Origin: Desulfovibrio mangrovi
GTDB taxonomy: Bacteria > Desulfobacterota > Desulfovibrionia > Desulfovibrionales > Desulfovibrionaceae
Assembly: GCF_026230175.1 (NCBI RefSeq)
Contig: NZ_CP104208.1
Location: 2,170,001-2,234,000 of the forward strand
Reading direction: 5' to 3'
DNA length: 64,000 nucleotides
Shown here: positions 1 through 64,000 of the stretch, one piece after another
Position numbering within the stretch: position 1 is the first letter of the stretch
Layout of the letters: every line of letters starts with the position of its first letter
The notes under the pieces: generated by a model
Database searches by the model: none
The model's input: only the letters and a program-made list of their open reading frames with translations
Told to the model about the DNA's origin: nothing
Made by a program: the position numbers and the translations under genes

Positions 1-1
1 G

Positions 2-805
2 CTGTACGACGAACCGTTCTCAGGTGTCGGTGTGGCAGACATGCTGGTCCTCATGGTGGTGGTGCTGGCCATTCTTCGTTTCGCCAGAAACAGGATCACC
101 CTGCAGCCGCCGAATCAGGGGGACACGCGCGCCCCCGCAGACCTTGATGCCTTCCGGCGGCAACGCAATGCCGACAATACCTTTGCGCAGCAGGACGAGG
201 AAGACTCTCCCCCCCGCCGCAAAGCCCCTCCCGTAGATATCCCTGATGATGAACCCAACCCGCATCTCTATGACCGGGCTGCGCAAATGTGGGGACACCT
301 GCAGGGAGAAGAATCTCAGAAGCCCCAGCGCAAGCGTTCAGAAGGCTTCACCGACAACCAGCCCGCGAAACGCGGAGACGACCTGCTGACCGCCCGAGAC
401 GCATATCAAACCGGGGATCAGCCTGATATTCCGGCCTCCTTTGACAAGGAAGATTTTCTTAAGGGCGCTAAAATGGTCTTTGCACGCCTGCAGCACAGCT
501 GGGATGCGCGAGACATGAACGACATAGCCCAGTTCACGACGCCGGAGGTACACGACGAGATCAAGCGGCAGGCGGCCCAGAGCCCCGAACCTTCCCGCTC
601 GGAACTCCTGCTCGTGAATGCCCGCATTCTTGAAGTAAAGGAAGACGAGCACGGCCTGCTTGCCACCGTCTTCTTCGACGTGCTCATGCGAGAGGACAAG
701 GATGGCGCTCAGACCGAGCAGGTGCGCGAAATCTGGCATTTCCTCAAGAGCGCCGAGTACGGGGGCATGTGGCGTCTGGACGGCATTGAACAGGTATCTG
801 CATAA
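2..805 (+). CDS. Tim44-like domain protein, 5' end outside window
   Basis: The frame is open to the first base of the window. The GTG at 32 follows in-frame codons that read like the usual glycine-rich stretch before the membrane helix of this family, so the true start is probably upstream. A hydrophobic segment (MLVLMVVVLAILRF) is followed by a long polar, Pro/Arg-rich linker. The C-terminal 110 residues or so (from about KEDFLKGAKMVFARLQ to the end) match the bacterial Tim44-like domain, including its helix-rich start and the final beta segment with W-R-L-D-G. Bacterial members are membrane-attached proteins of unclear function. The function is inferred from the fold only. Confidence 0.75.
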   Translation: MYDEPFSGVGVADMLVLMVVVLAILRFARNRITLQPPNQGDTRAPADLDAFRRQRNADNTFAQQDEEDSPPRRKAPPVDIPDDEPNPHLYDRAAQMWGHLQGEESQKPQRKRSEGFTDNQPAKRGDDLLTARDAYQTGDQPDIPASFDKEDFLKGAKMVFARLQHSWDARDMNDIAQFTTPEVHDEIKRQAAQSPEPSRSELLLVNARILEVKEDEHGLLATVFFDVLMREDKDGAQTEQVREIWHFLKSAEYGGMWRLDGIEQVSA

Positions 806-963
806 CCTGTCGCCCTCTTTTTTCCACTTTGGGCTTTGCATTTCAAAAACAGTCATTACTATAGGGTGATGGAAGAAGGACGCATCCGGCGACACGGCCG
901 GCAACGTCATGGCGCTTACCGGTAAGCCTGCGACAGACAGGCCGAAGACAGACGGAGGTATCC

Positions 964-2001
964 ATGTCCGCCCCCAAGGCGACCAGTCTCTCCCACTCCC
1001 GCCCCACTTCCGGAACGCCGCCCCAGACGGCCGGAGCTGACAATGCGCCACGCGCAACACAGCAGCCCACCGCAGCCACGGATGAATGCCTGCCTGCACT
1101 TACCGCTGAAAGTGCCGACTTTCTGGAACGCATAGGCAGCACGTTCAAAACCGGTGCACTGTTCCGCCTGGTGATCTCGGAAAAGGGCGAAAGAACCTTC
1201 ACCTTCCTCACTGACGGCTTCGAATCCCTGTTCGGGGTTCCTGCCGCTTCGGTTCTTGCCGATCCCAGCGCCGCTTATCGCCTTTTTCATCCTGAAGACG
1301 TGGCAGGACATATGTGGCGCGAGCTGCAAAGCGTGGAACATGATGAGCCTCTTGCTTCAGAGGTGCGTATGCAGTCCCTTGTCAGCGGCCTGCGCTGGGT
1401 ACAGTTCCGCGCCCAACCCGGGCATGACACAGCCGGCAACAGATGCCTTGACGGCATTCTCTTTGACGTCACCCTGCACAAGCAGGTGGAAGACCAGTTG
1501 CGTGAAATGGCAACAACCGACAGCCTTACCGGGCTGGCCAACCGGCGTCATTTCATGCAGTCGGCAGAACACGAACTGCACAGGGCCAACCGTTACCATC
1601 GCCCCATAAGCATGCTGATGGTAGATGCGGACCATTTCAAAAAGGTGAATGACACCTACGGACACGACGTGGGGGACATTGTCCTTACGGCACTGGCAAG
1701 AGACCTGCGCCAGAGTGCCCGCAGGCAGGATATCGTTGCCAGACTCGGGGGCGAGGAATTTGCCTTGCTCCTGCCCGAAACCCCGCATGACAAGGCCATG
1801 GAAATGGCCGAAAGACTGCGCGAGAGAATAGCGGACAATCAGATCAGCACCGGTACGGAAAACCTGAGCATTACCGTCAGCATCGGGGTTGCCACCTACA
1901 CGGGCGACGGAGACAGCATATCCCGCCTGATCAAACGGGCCGACGACGGCCTCTATGAAGCCAAGCAGTCAGGCCGCAACAAGGTCTGCTCCGTTTCCTG
2001 A
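964..2001 (+). CDS. PAS-GGDEF diguanylate cyclase
   Basis: This is a 345-residue soluble protein. A PAS_3-type sensor fold lies at about residues 55-165 and a GGDEF domain at about 178-340. The active-site motif is GGEEF near residue 262, preceded five residues upstream by an RxxD inhibitory site (RRQD). Both catalytic and product-inhibition features are therefore intact, and c-di-GMP synthesis from two GTP is expected. No membrane segment or signal peptide is visible, so the protein is cytoplasmic. The start ATG has a good ribosome site (GGAGG, 5 bases upstream). The gene is monocistronic and is followed by a strong hairpin shared with the convergent response regulator gene. Confidence 0.9.
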   Translation: MSAPKATSLSHSRPTSGTPPQTAGADNAPRATQQPTAATDECLPALTAESADFLERIGSTFKTGALFRLVISEKGERTFTFLTDGFESLFGVPAASVLADPSAAYRLFHPEDVAGHMWRELQSVEHDEPLASEVRMQSLVSGLRWVQFRAQPGHDTAGNRCLDGILFDVTLHKQVEDQLREMATTDSLTGLANRRHFMQSAEHELHRANRYHRPISMLMVDADHFKKVNDTYGHDVGDIVLTALARDLRQSARRQDIVARLGGEEFALLLPETPHDKAMEMAERLRERIADNQISTGTENLSITVSIGVATYTGDGDSISRLIKRADDGLYEAKQSGRNKVCSVS

Positions 2002-2019
2002 ATCATTTTTGCCAAACAA

Positions 2020-2043
2020 CAAGGCCGCCCATGGGCGGCCTTG
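2020..2043. terminator. bidirectional hairpin terminator
   Basis: A perfect GC-rich stem (AAGGCCGCCC / GGGCGGCCTT) with a tiny loop lies between the convergent GGDEF and LuxR-type regulator genes. It is placed to stop transcription from both sides. Confidence 0.8.
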
Positions 2044-2077
2044 TCAATTGCTATACCTCGGAACACCTCTGCAAAGA

Positions 2078-2746
2078 CTATCCTACTTCCTTGCGGCGCA
2101 GCACTATGCCGCGCTCCAGGGCAAGAGCCCGCAACTCTGCGGCGGAGTGCAGGTCAAGTTTCTGCATGAGATTTGAGCGATGCTTTTCCACCGTTTTCAC
2201 GCTCACCACAAGCATTTCAGCAATCTCCCTGTTCTTGTAGCCCTCTGATATCAACTGGAAGATTTCCTGTTCGCGCGATGTCAGCTGCATCCAGTCAGAA
2301 TTCCCCTGCGCCCCGCCACCGCTGAGATAGCCCCTGACGACATCTCCGGCGATTCCGGGAGAAAGATAGGATTTGCCTTCCAGCACGCTGTGTATGGCCA
2401 GCGAAAATTCCTCGTTCGAAGCGTCCTTGAGCATATAGCCGTCAGCTCCGGCCGCCAGCGCCGAATACACGTATTCGTTCGCCCCATGCACTGTCAGCAC
2501 AAGCACCTTTACTTCAGGATGGTGCTTCTTGATCAGCTTGGTCGCCTTCAGCCCATCCAGTCTGGGCATGGACAGGTCCATCAAAACCATATCCGGGCGA
2601 TACCGGTCACACATCTCCACAGCGACCTGACCATCGCTGGCTTCGCCCACTACAGCCACATTAGGCAGCGAGTGCAGCAAAGATTTAAGCCCCTCCCGGA
2701 GCAGCGCATGGTCTTCAGCGATAACTATTGAATATTGTTTACTCAT
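2078..2746 (-). CDS. NarL/LuxR-family response regulator
   Basis: This is a 222-residue response regulator. The receiver domain (about 1-125) has acidic residues E11/D12 and the phosphoacceptor D57 (MVLMDLS), and the conserved Lys follows in YMLKDAS. The LuxR-type helix-turn-helix is at about 155-200 (LTSREQEIF...NREIAEMLVVSVKTVEKHR). This architecture is typical of transcription activators controlled by HisKA_3 kinases. No such kinase lies beside it, so it is an orphan here. The next gene upstream is divergent. Confidence 0.9.
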   Translation of the reverse strand: MSKQYSIVIAEDHALLREGLKSLLHSLPNVAVVGEASDGQVAVEMCDRYRPDMVLMDLSMPRLDGLKATKLIKKHHPEVKVLVLTVHGANEYVYSALAAGADGYMLKDASNEEFSLAIHSVLEGKSYLSPGIAGDVVRGYLSGGGAQGNSDWMQLTSREQEIFQLISEGYKNREIAEMLVVSVKTVEKHRSNLMQKLDLHSAAELRALALERGIVLRRKEVG

Positions 2747-2985
2747 AAGTAGCCATCACTCCAATGGTTCACCCCATCAATATCTCACCCCCCCAACAAT
2801 CCCGCCTCCGGAGAATAGGGTACAGGCACAAACCCTACCATAAAAATACAGCGAGTCTCAATCCAAAAATACAGTCTTCACCCAATTTACGATTGTAAGC
2901 ACATTATGTTTTATTCTCATCTAAGCTGGGGAGCCTCCCCCGCTGGTCAGGGTGCAACTAGAAACATATGGAGGAGGGAAACAAC

Positions 2986-3255
2986 ATGAGAGAAACCGTA
3001 ACACGTATCACGCAAAACATGGTTCTCGGTGCCCGTCAATCCAAGTGGGTTGCAGAGCAAATCGGCAAACCCTATCCGACCATGATGCGCGAACTGAATC
3101 CTTACGATCAGTCGGCAAAACTGGGCGCTGATACTCTTCTGGAAATCATGCGCGTAACCAGGGACATCAGCGCTCTCGAATTCATGGCCAAAGAACTCGG
3201 CTATCAACTCGCCCCCGTGGAAAGCCGCAAAGCTTCGGGGCTAGGTGAAGAGTAG
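2986..3255 (+). CDS. phage CII-like regulatory protein
   Basis: This is an 89-residue protein. I chose the ATG at 2986 because GGAGGAGGG lies just before it; an in-frame ATG at 2968 would place that ribosome site inside the gene. The sequence resembles the phage regulatory CII family: a lambda-repressor-like helical fold with VAEQIGKPYPTMMRELNPYD, where the recognition helix would sit, followed by LGADTLLEIMRVTRDISALEFMAKELGY. It lies alone between a divergent response regulator and a two-component operon, with no phage structural genes near. The family match is by eye. Its target is unknown. Confidence 0.65.
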   Translation: MRETVTRITQNMVLGARQSKWVAEQIGKPYPTMMRELNPYDQSAKLGADTLLEIMRVTRDISALEFMAKELGYQLAPVESRKASGLGEE

Positions 3256-3288
3256 TCCTTCTTCCCCGCTCTTCACAGTGCTGCGCAT

Positions 3289-3321
3289 AAGCCGCCCCGG
3301 GCCGTTACCCGAGGGCGGCTT
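3289..3321 (+). terminator. hairpin between CII-like gene and two-component operon
   Basis: A stem AAGCCGCCC / GGGCGGCTT encloses a second CGGG/CCCG stem. No U-run follows, so it may act as a Rho-dependent or attenuating structure rather than a full terminator. Confidence 0.55.
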
Positions 3322-3371
3322 GGAGCCCCCGCGTCCTTCAGCGGCTATCAACACTTCAACGGGAGCTGCGC

Positions 3372-3776
3372 ATGAAGACGATCCTCATCACCGAAGACAA
3401 GCTGGAAGTCAGGGAACTGATCAAGGTCACCCTGCGTATCGGCGACTACAAGCTTCTGGAAGCCTCAAACGGCATGCAGGCCGTTGAGATGGCGCGAGAG
3501 CACACCCCCGACCTTATCCTCATGGATATCATGATGCCGGGCACCATTGATGGTCTTGAGGCTACCCGGCTCATCAAATCCGACCCTCAAACCCGGCGCT
3601 GCAAAATCATCATGCTGACTGCCAAAGGGCAACAGCAGGATGTAATTGCCGGAAAAGAGGCAGGAGCAGATGCTTACTTCATCAAGCCCTTCAGTCCTCT
3701 TGAACTCATCCAGCAGGTTGAGCTCCAGCTCCAGCAGGAGGCATCATGGGATACGGAGACATTGACAGCGCCGTAA
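3372..3776 (+). CDS. single-domain response regulator
   Basis: This is a 134-residue CheY-like receiver with no output domain. Acidic pocket residues are present near the start (TEDK), the phosphoacceptor is D52 (LILMDIMMPG), the Thr/Ser switch is in MLTAK, and the conserved Lys is K105 (YFIKPF). A short Glu/Gln-rich C-terminal tail extends past the receiver. The next gene starts inside it, 31 bases before its stop, so translation is coupled to the kinase that presumably phosphorylates it. Confidence 0.9.
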   Translation: MKTILITEDKLEVRELIKVTLRIGDYKLLEASNGMQAVEMAREHTPDLILMDIMMPGTIDGLEATRLIKSDPQTRRCKIIMLTAKGQQQDVIAGKEAGADAYFIKPFSPLELIQQVELQLQQEASWDTETLTAP

Positions 3777-4921
3777 GCCGCTCCCAGTTCCTCAAGTACG
3801 CTGAAGATCTTGCGGCTATCTACGGACTGGAACGGCAGCGTAGAGCAGAGTTGAAGAAGGCCTATCAGGGGCTCTCAGACCTTGTCCACGCAATGGGGGA
3901 CGGCGCGTTCATAGCCAATACCGAACGGAAGATCATGGAGATCAACCAGTCGGCCTGCTCCCTGCTGGGTAAGACTCGCGCAGAAACCATCAGCCAGCAT
4001 GTCAGCGAGCTGTTACGGCAGCCCACCACGGAGCGGGACTACAGCGTTCCTCCCGTTCCGCAACCGGTACTGCGGGGAGAAGTGCAGACCATCACCGGAG
4101 CCTCGGGCAAGATAATCCGCCTCATTCCCACCATGATGGAGAACGGCTGGCTGCTCTGCCTGCTGCGCGACGTGACGGAAGAGACGCGCATCATGAACCT
4201 CAAACAGGACTTTCTGGGACTGCTTTCACATGAACTGCGCACTCCGCTTACCGGCATTCTGGGATTCACCGAACTGCTCATGACCCGGAAGGAAACCATA
4301 ACCGGTGATGATGCAGAGGCCATCCTGAACATTCATGAGTCCGGCATGCGCATGTTCAAGATCGTGGATGAACTGCTCCGGTTCGCCATGCTGCAAAACG
4401 AACGGCATGAAATGCAGCAGGAACCCATGCAGCTTTCGCTGCTCATTCACAGCATCTTCGAACAAATGGCAAGACAGGCGCAGGAAAAGGGAGTTTCACT
4501 GTATCTTGATCACGACCTCTACTCCCCCATAATTCTCCGGGGCAATTCCGCCATGCTTCGGGAACTGTTCAAGAATGTCATTCACAATGCCATCATCTTC
4601 GGCAAGCAGGACGGCAACGTTGTTGTCCGTATACTTTCGACCTCACCGACGGAGGTCGTCATAGAGGTTGAAGACGACGGCATAGGCATTCCGCAAAACA
4701 TGCTTCACAAAGTTTTCGACAGTTTCTTCCAGGTGGAAGACACCATGAGCCGCAAGCATCAGGGGCTTGGCCTGGGACTCTCCATTGCCCAACTCATTGC
4801 CCGCATACATGGAGGCACCATATCTCTTAATAGCGAGCTGGATCACGGAACAACATGCACCATTACTCTCTCGCTCTCACATTGCACCCCGCAGTCTTCC
4901 TCCAAGGAGGTGAACGCATGA
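3746..4921 (+). CDS. PAS sensor histidine kinase
   Basis: This is a 391-residue soluble kinase with no transmembrane helix. It has a coiled N-terminal region, a PAS domain at about 45-145 (ends in the typical LLRDVTEE), HisKA with H162 (LLSHELRTPLTG), and HATPase_c at about 268-385 with the N box (KNVIHNAI), G1 box DDGIGIP and G2 box GLGLGLS. The start codon has AGGAGG upstream and overlaps the preceding regulator gene by 31 bases. The stop overlaps the next start (ATGA). The three genes are one translationally coupled unit. Confidence 0.92.
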   Translation: MGYGDIDSAVSRSQFLKYAEDLAAIYGLERQRRAELKKAYQGLSDLVHAMGDGAFIANTERKIMEINQSACSLLGKTRAETISQHVSELLRQPTTERDYSVPPVPQPVLRGEVQTITGASGKIIRLIPTMMENGWLLCLLRDVTEETRIMNLKQDFLGLLSHELRTPLTGILGFTELLMTRKETITGDDAEAILNIHESGMRMFKIVDELLRFAMLQNERHEMQQEPMQLSLLIHSIFEQMARQAQEKGVSLYLDHDLYSPIILRGNSAMLRELFKNVIHNAIIFGKQDGNVVVRILSTSPTEVVIEVEDDGIGIPQNMLHKVFDSFFQVEDTMSRKHQGLGLGLSIAQLIARIHGGTISLNSELDHGTTCTITLSLSHCTPQSSSKEVNA

Positions 4922-5766
4922 CTCCTGCAACCATGATAACCAGAAAGGGAACGCACCTGACAGGCGACTGCCTCCCGCCGCAACACCTGACAACAAGGGT
5001 AGACAGCCTCGTGAAACTGCACAGGCTGGAACGCCAACATGCAAACGACCTGCACTCGGGGGCCCTGATGCAGCAGCGTTTTCTCACGCCGCCGTCAGAA
5101 GTCTGCCGGACGCTGCAATCGTATGGCTATAACATGGCAGTACACAACCAAAGCCCGCACAAGGTGGCCGGCAACTTCATCTGCGCCCGCCCGCTGAATG
5201 ATGGTAACGCAGCCCTGCTTCTGGGAGCGACTGCGGGAAACGGCCTGTCTGCCGCCATGCTTTCCATCCGGGTGGCAACATTAGTACAGAGCCTTGCAAT
5301 AACCCAACCCGGCAGTTTTCTGGAATTCCTGCACAGGGATTTGAGCGAGCTGTTGCACTCAGGTACCTTTGTCACGGCAAGCTTTGCCATTCTCTCAGGC
5401 AACCAGGTGAGAATCGCCAACGCAGGGCAACCTCTGCCTCTTCTGCTGCGCAACGGCGCAACCACAGAGATAATGGTCTCCGGCATCCCGCTGGGGCTGC
5501 CGCTGGGGGCAGGACAATACCGGGATGTTACTCTTGAGCTGCAGGCCGGAGACAGAATCATTTTCTATACCGACGGAATAACCACCTCCCGCGACGCTTT
5601 TGACGGACGCCTGACCCAGCGCACCTTGCGCAACTGGCTGGAGCAGTATCCGACCATCTGCACGGCAGACCTGCTTGCAGAAACCGTAGGGGAAATCAGC
5701 CGGTTCACGGCCGGAGCACAGCAGCACAACGACATGTCCCTCATCATCATGGAATATCTCGGGTAA
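4918..5766 (+). CDS. SpoIIE-type PP2C phosphatase-like protein lacking metal ligands
   Basis: This is a 282-residue protein started at the ATGA overlap with the kinase, with AAGGAGG before it. The SpoIIE/RsbU fold runs from about residue 60 to the end. The family needs Asp residues to bind two metal ions. Here the first motif, normally GDF, is GNF (N86), and the second, normally GDVxGHG, is GATAGNG (A104). The third, FYTDG (D219), is intact. The last, normally DDxT, is NDMS (N271). Three of four expected ligands are therefore changed. It may be a pseudophosphatase that binds its partner without hydrolysis. Position after a regulator-kinase pair suggests it is that pair's output partner. Confidence 0.8.
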   Translation: MTPATMITRKGTHLTGDCLPPQHLTTRVDSLVKLHRLERQHANDLHSGALMQQRFLTPPSEVCRTLQSYGYNMAVHNQSPHKVAGNFICARPLNDGNAALLLGATAGNGLSAAMLSIRVATLVQSLAITQPGSFLEFLHRDLSELLHSGTFVTASFAILSGNQVRIANAGQPLPLLLRNGATTEIMVSGIPLGLPLGAGQYRDVTLELQAGDRIIFYTDGITTSRDAFDGRLTQRTLRNWLEQYPTICTADLLAETVGEISRFTAGAQQHNDMSLIIMEYLG

Positions 5767-5833
5767 AGCGCAAAGGCCATCGGGCGCCTTGCTGTCCGGC
5801 ATGGCTACTTGATAATTCCGGGGAAATGGCTCA

Positions 5834-6943
5834 GTGTCGCCGCACAAAATACGGAACCGCGCCATGCCCCAGAACAGATACACTCCCCCTGCCGCGAACG
5901 GCCACACCCTTGACCTTCAGGACACTCAGGACACGTCCATGCAGCAACCGGTCCTGCCGGACGGCATACGCAGCGCCGTTGTTCCTGATGCCTTGCACGG
6001 CCAAAGGCTGGACGCGGCTCTGGCTCTCTTCCTGCCCGATTCAGGCATACGCCAGCGCAGAAGACTGTTCGACACCCACACGATTCTGGTCAACGGGGCC
6101 CCGAAATCCAAGGGCTACTGCGTCAGCAGAGGCGACAGCATCCTGCTGGTTCCTCTGACGGAGAGCACTGCCGACCGCGCCACGTCCGACGGAAATGCCG
6201 TGCCCCCCACCGGCTCTGATGAAGACTACAGGCGACATGCACTGCAAGTCCGCATCGTGCAGCGGCAGGACAGTTTTGCGGCCATCTTCAAACCCGGCGG
6301 CATGCACACCGCACATATTGCGGGCGGACCGGAAAATTCGCTGGAAACCATGCTTCCCGAACTTTTTCCGGGCAACGAAAGCACCGCAACGCCTATACTG
6401 GTCAACCGGCTGGACCGCCTGACCTCCGGCATGGTCATAGTGGCATTCGGACAGGACAATGCGAACACTTTCAAACAGCTGGAAGACGGCGGGGAAGTGG
6501 AAAAACTCTACCTTGCTGTTGTTCACGGCGAACTCACGACCCCGCTGAACGTCCAAGCCGCATTGGATATGGCAAAACGCAAAACGACACGCGTGCTGGC
6601 AACGCCTGCAGAGGATCCTTTACGCCACACCGCCGTGCTCCCACTCGGGCGTGTCAGCGTGGACAATGTGGATACCACATGCACACTGGTCCTCGCCTCC
6701 ATCCGCAAAGGCGCGCGTCACCAGATCCGTGCCCACCTCGCCCATGCGGGGTACCCCATCGTAGGGGACCCTCTCTACGGCCACGCGGAGCAGTCATACG
6801 GAACAGCACATCCGCTGTATCTGCACCATTACCACATTGAATTTGGTGCGTTCAGCGCCACATGTCCTCCTCCTTCCGAATGGAGACAATGGGAGTCATG
6901 GCGCAATCAAGGCCTGCTTCTCCCGCAAAACACCAGTTCTTAG
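5834..6943 (+). CDS. RluA-family 23S rRNA/tRNA pseudouridine synthase
   Basis: This is a 369-residue protein: an S4-like RNA-binding segment at about 55-108 (LDAALALFLPDSGIRQRRRLFD) and a pseudouridine synthase 2 domain at about 140-340. The catalytic Asp is D194 in NRLDRLTSG; most relatives have His as the first residue of that motif. A later motif GARHQIRAHLAHAGYPIVGDPLYG is the standard C-terminal signature. The start is uncertain: GTG 5834, ATG 5864 and ATG 5939 are all possible and none has a strong ribosome site. The exact RNA target cannot be told from sequence. Confidence 0.85.
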   Translation: MSPHKIRNRAMPQNRYTPPAANGHTLDLQDTQDTSMQQPVLPDGIRSAVVPDALHGQRLDAALALFLPDSGIRQRRRLFDTHTILVNGAPKSKGYCVSRGDSILLVPLTESTADRATSDGNAVPPTGSDEDYRRHALQVRIVQRQDSFAAIFKPGGMHTAHIAGGPENSLETMLPELFPGNESTATPILVNRLDRLTSGMVIVAFGQDNANTFKQLEDGGEVEKLYLAVVHGELTTPLNVQAALDMAKRKTTRVLATPAEDPLRHTAVLPLGRVSVDNVDTTCTLVLASIRKGARHQIRAHLAHAGYPIVGDPLYGHAEQSYGTAHPLYLHHYHIEFGAFSATCPPPSEWRQWESWRNQGLLLPQNTSS

Positions 6944-7163
6944 CCCGCACTCCGAATACGGAAAACATAATTGCCGCATACATCTTTCGAACTGTGCGAC
7001 TTCGCACAGCTTAATGGATAGCCTTTTCTTCGTAATACCGCATGATTCCACATCTGCGCCCTCTGCGAAAGCATTGCAACTTGACCAGCAGCCCCCCGTC
7101 CAAAATAAAGCTTCAGATAATTTTATATTGATATTTTGTAGTGATTGTAAGAAAAGACCTTCT

Positions 7164-7192
7164 TTCATTGTATGAAATAATGTTCGTATACT
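7164..7192 (+). promoter_or_regulatory. candidate sigma-70 promoter for the lipoprotein operon
   Basis: TTCATT and TATACT are separated by 17 bases and end 26 bases before the CsgG-like start codon, in an AT-rich stretch. This is a by-eye match only. Confidence 0.5.
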
Positions 7193-7218
7193 GTTTACAT
7201 TCTTACTAAGGGGGCGAA

Positions 7219-8199
7219 ATGCACTCACTTCTCAAATACGCAGCAGCACTGCTGTCCATTATGGCACTGTGCTCTTGCGCAACGGTAAAAAAACCTGAAA
7301 AGATTGAAACCACTGCTCCCAAGCAGGTTGTCAGCCCCGCCGTAGCGGCTGAACAAAAGGAACAGTACAAGGGACTTAAAAGAAAAGTGGCCATTGCCCG
7401 CTTCTCCAACGAGACCAAGTACGGCCAGAGCTTTTTCCTGGATGACAACAATGATCGCATCGGCAAGCAGGCCGTGGACATTCTGTCCAACAAGCTGATG
7501 GAAACGGAAAAGTTCGTTCTGCTGGAGCGTGCCGACCTCGACAAGATTCAGAAGGAACTCGGCATCGGCGATGCAGCTCCCCTGAAGAATATGGCCGACT
7601 ACCTCATTGTGGGTTCCATCACCGAATTCGGCCGCAAGGAAACCGGCGACGTGGGCCTCTTCAGCCGCACCAAGAAGCAGGTAGCCTACGCCAAAGTGCA
7701 TATCCGCCTCATTGACGTTTATACCGGCGAGGTCATCTACTCCGAAGCGGGCGAAGGCGAGGCCTTCTCCGAAGCCGGCAGCATCATGGGGTTCGGTGCC
7801 CGCACCGGCTATGATTCCGCCATCAACGACAAAGCCATTGATGCCGCCATCACCGACCTTGCCTCGAATCTCATTGAAAACCTCATGAACAAGCCGTGGC
7901 GCAGTTACATCCTCAGTCACGAAGAAGGCATGTACATCATGGGCGGCGGCGCTTCGCAGGGCATCAAGGTTGGTGACCAGTTTGACGTGATTGCCGAAGG
8001 CAAGAAGGTCAAGAACCCGCAGACCAACACCATGATCACCCTGCCCGGCAAGAAGGTGGCCGCCATCAAGGTGCTGCAGACCTCCGGCTCCACCCCGGCA
8101 GATGAAATTTCGTTCTGCCAGCTTACCTCCGGCGACCTGAGCGCGTGGAACGCCAGCAAGGACTATTCCCCTCTCTTCATTCAGGCCACTGCGAGGTAA
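7219..8199 (+). CDS. CsgG-family lipoprotein
   Basis: This is a 326-residue lipoprotein precursor: a hydrophobic signal peptide ends at C20 (MALCSC), followed by Ala, which favours outer-membrane sorting. The CsgG/HfaB-type domain starts at about residue 55 with KVAIARFSNETKYG and continues through LLERADLDKIQKELG and DYLIVGSITEFG. CsgG itself forms the curli secretion pore, but no curli subunit genes are present. CsgG-type proteins followed by DUF4810 and DUF799 lipoproteins form a known three-gene set in other proteobacteria. This is the first gene of that operon, with a good ribosome site (AAGGGGG). Confidence 0.85.
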   Translation: MHSLLKYAAALLSIMALCSCATVKKPEKIETTAPKQVVSPAVAAEQKEQYKGLKRKVAIARFSNETKYGQSFFLDDNNDRIGKQAVDILSNKLMETEKFVLLERADLDKIQKELGIGDAAPLKNMADYLIVGSITEFGRKETGDVGLFSRTKKQVAYAKVHIRLIDVYTGEVIYSEAGEGEAFSEAGSIMGFGARTGYDSAINDKAIDAAITDLASNLIENLMNKPWRSYILSHEEGMYIMGGGASQGIKVGDQFDVIAEGKKVKNPQTNTMITLPGKKVAAIKVLQTSGSTPADEISFCQLTSGDLSAWNASKDYSPLFIQATAR

Positions 8200-8202
8200 G
8201 CC

Positions 8203-8526
8203 ATGAAACGTATTCTTTCCCTGCTCCTTGTCAGCCTCTTTCTTCTCGTTGCCGGTTGTGGCGCTCATGAAGGTGTTGTGCGCTCCCCTGAGGAGGCATG
8301 GATCAGCTTCGCCGGCGACACCCGCGGCGCCATACTCTCGCTTGACGGCGCAGAAGGCATCGAACTTCGTCCCGCAACCTATGCCAAGGATTCGTCCAGC
8401 AAGCGAAAGTGGTATCAGGTTGCCCCCGGCAAGCATTCCGTACGCATCATCCGCAACGGCAACGTTGTCGTAGACCGCGTCATTCTTGTGGATAAGGGCC
8501 AGACCAAGGAGATCTACATCCCATGA
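8203..8526 (+). CDS. small lipoprotein of the CsgG operon
   Basis: This is a 107-residue lipoprotein with lipobox VAGC (C19). The mature part is about 88 residues, mostly predicted beta strand, with a segment KWYQVAPGKHSVRIIRNGNVVVDR that resembles the PEGA-like or carbohydrate-binding-like beta folds used to present bulky charges at surfaces. I do not recognise a named family. It starts 3 bases after the CsgG-like gene and overlaps the next start by four bases (ATGA), so it belongs to the same operon. The usual three-gene set does not contain it. Confidence 0.75.
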   Translation: MKRILSLLLVSLFLLVAGCGAHEGVVRSPEEAWISFAGDTRGAILSLDGAEGIELRPATYAKDSSSKRKWYQVAPGKHSVRIIRNGNVVVDRVILVDKGQTKEIYIP

Positions 8527-8990
8527 GAAAGATGATCATCCTGTTCTGCCTTGCCTCTCTCGCCCTTATGACTGGCTGCGGCGGCGGCAAGCAAAAGTAT
8601 GATTGGTGCAACTATTCCGATACCTACTACGGTATCGCCAAGAATGACTGCGAAGCAACCCAGATCAAACACAAGGCTGAACTGGAGCGCATCATGGATG
8701 TGGCTGCCAAGAAGAACCTTGAAGTGCCCCCCGGCATTTACGCCGAATACGGATTCCTGCTCTTCAAGTCCGGCAAGGCTGCCGACTCCATGCAGTGGTA
8801 TGCCAAGGAAAAGGCTCTCTATCCTGAATCTGCTGTGTTTGTTGAAATGCTGAGCCGTGCGGCGCAACGCCAGATAGACAAGGAAAAGCAGGCAGACGCC
8901 CAGCCGCAAGCTGAGCAGAACAGCCAGCCTGCAGCCGGAGTACAACCTGCACCGGAAAACGCCCCCGCTCAGGGACAGGCACAAAGCTAG
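8523..8990 (+). CDS. DUF4810 lipoprotein
   Basis: This is a 155-residue lipoprotein with lipobox MTGC (C19). The conserved core begins KYDWCNYSDTYYG, and a helical repeat-like body follows (YAEYGFLLFKSGKAADSMQWYAKEKALYPES), close to a tetratricopeptide-type hairpin. The C-terminal 40 residues are low-complexity Gln/Ala/Pro. This is the DUF4810 partner of CsgG-like and DUF799 proteins. In that set the proteins are thought to form an envelope complex, but a function is not established. Confidence 0.85.
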   Translation: MRKMIILFCLASLALMTGCGGGKQKYDWCNYSDTYYGIAKNDCEATQIKHKAELERIMDVAAKKNLEVPPGIYAEYGFLLFKSGKAADSMQWYAKEKALYPESAVFVEMLSRAAQRQIDKEKQADAQPQAEQNSQPAAGVQPAPENAPAQGQAQS

Positions 8991-9005
8991 CGGAGAAGAA
9001 AGAAC

Positions 9006-9704
9006 ATGCGCAAACTCATTCCGTTTCTCCTGCTTTTCTGCTTTGCCATGACAGGTTGCGCCAAGATGGTAACCAAGCAGGAATGTTTCCCCGGCATGTA
9101 CGCAGAGCAGCCCAAAAGCATTCTGGTACTGCCGCCCATGAACGAAACCACGGCAACAGACGCCAAGGCCTATTACACCACCACCATCGCGGAACCGCTC
9201 TCGTTTAACGGATTCTACGTATTCCCTGTTCCCGTGGTAGCTGAAATCATGCAGCACGAGGGCATCTATGATACCGAACTGCTGTATGGTTCTCCCGTAA
9301 GTATGTTCAAGGAGAAGTTCGGCGCAGACTGCGTGCTCTTCACCAAAATCAAGAAATGGGATCTTGTGTATTACGTCGTCGGCGGAAATCTCACCGTCGG
9401 CTTTGAAAGTGAACTGCAGTCCACCACGACCAATGAAACTCTCTGGAAATACAGCGGTCAGGTCGTGGTCGACCTTGGCGGCGGCTCTGGCAATGTTTTC
9501 GTAGACATTGTTGCTACCGCCATCAAAGCCGTTGCCACGGACTACGTACCGTACGCCCGAATGGCCAACTACCAGACCTTCGGCACCATGCCGGTAGGAC
9601 CGCACAACGCCCGCTACATGCAGGACGGTCAGGACCAGCTCTTTGACCAGCGGACTCCCGCCAAGGACACTGCTCCGGTCTCGGACGGCGCTGCAGCCCA
9701 ATAA
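9006..9704 (+). CDS. DUF799 (GNA1162-like) lipoprotein
   Basis: This is a 232-residue lipoprotein with lipobox MTGC (C18). The body matches DUF799, the family of Neisseria GNA1162: SILVLPPMNETTATDAKAYY, then VAEIMQHEGIYDTELLYG, then a strand-rich C-terminal half. The structural core of that family resembles the periplasmic domain of TolB/CsgG-type proteins. The final 30 residues are a variable tail. It is the last gene of the lipoprotein operon, 15 bases after the DUF4810 stop with GGAGAAGAAAG upstream, and a strong terminator follows. Confidence 0.85.
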   Translation: MRKLIPFLLLFCFAMTGCAKMVTKQECFPGMYAEQPKSILVLPPMNETTATDAKAYYTTTIAEPLSFNGFYVFPVPVVAEIMQHEGIYDTELLYGSPVSMFKEKFGADCVLFTKIKKWDLVYYVVGGNLTVGFESELQSTTTNETLWKYSGQVVVDLGGGSGNVFVDIVATAIKAVATDYVPYARMANYQTFGTMPVGPHNARYMQDGQDQLFDQRTPAKDTAPVSDGAAAQ

Positions 9705-9716
9705 CCCCGCATAACA

Positions 9717-9742
9717 AAGCCCCCGTCGCAAGACGGGGGCTT
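9717..9742. terminator. hairpin terminator after lipoprotein operon
   Basis: A perfect nine-pair stem GCCCCCGTC / GACGGGGGC with a GCAA loop, flanked by AA and TT, lies between convergent genes. Confidence 0.85.
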
Positions 9743-9778
9743 CTTCATTACAATACCCGACCAGCAGGACCGGACAGG

Positions 9779-10582
9779 CTATTTATCCCGATTCGAGGCA
9801 GACTCATCTGCCTGCCGGGAATCCTGAGACTCGGTGATCTCCGGAATGCCTGCCTTGTCAGCAAGCCAGCGAACCTGTCTGCACACGCCCATAAGCAGCG
9901 AAAACTCATGCCTCCGCAAGGCCATCTTTTGCAGGAAGCGCCGCACAGGCAACATGAAATAGTCAGGATTGTCCTTGCGCAGAAAGTCGATGCGCATGAG
10001 CGTATCACGCAGGGTTCGAATCACGGTCTCCTGCTCCTCATGGGTGCACAGGGGTGACTGAGCGCCGCTGGTGCCGGGAACAAGCGGTGTGCGCACGCCA
10101 GACTTGAAGCACTCGTACAGCACGATAAGCACAGCCTGCGCCAGATTGAGCGAGCTTGCCTGCGGGTTCACGGGAATGGTCAGGAGCTGGTTGCAGATTT
10201 CCGTCTCCTCGTTGGTCAGCCCCTTATCCTCAGGGCCGAACAGCACGGCTACCTTGGCACCTTCCGCGATCTGCCCGGTAATGAGCGGAGCCGCCTTTTC
10301 AGGCGACAGAATCTCACTGCGCCAGCCACCCGTGCGGGCTGTCGTGCCATACACGTGATGGTAGCCGGCAAGAGCCGTGGCGAGATCATCTTCCACGCGG
10401 ATGGAGCGCACAAGCTCCGCTCCCTTGATGGTGGCAAGGGACAAAATCCTGTCCTCGTCCCAACGTTCGGGTTGCACCACCACCAGCTCACTCACGCCCA
10501 TGTTCACGCAGGCGCGGGCGGCCATGCCAATATTCTCGGGAAAACGCGGCTTCACCAAAACCACGGCAAGATTGTCCAGCAT
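9779..10582 (-). CDS. trmJ: TrmJ-like tRNA/rRNA 2'-O-methyltransferase (SPOUT)
   Basis: This is a 267-residue SPOUT-family methyltransferase. The N-terminal strand and helix (VVLVKPRFPENIGMAARA) hold the conserved Asn/Arg. The knot region has VLFGPEDKGLTNEE and the C-terminal motif IPVNPQASSLNLAQAV, both of which build the SAM-binding trefoil knot. TrmJ makes the 2'-O-methyl at position 32 of tRNAs; closely related proteins act on rRNA, so the symbol is tentative. I chose ATG 10582 (MLDN) over 10591 because GGA lies at a suitable distance and the family usually starts this way. Confidence 0.82.
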   Translation of the reverse strand: MLDNLAVVLVKPRFPENIGMAARACVNMGVSELVVVQPERWDEDRILSLATIKGAELVRSIRVEDDLATALAGYHHVYGTTARTGGWRSEILSPEKAAPLITGQIAEGAKVAVLFGPEDKGLTNEETEICNQLLTIPVNPQASSLNLAQAVLIVLYECFKSGVRTPLVPGTSGAQSPLCTHEEQETVIRTLRDTLMRIDFLRKDNPDYFMLPVRRFLQKMALRRHEFSLLMGVCRQVRWLADKAGIPEITESQDSRQADESASNRDK

Positions 10583-10602
10583 TGCTTCCATCCGTTGCTA
10601 AG

Positions 10603-10637
10603 AAATAAAAAGGCGGGCCATGTGCTCACGGCCCGCC
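10603..10637 (-). terminator. terminator for paaK-DUF456 operon
   Basis: On the minus strand an eight-pair stem GGCGGGCC / GGCCCGCC is followed directly by TTTTTATTT, the classic intrinsic terminator form. Confidence 0.85.
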
Positions 10638-10737
10638 CGAAATCGTTTCACCTGTCAGATCGGCCTGTCGGCCCCCTTTCATTCTTCCATCTGCGCCATG
10701 CAGTCAAGTCGCGACTGTGGTCGTTCTACCGGAATCC

Positions 10738-11244
10738 CTATGCCCAGATATGCGAAGCACCGAGCATCACAAGGCAGACACCGATGCCGAACTTGATGCC
10801 AAGACCGAGGAACTTGCCGAAAAACGCCCCTTTGGCGGCGTGTCTGGCTACGTCAAAGGAACGCCCCTGCCCTATTTCCAGCAGCAGACACCCTGCATAA
10901 GCACCGGCCAACGCGCCCACGAGCGCGCCCAGCCCCAGAAAGAACGGAGCACCGAGAATGGCTCCGGCAATGGCGCCGATAATGCCGCCCACATTCCCCT
11001 TGTTGCTGCCGCCATAGCGCTTGGCTCCCAGCACCTGCACGCCGAATTCAAGTACCTCTCCCAGCAGAGCCAGCCCTCCGGCAATGAGGAAGAAGGTGGT
11101 ATCCATGCCTTCGGCTTCGGGATGGATGAAGCGCCACAGACCGAGCAGGCCCAGCACCAGCCAGTTTCCCGGCAGCGAGAAGATGTGCAGCCCAAGCGAC
11201 AGGGCCATGAACAGAATGAAAAGCGAACCTATGAATAATTCCAC
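10738..11244 (-). CDS. DUF456 membrane protein
   Basis: This is a 168-residue, very hydrophobic protein with about four or five membrane segments and glycine-rich hairpins (GGIIGAIAGAILGAPFFLG, LGALVGALAGAYAG), the pattern of DUF456. It begins with GTG, eight bases after the CoA ligase stop, with AGGA upstream, so it is co-transcribed with that ligase. No function is known for the family. The glycine-zipper pattern suggests tightly packed helices. Confidence 0.75.
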   Translation of the reverse strand: MELFIGSLFILFMALSLGLHIFSLPGNWLVLGLLGLWRFIHPEAEGMDTTFFLIAGGLALLGEVLEFGVQVLGAKRYGGSNKGNVGGIIGAIAGAILGAPFFLGLGALVGALAGAYAGCLLLEIGQGRSFDVARHAAKGAFFGKFLGLGIKFGIGVCLVMLGASHIWA

Positions 11245-11252
11245 AATATGTC

Positions 11253-12548
11253 CTAAGCCTCGCGGTTATCCACCACGCGCTGCGCCTTGCCTTCCGCCTT
11301 GGGCAGGCTGTTGTGCTGCACAAGGTCAACGCGGGGCGTGATGAGCAGTTCGTCGCGCAGGCGGCCGACGATACGCTTCTGCAGGTCACGCAGCACGCGC
11401 ATGTCTTCCACGAAATGTTCTTCGCGGATTTCCACCTTCACACGGATCTGATCGATGAAGTTCTCGCGCTCCAGCACGATGAGATAGTTCTCGCCCACTT
11501 CGGGGAAGCCCATGAGCACCTGCTCGATCTGCATGGGGTAGAGGTTCACACCCTTGATGATGAGCATGTCGTCCGCACGGCCCAGAATGCGGTCTATGCG
11601 GCGATGCGTACGACCGCAGGCGCACTCACCCGGAATGATGCGGGTCAGGTCCTTGGTGCGATAGCGCAGAATGGGCATACCCTGACGGCACAGGGTAGTC
11701 ATGACCAGTTCGCCCACCTCGCCGTCCGGCAGGGGCTCGAAGGTCTCGGGATGCACGATCTCAGCAATGTAGGCATCTTCCCATACATGCATGCCGCACT
11801 GGTGAACGCACTCGAAGGCAACGCCGGGGCCGTTCATCTCGGAAAGGCCGTAAGAGTTGTAGGCCTTCACGTCCATCAACTCCTCGATGCGCCTGCGGGT
11901 TTCCTCGGTGTGCGGCTCCGCGCCGATAAGTGCTACGCGCAGTGCAAGGCGTGCAGGGTCTTCACCGCTGTCGCGCATGGCCGCGCCGAAATACAGCGCG
12001 TAGGAAGGAATGATGTGCGCCACGGTGGTATTGAAATCGCGCATGAACTTGAGCTGGCGCGCCGTGTTACCGGGCCCAGCCGGAATGGTCAGGCAGCCCA
12101 GACGCTCGGCGCCGTAGTGCAGACCGAGACCGCCCGTGAACAGACCGTAGCCGGTAATGTTCTGGAACACGTCTTCGCGGCGCACGCCCACCATATGCAT
12201 GCTGCGGGCCATAAGGTCAGCCCATGAATTGATGTCGTTCTGCGTGTAATGGATAACGGTGGGGGAACCCGTGGTACCGCTTGAGGCATGCATACGCACC
12301 ATCTCGCTCTGCGGCAGGGTGTTCAGTCCGTCGGGATACTGCGAGCGGAGGTCGTCCTTGGTCGTAAAGGGAATACGCCGCACGTCATCCAGCGTCTTGA
12401 AGGAATCCGGCGTAAGTCCCGCCTCTTTCAGACGCTTGCCGTAAAACGGGGAACGCATGGCCTGCGACACAGTATTACGCAAGCGCACCAACTGCACCTG
12501 TTCCAATTCTTCCCGACTCAACAGCTCCGCTCTATCAAAAACTTCCAT
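11253..12548 (-). CDS. paaK: phenylacetate-CoA ligase family (PaaK)
   Basis: This is a 431-residue adenylate-forming enzyme. The P-loop-like motif SSGTTGSPTV is at about residue 90, followed by the family motif YNSYGLSEMNGPG and a C-terminal AMP-binding domain (RTHRRIDRILGRADDMLIIKG). PaaK converts an aryl acid, ATP and CoA to the CoA thioester. In anaerobes several PaaK paralogues exist and their real substrates vary, so phenylacetate is only the default. The ribosome site is GAGGGTG. The gene is followed at once by the DUF456 gene. Confidence 0.85.
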   Translation of the reverse strand: MEVFDRAELLSREELEQVQLVRLRNTVSQAMRSPFYGKRLKEAGLTPDSFKTLDDVRRIPFTTKDDLRSQYPDGLNTLPQSEMVRMHASSGTTGSPTVIHYTQNDINSWADLMARSMHMVGVRREDVFQNITGYGLFTGGLGLHYGAERLGCLTIPAGPGNTARQLKFMRDFNTTVAHIIPSYALYFGAAMRDSGEDPARLALRVALIGAEPHTEETRRRIEELMDVKAYNSYGLSEMNGPGVAFECVHQCGMHVWEDAYIAEIVHPETFEPLPDGEVGELVMTTLCRQGMPILRYRTKDLTRIIPGECACGRTHRRIDRILGRADDMLIIKGVNLYPMQIEQVLMGFPEVGENYLIVLERENFIDQIRVKVEIREEHFVEDMRVLRDLQKRIVGRLRDELLITPRVDLVQHNSLPKAEGKAQRVVDNREA

Positions 12549-12795
12549 GTCACCCTCTTGTTCTGGAACGTATCACTCCCGATCAATCCGCCACCGCAGC
12601 GCTCCGGTTCCGTCCTGCAACGCATCACGCGCGGCACAGGAGCGTAGCCTCAGCTTTCCGCCCATCGTAAACAACAGGGGAAAAGCCTGTTCCTGACGGT
12701 GCACACATCACGCGAATCAGGCGCACACCCATGAAACACGGCTACTTGGAGCGAGGGGCGATTGTATCCGCACGCACAAAAATGTCAAATTCGGA

Positions 12796-13848
12796 TTACG
12801 GGAGTTCCGTGCCTGAAGTGAGGGCATATCCCTTGAGGAGTCCGAAGCATCCGGCCAGCATCATGTCCCCGCCGGGAGCGATGAACTGGCCCTGTCCACG
12901 CAGAATCTCGCGACGCGGTCCGAGAATGTACGCAGGGCGGAATCCTTCCGCCTCATCGGGCAGGGGCAGGTTCATGCAGCCGTGGCCGCCCGTGCTGCGC
13001 ACCATTTCGTCGGTAAGCCAGCCACGACGGAACTCCACAAGGTCGTCGATGAGCTTTTCCTGCGGCAGCATGCCCGTGTGATGCTCGTACACGCCCAGCA
13101 CACGTTCCTTGTAGACAAGGAAGGCCACCAGATGACTGTTGCCCACGTTAACCACCAGCACGCCTTCCCTGTGGCTGCGGGCGGCGATCTCCGGCATGAA
13201 CAGCGCGCCGAGCAACGCAGCGGCAGCGGAATCCGCCACGGGGCCGAAACCGGTGGCACGCTGGATGGCGGCAAGGCGGGTCATGGGAGCGGGGGCCGTT
13301 GCATACAGCAGCGCGGCAAGATCGCCGTCATGCTCGGTCAGCAGATCGCGCCAGAGCTGGAAACGCCCCACGCGATTGCCGAAGCCGTCCGGTTCGGGAT
13401 GGAAACCGTGGTCCTGCGCGGCCGCGATGACCAGATCAGGATAGGCAAGCCCGGCCATGCCGAGAAAGGCCCGCCACCATGCCGGATCATAGTCTGCCAG
13501 CGCCACGGGCGCATAACCTGCGGGGCAGCGTTCCTCTATGTCTATGCCCCAACTGCGCACCTTGTCCGCATTATCGTGCAGGGCAAAGGCCGCATCGGGA
13601 TGCACGGCCACTTTCAGACCGGCTTCCATGTGCCGCTTCAGGGCACCGAAAAAACCGCCGCCCATATTGCTGCCGTGCAGATACACGGAAACGCCGTCAC
13701 GGGTGTGCGCTTCCACCTGCTGCGCCACCATGCGGGCAGGGGCGGGCAACACGAACTTGGGGCAGTTTTCAAGTTCCCTGCCGGGAATGTAGTAGAGAAC
13801 GTCCTGCGTTCCGCTGCCAATATCGAGCAACAGCATGGTACGGGGCAT
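12796..13848 (-). CDS. DUF1786 ASKHA-like protein
   Basis: This is a 350-residue protein matching DUF1786. It starts with an actin/sugar-kinase type phosphate loop (LLLDIGSGTQDVL) and has a second nucleotide-fold motif (VLVVNVGNSHLVAFLVY) at about 215-235. Several Gly-rich turns (LHGSNMGGGFFG, GNRVGRF) recur in the family. The fold suggests ATP binding, but no reaction is known. It stands alone with its own ribosome site (AGGAAAG). A tRNA gene lies divergently upstream. Confidence 0.75.
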   Translation of the reverse strand: MPRTMLLLDIGSGTQDVLYYIPGRELENCPKFVLPAPARMVAQQVEAHTRDGVSVYLHGSNMGGGFFGALKRHMEAGLKVAVHPDAAFALHDNADKVRSWGIDIEERCPAGYAPVALADYDPAWWRAFLGMAGLAYPDLVIAAAQDHGFHPEPDGFGNRVGRFQLWRDLLTEHDGDLAALLYATAPAPMTRLAAIQRATGFGPVADSAAAALLGALFMPEIAARSHREGVLVVNVGNSHLVAFLVYKERVLGVYEHHTGMLPQEKLIDDLVEFRRGWLTDEMVRSTGGHGCMNLPLPDEAEGFRPAYILGPRREILRGQGQFIAPGGDMMLAGCFGLLKGYALTSGTELP

Positions 13849-14120
13849 GGTCTTTCCTTATATGATATGAAGTGGTGTCTGATTGAAATGAATATACGGC
13901 CAAAGGTTCCGGACGCCATGTTCCGCGCCCTGCCGTATACCGGATGTGTAACGCGAACCCCCGTGATTTGGAAGGCCTTTACCCCGCCGGTGGCCGGGCA
14001 GTTTTATCCGGCGACAGAAATTTTCATTATTTCAAAAAAAGCGCTTGCCAAGGTCGGGCTGTTTTGCATATATATCGCCTCCGCGCTGACGAGGAAAAAG
14101 TCAGCGACAAATGGTAACTC

Positions 14121-14207
14121 GCCGGGGTGGTGGAATTGGTAGACACGCTATCTTGAGGGGGTAGTGGGAGAAATCCCGTAAGGGTTCGAGTCCCTTCTTC
14201 GGCACCA
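14121..14207 (+). tRNA. tRNA-Leu (anticodon GAG)
   Basis: A class II tRNA of 87 bases with encoded CCA. The acceptor stem is GCCGGGG / CTTCGGC with G-U pairs. The D-arm contains the Leu-typical GGAATTGGTAGACACGC, the anticodon stem CTATC/GGTAG holds the loop TTGAGGG (anticodon GAG), the variable arm GGGAGAAATCCC is long, and the T-arm carries GTTCGAGTC. Confidence 0.93.
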
Positions 14208-14218
14208 TTGAGAACAAA

Positions 14219-14247
14219 GGCTTCAGTCGCAAGACTGGAGCCTTTTT
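14219..14247 (+). terminator. terminator after tRNA-Leu(GAG)
   Basis: A ten-pair stem GGCTTCAGTC / GACTGGAGCC with GCAA loop, followed by TTTTTC. Confidence 0.85.
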
Positions 14248-14345
14248 CAGTTGTGCGCCCTCCCCAGCCCTGCCGCATCAACACAAAACCGCCCGCTCCC
14301 TTGTGGGAACAGGCGGTACATCGTCATCCAATAGCGGACGGCCTG

Positions 14346-14852
14346 CTAATGGGCGGCCTCATACAGCTTATTGATCATCTCCGTTGAATCCGGCGGAGAG
14401 CCCTTTGGGCCACGCCTGACATACTGCACGAACAACACGTTCTCCTTGTAGGGACGCAGCAGGCCCACCATGCTTTCAGACTGCTCCGCAGAAGCGGACA
14501 CGGCGGGGCACTCAAAGGCCAGCAGGTACATCTTTTCCGCGTCCACGTGCTGCCCGCGGAGCTTGGCCCCTTCGCAGCTCGTCTGCAGTTCCTCGCCGAA
14601 ATGCCTTGCCACGCTAAGATACTGTGAGGCCTGTGCCTTCTTGAACACAAGAAAGGTGTACATCTCCGACCACGCCTCATCCGTTTCGCCTTCGGGAATA
14701 TACTGAACGATCTTCACCCCTTCCGTCTCATTGGCGTAGGCAGGCACAAAGCCTTCCGGCAGACCGGCACGGGCAGAGGTGGCGGACAACAAGGCCGACG
14801 CCCAGATCAACGTGAAACAGAGATAACAGAGAATTCGACGCATCGATTGCAT
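14346..14852 (-). CDS. secreted protein of unknown function
   Basis: This is a 168-residue protein with a clear Sec signal peptide (hydrophobic residues 7-25, cleavage likely after SARA, before GLPEGF). The mature part of about 140 residues contains VKIVQYIPEGETDEAWSEM and FVQYVRRGPKGSPP. It resembles small secreted proteins of unknown function that carry a beta-rich core for the bacterial envelope. No family was recognised with confidence. Three start codons are close together (14873, 14852, 14843). I chose 14852, which has a purine-rich GCGGGG before it. Confidence 0.65.
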   Translation of the reverse strand: MQSMRRILCYLCFTLIWASALLSATSARAGLPEGFVPAYANETEGVKIVQYIPEGETDEAWSEMYTFLVFKKAQASQYLSVARHFGEELQTSCEGAKLRGQHVDAEKMYLLAFECPAVSASAEQSESMVGLLRPYKENVLFVQYVRRGPKGSPPDSTEMINKLYEAAH

Positions 14853-14971
14853 GGCATACCCCGCTCGCAGCATGGTTGCCCGACAGCCTACATCAGGCAG
14901 TCTGCCGGACTGAAGCACGCTCAGACATATCCCAGCATGACCTGAGGAGCAACAGGAAGGGATGAGCCCCC

Positions 14972-15973
14972 CTACGCGTTCTGCACCTTCAGATAGAGCA
15001 CCAGCCCAAGCAGAGTGAGGGAAATTCCTGTCCATCCCAAGGCGTGCGGCAATGCACCGCCGAGCAGAATGGCCTCTCCGGCGAGAGAAAAGACGACCTC
15101 CATGGCCTGCGTGCTGTCCGCCGCGGCCAGTTGCGAAGGACTGCGGGCCATATGGCGCGCGCTGAGAAACAGGCTGGTCGCGGCCACGCCGGAGAACGCG
15201 GCCACCAGAAGCGTCTTCATGATCTGCCCTTCGGACGGCAGCGAGGGAGCACAAAAAGCCACAAGCAGAACCCAGAAAGGCAGGGAGCCAAGCGTCAGCA
15301 GAAGCACCCTGCACATGGCGTCCTGCATGACAGACTCGTCCGTTCCGGATCCGCCCATGGCCGGTATGCGACGCCGCAGGGCAGCCAAAACGCCCGTCCT
15401 TTCTTCTGAAACAGCACTGTCCGACTGCGCGGCTTCGCGTGCCTCCCACACCATCTGGTTGCCGAAGGGATAGACAAAGGCGGCACCGAGAACGGGCAAG
15501 GCTCCCAGCAGCACCTCATGCAGCGGCAGCGCTCCAGCCTGCTCCAGATTGATGCACAACACGCCCGCAAACACGATAAGGGTGAACAGCAGGGCTCTGA
15601 GCGACACCTTTCTGCCGAAGAGCAGCAGGACCACGGGCGTTGCGAGAATGGTCATCTGCCATGTGGCCGCCACCACCCACCCCGGAGCATACGACGCACT
15701 GAAGCTGATCAACGCGTAAAACACGCCGAACCCCACACTGCCCGCCAGCATCCAGAAATAACAATGTCTGCGGAACAAGCGCAACGCATTTGCAGCAAGA
15801 GCGGTCTTGCCAGTAACAACGAACCACACGGCCAGCAAAACCAGCATCCACACATAGCGTAAAGCTGCGGTCCACACCCAGTGACCACCTTCAAGACTCA
15901 TGGCCCTGTTAAGCACAAATGTAGAACTGAAAAACAGAGCAGCAAGAATACCGGTTACAACAATCCTGAGCAT
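14972..15973 (-). CDS. DMT-superfamily multidrug-efflux-type transporter
   Basis: This is a 333-residue membrane protein with about ten hydrophobic segments in two halves joined by a polar loop (EAREAAQSDSAVSEERTG). It matches the drug/metabolite transporter family related to EmrE duplications: the first helix has FFSSTFVLNRAM, and the second half ends with ILLGGALPHALGWTGISLTLLGLVLYLKV. The substrate is unknown. The ribosome site AGAAGGTG supports the start. It is separately transcribed from the secreted-protein gene 120 bases downstream. Confidence 0.8.
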   Translation of the reverse strand: MLRIVVTGILAALFFSSTFVLNRAMSLEGGHWVWTAALRYVWMLVLLAVWFVVTGKTALAANALRLFRRHCYFWMLAGSVGFGVFYALISFSASYAPGWVVAATWQMTILATPVVLLLFGRKVSLRALLFTLIVFAGVLCINLEQAGALPLHEVLLGALPVLGAAFVYPFGNQMVWEAREAAQSDSAVSEERTGVLAALRRRIPAMGGSGTDESVMQDAMCRVLLLTLGSLPFWVLLVAFCAPSLPSEGQIMKTLLVAAFSGVAATSLFLSARHMARSPSQLAAADSTQAMEVVFSLAGEAILLGGALPHALGWTGISLTLLGLVLYLKVQNA

Positions 15974-16168
15974 GGTTCACCTTCTGTGGCAACATTTACG
16001 GGCAACACCTTGAGCAGACAACCAGCACACTTGCACGCAGACTACGCCAAGTCAATGCGGCACGAGGCGTTAACTGGCAAAGCAACCTATACCGCCATGC
16101 CCGCTAAAAACTGAGCGTCTGATGCATTTCTCACTGCACACAAGAGAGCCACACTCTCCAATCACATG

Positions 16169-16198
16169 GTGACAACCACCAAAATTATACCTTATACT
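16169..16198 (+). promoter_or_regulatory. candidate promoter of the Ugp-type operon
   Basis: GTGACA and TATACT are 18 bases apart in the 406-base gap (15974-16379) between the divergent exporter and the ABC operon. The leader would be about 175 bases and includes a small GCGCC/GGCGC hairpin near 16280. I looked for paired Pho-box heptamers, expected for a Ugp operon, and found no convincing copy. Nothing else in this gap looks coding. Confidence 0.4.
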
Positions 16199-16379
16199 CC
16201 GGATGCTAAGCAGAGCTGTAACACTAATGACGGCCACGTTTCACACAACCGAAGCAAGACATGGGTTAAACCACCTGACTGGCGCCAACAGGCGCGACAA
16301 CACACCAGAATACCATAACAAGTCCGCTTCCATCGCAAAAGTCAGATCGAGTACGGAATAGCGAGATGAGAGGTACCCC

Positions 16380-17480
16380 TTGGGTTTCATTCAATTCAAA
16401 AACGTAACAAAGTCTTTCGGCAAAACGGAAGTCATTCCGGACATTTCGCTCGATATCAGCAAAGGCGAACTCATCGTCTTCGTCGGCCCCAGCGGTTGCG
16501 GCAAGTCCACCCTGCTGCGATTGCTGGCAGGGCTTGAAGAAGTCACCGCCGGAACCGTCCACATAAACGGCGAAGACGTAACCCACCGACAGCCCAAAGA
16601 GCGCAATATCGCCATGGTGTTCCAGAACTACGCGCTCTATCCGCATATGACGGTGGAAGAAAACATCGCTTTCAGCATGAAACTCTCCGGTGTTCCCAAG
16701 GCGGAACGCCAGAAGCGCGTGAAGGAAGCCGCAGACCTGCTCGGCCTCGGCGAACTGCTCGCACGCAAACCCCGCGAGCTTTCAGGCGGCCAGCGTCAGC
16801 GTGTGGCCATGGGCCGGGCCATCGTCCGCGACCCGCAGGTGTTCCTGATGGACGAGCCGCTCTCCAACCTCGACGCGAAACTCCGCAACCATATGCGCGT
16901 GGAAATCCGCCAATTGCAGCGCAGGCTCGGCACCACGATGATTTACGTGACCCATGATCAGGTGGAAGCCATGACCATGGCGGACCGCATCGTCATTCTG
17001 GACAAGGGCAATGTGCGTCAGTTCGGCACTCCGCAGGAGGTGTATTGCCAGCCTGCAAACACCTTTGTGGCCGATTTTATCGGTTCGCCATCCATCAACC
17101 TGCTTCCGGCCGAGCGCATCTCGCACGCGACACTGCGGCTGGGCGGCGCGGTTGACCTGCCCCTTGCGCCGGAATGCGCCGAAGCATTGGGCTCTGCAAG
17201 CGCATTCATTGTGGGGATTCGTCCCGAACATATTTCGGTGAATTCCGGCTCTTCCGGCAATGGTGCTGCCGCATGGAAGACCGCAGTCACCCTGAACGAA
17301 CTGCTGGGCGGAGAAAGCCTGCTGCACGCCACTCTGGGCACGGAGTCCGTGCGGGTCAAAATGACGGGCAGAGAAGCCTTCGCTCCCGGAGAAACAGTCA
17401 GCCTCTCCTTCAACGCAGAGCACGCGCACGTGTTCAGCGAAGACGGATCGGTCTGCCTGTGCCACTCCCAAGACGTGTAA
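16380..17480 (+). CDS. ugpC: UgpC/MalK-type ABC transporter ATPase
   Basis: This is a 366-residue ATPase of the sugar/glycerol-phosphate importer class. Walker A is GPSGCGKST at about residue 38, the signature is LSGGQRQRVAMGRA, Walker B is VFLMDEPLSNLD, and the switch is VTHDQVEAMTMAD. A C-terminal regulatory TOBE/OB domain of about 120 residues follows, as in UgpC and MalK. The start is an unusual TTG with AGAGGT just upstream; no ATG or GTG in frame fits. It is the first gene of the operon, whereas in E. coli ugpC lies after the permease genes. Confidence 0.85.
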   Translation: MGFIQFKNVTKSFGKTEVIPDISLDISKGELIVFVGPSGCGKSTLLRLLAGLEEVTAGTVHINGEDVTHRQPKERNIAMVFQNYALYPHMTVEENIAFSMKLSGVPKAERQKRVKEAADLLGLGELLARKPRELSGGQRQRVAMGRAIVRDPQVFLMDEPLSNLDAKLRNHMRVEIRQLQRRLGTTMIYVTHDQVEAMTMADRIVILDKGNVRQFGTPQEVYCQPANTFVADFIGSPSINLLPAERISHATLRLGGAVDLPLAPECAEALGSASAFIVGIRPEHISVNSGSSGNGAAAWKTAVTLNELLGGESLLHATLGTESVRVKMTGREAFAPGETVSLSFNAEHAHVFSEDGSVCLCHSQDV

Positions 17481-17519
17481 CCGGCGAGTAAAGAGACAAG
17501 GAAGCTGTACATGGGGGTC

Positions 17520-17540
17520 GTCCGGCATGGGTTGCCGGAC
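17520..17540 (+). terminator. intra-operon hairpin before ugpB
   Basis: A perfect eight-pair stem GTCCGGCA / TGCCGGAC with a five-base loop and no U-run. It may be an mRNA processing or stability element separating the ATPase message from the abundant binding-protein message. Confidence 0.5.
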
Positions 17541-17618
17541 GGGATTGATCCAGGCTCTACCGCCTGATGCGGCGTTGCCGGCATCCGGCGCATTTTGAAC
17601 CCAATCTGGAGGTTGTAC

Positions 17619-18926
17619 ATGAAACGTTTTGTTGTTGCTCTGATCGCGGTCATGCTCATGGCCACTTCGGCCATGGCGGAAAAGACCAAGGTATCCTTCT
17701 GGCACGCCATGGGCGGCGACCGCACCACCCTGATCAAGGAGATGTGCGATGACTTCAACAAGGCCCATCCCGACATCGAGGTAACTCCCGAATACAAGGG
17801 CAGCTACCGCGACACCCTGAACGCGTCCATCCTCGCATTCAAGCAGGGAAAGGCGCCCAACATCGTGCACATTTTCGAAGTGGGCAGCCAGCTCGGCGTT
17901 GATGCCGGCATCTTCATGCCCTTTGAAGACACCATCAAGTCCGGCGACGATGCCAAGCTCGATGACTTCGTGGACGGCGTAGCCAACTACTACCGCATCG
18001 GCGGCAAGTTCTACTCCGTACCCTTCAACTCTTCCAACCCCGTTCTCTATTACAACAAGACCCTGTTCAAGAAGGCCGGTCTCGATCCCGAGAATCCGCC
18101 CAAGACCTACAACGAAGTGATGGCCGCCTCCGAAAAGCTCAAGGCTTCCGGCGCGGCCCCCTACGGCATCACCTGGCCCCTGCACTGCTGGTTCGTAGAA
18201 CAGTGGATGGGCAATCAGGGCGCGCTGCTGGCCAACAACGAGAACGGCCGCGCCGCCCGCGCCACCGACATCCTGCTCGACTCCGAGCCCATGAACAAGA
18301 TCATGACCTGGTGGAAGAAAATGTACGACGAAAAGCTCTTCGTCTACTCCGGCAAGGTTGAAGACTGGGACGGCGCGAACAACCTGTTCGTTTCCGGTCA
18401 GGCCGCCATGCTGATCACCTCCACCTCCGACATCACCTTCATGCAGAAGGCCGCTACGGAAAACAACTTTAAACTGGGCACCGGCTTCCTGCCCGTGGCC
18501 GACGGTTCCGAAAACTTCGGCACCATCGTGGGCGGCGCTTCCCTGTGGATGACCAAGGGCCATTCCGACAAGGTCAACGACGCCACCAAGACCTTCCTGC
18601 TGTGGTTCACCAACACCGACAACGAAGTGCGCTGGCACAAGGGCACCGGCTACTTCCCCGTGCGCAAGTCTGCCGTTACCGTCCTTGAAAAGGAAAACTG
18701 GTTCGAAAAGAACCCCGCTTATGCCGCCGCATTCAAGCAGCTGATGGCCACCAAGCCCGTACGCTCCACGCAGGGCGCAATGCTCGGCATGTTCCCCGAA
18801 CTGCGCACCATCGTGACCGACGCCGTACAGAGCATTCTGAACGGTGCCGACATCAAGGCAACCATGAAGGACGCCGACGCTCGCGCCGACAAGGCGCTGG
18901 AACGCTACAACCGTTCCGTGAAGTAG
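17619..18926 (+). CDS. ugpB: extracellular solute-binding protein, UgpB-like
   Basis: This is a 435-residue periplasmic binding protein (family 1). The signal peptide is MKRFVVALIAVMLMATSAMA with cleavage after AMA. The mature start KTKVSFWHAMGG matches the FWHxMGG beginning of UgpB, the sn-glycerol-3-phosphate binder. Later it has VPFNSSNPVLYYNK, the ligand-cleft region of the family. I chose the ATG at 17619 because GGAGG precedes it; an ATG at 17595 lacks this. Glycerol-3-phosphate is the likely ligand, but related proteins bind sugars. Confidence 0.82.
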   Translation: MKRFVVALIAVMLMATSAMAEKTKVSFWHAMGGDRTTLIKEMCDDFNKAHPDIEVTPEYKGSYRDTLNASILAFKQGKAPNIVHIFEVGSQLGVDAGIFMPFEDTIKSGDDAKLDDFVDGVANYYRIGGKFYSVPFNSSNPVLYYNKTLFKKAGLDPENPPKTYNEVMAASEKLKASGAAPYGITWPLHCWFVEQWMGNQGALLANNENGRAARATDILLDSEPMNKIMTWWKKMYDEKLFVYSGKVEDWDGANNLFVSGQAAMLITSTSDITFMQKAATENNFKLGTGFLPVADGSENFGTIVGGASLWMTKGHSDKVNDATKTFLLWFTNTDNEVRWHKGTGYFPVRKSAVTVLEKENWFEKNPAYAAAFKQLMATKPVRSTQGAMLGMFPELRTIVTDAVQSILNGADIKATMKDADARADKALERYNRSVK

Positions 18927-18947
18927 ACAACACACAGAAAACGCACA

Positions 18948-18984
18948 GACAGGGGGCGGGCTGCCTCCGGCTCCCGCCCCTGTC
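18948..18984 (+). terminator. stabilising hairpin after ugpB
   Basis: A twelve-pair GC stem (GACAGGGG-GCGGG with one bulged G, paired to CCCGCCCCTGTC) lies in the 78-base gap before ugpA. No U-run follows. Hairpins here are common after binding-protein genes and raise their mRNA level over the permease genes. Confidence 0.6.
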
Positions 18985-19004
18985 ACCCGCATACAGGATC
19001 ACAC

Positions 19005-19886
19005 ATGCAGCCAGTGTTCAAACGCCACGGAACAGCCTTTCTGCTGCTCCTGCCCACGTTGTTCATACTGACCTTCTTTCTGTATCTGCCCACGATACAG
19101 ACCTTCATCATGTCCTTCTATCAGGTGGGCTTTCTCGGTCTTTCCAAGTTGTACGTGGGTCTGGAAAACTACCAGATCATTTTCACGGAACCGGAATACC
19201 GCGACATCATGGCCAACACGCTTACCTTTGTGCTGGGCAGCGTTACGCTGAGCATGGGACTGGGCCTCGCCTTTGCCGTGCTGGCCAATGAAAAGATCAC
19301 GGGCGCGCGTTACTACCGGCTGCTGCTCATCTGGCCCTATGCCCTGCCTCCGGCGGTGGCGGGCGTCATCTTCCTGTTCCTTTTCTCGGCGCAGGTGGGC
19401 ATCATCAACTATTTTCTGGGCCAGCTCTTCGGCATAACCCCCGACTGGCTTGCCGACCCCGAACTTGCCATGACTGTAGTCATTCTCGCTTCGGTCTGGA
19501 AAAACGTGGGCTACAACGTGGTCTTCTATCTGGCCGCCCTGCAGAACCTGCCCGGCGATGTGCTGGAAGCCGCCACCATAGACGGAGCCACAGGCTGGCA
19601 GCGCTTCTGGCGCATAACCTTCCCGCTGCTGTCGCCCATGACGTTCTTCCTGCTCATCATGAACACCATCGCCGCCTTCTTCGATGTTTTCGCCTTCATA
19701 GACCTGATCACCAAGGGCGGCCCCAACAGCAGCACCACGGTGTTCATCTATGCCATCTATCGCGACGGCTTCGAGTACTTCAAGTCAGGCCTTGCCTCGG
19801 CACAGTCCGTATTCCTGTTCCTGCTTGTGGTGGTTCTCACCGTCCTCAAGTTCAGACTGCAAAAGAAAGTGCATTACGCCAACTAG
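19005..19886 (+). CDS. ugpA: UgpA-type ABC permease
   Basis: This is a 293-residue inner-membrane permease with six hydrophobic segments. The cytoplasmic EAA loop reads EAATIDGATGWQRFWRITFPLLSP, the contact site for the ATPase. The N-terminus (FLLLLPTLFILTFFLYLP) and the segment IDLITKGGPNSSTTVFIYAIY are typical of UgpA and related sugar permeases. It is the third gene of the operon. The stop is ten bases from the next start. Confidence 0.87.
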   Translation: MQPVFKRHGTAFLLLLPTLFILTFFLYLPTIQTFIMSFYQVGFLGLSKLYVGLENYQIIFTEPEYRDIMANTLTFVLGSVTLSMGLGLAFAVLANEKITGARYYRLLLIWPYALPPAVAGVIFLFLFSAQVGIINYFLGQLFGITPDWLADPELAMTVVILASVWKNVGYNVVFYLAALQNLPGDVLEAATIDGATGWQRFWRITFPLLSPMTFFLLIMNTIAAFFDVFAFIDLITKGGPNSSTTVFIYAIYRDGFEYFKSGLASAQSVFLFLLVVVLTVLKFRLQKKVHYAN

Positions 19887-19895
19887 GATACCGGC

Positions 19896-20714
19896 ATGCG
19901 CAATACCAAAACATTGTTCACACACATGGCCCTGATCCTTGTCGTCTCCATCGTGGCGTCGCCGGTCATCATGGCCATTCTGTTCTCCACGCAGACTCCG
20001 GCGCAGATATTCAGCTATCCGCCCAAGTTCACCTTCGGCACGGCGATGCTCGACAACTATACCACGGCGTGGACCCAGTTCCATCTCGGCAAGTACATGC
20101 TCAACTCGTTCATCATCGCCTTTGCCGTGACCACGGGAAAGACCATCCTCGCCTTCACATCGGCGCTGGCACTGGTCTACTTCCGCTTTCCGCTACGCAG
20201 CTGGGTGTTCGTCTTCATCCTGCTGACCCTGATGATGCCTACGGAGATCATGATCGTCTCCCTGTTCGAAATCGTCACCGGCCTCGGCTGGGGCGATTCC
20301 TACGCGGCCATCATCATTCCCTTCCTCGCATCGGCGACAGGTACCTTCCTCTTCCGCCAACATTTCCTGCAGATTCCTGTATCCCTACTGGATGCCGCCC
20401 GCATTGACGGCGCTGGGCCCGTGCGCTTTGCATGGTCCATTCTGCTGCCCATGTCGTCCAACGTCATCGCGGCGCTTGCCGTCATCCAGTTCGTATACAT
20501 GTGGAACCAGTACCTGTGGCCGCTCATCGTCATCCATGACAGTTCCATGCAGGTGGTTCAGGTTGGTCTGCGGATGATCTTCAGCGGGCAGGACGCCACC
20601 AACTGGGGCATCGTCATGGCCGGAGCCATCATCACCCTGCTGCCTGCACTGGTTACCTTCATGCTGCTGCAGGAGCAGTTCAGCCGCGGCTTTGCCCTGA
20701 GTCAGGAAAAATAG
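19896..20714 (+). CDS. ugpE: UgpE-type ABC permease
   Basis: This is a 272-residue partner permease with six hydrophobic segments. The EAA loop is DAARIDGAGPVRFAWSILLPM. The ending LLQEQFSRGFALSQEK resembles UgpE and MalG-type permeases, whose last residues reach the translocation path. Pairing with the preceding permease gives the heterodimeric channel. The next gene begins 58 bases later after a small TATCGA/TCGATA palindrome, so transcription may continue into it. Confidence 0.87.
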   Translation: MRNTKTLFTHMALILVVSIVASPVIMAILFSTQTPAQIFSYPPKFTFGTAMLDNYTTAWTQFHLGKYMLNSFIIAFAVTTGKTILAFTSALALVYFRFPLRSWVFVFILLTLMMPTEIMIVSLFEIVTGLGWGDSYAAIIIPFLASATGTFLFRQHFLQIPVSLLDAARIDGAGPVRFAWSILLPMSSNVIAALAVIQFVYMWNQYLWPLIVIHDSSMQVVQVGLRMIFSGQDATNWGIVMAGAIITLLPALVTFMLLQEQFSRGFALSQEK

Positions 20715-20772
20715 ATTATCGATCTTCTCGATAGCATCCAGAGAAAGTCATCAATATTAGCTATGCGACACC

Positions 20773-21696
20773 ATGCTGAATAAGGGGTATGTTTCGTACA
20801 TGCGTGACATGTCCCTTCTTTCATACCAGCCCTCCGCCATTCCGCCCCACGGCCATTCCGAAACTCAGGTGCAGCCTGTTTTCAATGTCGAGTCCGTGCT
20901 GGAACAAGGCTCCGGTGCCCTCAACGAAGACGCCCTGCTCGATCAAGGCCCGGTGTTCGCCGTGTTTGACGGCGCATCCAGCCTGTGCGGGTGTTCGTAT
21001 GAAGGCGGCACAGGGGCCTGGTGGGCGTCGCAGCTTGCACGCGAAGCCTTTGCCTCCTGCACCCATGCGGAGCTTTCGCTGAAGGATGTGGCCCTGCTCG
21101 CCAACAGTGCCATTGAAGAAAGAATGCAGACCATGGGCGTTGATACGGACATTCCGCTGAACCGTTGGTCCGCAAGCATGGCGGCCTTCCGCATTGCGGG
21201 TGACTCGCTGGAATTCGTGCAGATCGGCGACAGCCTCATTCTGTGCATCACGGATGACGGCTTTTTCCTGCCAGCTCCCTATGTGAATCACGACAGGGAA
21301 ACGCTTTGCCAGTGGAAGCGGCTCTGCGCGACTGGCGAACAGGATGTGCGCAGCGCCCTGCATGAACGCATCTGCTCGGTGCGCGCCGACATGAACCGCA
21401 CCTACGGCGCTTTGAACGGAGAAGCCTGCGTTGAGCACTTTCTGCAACACGGCACCGTTCCCCTTGCAGGCGTGCGGCAGGTTGTAGCCTTTACGGACGG
21501 CCTGCACCTGCCTTCCGCACACCCTGAAAAGGAAGCCGACTTTACCCCTGCCGTGAACCTGCTCCGCACCGGCGGCCTGGAGCATCTACGCAGCCATATC
21601 CGCCAAATGGAAAGCGGAGACCAATGCTGCCGCATCTATCCCCGCTTCAAACAACATGACGACATCGCTGCCGTAGCCGTACAACTTTCACGCTAA
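20773..21696 (+). CDS. PP2C-family serine/threonine phosphatase
   Basis: This is a protein of up to 307 residues with a PP2C fold. Metal-binding motifs are all visible: LNEDALLD, FAVFDGAS, VVAFTDG and KQHDDIAAV, so an active phosphatase is expected. There is no membrane segment. The start is unclear: ATG 20773, 20800 and 20809 are in frame and 20800 has AAGGGG a little far upstream. It sits 58 bases after ugpE in the same direction and may be co-transcribed. The usual companion of Ugp genes is UgpQ, a phosphodiesterase, which is absent. Its substrate could be a phosphoprotein or, by inference only, something linked to the imported compound. Confidence 0.8.
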   Translation: MLNKGYVSYMRDMSLLSYQPSAIPPHGHSETQVQPVFNVESVLEQGSGALNEDALLDQGPVFAVFDGASSLCGCSYEGGTGAWWASQLAREAFASCTHAELSLKDVALLANSAIEERMQTMGVDTDIPLNRWSASMAAFRIAGDSLEFVQIGDSLILCITDDGFFLPAPYVNHDRETLCQWKRLCATGEQDVRSALHERICSVRADMNRTYGALNGEACVEHFLQHGTVPLAGVRQVVAFTDGLHLPSAHPEKEADFTPAVNLLRTGGLEHLRSHIRQMESGDQCCRIYPRFKQHDDIAAVAVQLSR

Positions 21697-21718
21697 GCCG
21701 GAGCAGGCTCTGCGCCCG

Positions 21719-23020
21719 CTATTCCGTACACTCTCCGCCTGATTCCTCTCCGCCTGATTCGTCTCCCCCTCTGTCCAGAACAGCCGTGGCCCATCGCAGG
21801 GCATCGTTGGAGAGTTCTGCCGCCCGTTTGAGCGGAATGCCCAGCCAGTTCGCACACTCCGAAGAGACGTCCCATCGGGCCTCCTCCAGAGCAGCGAGGA
21901 AATCCAGCATATCGCGCACAAAATTCTTCTTCCCGCAGTAGGCATCCTTGATGATGCCGTCGAGGGGCAACTCCGTCACCAACTCATTCATGGGACGACC
22001 GAGCAGGAAGTCCAGACGGGAAAAGAGCCCGATAAGGAACATGGTTTCGGAGCCGTAGGTGGTGAGCATGCCGTCTTGCGCCAGAAGATACAGAAACCGC
22101 GCCCGCTGCACCGACCAGAAGGACACTTCCTGCGCACCGGGAGAGGGGTTGAGGTCTGCCAGCAGCACCACCATGAGCCAGTGTCTGATGACACGCTCAC
22201 CCAGCACCACCAAGGCCTGATCCAGCGCACGCACAGATTGGCGCAGCCCCACAGAAGGAGAGTTCACATACCTGAGCAACCGGTAGCTTAACGACACGTC
22301 CTGCTTGATGAGCTCTGCAAGCCGGTGCACATCGTAGTCGCCATGCAGCTCCTTCATGATGTCCAGCTTCACCATCTCCGCAGAAGACACCTTGCGCCCG
22401 GCAAACACCTCCGGCTTACCGAAGTAGTACCCCTGAAAAAGTGAAAATCCCATGGAACGACAGAGCGAGTAAATCTTTTTGCTCTCCACTTTCGTGGCAA
22501 GCATCATCACGGGCCACTTGCGCAGTTCGCTGACCAGCGGAAAAAGCTCACTGCTCTGCAGGCTTGAAACATCCACCTTCACCACATCCATAATGGCAAG
22601 CAGCGGTTCCAACTCGGGCTGTCCGGTGTAGTTGTCCAACGCGAGCAGATACCCCTGCTCCTTGAGGGTCTTCAAGGCATCCAGCAGTTCGGGGGAGACA
22701 CTCGTCACCCCGACAAGCTCCGGCACGCACCGCTCCGCAGGCAGGGCCAGCATGAGATTGTCTTTAAGCAACCCTTCGGGGACATTGATAAAGATACGTG
22801 CATCCGGCGGAATCCAGTTACGCGCCATGCTGAAGCCGTCTGCAATGACCCGCGCCGAAGCCAGTGCAGGGTTGTCAAACTCGGCCTTTCCTGCCTCCGC
22901 ACTATGTCTGAAAAAAAGTTCAATCCCCCAGATTGCGCCATCCCTGTCGAAAACTGGCTGACGAGCCGTAAAAATCGGCTCATAGCAAGGCGGCACAGCC
23001 GGTGTACAATCAATACTCAT
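21719..23020 (-). CDS. EAL-HDOD (YuxH-type) signalling protein, degenerate EAL
   Basis: This is a 433-residue protein. Residues 12-210 align with an EAL domain and about 220-400 form an HDOD domain, the YuxH/CdgJ architecture. The EAL motif itself is ELF (in GIELFFRH), and the catalytic DDFGTG region reads DNYTGQP, so c-di-GMP hydrolysis is not expected. Such proteins usually act as binding adaptors in motility or surface growth. I chose ATG 23020 with GGGGAGA before it; longer starts would run into the upstream gene. It lies 17 bases after the glycosyltransferase stop and shares its operon. Confidence 0.82.
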   Translation of the reverse strand: MSIDCTPAVPPCYEPIFTARQPVFDRDGAIWGIELFFRHSAEAGKAEFDNPALASARVIADGFSMARNWIPPDARIFINVPEGLLKDNLMLALPAERCVPELVGVTSVSPELLDALKTLKEQGYLLALDNYTGQPELEPLLAIMDVVKVDVSSLQSSELFPLVSELRKWPVMMLATKVESKKIYSLCRSMGFSLFQGYYFGKPEVFAGRKVSSAEMVKLDIMKELHGDYDVHRLAELIKQDVSLSYRLLRYVNSPSVGLRQSVRALDQALVVLGERVIRHWLMVVLLADLNPSPGAQEVSFWSVQRARFLYLLAQDGMLTTYGSETMFLIGLFSRLDFLLGRPMNELVTELPLDGIIKDAYCGKKNFVRDMLDFLAALEEARWDVSSECANWLGIPLKRAAELSNDALRWATAVLDRGGDESGGEESGGECTE

Positions 23021-23037
23021 CAAGTCTCCCCATGACC

Positions 23038-24288
23038 TTATGATAGTTCTTTCAAGCCCCCTGAGCGGAACGCCTGTTCCACCGCAGCACCATAACACGA
23101 CTCCACTCTTTTGAACACAGCCTGCCATGTATAGTGATCAAGCACCTCTGAAATGCGCTCGGATGCTGGCGGGTGTCCCTCCGCTATGACATCATGAGCC
23201 ATGGCTGAAAGGCTTCCGGCCAATGCCTTTACGAACTGTCCCTCGTCTTCCGCGTAGGGTTTGTCCGCACCGTGCAGGCGGGGAAGTTCAACCAGCCTCA
23301 ATACGTTTTCCGGCACACCGTCAAATGCCTCCACGACTCCGGGCAGGCGGGTGGATACCAGACGGCACCCGCAGGCAAGGGACTCCAGCATGACGAGAGG
23401 GAGTCCTTCAAAGAAAGAAGGCAGCACAAAAATATGGGCCTGCTGCATCACCTGCGCCAATGCGGTGTGACCAAGGCTGCCATGCACCAGCACCCTGTCG
23501 CCCAGCCGGTCCGCGTGCTCCAGAATGGCAGCCTGCTCAGCGCCCGTGCCCGAACCGCACAGATCAAGACGGACGTTCCCTTCAACCATTTCCATGGCAC
23601 GCAACAGCCACGGCACCCCCTTGGCCGCGGAAAGCTTGCCCGCGTAGCAGATGCGGACCGGAGGTGATGCAGGCTTGACCGCGCAACTGAACAGCTCATC
23701 ATCATACCCGACGCCGGTCACCTGCACCCGGTCTTGCGCAATGCCGTATAGTTCGCAGATTTCGTGCTTCTGTCCGGAGTGCAACGCGCACACGGCATCC
23801 AGCGAGCGGCAGCCGGAAAGCACTCTTGGACGCAGGTGGGCATTGGTGCGGAACTGACGCAAATCGGAACCGTGGCAGCTTGCCACCACGGGAAGGGAAG
23901 GGAAAAGACGTCGGGCAAGGGAGGCGGCCAGCCACAGATGATTCACGTGAATGACATCGGGCCGGAACACTGCCACAGCCTCCTGCATACGCTCTGCAAA
24001 ACAGCTTTCGTAAGCATCCAGCTGGGCATCGGAAAAATCGCGGAATCTGACGGAAGGATACGGCATCACGTCGCTCATGCCCGCAACACCGAATGGCAGG
24101 TCATGCCCGAAACGGACAAAGAAGGTACGGCAGCAGGCCCCTTCCTGCGGATGGCAATAGTCAGCGGGGACGCCTGCGAGCATGGCGTTCTCATGTCCCG
24201 CGGCATACGCCTGACGCATCATCTGCGAGATATAAACGCCGCTGCCGGTCAGTTCAGGGCGTTGAGAGAGAATATGCAGTATTTTCAC
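23038..24288 (-). CDS. GT4-family glycosyltransferase
   Basis: This is a 416-residue GT-B glycosyltransferase. The N-terminal domain has the glycine-rich acceptor loop (LTGSGVYISQM) and a conserved His in VVASCHGSDL. The C-terminal donor domain has YAGKLSAAKGVPWLLRA and the EX7E motif (FEGLPLVMLESLACG), which retains the nucleotide sugar. Retaining transfer from UDP- or GDP-sugar is expected; the acceptor is unknown. Initiation is at GTG with GGAG upstream. The downstream EAL-HDOD gene suggests a link between sugar polymer synthesis and signalling. Confidence 0.85.
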   Translation of the reverse strand: MKILHILSQRPELTGSGVYISQMMRQAYAAGHENAMLAGVPADYCHPQEGACCRTFFVRFGHDLPFGVAGMSDVMPYPSVRFRDFSDAQLDAYESCFAERMQEAVAVFRPDVIHVNHLWLAASLARRLFPSLPVVASCHGSDLRQFRTNAHLRPRVLSGCRSLDAVCALHSGQKHEICELYGIAQDRVQVTGVGYDDELFSCAVKPASPPVRICYAGKLSAAKGVPWLLRAMEMVEGNVRLDLCGSGTGAEQAAILEHADRLGDRVLVHGSLGHTALAQVMQQAHIFVLPSFFEGLPLVMLESLACGCRLVSTRLPGVVEAFDGVPENVLRLVELPRLHGADKPYAEDEGQFVKALAGSLSAMAHDVIAEGHPPASERISEVLDHYTWQAVFKRVESCYGAAVEQAFRSGGLKELS

Positions 24289-24376
24289 AGTGCCAGCTCC
24301 GGCGACACTGTGCCTCTTTTCAGGACAACAGGCAACGCCATACAGGGGCGCCCGCCATCCTTAAAGCTTCTATGAG

Positions 24377-25813
24377 CTACTTGAATGAGGTGGCGTCTAT
24401 ATCCAGGCGGGAAAGAATTTTCTGCAAGGCAACGCGGGAAAGCCCGGAGATACGGGCAGCTTCAGAAATGTTCCCCCCTGTGACGGTCAGCAGGTCCCGC
24501 ACATAGCCCAGGGTGAACTCGTCCGTTACACGCCCTTTGGCTTCCTTGTATGGCTCGGGCATGCCGCCTGAAAGAACAGGAACTCCCGCAGTGGCGGAAC
24601 CGACTTGCGTCCCGTGCTCCACGTGCGCCACAAGATTCATGTCCACGGTATCCTTCATGCAGAACACCACGAGACGACGGATATAACTCTGCAGTTCACG
24701 CACATTGCCGGGCCACTGTCTGGAAGCAAGATAGGCAATCACATCCGGAGAGATGTCCTTGTCTTCCAGAGACATGTCGCGGCAGGCCTGCCGCATGAAA
24801 TGGTGGGCAAGCAGGGGAATGTCTTCAATCCTGTCCCGCAGGGGAGGCACCATGACGGACAGAACGTTCAGACGGTAATAGAGGTCCTCGCGGAACTGGC
24901 GCTCGGCAATACGGGCTTCCAGCTCCTGATTGGTAGAAGCCAGCACACGGGTGGATACGGCGACATTGGCATTGGCCCCCACAGGACGAACCTCGCCTTC
25001 CTGCAACACACGCAGCAATTTTGTCTGTATGTTGGCAGAAATATCACCTACTTCGTCCAGCAGCAGCGTGCCGCCGTCCGCAGCGGCAAAGAGCCCCTTT
25101 CTGTCCTGATCGGCTCCGGTGAAGGCTCCCTTCACATGCCCGAAAAGTTCGCTTTCCAGCAGATGCTCGGGAATGGCGGGACAGTTCACGGCCATGAACG
25201 GCTTACGCGCCCTGTTACTCATGCGATGAATGAGGCGTGCCACCACTTCCTTGCCTGTGCCGGACTCTCCGCGAATAAGCACCGTGTAATCGGAATTGGC
25301 CACAGCCTGCACAGCATAACGCAGCCTCTGCATGGCCGGTGATTCGCCGACCATCTCTCCGCCGGCGCTGGAATCCACCAGTGCACGCAACCGCTTGTTC
25401 TCGTTAAGCAGCGAAGCGCGCTCCAACCCCTTCTGCACGATATGGAAGAGTTGATCCGGCTCAACGGGCTTGGTCACGAAGTCATAGGCCCCCACCTTCA
25501 ACGCCTCAACAGCGGTTTCGATGGTGCCGTGTGCCGTAAGCATGACCATGCAGAGGTCAGGCTGACGCTTGAAAGCTTCGTGCAGCAGCTCCATACCGGT
25601 CATATCCGGCATACGCAGGTCGGTCAGCATGAGATGAAAATCGCCTGAGATCAGTTTTTCAAGGGCTTCCGGACCGCTGTGCGCCATCTCAACGCGAACA
25701 TCCTTGAAGCGCCCGGAGATCAGACGCATGAGACCACGCGCAAAATCCTTCTCATCGTCAACGATAAGAATACCCAGCCCGGCCACAGAACCGGCAATCC
25801 GTGCTTCCGCCAT
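24377..25813 (-). CDS. NtrC-family sigma-54-dependent response regulator
   Basis: This is a 478-residue regulator. The receiver domain (about 10-130) has the phosphoacceptor in FHLMLTDLRMPD. The AAA+ domain has Walker A (GESGTGKE), the sigma-54 loop GAFTGA and Walker B (GGTLLLDEVGD). A Fis-type helix-turn-helix ends the protein (GNISEAARISGLSRVALQKIL). It should activate sigma-54 promoters on phosphorylation. The stop of the cognate kinase lies six bases upstream. The nearby yeiH gene is a possible target by position. Confidence 0.93.
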   Translation of the reverse strand: MAEARIAGSVAGLGILIVDDEKDFARGLMRLISGRFKDVRVEMAHSGPEALEKLISGDFHLMLTDLRMPDMTGMELLHEAFKRQPDLCMVMLTAHGTIETAVEALKVGAYDFVTKPVEPDQLFHIVQKGLERASLLNENKRLRALVDSSAGGEMVGESPAMQRLRYAVQAVANSDYTVLIRGESGTGKEVVARLIHRMSNRARKPFMAVNCPAIPEHLLESELFGHVKGAFTGADQDRKGLFAAADGGTLLLDEVGDISANIQTKLLRVLQEGEVRPVGANANVAVSTRVLASTNQELEARIAERQFREDLYYRLNVLSVMVPPLRDRIEDIPLLAHHFMRQACRDMSLEDKDISPDVIAYLASRQWPGNVRELQSYIRRLVVFCMKDTVDMNLVAHVEHGTQVGSATAGVPVLSGGMPEPYKEAKGRVTDEFTLGYVRDLLTVTGGNISEAARISGLSRVALQKILSRLDIDATSFK

Positions 25814-25819
25814 ATTATC

Positions 25820-28279
25820 CTATACTTCCTGCTGCTGATTAGCGAATCGAACCGAGGGCAGGGTTATCGTGAATCTGGCTCCCTCGAGCAAAGGATCACG
25901 CATAACCTCTATGGTGCCGCCAGATTCAGTAACCATGCCGTACACAATGGCAAGCCCCAGACCGGTTCCGGCACCGGGGGCCTTGGTCGTGTAAAACGGA
26001 TCAAAAATCATGCTTCTGTCAGACTCGGACACGCCCGGACCGTTATCCCTGACAATGATCTTCACCTCGCCTGCTTCCGACACCACGTCCACGAACACCT
26101 CGCCCTTCCGTTCGGGCACGGCGTCCAGCGCGTTCAGAACAAGGTTGGAGAGCACCTGTTCAAGTTCGTTTTCACCCATGCCCACGTATACACGTCCGGC
26201 CTTGGCGTTTGTGGAAAGCATCACGCCCTTCTTGGTGGCCTGCACAGTGAATATCTCGGCAATGGCCACGGCAACCCGGCCTGCATCGCACTCGCCGTAT
26301 GACGAAGTCTTGGGACGGGCAAAGTTGAGAAGATCCTTGAGAACCCGCTGAGCCTGACGGGTGTGGCGCAAAATGACATCCAGGTCCTGCAGTTGCTGCT
26401 CGTCTCCCAGATTCTGGCGCAGCAGCTCGGCATAGCACAGGATCACCCCAAGAGGATTGTTGATCTCATGCGCCAGCCCTGCCGCAAGCTTGCCCACGGT
26501 AATCATCTTCTCGCTCTGCTGCATCTGGGAAAGCATGCGCTTTTCACGCGTGGTCTCCCGTGCGTAGACAACGATACGTCCCTGCGGTCTGCCTGTGGGG
26601 TTGCCGGCTTCAGCAACCGGCAACGGGGAAACGATGGGATACATATTCAGGGCAAAACTGCGTCCGCTTTCCAGAACCACCTCCTCCACGTGCGGCCTGC
26701 CGCTGGCCAGAGTAGCCGAGACATGACAATCGCCCTTGGGGGAGTTGCAGCCGAAGAGGCCCAGCAGAGCGCCATCCAGCACTCTGCCGCCGGAAAGCTC
26801 GCTGGCAAGATCACGGGCGGCCTGATTCGCCGTCACCAGTCCGTACACGGAATCCATGAGCACCAGCGGATCGGTAATGCCCTCAACGATGGACTGCAGT
26901 GTGCCCTTCTGGCGCATCAGGTTATCCAACGCAGTCATGTTCTCGGCCGCCATGCCCAGCTGCCTGCCTAGGGCCTGCAGCAGGTCATGGTCCTGCCGTT
27001 TGGCAACACGCGGGTCATCCCAGCGGATGCATAGCAGGCCCTCGGCCGTGCCTTCGCTGGATTCCACCGGAATAACGGCTGTATTATCGCCGAGATACGT
27101 ACGACTTTCGGTCAGCAGGTCAACCCAGTTATGCGGCAGAGTCGGAAATGCCCCCTGCTCCGGCCACGAAAAATGTCTCTGGGACGCGAACGTGCAGACA
27201 TAGGAAACGCTGGCCGCCCCGAAACGCCTGCCGATTTCCGGCAAGGTCAGCCGCCACAGGTCCGCCCGAGTGTTGCTGGAGCGCATATCTGCCAGCAGAT
27301 GCACGAAAAGCTCCACGTCCGCACGACGCTCCTGCGCCTCCTGCAGCAGTTCGCCGGTCCGGTCCTCCACCATGCTGCGCAGATTCTCCGCATAGCCCTC
27401 AAGCTGTCGGCGCGCATCCAGCAAGTGGCTGTTCAGCTCCTGCATACCCGCCTCAAGCTCTTCAATCTCGTCGCGTTCCACCAGCTTGTTCAGGAGTTCG
27501 GTGCCGCCGGTGATTTCAAGATTATCACGGAACATGGCGGAAAGGCGCTTGATGTTGTTCATGACAAGCACCTTGAACAGCAGGTTGGTGATAGAGAAGA
27601 AGACCACCGCTCCAAGGGCGAAGAAGCCGAAATAGCCGAAGATGGTCCGCTGCAGTCTTGCCACGCTTTCCGTAACGGAAAGCCCCACAAGGTCAACGCC
27701 GCCGATGGTGTCCTGCTCATGGTCAAAGCCGCGATCTCCGTACAAGGCCAGCAGCTCCACAGGCGCTTCCTCACGGGCACCGTGGCAACGCATGCACTCT
27801 TCGTAGAACACGACAGGGCGTGCCATGATGTAGAACTCTTCGCCGTCCACATCGCGGTAGCCCTGCCAGAGAGATTCATCATTATGGGCACGGAAGTATC
27901 CCACAAGCTCCTGTTCCAGAGCATTCGCCTCAAACTTGGGGTTACGGGCCGAGATAGCGACACGCCGGTAGATATGACTGTTGTCTCCGCCCATGCCGTC
28001 CATGATTTCACGCGAAATGAAAGAGGAACTCATGGCCTCTATGACGAACTGATCAGGCAGAACTTCAAACATGCGGGGACGCAGGGTGGAACGAACATAT
28101 CGCTGCACGGAGTCAACCTGCAGGAAAATGAGACGAGCCTTGTCGCGCACCTCGTCTTCAAGAACGGTCCGCATATGCAGGTAGAAGCCCACGGCAAAAC
28201 ACATGCCGAGGATCATGGTGGCAGCGGCAAGCCCGGACAGGAACTTCGCCTGCAATGTGGAAGGACGGGAAAAATGCAT
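25820..28279 (-). CDS. membrane histidine kinase with CxxCH Tll0287-like sensor domain
   Basis: This is an 819-residue kinase. A membrane helix (about 10-35) is followed by a periplasmic domain resembling Tll0287/DUF3365 with a c-type haem motif CMRCH near residue 164, then a second membrane helix, a HAMP-like coiled segment, a GAF-like region (about 330-450), PAS (about 465-575) and HisKA (LAHEINNPLG) with HATPase_c (DNGPGV, GTGLGLA). It is likely a redox or small-ligand sensor that phosphorylates the adjacent NtrC-type regulator. An ATG at 28279 is preferred; a GTG at 28294 is possible. Confidence 0.88.
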   Translation of the reverse strand: MHFSRPSTLQAKFLSGLAAATMILGMCFAVGFYLHMRTVLEDEVRDKARLIFLQVDSVQRYVRSTLRPRMFEVLPDQFVIEAMSSSFISREIMDGMGGDNSHIYRRVAISARNPKFEANALEQELVGYFRAHNDESLWQGYRDVDGEEFYIMARPVVFYEECMRCHGAREEAPVELLALYGDRGFDHEQDTIGGVDLVGLSVTESVARLQRTIFGYFGFFALGAVVFFSITNLLFKVLVMNNIKRLSAMFRDNLEITGGTELLNKLVERDEIEELEAGMQELNSHLLDARRQLEGYAENLRSMVEDRTGELLQEAQERRADVELFVHLLADMRSSNTRADLWRLTLPEIGRRFGAASVSYVCTFASQRHFSWPEQGAFPTLPHNWVDLLTESRTYLGDNTAVIPVESSEGTAEGLLCIRWDDPRVAKRQDHDLLQALGRQLGMAAENMTALDNLMRQKGTLQSIVEGITDPLVLMDSVYGLVTANQAARDLASELSGGRVLDGALLGLFGCNSPKGDCHVSATLASGRPHVEEVVLESGRSFALNMYPIVSPLPVAEAGNPTGRPQGRIVVYARETTREKRMLSQMQQSEKMITVGKLAAGLAHEINNPLGVILCYAELLRQNLGDEQQLQDLDVILRHTRQAQRVLKDLLNFARPKTSSYGECDAGRVAVAIAEIFTVQATKKGVMLSTNAKAGRVYVGMGENELEQVLSNLVLNALDAVPERKGEVFVDVVSEAGEVKIIVRDNGPGVSESDRSMIFDPFYTTKAPGAGTGLGLAIVYGMVTESGGTIEVMRDPLLEGARFTITLPSVRFANQQQEV

Positions 28280-28399
28280 GAAAGACCTGTGCACCTATGC
28301 ACTATGGATACGGGTGAACTTCTTTACGCCACCGCAGCAACGCCGGAACGCTTTCTAACCCGTACGAGAGGACAAGTATGCCGGAGCAGACACCCTGCA

Positions 28400-28663
28400 T
28401 CAGGGTTTGGAAACAGGTCCCTGCCCATGAGGCATGAATCGCAGGGTATTGCTGATTTCATGGTTGGCGTCGCCAACGGCTTCAATGTCCGTATAGTAGT
28501 AACGGCTCGGGTCGATATTCTGCTCTTCCAGAGCCTGATTCATGTATTCAAGCTTGTCGCAAGAACGGGTCAGGGCCGGAAGAAACACATTGGAGAAAAA
28601 GAGAAGTGCCACGGCACCAATCACCAATCTACGAATCCTGATTGCCAGTGAAGGCTGAGTCAT
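28400..28663 (-). CDS. small single-pass membrane protein
   Basis: This is an 87-residue protein. One hydrophobic helix (LVIGAVALLFFSNVFLPAL) spans about residues 13-31, and the remaining 55 residues, probably periplasmic, contain DPSRYYYTDIEAVGDANHEI. I do not recognise a family. GGGG lies eight bases before the ATG at 28663. It sits 120 bases upstream of the haem-motif kinase on the same strand and just after the yeiH terminator, so it may be the first gene of the kinase-regulator operon. Confidence 0.6.
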   Translation of the reverse strand: MTQPSLAIRIRRLVIGAVALLFFSNVFLPALTRSCDKLEYMNQALEEQNIDPSRYYYTDIEAVGDANHEISNTLRFMPHGQGPVSKP

Positions 28664-28730
28664 ACTCCATCCCCTATCGCGGAAGCAGCGGTTCGGATTT
28701 ATTCCTATCACCCCGCGTATAGATAATGAA

Positions 28731-28752
28731 GGGGGAGGCATTTGCCTCCCCC
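28731..28752 (-). terminator. terminator after yeiH
   Basis: A perfect ten-pair stem GGGGGAGGCA / TGCCTCCCCC with a two-base loop. On the minus strand TTCATT follows. It separates yeiH from the small membrane protein gene. Confidence 0.75.
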
Positions 28753-28775
28753 CGCTTTCTCAAAGAGAGGCGCTA

Positions 28776-30515
28776 CTAGATCTGCGCGGTGATCTCGGGG
28801 AACACCAGGTAGAACATGATGTAGGCCATGGTCAAGGTCAGCACGAGGTTGAAGGACTGACCGCACACATACAGGATGAGCGGCTTGCCGCCCTTGAAGT
28901 AGTGGGCCAGTTCGCGGAAGTTCGTGGCCAGACCGATTGCGGCAAAGGACAGAGCAAAGAACCAGCCGCGGAACAGACGGGTAAAGCCGCGCACAACACC
29001 CTGGTCGATCATGGAGTAGCCCATGTCGCCGCCCAGGCTGCCGTCAATGACGGAGAACAGGATGGAGGCGGACAGGAAGCCCAGAACGAACTTGGGGAAG
29101 CGATGCCAGATTTCCATCCAGCCGACGGACTTGCCGGCTTCGCACTCAACCTTGGTGCACCAGTATACGGCAACGCCGAATGCGGTCACACCGATGAGCA
29201 CGTTCTGGATCATCTTGATGGTTGCAGCTACGTACAGAGCCTTTTCACCGAGGAACGCACCGGCAGCAGCAACGGCACCGGTTGCGTCGATGGTGCCACC
29301 CATCCATGCGCCGCCGAGGATTTCAGGCATGCCCACAGACTTGATAACGGCAGGCATGACGATCATCATGATGGCGGTGAATACGAGGGAAAGACCAACG
29401 GAAAGGGTCAGCTCTTCCTTCTTGGCGCGGCAGGCGGCGGCGGTTGCGATGGCAGCAGAGGTACCGCACACGGACATGTCCGCGGAAATAACGATGTTCA
29501 GAGTCTTGGAAGGCATCTTCAGTACTTTCTGACCGAAGATGAAGGTGGTGATGAGAACGATGGGGGTAACAACCCACGCAACGAAGATACCGGGAACCCC
29601 GATGGCGACGATCTTGTTGAAGAGAACTTCAGCACCGAGCAGAACAAGACCGGTCTTGATGAAGTATTCTACTTCACAAGCCTTCTTTGCGATATTGGGA
29701 GTGCCCACGGTGTTGGCGATCAGCATACCGAGGAGAACGCCCCAGGCTTCAGCACCAATGCCATACTGCTTGGAGAAGGACTGGCCGCCAAGGGTGTATG
29801 CAACAACGGCTACACCGAATACCATGCCGAAGCCCTTGATAAAGCCCAGGGTATCCTTACCCATGAACTTGATGCCGATGGCAAAGAACAATGCCATGAC
29901 GATGCCCAGAACCAGCAGAGTGGGAATATGGTTGTAGGGCTTGTGGCCTACCTTTTTCTTGGCATCGCTGGCCTTCTTGTGAAGAGCGCGCCAGTCGCCG
30001 ATCTTTGCCTTGGCTTCTTCATTCAGGGTGGCATCCTGGAAGTTCACGGCAGCGGCAGCGGTTTCGGCAGCCTGAGCAAGAACCAGGGCATCAGCCGCCT
30101 TGGTCTTGGCTTCTTCGTACTTGGGCTTGGCCTTTTCGTTCAGCATGTCCGCGCGATCCTTGGACATGATGAAGGCGTCAATCGGATTATCCTTCCAGGA
30201 ACCGGGCTTGTTGGTCCAGTGCTTGGCAAACTTGCCCACGGCAGTATCGGAAGCCTTCAGCTTCTTCTTGGCGTCAGCAGCCTTATGCCATGCAACGGTC
30301 TTGAAAGGCGCACGGGCAGCTTCGGTTTCCATGATCGCATTTTCCTTGGCAATCTTCTCCTTGTACTCCCCTACCGGAGCAAAGTTGAAATACAGGAAAA
30401 ATGCAGTGGCGATGATGAAGAAACCAAGCCAAATGGCCCAGTAGTCTTCCTTGGTCCACAGGTCAGACAGGGAAGATTTGCCCTTGTCGACTACTACGTT
30501 GGAATCCTGAGACAT
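28776..30515 (-). CDS. yeiH: YeiH-family putative sulfate exporter with extra N-terminal domain
   Basis: This is a 579-residue membrane protein. The last 380 residues or so match the YeiH (PSE) family: about ten helices, with [18 protein letters not shown] and [17 protein letters not shown]. Typical family members are about 340-360 residues. The extra 200 N-terminal residues hold a membrane helix (about 29-47) and a Lys/Ala/Glu-rich helical domain of about 150 residues that would lie outside the cytoplasm. The ribosome site AGGAGGAG supports the start. The family is predicted, not proven, to export sulfate or related anions, which would fit a sulfate or sulfonate metabolism role. Confidence 0.83.
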
Positions 30516-31469
30516 AGACGAAAACTCCTCCTTTACAGGATCAATTGCCCGGTCGGCACAAATTCGCCCACATCCTCGCAGTGCGACGCCGACCAGTTCT
30601 CACGGTGTCATTTCGAACGATCCCCTTTTCTACAAAAGCCATGCCAAGCTCTGACATGAATACAACCTATCGAAATAACAACGCAAACCAATATGCCATT
30701 TTCTTTCTGCTGCAAACTTCACATATCACTGATAACTGATATTTGCACCCCTAAATGCAAAGAAAAGTTTGCTCTGAACAAAAAAAATTCAAAACACCAG
30801 AGCCAGCCACATCTGTTTCGACCATCAGTCGCTACTTCATCGCCCTCAAAAACGAGTGATCATGCCATCACAAACCTCGATACACGTATCCATCTGTCCA
30901 CCACCACAGAGGCAAACAAAGAGAGGACAAAGACGGAAGATTACATGACGCCCCCGGTGCTCTCAATAATATCCGTATGCCACCGCACAACAACCAGGAG
31001 CATCCGCAACGAGGCACTACCAAAGCATAACGACAAAGAAACACGCAGCGACAGCACCAAGCAAAAACCAAAAAATAGTTTTTCAATGAATAGTGACACA
31101 GCAAACAGTGCAAGCATCAGAGCAGCAATCGCTTCATATTCAGAACCAGGCCCCAGGAGTTGAACCTTGCCATCACGTGAAGCGCCACCGACAACAGACC
31201 ATCCAGAATTCCGACAAAGTATACGGCAACCTGCCTCAGGCCTTTCACTTCATACCCCACACCAATCAAGGCCAAGTTACTTACCGGAAAACAAGACGAC
31301 GTTAGCAGTACCGGTTATCCCCCCCTACCGTTCCTCCCCCGTAGCGCAGCCGTCCCTGTTACGAACGAAACGTCGAAACACTTTTTTTCATTTCCCACGA
31401 AATTTCCCTTGCCAAGCACAGAGCATTTCGCTTAAGAATCCTCCTCGACGAAGCGATTCGTCTTTCCGT
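30516..31469. other. 954-base gap without a credible gene
   Basis: This stretch holds the yeiH leader and then AT-richer DNA up to the tRNA-Leu gene. On the minus strand two hydrophobic frames abut near 31130 (one ending NMKRLLL, the other continuing YEAIAALMLALFAVSLFIEK), which could be a decayed membrane-protein gene, but neither has a convincing start. Plus-strand frames here are Ser/Thr/Lys-rich and look random. Confidence 0.5.
30631..30646 (-). promoter_or_regulatory. weak candidate sigma-54 promoter upstream of yeiH
   Basis: On the minus strand TGGCATG-GCTT-TTGTA matches the -24/-12 form except for C to T in each box. It lies about 115 bases before the yeiH start. The -12 GC is normally invariant, so this is a weak match, noted because an NtrC-type regulator is encoded nearby. 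Confidence 0.25.
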
Positions 31470-31556
31470 GCCCAAGTGGTGGAATTGGTAGACACGCTAG
31501 GTTCAGGGTCTAGTGAGGGTTCCCTCATGGAGGTTCGAGTCCTCTCTTGGGCACCA
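31470..31556 (+). tRNA. tRNA-Leu (anticodon CAG)
   Basis: 87 bases with encoded CCA. The acceptor stem is GCCCAAG / CTTGGGC, the D-arm is Leu-typical, the anticodon stem CTAGG/TCTAG holds the loop TTCAGGG (CAG), the long variable arm is GAGGGTTCCCTC, and the T-arm carries GTTCGAGTC. Confidence 0.95.
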
Positions 31557-31570
31557 CGGAAGCAACTAAA

Positions 31571-31598
31571 GGCTCCGGCAAACGCCGGGGCCTTTTTT
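31571..31598 (+). terminator. terminator after tRNA-Leu(CAG)
   Basis: Stem GGCTCCGGC / GCCGGGGCC with AAAC loop followed by TTTTTT. Confidence 0.88.
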
Positions 31599-31644
31599 GT
31601 TGCCTTTTTTCACCCTGAAACCACATCGCTGGAACGTTACCATG

Positions 31645-31675
31645 AAAAAAGGGACACCCCTTTTCGGGGCATCCC
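31645..31675 (-). terminator. terminator of yfcE-dus operon
   Basis: On the minus strand GGGATGCCCC and GGGGTGTCCC pair with two G-U pairs around GAAAA and are followed by TTTTTT. Confidence 0.83.
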
Positions 31676-31703
31676 TCTCTGCTTGCTCTGATACACGTCC
31701 CAA

Positions 31704-32741
31704 CTACATGGTGAACATGAGCATGTTGGGGCGTTCGGAAATCTGCGGCACCGTTGCGAATTCACGCTCCGCGTTCTCGCGCATCCTCTCCATGGTCTCT
31801 CCGGCGATAAGACGCCCGAAAAGGCGATTCCCGTAAGTGAAGTTTGCGGCATAGTACAGCACGAACTTCTTGTACATCTTGATGGCGCGACTGGGAATGT
31901 TCCACTTTTCGATGGCATCCAGAAAAGCGAACAACGTCTCCCTGTACACCTCTTCAGTGGGCTCAAAGCCACGGGTCCACTCGGCAAAAACCCACGGACG
32001 GGCTATGCCTATACGTCCCAGCGAAATACCGTCGCACCCGGTGGCATCAAGCACGCGCTGACAATCCCCCGGCGTGAACACGTTGCCGTTGCCGAACACG
32101 GGGACGGAAACAGCCTGCTTCACCAGCCTGATATGATCGGTACGCGGGGGCCTGCTGCGTCTGTCCGGAGCAACGCGGGGGTGGAACGTCAGTGCATCAG
32201 CTCCGGCCTGCTCCAGCATTTTCGCAAAAGCCACTGCGGGCTCAGGCTCCGTTTGCCAGCCGGTGCGGAACTTGACCATGACAGGAATATCCACGGCAGC
32301 GCGCACCTTCTCAACCATGCGGCAGGCCCGTTCAGGATCGCGCATGAGGTCCGCACCGCACCCCTTGTACACAATAGGGGCCACGGAACATCCCATGTTA
32401 ATGTCCACGCCCCAGAACCCTTCTGCCTGAATACGCTCCGCCGCCAGCGCCATATCATCGGGGTCGGCCCCGAATATCTGACACACAAGCGTTGAGAGTT
32501 CCTCCTGTCGCCAGCTGAATACCGACGAAACGGCAGGGTTCTCCGTGGGAACGGCCCGGGCACTGCACATACCCGTCATCTGCAGGCCCCAGCCGCCGAA
32601 GCGAGCCGCAACCTCACGAAAGGCCACATGCCCGAGACCGGCCATGGGCGCAAGCCACAGGCGATTCTTCACGGCCCTGCCACGGATGGACAGGGGGGTG
32701 TTCAGGCGCTCGGCAAGCGCCGCAAGATCAGTTCCGCTCAT
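31704..32741 (-). CDS. tRNA-dihydrouridine synthase family protein
   Basis: This is a 345-residue flavoenzyme of the Dus family: a TIM barrel with the opening LAPMAGLGHVAFREVAARFG, the catalytic Cys in DINMGCSVAP, the FMN phosphate site FGNGNVFTPGDCQRVL followed by GISLGRIGIARPW, and a C-terminal helical domain for tRNA binding. It reduces specific uridines in tRNA with NADPH. Which Dus subtype it is cannot be fixed by eye; it is closest in style to DusB/DusC-like enzymes. It begins nine bases after the yfcE stop with GGAGA upstream, so the two genes form an operon. Confidence 0.85.
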   Translation of the reverse strand: MSGTDLAALAERLNTPLSIRGRAVKNRLWLAPMAGLGHVAFREVAARFGGWGLQMTGMCSARAVPTENPAVSSVFSWRQEELSTLVCQIFGADPDDMALAAERIQAEGFWGVDINMGCSVAPIVYKGCGADLMRDPERACRMVEKVRAAVDIPVMVKFRTGWQTEPEPAVAFAKMLEQAGADALTFHPRVAPDRRSRPPRTDHIRLVKQAVSVPVFGNGNVFTPGDCQRVLDATGCDGISLGRIGIARPWVFAEWTRGFEPTEEVYRETLFAFLDAIEKWNIPSRAIKMYKKFVLYYAANFTYGNRLFGRLIAGETMERMRENAEREFATVPQISERPNMLMFTM

Positions 32742-32750
32742 ACGTCTCCG

Positions 32751-33314
32751 TTACGCCTTGGCGCACAGTCCATACAGACAGCGTTCCAGCACGACTTCGC
32801 CATCCAGTGTCAGCACACGGAAAAAACCATCTTCATACAGCCCGTAAGAAGGCTCGTTCCCTTCCTTGGGCAGGGAACAGGAACCGGGATTCAATACGCC
32901 GATGCCGTTCACCACGTGCGCACGCGGAATATGCGTATGCCCGTAGGCAAACGCGTCTCCCGCAGCAAGAGGAGGCAGATTGGATTCATTCCAGAGGTGC
33001 CCGTGGGTCAGGAATATGCGCATCCCGTCGAGAAACAGCCAGGAGTAGTCCGTGCGGATGGGAAATTCCAGCAGGGTCTGATCCACCTCTGAATCGCAGT
33101 TGCCGCGAACGGCGATAATGCGCCCCTTGTAGCCATTGAGAAAACCCGCAGTCGCACGAGGGTCATACCCCTCCGGAAGGGGATTGCGGGGCCCGTGATA
33201 GAGGATGTCGCCCAATATCACGATAGCGTCCAGCGAGTCGGGATCAGCTGCGGCAAACACGGTCTGCGCTCGGGGCAGCGAACCATGGATATCCGAAATA
33301 AAAAGAATCTTCAT
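32751..33314 (-). CDS. yfcE: YfcE/MJ0936-type metallophosphodiesterase
   Basis: This is a 187-residue calcineurin-like phosphoesterase. Metal motifs are DIHG (residues 8-11), GDILYHGP, GNCDSE, THGH and the last GHTHIP, all intact. The family hydrolyses phosphodiesters in vitro; a physiological substrate is not settled. It is the upstream gene of the pair with dus. The start has no strong ribosome site, but no better start exists nearby. Confidence 0.87.
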   Translation of the reverse strand: MKILFISDIHGSLPRAQTVFAAADPDSLDAIVILGDILYHGPRNPLPEGYDPRATAGFLNGYKGRIIAVRGNCDSEVDQTLLEFPIRTDYSWLFLDGMRIFLTHGHLWNESNLPPLAAGDAFAYGHTHIPRAHVVNGIGVLNPGSCSLPKEGNEPSYGLYEDGFFRVLTLDGEVVLERCLYGLCAKA

Positions 33315-33379
33315 AATCTGTTACAACTTCTTTACGAGATTTGGCGGACGGATGGCCGCACGATGCAGCAGCCACGGCC

Positions 33380-33416
33380 CAAAAACGGACAAACCCGCCA
33401 CCCAACGGAGGCGGGT
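33380..33416 (-). terminator. probable terminator of the hsp20 operon
   Basis: On the minus strand ACCCGCC and GGCGGGT pair and are followed by a T-rich run (TTTGTCCGTTTTT). Confidence 0.6.
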
Positions 33417-33547
33417 CTATACCCGTTAAGACATCAAGGCAACCCGAAATACCCAACCCCATGACCGGCTGATGCCAACAGACACGCGTCGCCACCTGCT
33501 CATGCCCGGAGCGGGACAGAACTGTCCCCGGAGGATCGGATCGTCCC

Positions 33548-33916
33548 CTACAAAACTTCTATCTTGATGCGCCTTGGCACCTGCTCTTCGCGGCGGGGAA
33601 TGAATATGCTCAACACCCCGTTCACGAGCTGCGCCCCTATGCGCTGCTTCTCCATAGTATCGGTCAGCGAAAACTGCGCATGATACTCGACGTCGCCGAA
33701 CTCCATGGCATGAACCCGCTCGCCGTTGCAGAGCTTGTGGCTGGTGGGCGCCTGAATGGTCAGCTCATCGTCCTCGATATGCACCACAAGGTTTTCACGA
33801 CGCACACCGGGCATGTCCAGATACAGGTAGAAACCGTCCTCACGCTCCACAAAATCTGCCGCGGGACGAATTCTGGGAGCCTTGCCGCAACGATCCGGAG
33901 TCTGATTATGATGCAT
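33548..33916 (-). CDS. Hsp20-family small heat-shock protein (second copy)
   Basis: This is a 122-residue alpha-crystallin-domain protein. The domain runs from about residue 18 (PAADFVEREDGFYLYLDMPGV) to about 110, with the conserved end motif VNGVLSIFIPR in place of the usual A-x-x-x-n-G-V-L. The C-terminal IKI gives the I-x-I motif that docks neighbouring dimers. It is ATP-independent and binds unfolding proteins. It starts ten bases after the first hsp20 gene; I chose ATG 33916 since upstream codons belong to that gene's reading window. Confidence 0.88.
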   Translation of the reverse strand: MHHNQTPDRCGKAPRIRPAADFVEREDGFYLYLDMPGVRRENLVVHIEDDELTIQAPTSHKLCNGERVHAMEFGDVEYHAQFSLTDTMEKQRIGAQLVNGVLSIFIPRREEQVPRRIKIEVL

Positions 33917-33926
33917 GGCTTGCCCT

Positions 33927-34340
33927 CTACCGCGATTCGATATGAATGGTCTGGGGACGCACGCACGCCGCCTTGGGCAGCACCACCTCAAGCACTCCGT
34001 CGCGCATGGTGGCGCGGACGTGATCGCCGCTGACGGGGACATTAAGCCGCACAACCCGCTGAAAAGGCCCCGTAGGTCTCTCCTGCCGGTAATACTTGCC
34101 CTGCACATGCTTGAGCTCACCCTTGAGCACAAGAGTCTTGTCGGTCAGGGTCAGCTCCACATCCTCCAATCCTGCGCCGGGAATCAGCGCGCGGACGAAC
34201 AGGGTGTCATCATCCTCTCCGATATACAGCGGGGGGAAAGCCGTCTGCCTGCTGCCCGCAGCGTAGGGCTGAGCCATCTCACCCATCATGCGATCCAGCA
34301 AGTGCGGGAAATCATAAAACGAACCGAAGTCCATGACCAT
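33927..34340 (-). CDS. Hsp20-family small heat-shock protein (first copy)
   Basis: This is a 137-residue small heat-shock protein. A short N-terminal arm (MVMDFGSFYDFPHLLDRMMGEM) precedes the alpha-crystallin domain at about 35-130, with FVRALIPGAGLEDVELTLTD and MRDGVLEVVLPKA. The terminal IHIESR resembles a weak I-x-I. AGGAGA lies six bases before ATG 34340, which decides the start over the longer frame. The two copies are clearly diverged from each other, the usual state for paired hsp20 genes that form mixed oligomers. No heat-shock operator was identified upstream. Confidence 0.88.
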   Translation of the reverse strand: MVMDFGSFYDFPHLLDRMMGEMAQPYAAGSRQTAFPPLYIGEDDDTLFVRALIPGAGLEDVELTLTDKTLVLKGELKHVQGKYYRQERPTGPFQRVVRLNVPVSGDHVRATMRDGVLEVVLPKAACVRPQTIHIESR

Positions 34341-34498
34341 GCATCTTCTCCTGCTACGTTTCAGTCGGTGTTCTACCCAGCATGTCCCCGATGCGAAGAC
34401 AAGGAAACACGTCAGGTCACAATTTCCCGACACATGGTAAACAGCACTCGATACCTGTCAACCGACGAGAATCCACGAATCAAACGACGGCTTGCCGC

Positions 34499-34702
34499 TT
34501 AATCCTTGGCGTTGCGAATACCTTTGGCCCACTTTTCCGCAGGCACAGCTTCTTCTATGAGCATAACGGGAATGTCCTCGCGCACGGGATAGACCACTTC
34601 ACAGGCGGCACAGGCAAGGCCGTCCTTCTCGGCAACCATGGCAACAGCGCCCTTGCACTTGGGGCAGGCGAGTATATTCAGCAATTCCTGATTAATGGGC
34701 AC
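34499..34702 (-). CDS. Trm112-like zinc-ribbon protein (UPF0434/YcaR type)
   Basis: This is a 67-residue protein starting at GTG 34702 with AGGAGA seven bases upstream. It contains two CxxC pairs (CPKC near residue 13 and CAAC near residue 34) that bind zinc, and the family signature VVYPVREDIPVML. Bacterial Trm112-like proteins are thought to activate methyltransferases, but partners are rarely known. It is transcribed alone. Confidence 0.85.
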   Translation of the reverse strand: MPINQELLNILACPKCKGAVAMVAEKDGLACAACEVVYPVREDIPVMLIEEAVPAEKWAKGIRNAKD

Positions 34703-34911
34703 AGGGATTCTCCTAGAAATGTGAAATGTCCGCCCGAATGGAACCATCACGAACGGCGGTCATGAGCATACCCGCATGCCCCACTTTGCTCAAGCGGTGT
34801 ATTCTTCACCACAGATTATAGAGTTCGGGCGAGAACCGTCCCAATTTGACATTCATGCACTCCAGCACGTACATCTCTGAAGCAGAACAATATAACAACC
34901 ACGGGTGCTCC

Positions 34912-35778
34912 ATGACACGCACATATATCGACCTGCACACCCACTCCACCGCCTCAGACGGCAGCGACACCCCGGAAGAACTCATCGTCCTTGCACACAA
35001 GGCCGGCGTCACCACCCTCGCCCTCACCGACCATGACACGACCGACGGACTTGAAGAGGCCATGGACGCAGGCAGGAAGCTTGGGGTCAACGTCATCCCC
35101 GGATGCGAACTGAGCGTACGCACGGAATACGGCGAATTACACATCGTCGGCCTGTGGCTGAATCCTGAAGCCCCCAAGCTGCGGCGCGCCATGCAGGAAC
35201 TGCAGGACCACAGAACGACCCGCAACGTCCGTATCGTGGAAAAATTGCAGGAACTGAATATCCCCATCACGTACGACGAGGTGCTGCAGGTAGCCGGAAC
35301 AGGTTCGGTAGGCAGACCGCACATAGCGCACGTGCTGATTCAGAAAGGCTTTGCGCACTCCATGTACAACGCCTTTGAAGTCTACCTCGGCGACAAGGGG
35401 CTGGCGCACGTTCCCAAGAAAGTTCTTTCCCCGAAAGAGGGCGTGGAACTGCTCAAGGAAGAAGGAGCCACCGTCTCACTCGCCCACATGTTTCTGCACG
35501 GTTATCCGCGGGAATGGCTTGAGGACATGATCGCAACGCTTTCCGGATTCGGCATGGATGCCATAGAGGCCTACCACAGCGAGCACGACGACCGCTCCAC
35601 CCGCAAGGCCGTTGATCTGGCCGCGCGACACGGGCTTGCCCTTACGGGCGGTTCGGACTATCACGGCGCCATCAAGCCGGACATCCGGCTCGGCCGTGGC
35701 AAGGGCGGACTCTACGTCCCGCCGTTCGTACTGGCCGACCTCATCGAACTGCGTAAAAGCCAGGGTCTGCCGGTATAA
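34912..35778 (+). CDS. PHP-domain phosphoesterase (RNase AM/YciV type)
   Basis: This is a 288-residue PHP hydrolase. Metal motifs are DLHTHS near the start, TDHD (about residue 40), the Glu in PGCELS, SLAH and the last SDYHG. The order and spacing fit YciV/RNase AM, which removes 5' nucleotides from short RNAs and acts on 3',5'-bisphosphonucleotides. The ATG 34912 was chosen because homologous sequence begins there (YIDLHTHS); upstream codons look random. The U32 gene follows in the same direction after 43 bases. Confidence 0.85.
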   Translation: MTRTYIDLHTHSTASDGSDTPEELIVLAHKAGVTTLALTDHDTTDGLEEAMDAGRKLGVNVIPGCELSVRTEYGELHIVGLWLNPEAPKLRRAMQELQDHRTTRNVRIVEKLQELNIPITYDEVLQVAGTGSVGRPHIAHVLIQKGFAHSMYNAFEVYLGDKGLAHVPKKVLSPKEGVELLKEEGATVSLAHMFLHGYPREWLEDMIATLSGFGMDAIEAYHSEHDDRSTRKAVDLAARHGLALTGGSDYHGAIKPDIRLGRGKGGLYVPPFVLADLIELRKSQGLPV

Positions 35779-35821
35779 ACGGCCCCGGGTTTCCTCGCAG
35801 AACCAACGGGATACCCTGAAC

Positions 35822-37126
35822 ATGCCAATTTCATTACCGGAACTGCTCTGTCCCGCAGGGGACATGGATCGTCTCGACGCAGCCCTGACCTACGGGGCCA
35901 ACGCCTGCTATCTTGGCGGCACCTCTCTCAGCCTGCGTGCAGGCACCGGCGGTTTCGACAAGGACGCCCTCGCCGTAGCCTGCAACAAGGCACACGCACG
36001 CGGTGCATCCATCTATTACACCCTGAACGTCCTGCCGCATGAGACGCATCTTTCCGGCATCGCCGCCTCGCTGGAAGCGCTGGCGGAATCAGCCGTGGAC
36101 GGCCTGATCATTGCCGACCCGGGCGTGCTGCGCATGGCCCGCCGCTATGCCCCCGACAAACCCGTGCACCTGAGCACGCAGGCCAACACCGCCAACAGCG
36201 AGGCCGTGGGCTTCTGGTACGATCTGGGCATCCGCCGCGTGAACCTTGCCCGCGAACTCGGCGCGCGCGCCATGCGCGAACTGGTGCGCAACTTCCCCGA
36301 CATGGAGTTCGAAGTCTTCGTGCACGGGGCCATGTGCCTTGCCCTGTCTGGCCGCTGCCTGCTCTCCGCATGGCTGAACAGACGCCCCGCCAATCTCGGG
36401 GAATGCACCCATCCCTGCCGTTTCGAGTATCGCGCCACCGATCTTTCCGGCCGCTGTCAGGACTGCGCGGACGACGGCCATGCCCATATGGGAGAATCCC
36501 GCCTCGGCGTGGAAGAAAAGACCCGCGACACCGGCACAATGTGGGAGGTTACCCGTGAAGAACCCTACAGCGCCTTCTGGGCCCCTGAAGACCTGTGCCT
36601 TGTCAAATACATGCCGTGGTTCGTTCGCACCGGCATTGCCTCGCTCAAGATCGAAGGCCGCATGAAAACCCCGAGCTACGTGGCCCATGTGACCGACGCC
36701 TATCGAACCGCGCTTGATGACGTGGCCGCTGGGTGCTTCCGCCCTGAAAAGTATCTTTACGAACTGCGCAACACCGCCTCGCGCAACCTGAACACCGGTT
36801 TTTTCCTGCCGGACGGCAACCGCATTTCGCTCCCGCCCCTGCCGGACAAAGAACGCCTGCCCATCGTCGCGCAAGTGCGCGAACGCCTCGGCGAGGATGC
36901 ATGGAAAGTTGCCGTGCGCTCTCCATGGCGGAGCGAACGCAACATTCAGATCATGCAGACCGGGCTGCGTCGCCCCGAGCTGCCCGCCGGAGCCTATGCG
37001 CTGGAAAACCACAAGGGCGAAGCCACCGACCAGCTCCACCCCGGCATGGACGGCGTGCTGCGTTGCGATCCTGCAGCCTTGCCCTCAGGCCCCGACACGC
37101 TGGAGCCGGGGCTGTTCCTGCGATAG
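35822..37126 (+). CDS. U32 peptidase-family protein (TrhP/RlhA type)
   Basis: This is a 434-residue U32 protein. The N-terminal barrel starts PELLCPAGDMDRLDAAL and contains the signature EFEVFVHGAMCLALSGRCLLS, with Cys residues further on (GECTHPC, CQDCAD) that may bind an iron-sulfur cluster. Members of this group hydroxylate tRNA (TrhP) or 23S rRNA (RlhA) using prephenate-derived chemistry; the name peptidase is historical. Which RNA is the target cannot be decided here. It is downstream of the PHP gene and ends with a strong terminator. Confidence 0.85.
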   Translation: MPISLPELLCPAGDMDRLDAALTYGANACYLGGTSLSLRAGTGGFDKDALAVACNKAHARGASIYYTLNVLPHETHLSGIAASLEALAESAVDGLIIADPGVLRMARRYAPDKPVHLSTQANTANSEAVGFWYDLGIRRVNLARELGARAMRELVRNFPDMEFEVFVHGAMCLALSGRCLLSAWLNRRPANLGECTHPCRFEYRATDLSGRCQDCADDGHAHMGESRLGVEEKTRDTGTMWEVTREEPYSAFWAPEDLCLVKYMPWFVRTGIASLKIEGRMKTPSYVAHVTDAYRTALDDVAAGCFRPEKYLYELRNTASRNLNTGFFLPDGNRISLPPLPDKERLPIVAQVRERLGEDAWKVAVRSPWRSERNIQIMQTGLRRPELPAGAYALENHKGEATDQLHPGMDGVLRCDPAALPSGPDTLEPGLFLR

Positions 37127-37165
37127 CACGAACTTTCCCACACATCTGCTACCCACACAAAAAAC

Positions 37166-37197
37166 ACGGGGCGGCCTGAGCCGCCCCGTTTTTTTTG
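37166..37197 (+). terminator. terminator after U32 gene
   Basis: A ten-pair stem ACGGGGCGGC / GCCGCCCCGT with CTGA loop followed by eight T. Confidence 0.93.
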
Positions 37198-37340
37198 TAA
37201 TCATCGCTGGCTGCCCCCCCTCGCCACCTCAACGCTCCACTCCGGAGACACCAATGGCAAAACCATTTCTCCTTGCCGATTCCCACCGGTCAACCTATAG
37301 TGACAGAGGCTAACCTACATGCAGCAAAGGAGAAACATTC

Positions 37341-38129
37341 ATGAAAAAACTGCTCATCCTTGTGGGCGTTCTTGGCGTCATTGTTGTGGGACTCGTTATC
37401 GCCACGTTCATGTCCATCAACCCCATCATCGAGAAAGCCGTTAATACGGCAGGGCCGAAAATCCTGCTCACCAACGTGCATCTGGACAAGGCTGACGTCT
37501 CGTTCATGTCCGGTTCCGGCAAACTGCAGGGACTCGTTGTGGGCAGCCCCAAGGGCTTTTCCGCACCACAGACCATGAAGCTGGGGGCCATGGAAGTGCA
37601 ACTGGACACCGGCTCGCTGACCAAGGACGTGATCATCATCGAAAAGGTGCTCATCGCCAATCCCGAGCTTACCTATGAAAAATCCGGCAAGCTGGACAAC
37701 TTCACCGCGCTGCTCAACAACGTGAAACAGACCGTTGGCGGCAACGGCGGCGCTGCCGCACCTGCCAAGGAAGAAGCCCCTGCCGAATCCGGCACAGGCC
37801 CCAAGGTTGTCATCCGCGACCTGCTCATCACCGGTGCAAAAGTAAACATGGCTCTCACTGCGCTGGGCGGTCAGGGCATGACCCTCACCCTGCCTGACAT
37901 CCACCTCACCAACATAGGTGAAGAATCCGGCGGCGCAACGCCTGCCGAGGCAATGCAGAAGGTTCTGGGTACCCTGAACGGTGAAATGACCACGGCCGTG
38001 ACCGGTGCTCTGGGCGAATCCGTCAAGAAGCTGCAAGAATCCGTGAAAGGAGCTACCGACGCCCTGAAGGAAGGCGATGCCTCCGGCCTGCAGAAGCTGG
38101 GCGAAGGCCTCAAAGGCATCATGCAGTAG
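37341..38129 (+). CDS. AsmA-like/DUF748 membrane-anchored protein
   Basis: This is a 262-residue protein. A single N-terminal helix (LLILVGVLGVIVVGLVIAT) anchors a periplasmic domain. The segment GPKILLTNVHLDKADVSFMSGSGKLQGLVVGSP followed by repeating strands resembles the start of AsmA/DUF748 proteins, which form hydrophobic grooves involved in lipid movement; this one is far shorter than TamB or AsmA. An Ala/Glu-rich linker lies near residue 135, and the last 60 residues are helical. The ribosome site AAAGGAG supports the start. Confidence 0.7.
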   Translation: MKKLLILVGVLGVIVVGLVIATFMSINPIIEKAVNTAGPKILLTNVHLDKADVSFMSGSGKLQGLVVGSPKGFSAPQTMKLGAMEVQLDTGSLTKDVIIIEKVLIANPELTYEKSGKLDNFTALLNNVKQTVGGNGGAAAPAKEEAPAESGTGPKVVIRDLLITGAKVNMALTALGGQGMTLTLPDIHLTNIGEESGGATPAEAMQKVLGTLNGEMTTAVTGALGESVKKLQESVKGATDALKEGDASGLQKLGEGLKGIMQ

Positions 38130-38159
38130 CTGCCTGCACATCCCGATCAAAGAAAAGCA

Positions 38160-38193
38160 GACGGGCCGGAAGGCATAAACCCTCCGGCCCGTC
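38160..38193. terminator. hairpin after AsmA-like gene
   Basis: A stem GACGGGCCGGA / TCCGGCCCGTC. T-rich sequence follows only on the minus-strand side, so it may end transcripts from the riboswitch side as well. Confidence 0.6.
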
Positions 38194-38297
38194 GCAACCA
38201 CAACAACAAACCACTCGGGAGTGGAATACGTTTCACTTGCGAGAACGCACCCTACTCTATGTTCACCGCGCACGGCGCGGATGAAATCCAATCAGCC

Positions 38298-38432
38298 TCA
38301 CTGACAGGGCATGCCTGCCCGGATCTTATCGAACCAAAACGGAACGTAGCTGGCGAGCACCGCAAAGAACGCGTAAACAACACGCAACCTTGCGACAGAA
38401 TCGCGATTGGAGATTTCCTGCAGTGGAAGCAC
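38298..38432 (-). CDS. candidate small hydrophobic protein downstream of glycine riboswitch
   Basis: This minus-strand frame of 44 codons from GTG 38432 contains VVYAFFAVLASYVPFWF followed by DKIRAG, a membrane helix with a charged end that looks protein-like. The same frame stays open further upstream (with AFHPLIPPFVLPLQE) but offers no ATG, GTG or TTG there, and no ribosome site precedes the GTG. The only ATG just after the riboswitch (38478) reads a different, Cys/Arg-rich frame of 50 codons. Either initiation is unusual or a frameshift has broken a small gene. No family is recognised. Confidence 0.3.
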   Translation of the reverse strand: MLPLQEISNRDSVARLRVVYAFFAVLASYVPFWFDKIRAGMPCQ

Positions 38433-38487
38433 GAAGGGCGGGATCAGAGGATGGAATGCGGGCGCAATGCGCCTGCATAATGGGTCA

Positions 38488-38662
38488 CTCTGTCCGGGTA
38501 CCTGAGAGTTTCACCGCTACTGGGATGCGGCTTGCTCCTTCGGTGCTCCCCACTGGGAAGGGAGACTCTCCAGAGGCTCGTCCGTACAACAGTCCTTTTG
38601 CCTGAAAGAGTTACATCTTCGGCGCCTTCTGCCCCGCTTGCGCGGGCGAAGGTCTCTCCTGC
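38488..38662 (-). ncRNA. tandem glycine riboswitch
   Basis: On the minus strand both aptamers are readable. The first runs from GGAGAGACC through GCCGAAG to AACTCTTTCAGGCAAAAGGAC. A linker GACGAGCCTC follows, then the second aptamer from TGGAGAG through CACCGAAGGAGCAAG to GTGAAACTCTCAGG and TACCCGGACAGAGTG. These are the conserved blocks of the gcvT-type RNA. Paired glycine aptamers normally switch on glycine cleavage or export genes. Here no such gene follows on the minus strand; only a small hydrophobic frame precedes the end of the convergent AsmA-like gene. Confidence 0.9.
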
Positions 38663-38889
38663 TGCCGTCATTCGAGATCCATATGTTGAGGCAAGACCCG
38701 TCTACCTTTCCCTTGCGGAAATAGCAACTAAAAAAACGATGTGGTCAATCAACAAGCCGAATTCTGCTGCAGCCCCGGATGACTACAAACAAAAAATCGG
38801 CGTTTACCGCCGATTTGATGTCTGCCTCAATGCAGAACGCCGTCTCCTCCGGCACTGCAGAAATCCGCAGTTCCGGCTTCGGAACATGT

Positions 38890-39539
38890 TCAGCCAGCCT
38901 GAGCGCCGGCCCCGTCCTGAGACCTGAAGCCACCGCCAAGCATGTAGTAAAGAGTCTTCATGAACTCAAGCACCACCTCGCGGGCAGCGGCCTGAGATGT
39001 CCACCAGCGTTCGGGGAAAGGCTGATTCGTCGCGCCGCTCATCATGACGGTCCACCCCGGCAGGGCATGCCTGAAGATGATACCCGCGCGCCGCACGTGC
39101 GTGGGCGACGTGACCACGATAAGCCTGCCGGGCCCCTTGCCCAGCTTTTCGGCAATGGACTCCGCCTCCTGCAGGGTGCTGAGCAGGCTGCTCCCGTGCA
39201 GACGGATGGCTTCCGGCGGAACGCCTTCGGCAATCAGGATGCGCTGATAAATGGACTCCTGCAACGGTGGAACCACACCGTAGCGTTCCAGAAGCTCCTC
39301 GTTCGCGGAACGATTCACTCGACTGACATAAATCACACGGGCATAGCCCTTGCGGTACAACTCCGCAGCGTAAACCGGACGATGGTAATCCCCGCCCAGC
39401 ACAACAATGGCATCCGCCACGGATGGGATATCGTCAGAGGTCAGCCAATGCCCTGCAAACAGAAGCCCGGTACCGAGCAGCAGCATACCAACCAACGCAA
39501 ACGCGCCGAGCAACCGTAAAAAGGCATTCAGCCAGCGCA

Positions 39540-39540
<1 letters not shown>
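38890..39540 (-). CDS. YdcF/SanA-family (DUF218) membrane protein
   Basis: This is a 216-residue protein. The N-terminal helix (AFALVGMLLLGTGLLFAGHWL) anchors a DUF218 domain that starts ADAIVVLGGDYHRPVYAAELYRKGYARVIYVS and continues with LIVVTSPTHVRRAGIIFRHALPGW. Relatives such as ElyC and SanA affect cell-envelope integrity; the biochemical role is unsettled. Its ATG overlaps the tgt stop (TAATG), so it is translated by coupling to tgt. Confidence 0.83.
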
Positions 39541-40850
<1,310 letters not shown>

Positions 40851-40935
40851 CTAGAACTATCACTCTCGCGCATGCGAGGATTACGACAGATACTGCCACA
40901 TCGGCCTTGCACCCCCAACAAGACGGAGGGACCAC

Positions 40936-41337
40936 ATGAGAGAATATTCAGTGAAGCGCAACGGCAAGGAAGAACTGGTTTTTACGGGCGATCTTCTGGT
41001 TTCTCTGGATGACCGCGAGTTGATGGGAGTAACCCCGAACTGGTGGGAACTCACCCTCTACAAGACCAGCGTAGGCAAATATATTCTGGCGTCTACCTTC
41101 CATATCAATTACCCCAGCCGTCGCAAAATGCACGGGGCCATCTGCTTTTCTTCCGCAGAAGCCGTGCGCGAATATCTTCTCCATGACTGCAATGGCCCTT
41201 CCATGATCGCAGAAGCGCTCCTTGCCCGGGCCGCCCGCAGGGACGACGCGTTCCGCACCAAGCCTGTAGCCTCCAGCCCGCTGCCCGTAATCCCGCCCGC
41301 ACCCCATACAGGCATGGGCATGGCAGGCACTGCCTGA
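40936..41337 (+). CDS. 133-residue protein of unknown function
   Basis: This is a soluble protein with a strong ribosome site (ACGGAGGG). The N-terminal 95 residues have alternating strands and conserved-looking aromatic residues (ELMGVTPNWWELTLYKTSVGKYILASTFHINYPS), then a helix (SAEAVREYLLHD). The last 35 residues are Pro/Ala-rich and probably disordered. I do not recognise a family. It is monocistronic with a terminator directly behind it. Confidence 0.7.
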   Translation: MREYSVKRNGKEELVFTGDLLVSLDDRELMGVTPNWWELTLYKTSVGKYILASTFHINYPSRRKMHGAICFSSAEAVREYLLHDCNGPSMIAEALLARAARRDDAFRTKPVASSPLPVIPPAPHTGMGMAGTA

Positions 41338-41374
41338 TATCCGCCACGATACGATTGCTTCAGCAACAAAAAAA

Positions 41375-41400
41375 AGCCGGACACATGGTCCGGCTTTTTT
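41375..41400. terminator. bidirectional terminator
   Basis: Stem AGCCGGAC / GTCCGGCT, five-base loop, preceded by A-run and followed by T-run, between convergent genes. Confidence 0.9.
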
Positions 41401-41422
41401 CATGTTCATCAGTCAGGCAACA

Positions 41423-43453
41423 TCATTTGCTGCCGCGCATTTCTTCAATAATGGCATTCAGTTCCTGCGCAAGGCGGGCCAGATCGGCAACGGCCTTTGC
41501 AGATTCCAGCATGGCCTGTGCCGTTTCGGTGGAGATAGTGTTGATCTCTTCAACGGAACGGCTGATTTCTTCACTGGCCGCGGACTGTTGTTCGCTGGCC
41601 GTGGCGATGGCGCGTACCTGATCGGCAGTGCTTTCAACCATGCCTACGATGGTATGCAGAGCCTGACCGGACTGGCTGGCCAGATCCGTGGATTCCGCCA
41701 CAAGCGTAACCGCCTTGTCTGTGGCGGCAACGTTCCGCTTGGCGCAATCCTGAATGGCACCGACAAAGTCTACAACTTCGCGCGTGGCGGACATGGTCTT
41801 TTCCGCCAGTTTGCGCACTTCGTCAGCCACCACGGCAAAGCCGCGACCGGCCTCGCCCGCTCTGGCAGCCTCAATGGCGGCGTTCAGAGCCAGCAGGTTC
41901 GTCTGGTCGGCAATATCTTCAATAACGGTGATGATCTGGCCGATACCCTGCGCCTGCCTGCCAAGCTCGCCCATTTCATCCTTGAGCATGTTGGCCTGAT
42001 CGGCAACGCTGTTGATCTTCTGTACGGCCATATCGACAACCTTTGCACCTTCAATGGCCTGATGCTGCGCTTCGCTGGCCGATTCAGCCGCGAGCGATGC
42101 GTTCTGGGCCACCTCCAGCACGGATGCGTTCATTTCAGTCATGGCGGTCGCAGATTCGCCGGTCAGCTTGCGCTGCTCATCAGCACCGGCGCTGGACTGC
42201 TGAATCTGAGCAGACAGCTCCTCGGAAGCCGAAGAGACCTGCTCGGAAACCTGCCCTGCTGCATGCGCCGCGTGCGTGATCGTCTCGTTCTGGGCCTCAA
42301 CCAGCGCCTGTTGCCTGCGTACTTCGGTCATATCCGTACAGATCGTAAAAGCACCGATAAGCTTTCCATCCAAGTCATAGATGGGAGAAGAGTCCACAAC
42401 CATGGTCACCTGATCGCCGAGCCTGTTGGTGAACGAACTTTCGTGCCCGATGATGGGTGAACGACTACGCAGCACCTTGTGTGAAATGGTTTCACGACCG
42501 GGATCACTGTACATGAACTCGCCCACCAACTGCCCGATAAAGTCCGAAGGTTTGCCAGTGCGCCCAACAAGCTTGAGCAATGCGGGGTTGGTAAAGGAGA
42601 TACGACCGTCATTGTCAACAACCAGCGCAGGGGTGGTCATACCGTCGAGAATCCCCTTGGAGAAACCGAGCTCTGTCTTCAGCTTGGCAACCATGTCACC
42701 AAGGTTGCGGGAAAGAGAACCGAGTTCATCCTGCGAATCCACCACAAGATCTGCGTTAAGGTTGCCCTTGCTGACCTCTTCACTGCCGTGGGCGATGTGC
42801 AGCAAGGGACGAACTACGCTGCGACGAATAAAGAAGACCACCGCGCCGATAAGCGTCAGCAGGCCGCCGAAGGAAATGGCAAGATTCTCATAGAGCTGAA
42901 AATCGATCGCCGCAATGGTGGGGGAGATATCCTGCATCACCACCATCTGGCCGAGGATAGGCTGTGAGCCGCCATGACAATGGTGGCAGGCCTGCTCATT
43001 GGGGATACTGGTGACACGAACAAAGTGCGTGCCGCCTTCGTATTCCATGATCGTGCTTTCGCGAATCTCGGACTTCAGGGCTTTGGAAGCAAGCGCAGAA
43101 AAGGCATCATGCTTGACTATGGAATCAAGGGCCTTACGCTCGGATGCCTTGTTGGTACTATACGTAATGTTGCCCTTGTAGTTGGTGAGATAAATCACCA
43201 TGTCCCTGTATGTTTCGGAAAGAAACTTGAACTCCTCGCGAGTGGCCTTGTCGTTACCTACCACCATGGGTTTTTCAATGGAAAGCTGGACCAACTCGGA
43301 AGTGGTGGTCATGGCCTTGTCCAGTTCCTTCATCATGCTTTCACGCTGCATATAGCTGCTTATGCCCACAAGTCCGGCAAAAATGATGAAAGAGATGAGA
43401 GAAACCAGCAGAGACGTTTTGGCTCCTATGGAATTACGGATAAATTCTGGCAT
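41423..43453 (-). CDS. dcrA: DcrA-like chemoreceptor with c-type haem motif
   Basis: This is a 676-residue methyl-accepting chemotaxis protein. A membrane helix at about 12-32 precedes a periplasmic Tll0287-like domain that ends with the haem motif CHHCH near residue 158. A second helix (about 190-210), HAMP, PAS (about 270-385) and the signalling domain follow, with the conserved hairpin [34 protein letters not shown]. Desulfovibrio DcrA has the same plan and senses redox or oxygen through its haem. ATG 43453 is chosen for AAGGAGG five bases upstream. The gene follows a cytochrome c gene by ten bases. Confidence 0.88.
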
Positions 43454-43463
43454 CGCCACCTCC

Positions 43464-43925
43464 TTAGTGAGCCCCGCTATGGATCAGCGGCCTGAAGTCG
43501 AACGCACCAATGCGGCTCTCATTATGACAGGATTCGCAGTCAGCCAGTTCCGGAGTCTTGCGGATCGTTTCGGGATCGCCGCCCGATTCAACATGTTCGC
43601 CGCCCGGGCCGTGACATGTCTCGCACCCCACATCAGCAAGATGCGGCGTCTTTTCGTAGCTGATAAAGCCACCTTTGCCATATCCGGTGGTATGACACTC
43701 GTAACAGCCTTCCTTTTCCTCGGCTGTCAGGTCGCTGGCCATCACGCTGATACTCTTCCAGGAGTGCGCCTTCTTGGAGTGCTCCATAAAGCGGGCATAC
43801 TGCCCTTCATGACAGTCTGCGCAAGCCTTGGTTCCAACATACTCCTGTGCCAACGCCAGAGAGTTTGCAGCGCACAGTACCCCGGAACACAAAAAAAGAA
43901 CCAACAACAGCCTACCAACTCTCAT
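43464..43925 (-). CDS. periplasmic tetrahaem c-type cytochrome
   Basis: This is a 153-residue exported protein. The signal peptide ([24 protein letters not shown]) leads to a small mature protein with four CxxCH sites: CADCH, CYECH, CETCH and CESCH. The spacing and the sequence [26 protein letters not shown] resemble cytochrome c554-type domains. AGAGGG precedes ATG 43925. It is the first gene of the pair with the haem chemoreceptor and could pass electrons to, or share a signal with, that receptor. Confidence 0.88.
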
Positions 43926-44198
43926 TCTTCCCTCTTGCATTAGCACCTCACGAAACAGTCAGCTCATTCTTCGCCTTGCAGGATCAACCCCCAAGCACAA
44001 TGCCGCTTTGACACCCACACCCTTTGACAATTGTTACAGCCAAGTTACACCATTGCACTTCGCATTAACGCGAAAACATGCCTGCGTCCAGCACGCACAC
44101 TAGATTGAATGCTCACACACCCTCAAGACTGCATTACACAGGCACACTTCCGCAATCATGCGCACTAAAAGCATTCAAAAACGCAAAAAATCGTCAAG

Positions 44199-45842
44199 TT
44201 AACAGTCATCACAGCATTCAACTCTATTTCTCCCGCCCTTCTTTGCCTTGTACAACTGTTGATCTGCACAATTCAAAGCACATTCCAGCGCTGTTACACC
44301 ACACACACCACCATCTTGCAGTCCGCAAATTCCGACACTCATCGTACACGAAAAGTCTACTCCTCCGGATGAAAACTGCAGGGATGCCACGGAAGATCGT
44401 ATACGTTCAGCCAGCAACGCACCCTGTTGCTTATCCGAATTCGGTGCAATGATGGCGAATTCTTCACCTCCATACCGCGCAACGATGTCTGTTGTGCGCA
44501 CGGCCTGCATTATGGCAGCAGCCACTTTGGCGAGAACTTCATCACCCGTCACGTGTCCATAGGTATCGTTCACTGTCTTGAAGTGGTCTATGTCCATCAT
44601 GAGAAATGCACAGGGAACGTTACCGCGGATACACTGTTCGACAACTCTTCCGCCTTCCTTCATGAGGTTTCTTCTGTTGTACACTCCCGTCAGCAGGTCG
44701 GTATGTGACGCGTGTTCCAACTCCTCAATAGTCGTCGCAACTCTCTCACTCATCTCACAAAACGTATCGTACAAAACGCGCACTTCAATAGGGGCGTTTT
44801 TCACATCGGGCAGCGCGCACTGCTTTTCATACTCGCCACGGGATATGCCTTTTGCAAAATCCGCAAGCCCCTTGAGAGGCTCTTCTATGGAACGGGAGAA
44901 ACGAATAAGGACGGGCAGAAGCAAAATGAAAGTGCCGATACATATGGCAGCAAACAGCCATTTCAGCGTATAAAAGTCTCTCAATACATCATCAAGAGGC
45001 TCCTCCGCCACCAAAAGCCAACGATTTCCGTTCACCCAGGCGTAAGCGCCGATGACCTCCATTCCATGATAACCCGTATAAACATCCTGCAGCACCTCCC
45101 CCCTCTGGGCGGCCATGAGCAACGGCGTATCAATCTTGAGATTTTTCACGACCGATTCACCGGCGAAGCCACGTTTCTTCAGTAGCCCAAGGTAGCTGGA
45201 TTCAGTCAGCATTTCACCGCTTCGCCCCACAAGATAACTCTCGCCCCTGTCCATCTCTGAAAAGGTGTTGAGGAAAGTCTGCACGGTAGACATCTCAACC
45301 GGCAAAAGAACCGCCCCGCCAAAGCGGCGATCCATGGATGTGACGGGATGGGAAAAAACCATGATGGGCCTGCCGTGAGGACGCCCGATCAACACATCAG
45401 ACACCCACCGATCTCCTTCTTTCGCGGCGTTGAAATATGCCCTGTCCCCCAAATCGAGACCGGATGGAGAGGAAGTATCTATCGTTGTGTGCCCGTCACC
45501 TGCTACCCGCACCACGGAGAACACGTCGTCATGCTGCGAAAGATACCGGCCGAAAAGGTCGCGCATCCCTACCTCATCGTTACCTCGCACGTCCGGATCG
45601 CGAGCTATGACAGTCACATCCCGCTGAAGACTCTGCAGCCAGTTTTCAATAAACCGCTTCTGATAGGCCACATGCTGCTCAAGTCTGCCGCGCTCGCGAT
45701 CCAGCACCATCCCTCTCAGAAGAAAAATGGAAAACAACACGACAATCGCAATGGGTATTAATTCAAGAAGGAGAGAGTACAACCGGATATGCATCCGGAT
45801 ACTGGGCCCCCCAGCATTATCGCGCCTGAAAAAGTGTAACAT
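44199..45842 (-). CDS. membrane diguanylate cyclase with Cache sensor
   Basis: This is a 547-residue protein. The first membrane helix (about 20-42: LLLELIPIAIVVLFSIFLL) is followed by an extracytoplasmic double Cache domain of about 240 residues (SPSGLDLGDRAYFNAAKEGDRWVSDVLIGR is typical), a second helix (LFAAICIGTFILLLPVLI), HAMP and GGDEF at about 380-540. The active motif is GGEEF with an upstream RxxD (RTTD), so cyclase activity with product inhibition is expected. The Cache fold suggests a small organic ligand. ATG 45842 is preferred, with GGTGGG upstream; longer frames lack family sequence. Confidence 0.88.
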   Translation of the reverse strand: MLHFFRRDNAGGPSIRMHIRLYSLLLELIPIAIVVLFSIFLLRGMVLDRERGRLEQHVAYQKRFIENWLQSLQRDVTVIARDPDVRGNDEVGMRDLFGRYLSQHDDVFSVVRVAGDGHTTIDTSSPSGLDLGDRAYFNAAKEGDRWVSDVLIGRPHGRPIMVFSHPVTSMDRRFGGAVLLPVEMSTVQTFLNTFSEMDRGESYLVGRSGEMLTESSYLGLLKKRGFAGESVVKNLKIDTPLLMAAQRGEVLQDVYTGYHGMEVIGAYAWVNGNRWLLVAEEPLDDVLRDFYTLKWLFAAICIGTFILLLPVLIRFSRSIEEPLKGLADFAKGISRGEYEKQCALPDVKNAPIEVRVLYDTFCEMSERVATTIEELEHASHTDLLTGVYNRRNLMKEGGRVVEQCIRGNVPCAFLMMDIDHFKTVNDTYGHVTGDEVLAKVAAAIMQAVRTTDIVARYGGEEFAIIAPNSDKQQGALLAERIRSSVASLQFSSGGVDFSCTMSVGICGLQDGGVCGVTALECALNCADQQLYKAKKGGRNRVECCDDC

Positions 45843-46166
45843 CAGCCCACCGGTTAGCCTTTTGTTTGTAACCACCCAAGCACATCCCCACCGGGGCAGG
45901 GGGCAAAATCCATCAAGCCTATTTATACTCCTCGTCAGGGGCGCTAACAACAACAAACTCTGCAATCACTTCAACACGCTGATTCAATGGCAGTCGTCTT
46001 GCCAAGACATGTAAACACCCACCACACCGTGTCGGGCAACTTTACAGAAACCACATCCACAATAACATTTTTATCAAACAATAAAAGCCGGTTACAATAG
46101 GACTGCTTCTTGCAACATTACTGGCGTATAATTGTTTCGAGTTAGCTTTAGCCGTTGGAGGCAGCC
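45843..46166 (+). promoter_or_regulatory. intergenic region with candidate -10 box before PEP-CTERM gene
   Basis: No gene is visible in these 324 bases. A perfect TATAAT at 46127-46132, 34 bases before the PEP-CTERM start, is a good -10 candidate, but no good -35 lies 16-18 bases upstream, so an activator or extended contacts may be needed. Confidence 0.4.
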
Positions 46167-47024
46167 ATGAAACGTATACTGATAATTCTCAGCTTGCTAG
46201 GTGTGCTGTCAGCCGCTTGGATACCTGCTTCGCAGGCAGCAGTGCTACTGCCCCCCGATGTGTTCGGGTTGCAATATGACCAGTTCCGTTCATTCTCCAT
46301 TGCCCAAATGCTGTATGACGGCATTGTGAGTGGAGACCCATGGGACACCGCAGCCGGAACAGGCGGGCTGGATGTGCTGGCATACACCGGGGCCACAGGC
46401 CAGAATAACGTGAACGTAGGGATCGCTCCCAACCTGTATTCCTTCCCGGATCCGCTTGCAGCCCCGTCCGGGAGCACAAGCACTTTCTCGGGAATATGGG
46501 GGCTTGGCGGTACCATTTCAGTCGACTCGCTGTATGGCTATTTGCAGGACACGTTCGCCTCATCCATTCCTGTCTTCCTGTTCGACATGAACGAACCTGG
46601 AACGGCAGCCAAAAGGGACCTGCAGATAACAGCTGAAATCCGCATCATGGATGGCACAACAGTTGTGGACAGTTGGTCTTTTGACGGAATCAATGACGGC
46701 GTATACCAGTCCACCGCATGGGCAACCGCATACGGGCTGATCCCCTCTTTCTTTGACCCGACAACGCTCATCTCATCAAACCGCGGTAACGGTAAAGTCG
46801 ACTTCGTTGCTTACGCCATGGGTCTCGACCTGGCAGACTTCCAGGGAATGGGCTACACCTTTGAGGGTGAATTCAACATGCAGGGTCTGGACGGTTCCTT
46901 TGAAGAGCTGTACCTCACCGGTGCCTTTGCGCCCCCCACCACCATCCCCGAACCGGCAACCCTTCTGCTGATGGGGGCTGGCCTGCTGATAGCCACACTC
47001 GGCGCAGCGCTCAGGAAGCAGTAA
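46167..47024 (+). CDS. PEP-CTERM sorting-domain exported protein
   Basis: This is a 285-residue exported protein with signal peptide MKRILIILSLLGVLSAAWIPASQA. The mature region is Gly/Ser/Thr-rich and strand-rich with no enzyme motif. The C-terminus is the sorting signal: PEPATLLLMGAGLLIATLG followed by basic residues (RKQ). PEP-CTERM proteins are processed by an exosortase, usually in strains making extracellular polysaccharide. No exosortase gene is in this window. ATG 46167 with GGAGG upstream is preferred to TTG 46155. Confidence 0.88.
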   Translation: MKRILIILSLLGVLSAAWIPASQAAVLLPPDVFGLQYDQFRSFSIAQMLYDGIVSGDPWDTAAGTGGLDVLAYTGATGQNNVNVGIAPNLYSFPDPLAAPSGSTSTFSGIWGLGGTISVDSLYGYLQDTFASSIPVFLFDMNEPGTAAKRDLQITAEIRIMDGTTVVDSWSFDGINDGVYQSTAWATAYGLIPSFFDPTTLISSNRGNGKVDFVAYAMGLDLADFQGMGYTFEGEFNMQGLDGSFEELYLTGAFAPPTTIPEPATLLLMGAGLLIATLGAALRKQ

Positions 47025-47040
47025 CATTGTTGCAACTCAA

Positions 47041-47076
47041 AACGCCCTGCCGCCAGTTGGCCGCAGGGCGTTTTCT
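47041..47076 (+). terminator. terminator after PEP-CTERM gene
   Basis: Stem AACGCCCTGC / GCAGGGCGTT followed by TTCTATT. Confidence 0.83.
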
Positions 47077-47104
47077 ATTACGCGTACAATGGAATCCAAA
47101 AAGA

Positions 47105-47129
47105 AAAGCCCCTGCAAAGCAGGGGCTTT
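47105..47129. terminator. second hairpin, AAAGCCCCTGC stem
   Basis: A perfect eleven-pair stem AAAGCCCCTGC / GCAGGGGCTTT with three-base loop. It lies just left of the first tRNA-Ser 3'-end remnant and may mark the edge of the native chromosome. Confidence 0.7.
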
Positions 47130-47136
47130 GTCATCG

Positions 47137-47155
47137 TGGCGGAAGGGGTGAAATT
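47137..47155. other. tRNA-Ser 3'-end remnant (oldest att-like copy)
   Basis: TGGCGGAAGGGGTGAAATT matches the tRNA-Ser 3' end (TGGCGGAAGGGGTGAGATT) with one difference, in the same orientation as the copies at 49376 and 62343. After this the match stops. I read it as the outer attachment-site scar of an older insertion. Confidence 0.55.
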
Positions 47156-47344
47156 GGGAAGCAACCACACGCCACAAGGCAAAAACCTCGTGATCACATC
47201 ACATTATAAAAACAACTAAGACAACAACTCATTGTATTCATCGTTAGCTACCTAGCGGCTCCGAGATCAATGTTTATTTAGCTGGTCCTATAAATCGTTG
47301 TATTGTAGAGTGGCAAGATCCATATTGTCTTTAGGAGAGCTAAT

Positions 47345-48133
47345 ATGAAAAGCAAGCTACTCGTTATGGTTATATCTTTATTCATTTGCACCGGAATAAA
47401 CATACCTTCTTCGTACAGCCAAGAGCCTGACAAGCTTCACGTTATGGTAGATGACAATCCTCCATATAACTACGCAGAAGGAGGCGAACTGCGTGGAATC
47501 TCGACAGATTTACTCAGCCTGATCTTTAAGAAAATGGGCTTCCGTTTGCGCAAGGAAGACATTGAGTTCATACCTTGGGCGAGAGGCTACGAAGAGGCAC
47601 AGCGTAAGGCTGGCACATTGCTTTGTACTACAGCCCGCATTCCAGAACGAGAGAATCTTTTCAAGTGGGTTGGCCCCATTGGCGTAAGCCGTATTGCATT
47701 GCTTGCCCGCAAGGGGAGCGGAATTACAATTTCCAGCTTGAATGATGTTGCTCGATATGGTGTTGAAGTCGTCAAGAATGACACTGGTGAGATCATAGTG
47801 CTTCGTTCAAACATTCCAAAGAACCTTGTAGGACAATCACTTACAGTCTGGAGTTCTTTGTACAAGCTTCTTCATGGCGACGTTAAACTTGTAGCTTTCG
47901 ATGAAACTATTGCCAAGAGCGTTGTTGCCAGAATGGGACACGACATTGATGTCTTGGAGGTTGTCTACATACTTGGTGAAGAGAATTTGTATTACGCATT
48001 AAATCAACGATTCCAAGACAACTTCATCACAGAAATGCAGCAAACACTGGACGCCTTAAAACAACCAACCGCTAACAACCAAAGCGAGTACGAGCGCATC
48101 ATGAAAAAATACGGAATCAGCAGAGAGGATTAG
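47345..48133 (+). CDS. periplasmic solute-binding protein (family 3)
   Basis: This is a 262-residue exported protein; the signal peptide MKSKLLVMVISLFICTGINI is followed by SSYSQ. The mature start LHVMVDDNPPYNYAEGGELRGISTDLLSLIFKKMG is the family 3 fold used for amino acids and also for signalling sensors. Pairs such as WARGYEEAQRKAGTLLCTTARIPERENLFKWVGP are typical of the subgroup found alone, without transporter genes. None is adjacent here, so a sensory or orphan role is likely. It is AT-richer than the flanking chromosome and lies between two tRNA-Ser remnants. AGGAGAG precedes the ATG. Confidence 0.8.
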   Translation: MKSKLLVMVISLFICTGINIPSSYSQEPDKLHVMVDDNPPYNYAEGGELRGISTDLLSLIFKKMGFRLRKEDIEFIPWARGYEEAQRKAGTLLCTTARIPERENLFKWVGPIGVSRIALLARKGSGITISSLNDVARYGVEVVKNDTGEIIVLRSNIPKNLVGQSLTVWSSLYKLLHGDVKLVAFDETIAKSVVARMGHDIDVLEVVYILGEENLYYALNQRFQDNFITEMQQTLDALKQPTANNQSEYERIMKKYGISRED

Positions 48134-48380
48134 AACAAGACATACATGCCTACGACGCATTGAACCTGCAAATAAGCTCTATTCAATTACACCAATAATA
48201 GAAACACACAGACTCCATCCATGAGTCATGTAACATTACTAGCAGATACCTGTGATTCATCTGTCGCAACTGCTGTGCATCCAATAATTATTGCCCCCTC
48301 TCCCGACAACATGAAGGGCATTATCAGACAAGCGAAGCTTAAAACATAGCTAGTTGCTAGCCGCAGAAGGCAATAGAAAA

Positions 48381-48408
48381 TAAAAAAAGCCCGCCATGAG
48401 GCGAGCCT
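48381..48408 (-). terminator. terminator of RNA-binding protein gene
   Basis: On the minus strand AGGCTCGCC / GGCGGGCT with TCAT loop is followed by TTTTTT. Confidence 0.87.
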
Positions 48409-48430
48409 TCGAATCATAAGTCGAATCCGT

Positions 48431-48694
48431 TTAGTAGCGGAGACGGAAACCACGGGGCTGCGATTCATTAACCTTAATATTACGCCCCTGATAACTAGAG
48501 CCGTTGAGCGAGTTCATGGCATCTGCCGAACCTGCGGTTCCCATTTCAACATAACCAAACCCACGGGACTGACCAGTTTCACGATCCTGAACTACACGCG
48601 CGGAGACAACTGCCCCATATTTAGAAAAAAGAGCGTGAAGGTCGTTATTAGTACATTTCCAAGACAGGTTCCCGACATAAAAATTCTTATTCAA
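48431..48694 (-). CDS. small RRM-domain RNA-binding protein
   Basis: This is an 87-residue single RNA recognition motif. RNP2 is FYVGNLS near the start and RNP1 is RGFGYVEM near residue 45, both with the aromatic residues that stack on RNA bases. A short tail (ESQPRGFRLRY) replaces the longer Gly/Arg tail of cyanobacterial relatives. Such proteins are often cold-induced. The start is a TTG at 48694 with GGAG seven bases upstream; no ATG or GTG fits. A long AT-rich leader lies before it, as expected for a cold-regulated message, and a clear terminator ends the gene. Confidence 0.87.
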   Translation of the reverse strand: MNKNFYVGNLSWKCTNNDLHALFSKYGAVVSARVVQDRETGQSRGFGYVEMGTAGSADAMNSLNGSSYQGRNIKVNESQPRGFRLRY

Positions 48695-49039
48695 AAAAAC
48701 TCCAAAAAATTAAGATACCCCGACTAACTACAGGGAATTCATGCAAACAAAATCTGCATACATATTCAAACAATTACACAATAAATACACAAAACATTCA
48801 CGGCTGTCAACAGCTATTTTCAATTTAATTTAACTCAAACTACAACTCAGCAAAAAACACAATACATTTCTTATAAAACCACATCATTGTTCGCATATTA
48901 CGAAACATTTTTCGCAATACGCCACCCCTTACACCAAAATATCCATCTAACCATATAATTTTGCAAAATGCATGAGCACATTATGTTACCTTATGCCACA
49001 CATACTATTACACAATATATAATCGGCACAGCATCCACG
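48695..49039. other. AT-rich gap without gene
   Basis: About 345 bases, markedly AT-rich with runs of CA- and A-rich sequence. It holds the leader of the RRM gene on the minus strand; otherwise nothing coding is visible. Confidence 0.6.
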
Positions 49040-49340
49040 TGACACCCAAAGAAAACAATGATGGCATTACCCATCATCTTCCAGAACTGCAAACACATCC
49101 CTGCACAGCCCCAGATGTAAGCACGAACGGACTCCAGAACAGACAGGACTTCACACCGATCTCGAAGCCCACAACCTGCCCCTGGGCAACCTATAGATGG
49201 TACACCCTCCAGGCAGACAGAACTCGATCATGGGCCAGCTGAACACTGAAACAGGTATGGGAGAGCTAAAAATGACAAGGCTTGCACCTCACATTGCGTA
49301 CCACCCAGATGTTCCAAGGCGGTCCAATTGACGTACAAGC
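49040..49340 (-). pseudogene. decayed start of a second tRNA-Ser integrase gene
   Basis: The minus strand carries a frameshifted relative of the first codons of the integrase at 60507-62273. The frame LFQACTSIGPPWNIWVVRNVRCKP here pairs with LFQACTAAGLPWDTLVVHNARCKP there. Further on, in shifted frames, LPYLFQ and CLPGGCTIYRLPRGRL resemble YLLQ and IRLPEDVVPYFGRKE. A stop follows CKPCHF. The nucleotide match, including the 100 bases between gene and tRNA end, is roughly four bases in five by eye. The left limit is vague. Confidence 0.55.
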
Positions 49341-49370
49341 CTGAAAAAGATTGCCATTAAAGGCAGTTAT

Positions 49371-49400
49371 GAGCGATGGCGGAAGGGGTGAGATTCGAAC
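49371..49400. other. left attachment site (tRNA-Ser 3' end, direct repeat)
   Basis: Thirty bases, GAGCGATGGCGGAAGGGGTG then AGATTCGAAC, are identical to 62337-62366, where the second half is the 3' end of the intact tRNA-Ser. They bound the intact element of about 13 kb. Confidence 0.8.
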
Positions 49401-49631
49401 ATCACCCTTGTACCACACTCGAAAATACCATGGAATCTCAGCCCTGTACGAAATTAAGGGGATGGGTTCCAGTCGATGTGTTCCACACGCTTGTACCATA
49501 CCTTCTGGGCAATTTGGAAGCCTGTTTAACGCACCTCGTCCCCCAGCTAACAACCCCCTGATACTGCTTTATTTGTTTGCCTGTATGCTGTAGGTTCCTT
49601 AAGGCTTCGTTCAACCAGCCGAGGAGTGACT

Positions 49632-52600
49632 ATGCACGAGGCAGCCGAGACCATAACGTCCCCGAATTTCTGGTTCCTTGCTGAACACGACGAACTGCTC
49701 CTGAAGTGCGCCGCACAAGCAGAGCGCCTTGTATTCAGTGATGCTAACGCCGCACTCTTCAAAATCCGGCTCTTCAGCGAGTTGCTCGCCCAGCAAATTG
49801 CCGCCCGTTCCGGCATAGCCATTTACGAGGAAGACACCGCCGTAAAGGTACTTCGCAAGCTGGATGACGAAGGCGTACTCAGCCCAAAGATAAACCAGAT
49901 TTTCCACATCCTCAGAAAAGCTGGCAACATCGCCGTTCATGGCCTCGAAGGCGAAGAACAGAATGCGTTGGATGCCCTTCGTTTTTCCAGGATTCTTGCA
50001 ACTTGGTTCCATAAGGTTTTCGGGAAGGATAAGGAGTTTGAACCTGGCCCCTTCCTTCCTCCCCCAAAGCCGACTCAGGCTGATGCTGCTCTTGCAGCCG
50101 AACTGGAACGACTCAAGCAGAAGCTTGCCGAAACGGAAGAGGCACAACAGGCCGCCCTCAAAAAGGCGGAAGTAGCATACCTGCACCTCGCTGAGAAAGA
50201 GTCTCTGCTTCAGGAAAGCAAGCAACAGCAGGACGAAGCAAAGCGCTCGTTTGCCCTTCGCGTTGAAGAACTTCGCATTCAGGCAACCAAAAAATCCAAG
50301 ACCGAGATCGACAGCACAAAGCAAGCCCTGAATCAGGTTGGCGAAGCCTCTGTTGACCTAGACGAAGCAGACACCCGGAAGATCATCGATGCACAACTCC
50401 GTGATGCCGGATGGGAAGCAGACTCTACCCACCTCACATACCAGGCCGGAGTTCGCCCGCAAAAGGGAAAAAACCTCGCCATTGCCGAATGGCCTACCAA
50501 GTCTGGCCCAGCGGACTACGTGCTTTTTGTCGGCCTTACACCTGTAGCCACTGTCGAAGCCAAACGCCGGAACAAAGATGTTTCGTCAGCCCTGAAACAG
50601 GCACAACGCTACAGCAAAGACTACACCGTGCGAGGAGAAGAAACCCTCCCGGAAGGCAGCGCCTGGGACGGGCATGTCCTTCCCTTCCTGTTTTCCGCCA
50701 ATGGCCGCCCATTCCTCAAACAGCTCCGCACCAAGAGCGGCATATGGTTCAGAGATGCTAGGGTTACAACCAACATCTCTCGTCCTCTTGTAGGCTGGCC
50801 TACGCCGGAAGGCCTCATGGAACTATTGGGGCAGGACATTCCCGCTGCGGATGCAAGCCTGGAAACGAATTCCTCAGACTATCTGGATCTTCGCTATTAC
50901 CAGCACGATGCCATCCGGGCAGTCGAAGCTGCCATTGCCGAAGGGCAACGGAACATACTCACGGCCATGGCAACAGGCACAGGGAAAACCCGAACCTGTA
51001 TCGGCCTGGTGTACCGATTCTGCAAAGCGAAGAGATTCCGCCGTGTGCTCTTTCTGGTCGACAGAACATCACTGGGCGAACAGACCGCAGACGCATTCAA
51101 GGACTTCCGGCTTGAGAGCCACCAGACCTTCAACGAAATATACGACGTGAAGGAAATCGGAGACGTAAAGCCGGACAAGGATACGAGACTCCAAATTGCC
51201 ACCATCCAGGGGATGGTCAAGCGTCTGCTCTTCCCTGCGGACGGTGACACTCCCTTGCCCGTTGACCAGTATGACTGCATCATCGTGGACGAATGCCATC
51301 GGGGCTACAATCTCGACAAGGATATGAGCGATACGGAACTCACCTTCCGCAGTGAAAGCGACTACATTTCCAAATACAGCCGCGTCCTCGACCATTTCGA
51401 TGCTGTCCGTATCGGCCTCACGGCCACACCAGCGCTGCACACGACCGACCTCTTCGGCAAGCCTGTATACACGTACTCCTACCGCCAGGCTGTCATTGAC
51501 GGCTACCTTGTGGATCATGAACCGCCCATTCGCATCGTTACCGAACTGGCGGAGGATGGCATCACATGGAAGGCCGGGCAGGACATTGACATTTTCGACG
51601 CACACAGCGGCGAAGTGGATACATGGAACCTGGCGGATGAAGTCTCCGTTGAAATTGACGAGTTCAACAAACGCGTCATCACAGAACCGTTCAACAAAGT
51701 TGTCTGCGGCCAGCTTGCAAAGCACCTAGACCCGACACTGGATGGAAAGACCCTCATCTTCTGCGCTACGGACAGCCATGCCGACATGGTTGTTGACCTG
51801 CTTAAGCAGGCCTTTGCATCCGAGTATGGCGAGGTGGAAGATGATGCTGTGATCAAGATAACGGGCAATTCGGATAAGCCGTTGCAGCTCATCCGCTGCT
51901 TTAAAAATGAACGACTTCCGAATGTCGTCGTCACGGTTGACCTCTTGACCACAGGCATAGACGTACCGGAAATTTGCAACCTTGTTTTCCTGCGGAGAGT
52001 CAGAAGCCGCATTCTGTATGAGCAGATGCTGGGCAGAGCAACACGCCTGTGCGACGACATCGGCAAGGAGTGGTTCCGCATCTTCGACGCCGTAGACCTA
52101 TACTCTGCTTTGCAGGACTACACCGAGATGAAACCTGTTGTGCAGACTGTATCCGTCACCTTCCAGCAGCTTATTTCCGAATTGGAAGGAACCACGGATG
52201 ATAACGTGCGGCAAACCATCGTCAACCAGTTCCGCGCCAAGTTCCAGCGCAAGAAGCGCCTGATTAAGGATGATGCCCTTGAGAAGTTCCAGACGCTCAC
52301 AGGGCATGCACCGCAGGCCTTTGCTGACCAACTTGGGGGCAAGGATATTTCCAGCACCACAGCCATGCTTCTCGGCCCTCAAGGCCTTGGTGCGTTCCTG
52401 GATGGTATCCGATCCGACATGAGAGGCAAGCAACTCATCTCCCATCATGAGGATAAACTCCGGCGTGAGGAACGCGGCTACGGTACGGCTAACAAACCGG
52501 AAGACTACCTGGAATCCTTCCGGCAATTCATTCTGAACAATCAAAACGATATTGCCGCCCTCAAGGTTGTTCTGCAACGCCCAGGCGAACTCACCCGCCA

Positions 52601-53000
52601 GCAACTGAAGGAGCTTAAGCAACTCCTTGACGAGCACCAGTATTCTGAGGTCAAACTGCGCACCGCGTGGCGCGAGTCTAAGAATCAGGACATCGCTGCT
52701 TCCATCATAGGATTCATCCGCCAGTTAGCCCTTGGCTCACCGCTCATGTCATATGAAGAACGTGTGGACAGGGCTATGAAGCGCATCCTTTCAAGCCGCC
52801 AGTGGACAGCCCCACAACGACAATGGCTGAACCGAATTGGTGAGCAGATGCGCAAAGAGATCATCGTGGATCGCGAAGCCCTCAACAGCGGACAATTCCA
52901 GGCCAACGGTGGCTTCCCAAGATTAAACAAGGTGTTTGATGGCAGAATGGAAGAAGTTTTAAACGAGATCAATAAAGCCCTATGGGCTGAAGCTGGATAG
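49632..53000 (+). CDS. hsdR: type I restriction endonuclease subunit HsdR
   Basis: This is a 1122-residue motor and nuclease subunit. An N-terminal DUF4145-like helical domain (ending KAGNIAVHG) is followed by a coiled segment and the nuclease domain at about 245-320, with the PD-(D/E)xK residues in GPADYVLF and VATVEAKR. The helicase has Walker A ATGTGKT (about 445), DECH (about 552), and the motif VTVDLLTTGIDVPEICNLVF with a Q-x-x-GRATR end. DNA is translocated with ATP and cut far from the site. ATG 49632 with GAGGAG upstream is chosen over GTG 49626. It is the first gene of the operon. Confidence 0.95.
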   Translation: MHEAAETITSPNFWFLAEHDELLLKCAAQAERLVFSDANAALFKIRLFSELLAQQIAARSGIAIYEEDTAVKVLRKLDDEGVLSPKINQIFHILRKAGNIAVHGLEGEEQNALDALRFSRILATWFHKVFGKDKEFEPGPFLPPPKPTQADAALAAELERLKQKLAETEEAQQAALKKAEVAYLHLAEKESLLQESKQQQDEAKRSFALRVEELRIQATKKSKTEIDSTKQALNQVGEASVDLDEADTRKIIDAQLRDAGWEADSTHLTYQAGVRPQKGKNLAIAEWPTKSGPADYVLFVGLTPVATVEAKRRNKDVSSALKQAQRYSKDYTVRGEETLPEGSAWDGHVLPFLFSANGRPFLKQLRTKSGIWFRDARVTTNISRPLVGWPTPEGLMELLGQDIPAADASLETNSSDYLDLRYYQHDAIRAVEAAIAEGQRNILTAMATGTGKTRTCIGLVYRFCKAKRFRRVLFLVDRTSLGEQTADAFKDFRLESHQTFNEIYDVKEIGDVKPDKDTRLQIATIQGMVKRLLFPADGDTPLPVDQYDCIIVDECHRGYNLDKDMSDTELTFRSESDYISKYSRVLDHFDAVRIGLTATPALHTTDLFGKPVYTYSYRQAVIDGYLVDHEPPIRIVTELAEDGITWKAGQDIDIFDAHSGEVDTWNLADEVSVEIDEFNKRVITEPFNKVVCGQLAKHLDPTLDGKTLIFCATDSHADMVVDLLKQAFASEYGEVEDDAVIKITGNSDKPLQLIRCFKNERLPNVVVTVDLLTTGIDVPEICNLVFLRRVRSRILYEQMLGRATRLCDDIGKEWFRIFDAVDLYSALQDYTEMKPVVQTVSVTFQQLISELEGTTDDNVRQTIVNQFRAKFQRKKRLIKDDALEKFQTLTGHAPQAFADQLGGKDISSTTAMLLGPQGLGAFLDGIRSDMRGKQLISHHEDKLRREERGYGTANKPEDYLESFRQFILNNQNDIAALKVVLQRPGELTRQQLKELKQLLDEHQYSEVKLRTAWRESKNQDIAASIIGFIRQLALGSPLMSYEERVDRAMKRILSSRQWTAPQRQWLNRIGEQMRKEIIVDREALNSGQFQANGGFPRLNKVFDGRMEEVLNEINKALWAEAG

Positions 53001-53003
53001 TGC

Positions 53004-53360
53004 ATGATGTGTAAGAAGTCACTTAATAGAATTCTATGCACTGTTGTGATAGGCATTATACCAATATTTGCATATTTATCCTTTCTTCACTACTTCGGAA
53101 CCTCCATCGAGAACAAACTTATTAATGAGTGTGCCCTCATATATATTGGAGTAGTGACAGGACTATGCTGCAACTTTTTATTCTACATATTCACTCAAGA
53201 GTTTGCAATAAAGATACACAAATCTAATAACATGATGCATATAGAATTCGGCAAAGACTTTTCTTGCGTGCACAAAGCAAGAATAATGATACACTACAAG
53301 AACGATAACGGCTCAGCAGAGTGCTTTGACTACATCGTTCGAGACAATACAAAATCGTAA
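53004..53360 (+). CDS. small membrane protein inserted between hsdR and hsdM
   Basis: This is a 118-residue protein with two hydrophobic helices (ILCTVVIGIIPIFAYLSFL and ALIYIGVVTGLCCNFLFYIF), then a cytoplasmic part of about 45 residues ending with YIVRDNTKS. It begins three bases after the hsdR stop and ends seven bases before hsdM. Its codons are visibly AT-richer than the neighbouring hsd genes, suggesting a separate origin. Two-helix proteins with a short soluble part occur as effectors or toxins in defence loci, but no family is recognised here. Confidence 0.6.
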   Translation: MMCKKSLNRILCTVVIGIIPIFAYLSFLHYFGTSIENKLINECALIYIGVVTGLCCNFLFYIFTQEFAIKIHKSNNMMHIEFGKDFSCVHKARIMIHYKNDNGSAECFDYIVRDNTKS

Positions 53361-53367
53361 TCATATC

Positions 53368-54804
53368 ATGAACACTACAACCGACATAGTCCAGCAACTC
53401 TGGAAGCTCTGCAACACCCTTTGGGGTGACGGCGTTACTTACCATCAGTACGTAAACGAACTGACCTACCTCCTCTTCCTCAAAATGGCGGAGGAGACTC
53501 AGACTGAACACCAAATTCCAGAAGAATACCGCTGGAAGAAGCTCGTCAAACAGGACGGGGTTGAGCAACTTGTCTTTTACAAGAAGATGCTCATTGACCT
53601 TGGCACCAGTGGTTCAAAGCTTGTGCAGGATATTTTCGCCAACGCAACCAGCTTCATCCAGCAGCCGAAGAATCTGCGTAGGCTTGTGGACGCCATCGAC
53701 AAGCTTGATTGGTACAGTGCAAGAGAAGAAGGCCTTGGCGACCTGTATGAAGGCCTTCTGGAAAAGAACGCCACGGAATCGAAGCGCGGAGCTGGTCAGT
53801 ACTTCACACCTCGACGACTGATTGAATCCATGGTGGACCTGATGCAGCCGAAGCCCGGCGAAATCATCCAAGACCCGGCAGTAGGTACGGGAGGCTTCCT
53901 GATCAATGCTGACAGGTACATCAAGGAACGCACGGACGACCTCTTCACCCTGAAAGAGCGTGAGCAGAACTTCCAACGCCGCGAAGCCTTCCAGGGCATC
54001 GAGCTGGTGCAGGACGTGCATCGCCTCTGCCTGATGAACCTCATGCTGCATGGCTTGGAAACGCCTGTTTTCCCTGGCGACACGCTCGGCCCGCAGGGCG
54101 CATCCATGGCAAAAGCAGACCTTATCCTCACCAACCCGCCCTTCGGCACTGCAACAGGCGGAGGCCATACCCGCCGGGATGACTTCACTTACCCCACCAA
54201 CAACCGCCAGCTTGCCTTTTTGCAGCACATCTACCGAGGCCTGAAGCCCGGTGGTCGTGCGGCAGTGGTGCTGCCCGACAACGTATTGTTTGAAGACAAC
54301 ACAGGCCGCAGCATCCGCATCGACCTGATGGAGAAGTGCAACCTGCACACGATCCTCCGCTTGCCCACAGGCATTTTCTACGCCCAGGGGGTGAAGACCA
54401 ACGTGCTCTTCTTCCAGCGAGGAGAAACCGACAAGGGCAACACCAAGGCAACATGGTTCTACGATCTGCGAACCAACATGCCCAGCTTCGGCAAGCGCAC
54501 CCCGCTTACCCGCGCCCACTTTGCCGAGTTTGAAGCCTGCTACGGTGGTGACCCTAACGGCAACGCCAAGCGTGTTGACCAAGGCGAAGAAGGGCGTTTC
54601 CGCTGCTTCACTCGCGAAGATCTTGCCAAGCGCAATGACAATCTGGACATCACCTGGCTGCGCGATGAAAACGCCGACCACGCCGACGACCTGCCTGAAC
54701 CGGAAATATTGGCTGCCGAGATCATGGATCAGCTTGGGATTGCCATGCAGGAAATGGTAGAGTTGAAGGCTATGCTGGAGAATTGCGGGGAATTGAATGA
54801 CTAA
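53368..54804 (+). CDS. hsdM: type I DNA methyltransferase subunit HsdM
   Basis: This is a 478-residue N6-adenine methyltransferase. The N-terminal helical domain (QQLWKLCNTLWGDGVTYHQYVNELTYLLFLKMAEE) is standard. The SAM site includes GQYFTPRRLI and DPAVGTGGFLI (about 143-175), and the catalytic motif is NPPF (about 255). I chose ATG 53368 since homology starts there; a longer frame from 53326 overlaps the small membrane-protein gene. The stop overlaps hsdS by eight bases. Confidence 0.95.
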   Translation: MNTTTDIVQQLWKLCNTLWGDGVTYHQYVNELTYLLFLKMAEETQTEHQIPEEYRWKKLVKQDGVEQLVFYKKMLIDLGTSGSKLVQDIFANATSFIQQPKNLRRLVDAIDKLDWYSAREEGLGDLYEGLLEKNATESKRGAGQYFTPRRLIESMVDLMQPKPGEIIQDPAVGTGGFLINADRYIKERTDDLFTLKEREQNFQRREAFQGIELVQDVHRLCLMNLMLHGLETPVFPGDTLGPQGASMAKADLILTNPPFGTATGGGHTRRDDFTYPTNNRQLAFLQHIYRGLKPGGRAAVVLPDNVLFEDNTGRSIRIDLMEKCNLHTILRLPTGIFYAQGVKTNVLFFQRGETDKGNTKATWFYDLRTNMPSFGKRTPLTRAHFAEFEACYGGDPNGNAKRVDQGEEGRFRCFTREDLAKRNDNLDITWLRDENADHADDLPEPEILAAEIMDQLGIAMQEMVELKAMLENCGELND

Positions 54805-56278
54805 ACAAGCTGACAAAGGCACCTGGAGTTGCAACCAGCTACCTCCCACATGGGTATGGGCAAGCTTTAACGCGTTATTTAGTGATACAACTTCTTCTCA
54901 CAAAAAGTTAAAGCAAAAGGACTACGACGAAGACGGCAGCCTACCAGTTATTGACCAAGGGGCGTCCCTGATTGGGGGAACCACCCACAGATCGGAACTT
55001 CAATACGATGAAGAACTGCCTGTAATAATATTTGGTGACCACACCCGCTGCGTAAAATTCGTTGATTTTAACTTCGCCCAGGGAGCTGACGGGGTCAAGG
55101 TACTTAGACTATTTCAAAAGCTTTATTCTAAATTTTTCTACCATGCATTAAAAACAGTCACCTTGCCAGACAAGGGCTACAGCAGACACTTTAAATTTTT
55201 AAGGGCCACAGAATTCCCCCTCCCGCCCCTCAACGAGCAACGGCGCATTGCGGACAAAATCGACGCACTGCAAGCCAAAAGCCGTCGCGCTCGAGAGGCT
55301 CTGGAAACCGTAAAGCCGCTGCTGGAAAAGTTCCGGCAGTCTGTGCTTGCGGCTGCCTTTCGTGGTGATCTGACTGCTGAGTGGCGCAAGCAGAACCCAA
55401 ATGTGGAGCCTGCTTCCAAACTCCTTGAGCGCATTCGTGCTGAACGCCGCGCCCGCTGGGAAGAAGCCGAACTTGCCAAGATGCAGGCCAAGGGCGTGAA
55501 GCCCAAGAACGACAAGTGGAAGGAGAAGTACGAGGAGCCTGCGCCTGTTGACACAGAAGGTTTGCCGGAACTGCCTGAGGGGTGGTGTTGGGCAAGCACA
55601 TCAGAATCTTGCGCTATTGTTGTTGATTGTCATAACAAGACAGCCCCTTATAAGGAAGATGGAATCCCTTTGATCCGCACTACAAATGTGCGAAACGGAA
55701 AAATCAACTTGTCAGCAACAATGTTCGTTGATGAACCAACTTACCAGTATTGGTCACGGCGATGCATTCCCCTGCCAGGGGACATCATTTTCACTCGCGA
55801 AGCCCCTATGTGTGAAGTCGGTATGATTCCAGAAGAAGTAATGTTGTGTATGGGGCAGCGAATGATGCTATTGCGAGCTGATGATAACAACTTACGCAAG
55901 AACTTCCTCCTTTATGCACTCCAGGCTCCACATATCATTGAGTTTGCTCAACGAGTTGGAGTCGGAATGGGCGTAAAGCACCTCAGAGTAAGGGATGTTG
56001 AAAATTTACCAATCCCGCTCGCCCCAATTGCAGAACAGAAGCAACTCGAAATCATCCTCACCCGTACAATTGAACTGCATGAAAAACTCCTAGAGATAGT
56101 CGAAGGAACGTCTTCTCCACTTAACGACCTAGACCAGTCTATCCTCGCCAAGGCCTTCCGAGGCGAACTCGTTCCACAAGATCCGAATGATGAACCTGCA
56201 TCCGTTCTGCTGGAGCGCATAAAAGCGGAACGGGAAGCCGCCCCCGGAAAGAAGAAACGAGGCCGAAGAGCCAGCTAG
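54797..56278 (+). CDS. hsdS: type I specificity subunit HsdS
   Basis: This is a 493-residue subunit with two target-recognition domains (about 15-150 and 270-415), each followed by a conserved helical spacer: PLNEQRRIADKIDALQ to LAAAFRGDLT, and PIAEQKQLEIILTRTIEL to LAKAFRGELV. The two halves recognise the two parts of a split DNA site. TRD1 is AT-richer than the spacers, as expected for exchangeable recognition domains. There is no nearby second hsdS or inverted repeat, so no shuffling system is visible. Confidence 0.93.
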   Translation: MTKQADKGTWSCNQLPPTWVWASFNALFSDTTSSHKKLKQKDYDEDGSLPVIDQGASLIGGTTHRSELQYDEELPVIIFGDHTRCVKFVDFNFAQGADGVKVLRLFQKLYSKFFYHALKTVTLPDKGYSRHFKFLRATEFPLPPLNEQRRIADKIDALQAKSRRAREALETVKPLLEKFRQSVLAAAFRGDLTAEWRKQNPNVEPASKLLERIRAERRARWEEAELAKMQAKGVKPKNDKWKEKYEEPAPVDTEGLPELPEGWCWASTSESCAIVVDCHNKTAPYKEDGIPLIRTTNVRNGKINLSATMFVDEPTYQYWSRRCIPLPGDIIFTREAPMCEVGMIPEEVMLCMGQRMMLLRADDNNLRKNFLLYALQAPHIIEFAQRVGVGMGVKHLRVRDVENLPIPLAPIAEQKQLEIILTRTIELHEKLLEIVEGTSSPLNDLDQSILAKAFRGELVPQDPNDEPASVLLERIKAEREAAPGKKKRGRRAS

Positions 56279-56302
56279 GCACTGCAAACACAACAACAAA
56301 AC

Positions 56303-56342
56303 AGCCCTCCCGTACATCCAGTTAAGGACATGCAGGAGGGCT
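56303..56342. terminator. bidirectional hairpin between hsdS and antirepressor gene
   Basis: Stem AGCCCTCC / GGAGGGCT with partly paired interior, between convergent genes. Confidence 0.6.
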
Positions 56343-56347
56343 ATTCG

Positions 56348-57199
56348 TTAGGCAGCTTTTCGCCCGAACTCAGACTTTACAGAGGGCAACCTTATCTCGC
56401 AATTGAACGCATCATACAGCGCAGCCAGCCCCGCCGGGGTGATGCGGCCCTGAGGTTCCACCAAGCCTCTCGCCAACCGCCGCTTTATCACCTTCATATA
56501 CCCATTCCTTACAGCGTAGACTCTGGGGCGGACATATCGGTCTTTCGCGTAAAGCCAGCCAAAACGGCGAAGTGCATTGCTCAACTCGAATACAGACAAA
56601 CCTAACGCCAGCGCGGCATCTGTCAGAGTAAAGGTGCCTTTGGCGTCAAGAAAGCTGTCGTACTTCTCTGCCTTTGGGGCAAGCTCTGCCAACCTGGCTT
56701 CGACAGCTTCAACCTGGATCTTCAACCGCTCTGCTTCCCGCGCCTTCTGCGCTGCCAATTCAAGAGCCTTGGCGAGGCTATCCGGTGTGACAACCGCAGA
56801 CCGAACAGCTGGATTGCTCCGCAGTCCCTGGCGGAACCATGCGTCCAGCGCAAGAAAGCACTCCGTGCGGTACAGGTTCAACTTTGCCTGCTTGCCTGCG
56901 GACACTTTCTTGATGGTGAAAAGCCAAGCGCTGGCATACTCGATGGGGAGCATGACGGTCTTCTGGCTGCCACCCGTGGAAGGGATGTCGATTATCGACA
57001 CACCTTCTAACAGCACTGGGTCAGCCATAATTTTCACACGCTGACTTGCCCACGCGATCCCAAGCGCATCGCACACATGGCGGGGCGAGAAGTACGCCTT
57101 GCCTTCTTCGGTTACGGCAGCCAGTACGGTGGAGCCAGCAATGGTCACTTCTTCGTGACGGACAGGGACGATAGCGGAAATTTCATGTACGTTTTTCAT
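56348..57199 (-). CDS. phage antirepressor-type protein (P22_AR_N + ANT/KilAC)
   Basis: This is a 283-residue protein. The N-terminal domain (about 15-120) has AYFSPRHVCDALGIAWASQRVKI and VMLPIEYASAWLFTI, like the P22 antirepressor N-domain. A coiled segment (about 140-170) links to an ANT/KilAC DNA-binding domain (DSFLDAKGTFTLTDAALAL to ITPAGLAALYDAF). Such proteins counter repressors in prophages and mobile islands. AAGGAG precedes ATG 57199. It is the last gene of a minus-strand set of small accessory genes. Confidence 0.85.
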   Translation of the reverse strand: MKNVHEISAIVPVRHEEVTIAGSTVLAAVTEEGKAYFSPRHVCDALGIAWASQRVKIMADPVLLEGVSIIDIPSTGGSQKTVMLPIEYASAWLFTIKKVSAGKQAKLNLYRTECFLALDAWFRQGLRSNPAVRSAVVTPDSLAKALELAAQKAREAERLKIQVEAVEARLAELAPKAEKYDSFLDAKGTFTLTDAALALGLSVFELSNALRRFGWLYAKDRYVRPRVYAVRNGYMKVIKRRLARGLVEPQGRITPAGLAALYDAFNCEIRLPSVKSEFGRKAA

Positions 57200-57343
57200 T
57201 GTATTTTTCTCCTTAATGAAAACAGGCAGGCCAACCCTATGACCCGCCTGCTTCCGTTTGTTTTGTTCTTGTATTTGTTGTTGATGGTGAAAAATGCGCC
57301 CGAAGGCGAACGCCATAGCCACAAAGCCGGACAATGTTTTGAA

Positions 57344-57574
57344 TCACTTCTTCTTTGCTCTTCCTCCATGGAGACGCAGTGCAATGGCCTCCCTTTCTTC
57401 CTGGGACAAATCCCGCTTCTTCCTGAAAGGACTCTTGCCGAACCGATACGGGTACAGCGAACATTCAGGCATGCAGCAAAGGCTTACTTCCTTAAGGCTC
57501 CAGCCAGAACAGTCGATGCACTTCTCACGGATCGCCTTGAGTGGCGTGGTGTGGTTTTGAACCTGATTTTCCAT
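57344..57574 (-). CDS. small Cys-rich protein of unknown function
   Basis: This is a 76-residue protein with CIDC and CCMPEC clusters that could hold one zinc ion, followed by a basic tail (FRKKRDLSQEEREAIALRLHGGRAKKK). Proteins like this are common among phages and islands, without known function. The ribosome site AAAGGAG is good. It lies upstream of the antirepressor gene on the same strand. Confidence 0.7.
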   Translation of the reverse strand: MENQVQNHTTPLKAIREKCIDCSGWSLKEVSLCCMPECSLYPYRFGKSPFRKKRDLSQEEREAIALRLHGGRAKKK

Positions 57575-57611
57575 TGTTACTCCTTTGAAATTGAACGCGC
57601 TTTCACCAGAA

Positions 57612-57638
57612 ATGAAAAATGCGACTCAATGGTCGCAT
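57612..57638 (-). terminator. terminator of acidic-protein gene
   Basis: On the minus strand ATGCGAC / GTCGCAT (six-base loop) is followed by TTTTTC. Confidence 0.65.
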
Positions 57639-57676
57639 GTCGCTGTCTCCTGATGAGACGCGTTGATTATTGTTGG

Positions 57677-58411
57677 TTAATGCACTGTGCCGGATAACGC
57701 CGTCATTGTGCGGCATGAATCTGCCTGTTCTTCTGCGCACTCAGCTACATCAGCGTCTGTCACTCCGAGTTCCTCTTTCACACTGTCTGCGTTGAAATAG
57801 AAATTGCCATCTGCATCGTGATGAGATGGTGTCAGGCCAGGAAAACACTCAAGTGCCTTCTCAAACATCCTGTCTTTCACCTCTCTCGGCGCCAACGCAA
57901 GGAACGCCTCCAGCGCCCGTGAAAAGAGAGGGCGATCAGACCAGCCAGCTTCATGGAGACACATGACTATTGCCGCCGCCTCCTTCTCCGATTTGAATAA
58001 CAAGGTGCCATTAAGTCGGCATTTTTCAGCAACAACCACGGACTCCCAATCGGCGAGGGTGGCTTTTATTTCATCCAAATCCGCAGTAGCCATGTTGACA
58101 CGCTCGACTTCACTAGCGTTCAACATTCGGTTTGGACGTCCCTTACGCAGCTCTTTTGCAAGCTCCTTTATAGCCTCATCCTGATCAGGTTCAGCAACTT
58201 CATCCATAATCAGCCCATACCTAGAGCTGGCAAGCTGAAGCTCTTCAACAGAACAGCCGATAATCTCTGCGGCTTGCTCAGCGAACGATTCAAGAACCTC
58301 TTCGTAGCCATCATAAACAAAATTGTACTCCTTGAAATAAAGGTCCAAATCCGTTTCGAACATGTGTTCAGCATACTCACGATTCATTTCCATTTCCTCG
58401 ACATTTTTCAT
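57677..58411 (-). CDS. strongly acidic protein of unknown function
   Basis: This is a 244-residue soluble protein. By my count about 53 residues are Asp or Glu and about 24 are Lys or Arg, so it is highly negative. It is mostly helical, with motifs AAEIIGCSVEELQLASS and EAFLALAPREVKDRMFEKALECFPG. No family is recognised. AAGGAG precedes ATG 58411, and the leader and first codons (ATGAAAAA) resemble those of the antirepressor gene. In an island that carries restriction genes an acidic protein raises the idea of a DNA mimic, which is only an inference. Confidence 0.7.
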   Translation of the reverse strand: MKNVEEMEMNREYAEHMFETDLDLYFKEYNFVYDGYEEVLESFAEQAAEIIGCSVEELQLASSRYGLIMDEVAEPDQDEAIKELAKELRKGRPNRMLNASEVERVNMATADLDEIKATLADWESVVVAEKCRLNGTLLFKSEKEAAAIVMCLHEAGWSDRPLFSRALEAFLALAPREVKDRMFEKALECFPGLTPSHHDADGNFYFNADSVKEELGVTDADVAECAEEQADSCRTMTALSGTVH

Positions 58412-58566
58412 TGTTTTCTCCTTGTGTTTGTTGATTTCATTGAACAGATACATGCAGAATATTCTGCGTCCTTTGCCAATAGGGTATCGCTCTGAACGCC
58501 GTCAGCATCTGTCAGCATTGCCATGTTGACTCACCAGCAATACAAAACGACACCATAGAAAAATGA

Positions 58567-58613
58567 AAGGGCAGACACCGACAGCAATAACCGCTGTCCA
58601 CATGTCTGCCCTT
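58567..58613 (-). terminator. long hairpin terminator after resolvase gene
   Basis: An eleven-pair outer stem AAGGGCAGACA / TGTCTGCCCTT and a six-pair inner stem GACAGC / GCTGTC. On the minus strand TTTCATTTTT follows. Confidence 0.85.
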
Positions 58614-58731
58614 GTATATTGTCCGGCTCTGGCGGAGTGCGTCCGCTTCCCGGTTGGCGATGTGAAATTTGAACTGGAAGTGATGAGGAAGTGAACTTAT
58701 GCTTTACGACTCTGCCCACAATCCCAGCGAA

Positions 58732-59286
58732 TCAGTCTTCCTTGATGACTCTGTACAGCGTCTGCCTGCTGATCCCGTATTCCATGGCAAGCTGCTTCTT
58801 CTCTTCTCCGGCCATCGCCCGCGCCTTGAGTTCCCGTACCTGCTCCGCATCCAGCTTGGCTGATCTGCCGCAGTGCTTGCCCTTGGCCTTTGCCTTGGCG
58901 ATGCCCTCACGCTGACGCTCTTTGATGATCTCGCGTTCAAACTGCGCCACTGCACCAATGATCTGTAGTTGCAGAGTCTGCATGGGATTGTTCTGTTCGC
59001 CTGTGAACGAAAGTCCTTCTTTATGGAAGCGAACCGAGACACCCCGCGAAGTCATATCCTGAAGGAGGCCGAGCAGGTCGGAAAGGTTCCGCGCAAGACG
59101 ATCTATGCTGTGAACGTGGAGCGTATCTCCTTTGCGAAGATACCTGAGACACTCCTTCAACTTCGGGCGCTTGGTTGTCGCTGCGCTCACCTTCTCTTCA
59201 AAAACCTCATCAAGCCGGATGCTATCAAGCTGGCGGTCTGTATTCTGATCCACACTGCTTACGCGAACATACCCTATATCAGCCAT
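58732..59286 (-). CDS. serine recombinase (resolvase/invertase type)
   Basis: This is a 184-residue small serine recombinase. The nucleophile is S10 in GYVRVSS, followed by the Arg-rich motif HVHSIDRLARNLSDL and the long helix GAVAQFEREIIKERQREGIAKAKAKGK. The C-terminal helix-turn-helix is EKKQLAMEYGISRQTLYRVI. It is likely to resolve multimers or invert DNA. ATG 59286 with AAGGAGG upstream is chosen. Repeat sequences just before the gene may be its binding sites. Confidence 0.9.
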   Translation of the reverse strand: MADIGYVRVSSVDQNTDRQLDSIRLDEVFEEKVSAATTKRPKLKECLRYLRKGDTLHVHSIDRLARNLSDLLGLLQDMTSRGVSVRFHKEGLSFTGEQNNPMQTLQLQIIGAVAQFEREIIKERQREGIAKAKAKGKHCGRSAKLDAEQVRELKARAMAGEEKKQLAMEYGISRQTLYRVIKED

Positions 59287-59309
59287 CTGGTGTCCTCCTT
59301 GGTTCATGC

Positions 59310-59388
59310 GATGTCACACAAAACATCTAGACCTTATGAGAATGTGTGTCAACTTTTCTGATCACAAGGTTTTGTTACACGAAACATC
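59310..59388. promoter_or_regulatory. candidate resolvase binding sites/operator
   Basis: TGTCACACAAAACATC (59312-59327) and TGTTACACGAAACATC (59373-59388) are 14/16 identical direct repeats 61 bases apart, directly upstream of the resolvase gene. The first also has a GATGT/ACATC dyad. This fits a multi-subsite res region that also represses the gene. Confidence 0.4.
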
Positions 59389-59449
59389 AGGGCTTGCCAG
59401 GCAGCTTGAAGACGTATTGAAAGGTGTACCTTCTGAGACACCGCCAACG

Positions 59450-59507
59450 AGCACATGAACATGGCTGAGCAAAGCGCCCAGGGCAATGTAGCTGAAGCTC
59501 ATGTGCT
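59450..59507. repeat. nine-base inverted repeat
   Basis: AGCACATGA and TCATGTGCT are perfect complements 40 bases apart in the gene-free region. Role unknown. Confidence 0.5.
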
Positions 59508-59628
59508 GAGCGGCACAGAAGAAGGATAGGGTATGGGGGAAATTTCAATGCACCTATAGCGTTTAAGGCGCTCAGATTTTTGCACCAAAACCAGGCGGAG
59601 AGAGATGCCTACAAGCGGACATCTTGAA

Positions 59629-59781
59629 GACTCTTAATGATAACTCAAAGAGTTACTCTTTCTTCTACTCTTTCACTAACCCAACTTAGCGAATCACTAA
59701 GTGACTCTTAATGTGCCCCCTACCCCCAGATCTCCGAAGTGCTATGCCCCCTATCATAGCACCAGGGACTGCCAAGCAGTC
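59629..59781. repeat. cluster of palindromes and a direct repeat
   Basis: Within 150 bases there are GACTCTTAATG twice (59629, 59703), the palindrome AAAGAGTTACTCTTT (59647-59661), GTGCTATG/CATAGCAC (59739-59762) and GACTGC-CAA-GCAGTC (59767-59781). Such density is seen at replication or transfer origins and recombination sites. No initiator or relaxase gene was recognised in the window. Confidence 0.5.
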
Positions 59782-59865
59782 ATAAAATCTGAGAAAAATG
59801 AACAAAATTCGGCAATGACCAAACGATACGATGCTATGGGCACCTAGCCACATCGCCGCCGTATC

Positions 59866-59891
59866 TATACCTTTAGTGTCGGCTAATTATT
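59866..59891 (+). repeat. long-spaced repeat, copy 1
   Basis: TATACCTTTAGTGTCGG followed by CTAATTATT. The inner part TTAG-TGTCGG-CTAA has short inverted arms. Next copy starts 150 bases on. Confidence 0.9.
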
Positions 59892-60015
59892 TTCACATAT
59901 GAATTCAGCCAATTACATGAGTAGAGAACACTCACGTAAAACCACATCCCCCAGCTTGAAAGACATACACACGACATCGGCCTACTTTTGCAAATCGACT
60001 CGGCAAGGCGTTTGT

Positions 60016-60041
60016 TATACCTTTAGTGTCGGTTAATTATT
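60016..60041 (+). repeat. long-spaced repeat, copy 2
   Basis: TATACCTTTAGTGTCGG followed by TTAATTATT (one change from copy 1). Downstream bases GTAAAATCGACAAG are shared in part with copies 3 and 4. Next copy starts 137 bases on. Confidence 0.9.
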
Positions 60042-60152
60042 CGTCTGTAAAATCGACAAGTTGGAGACATGCTTCATCCTACTTCAAGACTGCCACCGCT
60101 AGGTCGTCTTGTTTGGGAGCAAACCCGCCCAACCGCACCGACCTTGCGCTTC

Positions 60153-60178
60153 TATACCTTTAGTGTCGGCTAATTATT
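60153..60178 (+). repeat. long-spaced repeat, copy 3
   Basis: Identical to copy 1 over 26 bases. An outer TTGCG / CGCAA pair flanks it. Next copy starts 130 bases on. Confidence 0.9.
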
Positions 60179-60282
60179 CTCACGCAAAATCAGAAGGTTG
60201 TGGATGACTCACTGATCCATCCCTCGCACGCGCAGGTCGATCACGCACACCTGTAACCAAGAATTCCAGCCCTGTGCGTTAC

Positions 60283-60308
60283 TATACCTTTAGTGGCGGT
60301 TAATTATT
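60283..60308 (+). repeat. long-spaced repeat, copy 4
   Basis: TATACCTTTAGTGGCGG followed by TTAATTATT (two changes from copy 1). Next copy starts 154 bases on. Confidence 0.9.
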
Positions 60309-60436
60309 TTCCTGCAATATCAAGACATTATAGCGATCACCAGAATCCAGCCCCAAAAGGCGCAGGAAGGAGTCCTCATATCCAGCAAGTCCAAAGGACG
60401 ACTTCCTACGCCCCCTCAGTTCTCCAAGCGCGTCCT

Positions 60437-60460
60437 TATACCTTTAGTGTCGGCTAATTA
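60437..60460 (+). repeat. long-spaced repeat, copy 5 (truncated end)
   Basis: TATACCTTTAGTGTCGG followed by CTAATTA, then CCC: the last two T and the semi-conserved bases after them are missing. It lies 47 bases from the integrase stop codon. Confidence 0.88.
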
Positions 60461-60506
60461 CCCAAAAAAACACCAACACACCAATATAACTACACTTTCA
60501 CTTTAT

Positions 60507-62273
60507 CTACTCAAACTTCCTTACCCACTCATGCGACTTCAAGAAGTCCAGCCCAAGCTTCGTATGGAAGTCCACAGGCTCAATCACGTCTTTCATGAGC
60601 ATGGAAACAGGATAGCGCCCTTCATATATGGATGTAACGTCGCTCAGATCAGCTTCATGCCCGACAACTTCCTTGAGCTTCATACGGTCAATGTCGTGCA
60701 GCTTAGCCCATGTAATGAATGTGTGCCGGAATGAATGGAAGGTAACATCGCTCACATCAGCTGACCCAGCTCCGACGCCACAACCTCGACGGTAACGGGT
60801 AAACCACTGCGTTACGTTGGCGGAGACATTCACATGCCTCTGGCTGAGAGTAGCGCGAGAAAACAAATGCTCCTCGCCCATTTCGCGCCTGACTTTTACC
60901 CGGTCAAGGAATCCCAGTTCGACGAGGAATGGATGGATTGGAACACGCCGCTTACCAGCCTCTGTCTTAACGTCCTTGTCGCCTTCGGCATTTATGTCGA
61001 TATACGGTACTCCATCCTCTTCACGGATGTCATCAAGATGGAGCTGACATATCTCCTCCAACCTCGCCCCGGTGAAAAGTCCTAAAATTGGTGCCCAGAA
61101 CTGCCAAGCGGTTGTTAGCCCCTTCCTGCCCTTCGCTGTTCCGTAGAATTGAGGAGTGTGAAAGAGTGCCTTCAGCTCTTCGTCTGTAAATCCTCGGCGG
61201 ACGGCAGCCTTTGCCTTCATATTCAATTTCTTGAGTGACAAGGCCGCATTGAGCTTCTTGGCCGACACCACATACCCTTCCAGCTCAGCCCAGTTGATAA
61301 ACGACCGAACATTATCCACACGGGATTTCAAGCTCTTCGTCTTTAAAAGATGACGTGGATCAATCTGCATCTCCAGCAGCTCCTTTGTCGTCTTTCCCTC
61401 GTAATACGACTTGTAGCGAGCTGAAGGCAGCTTATTGAGCAACGCATAATACTGGCGCATATGATCGTTTGTTAACGCATCCATCCGCATTTCTTCGCCA
61501 ACCAACTCGGCAAAACGACGCAACTGTGGAGCCATATCTCTGGCGCTGGTGGCCTTCCATTCGTCATTGTCCATTTTAATTGCAATGTATTTTTCAACGG
61601 CCTCTGCAACCGAAGGGCAAACGGTGGCAGAGAGCTGCTCAGGAACGGAAGTCGTTGAATTTAGAATAGGAGCTTGCTGAGACTTCAAAGGATTGAAGTG
61701 CGGAGAACTGGCCTTTCTGTGAAATGAGGCAACAGCGTGGAGGAGAGAGGCACACAACCTATTATAGTCGGTTGACCCAGCATCGACAGGCAAGCCATGC
61801 TCTTTGATCAACCCATCGGCAATCACTTTTACTGAGCGATAGTTGGATGTCTCAATATCGGCCAACGCCTCATGGAAAAAAGCATCATGCTGCGCGAGGT
61901 GCTCTTTCAAAGCATCTTTGTTCCATGGAGTCTTTCGATCAACACGCATCAGGTATTCATCCGAAAGAGCCTCCTGAAGCCATTTGTGTACCACCTCTTG
62001 CAATTTGGATTCAGAAATCCTACCCGACATAGACGTTCTTAACCTCCTGATTTCATCTATGATTTCGACAAAGGTTGCGGCAAGACGTATCGCTTTTGGA
62101 CGCGCCTGTCGCAAGTACTGTGTACCAAGCGACTTTCGCACCTCTTTTCGCCCAAAGTACGGGACGACATCTTCGGGCAAACGAATCCTGAAATATAGAC
62201 CACTTGGACGCTGAAGCAAGTAGGAGGGAGCAGAAAATGACACAGGCTTGCACCTCGCATTGTGTACCACCAA
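60507..62273 (-). CDS. int: tyrosine recombinase/integrase of the tRNA-Ser island
   Basis: This is a protein of about 588 residues. The N-terminal part (SAPSYLLQRPSGLYFRIRLP...GRKEVRKSLG) is the DUF6538-like domain of long integrases. A core-binding domain is at about 215-330 and the catalytic domain at about 350-570, with Arg in FTGARLEEIC (about 403), HSFRHTF (about 513) and the Tyr in VTSIYEG (about 549). The start is unclear: TTG 62273 or GTG 62270, and the frame stays open back to the tRNA end. It inserts DNA at the 3' end of the adjacent tRNA-Ser. Confidence 0.92.
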   Translation of the reverse strand: MVVHNARCKPVSFSAPSYLLQRPSGLYFRIRLPEDVVPYFGRKEVRKSLGTQYLRQARPKAIRLAATFVEIIDEIRRLRTSMSGRISESKLQEVVHKWLQEALSDEYLMRVDRKTPWNKDALKEHLAQHDAFFHEALADIETSNYRSVKVIADGLIKEHGLPVDAGSTDYNRLCASLLHAVASFHRKASSPHFNPLKSQQAPILNSTTSVPEQLSATVCPSVAEAVEKYIAIKMDNDEWKATSARDMAPQLRRFAELVGEEMRMDALTNDHMRQYYALLNKLPSARYKSYYEGKTTKELLEMQIDPRHLLKTKSLKSRVDNVRSFINWAELEGYVVSAKKLNAALSLKKLNMKAKAAVRRGFTDEELKALFHTPQFYGTAKGRKGLTTAWQFWAPILGLFTGARLEEICQLHLDDIREEDGVPYIDINAEGDKDVKTEAGKRRVPIHPFLVELGFLDRVKVRREMGEEHLFSRATLSQRHVNVSANVTQWFTRYRRGCGVGAGSADVSDVTFHSFRHTFITWAKLHDIDRMKLKEVVGHEADLSDVTSIYEGRYPVSMLMKDVIEPVDFHTKLGLDFLKSHEWVRKFE

Positions 62274-62309
62274 GGTGTCCCAAGGTAGTCCAGCTGCCGT
62301 ACAAGCCTG
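62243..62309. promoter_or_regulatory. inverted repeat beside attachment site
   Basis: CAGGCTTG (62243-62250) and CAAGCCTG (62302-62309) are perfect complements. The decayed copy keeps seven of these pairs at the same spacing (49278-49284 and 49336-49342). Likely an integrase or accessory-protein site that overlaps the start of int. Confidence 0.5.
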
Positions 62310-62336
62310 AAAAAGATTGCCATTTAAGGCATTTAA

Positions 62337-62366
62337 GAGCGATGGCGGAAGGGGTGAGATTCGAAC
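62337..62366. other. right attachment site (direct repeat with 49371)
   Basis: Thirty bases identical to 49371-49400. Bases from 62343 rightwards are the 3' end of tRNA-Ser, so insertion keeps the tRNA whole. Confidence 0.8.
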
Positions 62367-62434
62367 TCACGGACGTCGTAAAACGTCGGCAGTTTTCAAG
62401 ACTGCTGCAATAAACCGGGCTCTGCCACCCTTCC
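62343..62434 (-). tRNA. tRNA-Ser (anticodon UGA)
   Basis: 92 bases with encoded CCA on the minus strand. Acceptor GGAAGGG / CCCTTCC, D-arm GCAGAGCCCGGTTTATTGC, anticodon arm GCAGT-CTTGAAA-ACTGC (TGA), a long variable arm (CGACGTTTTACGACGTC), T-arm GTTCGAATC. It is the integration target of the island to its left. Confidence 0.95.
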
Positions 62435-62545
62435 ACATATAAAGAACCGGTGCGGCCATGCCGCGCGGGAAGGGAGATATATATGCTTCCCGCAAAAAGT
62501 GCAAGGCCGGAAGCTGCATCCTTCCTGCCCTGCCTGAATATTACG

Positions 62546-64000
62546 CTAGCCCTGATTCTGCAGCAGATACTTCAAAATCAGACTGAGCAGGTTATCTGAA
62601 TTGATGGGCTTGCCGATGTAGTCATTCATGCCCGCCGCAAGGAACTGTTCACGGTCCCCCTTCATGGCATGGGCGGTCATGGCAATAATCGGAACGCCCG
62701 ACGGCGTCTTGAGCCCTTCGGCAGCACGCACGGCCTTGGTGGCGTCCATGCCGTCCATTTCAGGCATAGCTATGTCCATCAGTATAAGATCAAATTCCTT
62801 TTCCCGGAGAGCCGGAATCACCTCGGTGCCATCAGAAACAACCTGCACCTCAAAGCCCTGTTTCTTCAGGAATTTTTCGATATACATCAGGTTGACCGGA
62901 TGATCCTCGGCAACAAGTATCCTGCCACGGCAGACTGCTGCGGGGCGTTTCTCAGTACCCCCAGCCTTTCTGGCAACAGGCTTCTCTTCCAGATAGGCAA
63001 GCTGGAAGGGAATAATGAAGCTGAAACGGGCACCTTGTCCGGGCAAGCTGCTCAGTTTGATTCTGCCGCCCATGAGATCCACGAGACGCTTGCATATGGC
63101 AAGCCCGAGACCTGTTCCCTGATGCCTGCGCGAAAAAGAGCCGTCCGCCTGAGCGAAGCTGTCGAAAATGCGTTCCTGATGCGCCTCCAGAATCCCCGGC
63201 CCCGTGTCCGTCACGGAGAACTCGATCTCTACGGTGTTGTCGGGAAACTCCTGAATAAGCTCCACTCCCAGTTGCACCTGACCGGATTCGGTAAACTTCA
63301 ACGCGTTGTCCAGCAGGTTCACAAGCACCTGACGCAGACGAAGCGGATCTCCCATCAATCCATCCGGCACGGAATCCGGCACGGAAAAACGGAAGTCCAA
63401 TCCACGTTCTTCAGCACGGTGCACAAACATGGTGTGCAGGGCCGAAAGGCGCTTGCGCAGACGGAAGGCTTGATTATCCAGTTCAATGACACCGGCTTCG
63501 ATCTTGGAGAAATCAAGAATGTCGTTAATGAGGGCCAGCAGGGATTCGGCCGAGTTCTGTACAGATTCAAGATACTCGCGCTGCTCCTCGTCCAGCTCGG
63601 TGTCCATGGCAAGATCAAGCATGCCCAGCACGCCGTTCATAGGCGTGCGTATCTCATGGCTCATGGAAGCAAGAAACTCGCTCTTGGCCTTGTTGGCAGC
63701 GTCTGCAGCCTCTTTGGCCACGCGCAGTTCCCGCTCCATTTTGCGGGTGGCGGTCACATCACGCACATACTCCGCCACCATGGAAAAATCTTCTCCGGTC
63801 CGGACAACCGGAAACACGGTTATGGAACGGTATTCACGCGTCTGGGGGTTATAAAGCTCAATGACTTTCTGCTTGCGCGTTTCAAAGACTTCTTCAACCT
63901 GACACTGGTCGCAGTATTTCTCTCCCCTGAAAAAACAGCCGAAGCAGACGGTTCCGTCTCTGTCGCCGCCGCGGTTTTCCCAGTAGGTGTCTTCCTCGCT
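62546..64000 (-). CDS. hybrid sensor histidine kinase, 5' end outside window
   Basis: At least 484 residues are visible and the frame is open to the window edge. The first part is a PAS domain with a cysteine cluster (CFGCFF, then CDQCQ) and ends [15 protein letters not shown]. HisKA follows ([17 protein letters not shown]), HATPase_c with VTDTGPGI and GTGLGLAI, and a receiver domain with the phosphoacceptor in [15 protein letters not shown]. It is a soluble-looking phosphorelay kinase. The paired cysteines may bind metal or an iron-sulfur cluster. A GTG at 63817 is not the real start. Confidence 0.9.

Follow-up and report, generated by a model that had tools for sequence, protein, structure and literature searches.

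A 13.0-kb island inserted at a tRNA-Ser gene of Desulfovibrio mangrovi carries an array of five tandem repeats, for which sequence comparison makes a strong case that they are T7-type promoters. We consider it probable that this array is read by the RNA polymerase of an incoming T7-like phage and that such reading activates the island. The window referred to below is the whole stretch of DNA analysed, 64 kb in length.

The sequence-only reading had reported five copies of a 26-bp repeat starting at 59866, 60016, 60153, 60283 and 60437, in steps of 150, 137, 130 and 154 bases, and our analysis recovered exactly this layout. The 26-mers share a mean identity of 93% (minimum 85%), and dinucleotide shuffling of the window, done 100 times, never produced a match to the repeat with up to three mismatches allowed. 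Spacers between repeats are 124, 111, 104 and 128 bases long. They had been described as unrelated, which holds for four of six pairs (z 0.1 to 1.8 against base shuffles); by the same measure, spacers 2 and 3 (z 3.7) and spacers 3 and 4 (z 3.2) are weakly alike, probably due to the repeat-adjacent stretches that the earlier reading had itself pointed out. The first four copies in window order follow, on the minus strand, the pattern AATAATTA[GA]CCG[AC]CACTAAAGGTATA. The copy at 60437, with terminal ACC where the other copies have ATT, departs from them solely in its first three bases on this strand. Inverted TTAG-N6-CTAA arms are present as had been noted, but what is conserved among the copies is a 23-mer with a direction and not a palindromic core; this remained hidden because the other strand had been read.

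Within its own genome the repeat is confined to a single locus. The search for it elsewhere that had been suggested was run on the family's 288 genomes and, with up to three mismatches tolerated, yielded one genome and a single copy of the island. Two plus-strand ORFs of at least 50 aa (54 aa and 95 aa) overlap the array region and the longest open stretch within it has 67 codons, and we saw no evidence that any of these is a gene. The array region gave no match in an Rfam search at gathering cut-offs, nor did a distant blastn search of plasmids and phages match the array. A CRISPR array was rejected given spacers of 104-128 bases and the lack of a cas match among nine island proteins, which agrees with the initial judgement that the repeats are neither iterons nor CRISPR. 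Iterons and integron-type cassettes were likewise rejected, as were, from reading of the sequence, sigma-70 promoters.

On the minus strand, each copy contains a 23-bp T7-type promoter, AATTA[GA]CCG[AC]CACTAAAGGTATA. In order of transcription, copy 1 lies at 60437..60459 (AATTAGCCGACACTAAAGGTATA; matrix score 17.1) with its transcription start predicted at the complement of 60442, copy 2 at 60283..60305 (AATTAACCGCCACTAAAGGTATA; 17.2), copy 3 at 60153..60175 (AATTAGCCGACACTAAAGGTATA; 17.1), copy 4 at 60016..60038 (AATTAACCGACACTAAAGGTATA; 17.6) and copy 5 at 59866..59888 (AATTAGCCGACACTAAAGGTATA; 17.1). The main matrix was built from annotated T7, T3, K11 and gh-1 promoters (those of the T7 record include TAATACGACTCACTAAAGGAGGT) and from promoters, found de novo, of T7-like prophages in two genomes of the same family (G229 and G097); no window or island site entered it. 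The five copies occupy ranks 1-5 of the window, both strands considered, with scores of 17.1-17.6 against 14.1 for the next site; the copies being nearly identical, this ranking represents one test, not five. In first-order random sequence, 6 of 12,799,978 positions score as high as the window copies. Left-out scores were 17.9 for T7, 17.5 for T3, 18.6 for K11, 12.0 for G229, 7.0 for G097 and -2.9 for gh-1; the matrix is thus best suited to promoters of enterobacterial type and fails to detect some others. A second matrix (T7, G229, G097 and five IMG/VR phages) agrees with the main one; five of its eight sets were found via CACTA or AATTA and are therefore not independent, so that the main matrix was made without them.

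The array shares with T7, T3 and K11 promoters a directional 23-bp unit with AATTA-like upstream block, variable box, CACTA core and start at GG. It differs from the situation in T7-group phages in that five promoters stand in tandem in a bacterial island without polymerase gene, and in that their box, CCGA/CCGC, is matched by no phage that we found. The same layout of motifs constitutes promoters in T7-like phages. An early suggestion of a protein-binding or transcription-unit array, made as a possibility, was right.

The Pfam family PF00940 (phage-type RNA polymerase) has no match in the D. mangrovi genome, in a run in which the control genomes also remained without match; across the 288 family genomes it matched in six. 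K-mer counting without a given motif, combined with reading of the context, revealed AATTAAGACGCACTAGTAAGCAG and near copies at five sites of the G229 polymerase locus and AATTAGGTTGCACTAAGTGGAAG and near copies at four sites of the G097 locus. In a third genome, G055, AATTAGGTTGCACC lies directly behind the polymerase gene. Three promoters spaced by 42-43 bases are also seen near the polymerase gene of the G097 prophage (L060:950-1057). When 80 T7-like polymerase loci from viral_contigs were subjected to a CACTA-anchored test, groups of at least three sites appeared in eight, and five of these (L140, L141, L166, L174 and L183) possess an AATTA-like block; no such family emerged from the remaining loci, hence the AATTA/CACTA promoter type is not general (5/80). 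The repeated promoter core of phages L140 and L141, whose polymerase matches that of G229 at 51%, is AATTAGGTTGCACTA. Exactly three of the 288 genomes contain it, namely in the G097 T7-like prophage and in the G029 and G234 islands, so that in two related islands the 15 core bases are identical to those of T7-like phage promoters.

A phage with the CCGA box of the array was not found in viral_contigs: 61 stretches hold AATTARCCGACACTA, each once per fetched stretch, in a scan confined to the CCGA box, as distinct from the CCGC box of copy 60283. An exact 17-mer scan of viral_contigs hit one coding sequence in two contigs, with a single match in each that was taken as chance, and an 18-mer scan hit one sequence in three contigs, again with a single match each. 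A pair scan with ACACTAAAGG returned eight stretches, in none of which the AATTA block was in register. Residues of the polymerase specificity loop are too unlike those of T7 for prediction of the recognition box. On one strand of a T7-like phage contig (L152), TCCAATACTGTTCACTA occurs six times and may represent a different type of promoter.

The island itself is bounded by a 69-base direct repeat, 66 of 69 positions being identical between the copies at the far end (49332..49400) and at the tRNA end (62298..62366). The latter overlaps the 3' part of the integration target, a tRNA-Ser (TGA) gene (62343..62434, minus strand). Another 15 bases identical to the tRNA-Ser end occur 2 kb beyond the island (47137-47151), perhaps as trace of an older attachment. 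A tyrosine integrase with DUF6538 N-terminal domain (60507..62273, minus strand; Pfam) lies between the tRNA gene and the array. Downstream of the array, four genes share its strand. The first recognised one encodes a serine recombinase of resolvase/invertase type (58732..59307; Pfam, PHROGs, NCBIfam), followed by genes for an orphan 258-aa protein (ORF258; 57677..58453), a 76-aa cysteine-motif protein (57344..57574) with relatives in the G224, G155 and G021 islands, and a phage antirepressor with P22_AR_N and KilAC/ANT domains (56348..57334; Pfam, PHROGs). On the plus strand, the island encodes type I restriction HsdR (49626..53000), methyltransferase HsdM (53326..54804) and specificity subunit HsdS (54797..56278). 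ORF258 has no family match and is found in 4 of 288 genomes including its own; it is acidic by eye, and its relatives (about 33-34% over 87-100 aa) are confined to three related islands. Its fold prediction (mean pLDDT 46) was not used. A res-like region with inverted TGTC/GACA motifs is conserved upstream of serine recombinase genes (window 59300-59440; L071 6040-6340). Among the nine island proteins scanned, no virion protein was named and no hijacking, packaging or replication gene was recognised. A T7-like prophage was rejected as the identity of this element, on account of the missing PF00940 match in the genome and of the lack of virion genes among these nine proteins.

Of the 288 genomes, 166 contain relatives of the serine recombinase. 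The 14 that ranked best apart from the own genome (16 pieces, 299 kb) yielded nine sites scoring at least 14.5, in 8 of 16 pieces, where random sequence would give about two. The sites in L120, L121 (inside the gene for the recombinase) and L124 appear to be chance hits; after their removal, six sites remain in five of the 14 genomes: G234, G029, G155, G195 (two sites, 36 bases apart) and G224. Counted by locus, sites of at least 14.5 were found within about 1.5 kb of 6/29 recombinase relatives and 6/29 integrase relatives, the G234 site being common to both, and the fetched flanks of the other 23 loci in each set contained none. A scan of genome_contigs for two AATTARNNNNCACTA copies 130-160 bases apart gave 10 stretches. 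Nine of them, together with four of five viral_contigs stretches, were set aside as AT-rich, palindromic or unexplained repeats; L071 and L066 were kept, the latter called T7-like from its promoters only. In one of the ten, PHAR01000010.1 (G155), AATTAGCGGACACTATTAGATGA and AATTAGGGGACACTATTAGATGA are found 150 bases apart behind a recombinase approximately 66% identical to that of the window. Repeats of other kinds were also encountered. In an Okeania contig (L076:1275-1803), a repeat that contains AATTAANTNTCACTA and has long conserved flanks occurs five times at distances of 116-138, and minisatellites of interleaved CTAATT/AATTAG palindromes (L080:3486-3678, L068 and L070) mimic the promoter pattern.

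Three other genomes (G208, G233 and G249) contain relatives of ORF258, along with integrases 44-45% identical to that of the window. Their islands were fetched for ORF258, and sites were counted from a score of 13. The G233 array (L290) comprises six sites, at 13573, 13528, 13458, 13334, 13260 and 12449. The G208 element has five sites inside and a sixth (L293:12082) outside; the G249 element has four, and a fifth (L289:6872) just past the att repeat. One of the G208 sites is identical to a G229 prophage promoter in 22 of 23 positions. Three sites were found in G216, which was fetched for a match to the pattern AATTARSYKRCACTA and for its integrase. Pieces fetched for hits or for integrase similarity bear two or three sites each (G020, G021, G022, G117) or two (G147); G218, whose integrase is among the closest, has no site in its 7.4-kb contig.

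Sites point along the recognised genes that follow in all ten elements compared (window, G029, G234, G195, G155, G216, G249, G233, G208 and G224), mechanical opposite-strand ORFs being ignored and G020-G022 and G117 left out. These genes encode antirepressors or Rha-type regulators, an AAA_25 ATPase, recombinase, gp14-like protein and others. The AAA_25 ATPase, which resembles phage primase-helicases, is situated downstream of promoters in G249, G216, G233, G208 and G155. The integrase adjoins tRNA-Ser in G249, G233, G208, G216, G029, G195 and G224, and tmRNA in G155 and G234. Island sizes derived from short repeats are 20.2 kb (G249), 20.1 kb (G208), 21.0 kb (G216), 19.3 kb (G029), 15.1 kb (G195) and 14.7 kb (G224); such bounding repeats were not found for G233, G234 and G155. 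Among its cargo, the G029 island carries type I restriction and PtuA-like genes, and that of G021 a type II system. Proteins resembling the internal virion protein gp14 of T7 are encoded at L113:11094-11531, L118:13675-14250 and L297:5374-5982, and no other virion gene was seen among the proteins scanned in the islands bearing them.

Recognition boxes differ within single islands (G233, G208, G249, G216, G195) by a mean of 2.1-3.7 of five positions, as opposed to 0-0.95 within eight phages, in a comparison that uses few sites per island and may include a chance site; the window array is nearly uniform (1.0). In the G249, G216 and G233 islands, ATPases are 98.6-98.9% and recombinases 97.3-99.1% identical, other shared genes reaching 87-95%. 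G249 and G233 bear the same genus label and G216 another; the elements have thus moved between genera in recent times. Homology of G233 (L290) to the otherwise closely similar islands of G249 (L289) and G216 (L294) upstream of the ATPase gene breaks at promoter L290:12449. Promoters therefore seem to serve as recombination joints for exchange.

As control, 20 stretches of 20 kb (400 kb) were taken from the same genomes at hand-chosen round coordinates. They contain 0, 2 and 4 sites scoring at least 16, 14.5 and 13, respectively (reversed matrix: 0, 1 and 7). Islands and window taken together (31 pieces, 573 kb) contain 26, 39 and 53 (reversed matrix: 4, 10 and 22), five of the 26 being the window's own. 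The higher number of reversed-matrix hits in islands (22 versus 7 at the lowest threshold) means that part of the low-score excess is due to composition, and shows that AT-rich island DNA raises chance hits. Because some pieces had been chosen for their hits, the fair figures are those of the 299-kb recombinase set and of the G208, G233 and G249 pieces selected through ORF258. Across the 288 genomes, AATTARSYKRCACTA was matched 12 times, and 5 times when the pattern was read backwards. Of the 12 matches, four belong to the window and that in G216 to another island; those in L130, L131 and L134 appear to be chance matches, and that in L135 (G275) could be of either kind.

The observed sequence match, tandem layout and strand, the island borders, the absence of a polymerase match from the genome and similar arrangements in related islands point to the following scheme. 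The array would serve a T7-like phage's single-subunit RNA polymerase as five promoters in tandem, all facing the genes for recombinase, ORF258, 76-aa protein and antirepressor. Lacking a polymerase, the island would wait for infection by a T7-like phage. An incoming polymerase of matching specificity would then transcribe the island genes at high level and thereby switch the element on, in a satellite-like activation from which the island would presumably gain.

The same polymerase might instead, or in addition, prime island DNA at these promoters for the phage replisome, a role as replication origin that is compatible with activation and that we regard as rather unlikely. The T3 record annotates the primary origin directly behind promoter phi1.05 and the window island has no recognised replication gene, but with the AAA_25 ATPase encoded downstream of promoters in five relatives, origin use may not be needed in those islands. 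Descent of the promoters, as a relic, from a T7-like prophage after its recombination with the island is unlikely, too. Such a descent would account for T7_gp14-like proteins in related islands, for a G249 island antirepressor that shares 37% identity with an antirepressor of the G229 T7-like prophage, and for a G216 gene 93% identical over 144 aa to a gene of that prophage. It fits poorly with a genome free of polymerase matches and an island free of virion genes among nine proteins scanned, with five near-identical copies separated by mostly unlike spacers, with mixed boxes within single islands, which phages do not display, and with ATPase and recombinase near-identical between islands of two genera. 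A decoy or trap, in which the array would protect the cell by diverting or misdirecting phage polymerase or by yielding harmful transcripts, appears quite unlikely. Multiple promoter copies and defence genes in three examined islands (window, G029, G021) would suit it, yet a few chromosomal copies could hardly titrate phage polymerase, and the sites run towards recognised island genes in every element compared.

Very unlikely is a set of tandem small RNAs, each 104-128-base unit being transcribed by phage polymerase. Each unit does have one promoter, and good folding was seen for the unit that follows copy 60437 (z -2.06, or -2.19 over 120 bases) and for the initial 50-80 bases after copy 59866 (z -1.9 and -2.0), but the remaining units fold no better than shuffles, spacers are mostly unlike and a terminator for every unit would have to be assumed. 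That the repeats are recombination sites for the neighbouring recombinases is highly improbable, although the array sits between both recombinase genes and shows short TTAG/CTAA arms. The serine recombinase appears to own the conserved res-like region upstream of its gene, and the motif layout is tied to promoters of T7-like phages rather than to a recombinase, so that a recombination-site array was rejected. From the sequence-only reading, a conserved spaced array on a mobile island stands, while cassettes of the tyrosine recombinase are not supported: a k-mer test of 29 further integrase loci, taken with flanks of about 1.5 kb, found no such array. In one of them (L035), a 12-base GC-rich repeat occurs three times.

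Reading of the array by an incoming phage polymerase, our preferred explanation, brings the island close to phage satellites. Two characters of such elements were found here, an integrase with att repeats at a conserved target and the lack of a full virion gene set among the nine proteins scanned; recognised hijacking, packaging or replication genes did not turn up among these, the AAA_25 ATPase being confined to relatives. Like P4, PICI, PLE and PICMI, these islands combine an integrase, an att site in a conserved gene and a size of 13-21 kb, and three that were examined carry defence cargo as phage satellites do. A satellite usually reaches some one third of the size of its helper, according to one account (PMC10803314); the T7 genome has 39.9 kb. 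Unlike in P4, PICI, PLE and PICMI, no known satellite marker gene was recognised in the window island, and activation is proposed to proceed through the helper's own RNA polymerase, mobilisation being putative. Temperate T7-like phages, e.g. LUZ100, are described as combining T7-type promoters with integrase and regulators (PMC10134795). Such phages encode the polymerase, unlike the compared promoter islands, whose genomes gave no polymerase match except G229, where the prophage is on another contig. In searches of open full texts, judged by titles and abstract starts, we found no satellite described with T7-type promoter arrays or using a T7-like polymerase.

We tentatively propose, as a possibility somewhat short of even, that a family of tRNA-Ser islands of this type in these deltaproteobacteria are satellites of T7-like phages which sense their helpers via tandem arrays of the helpers' own promoters, that mixed arrays widen the range of helpers, and that promoters act as joints for exchange of modules with phages. 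The idea of activation is testable with reporters in E. coli. If it is true, a dormant island would recognise a T7-like phage by borrowing the promoter read only by the phage's polymerase, and the mixed specificities of an array would record which phages the island meets.
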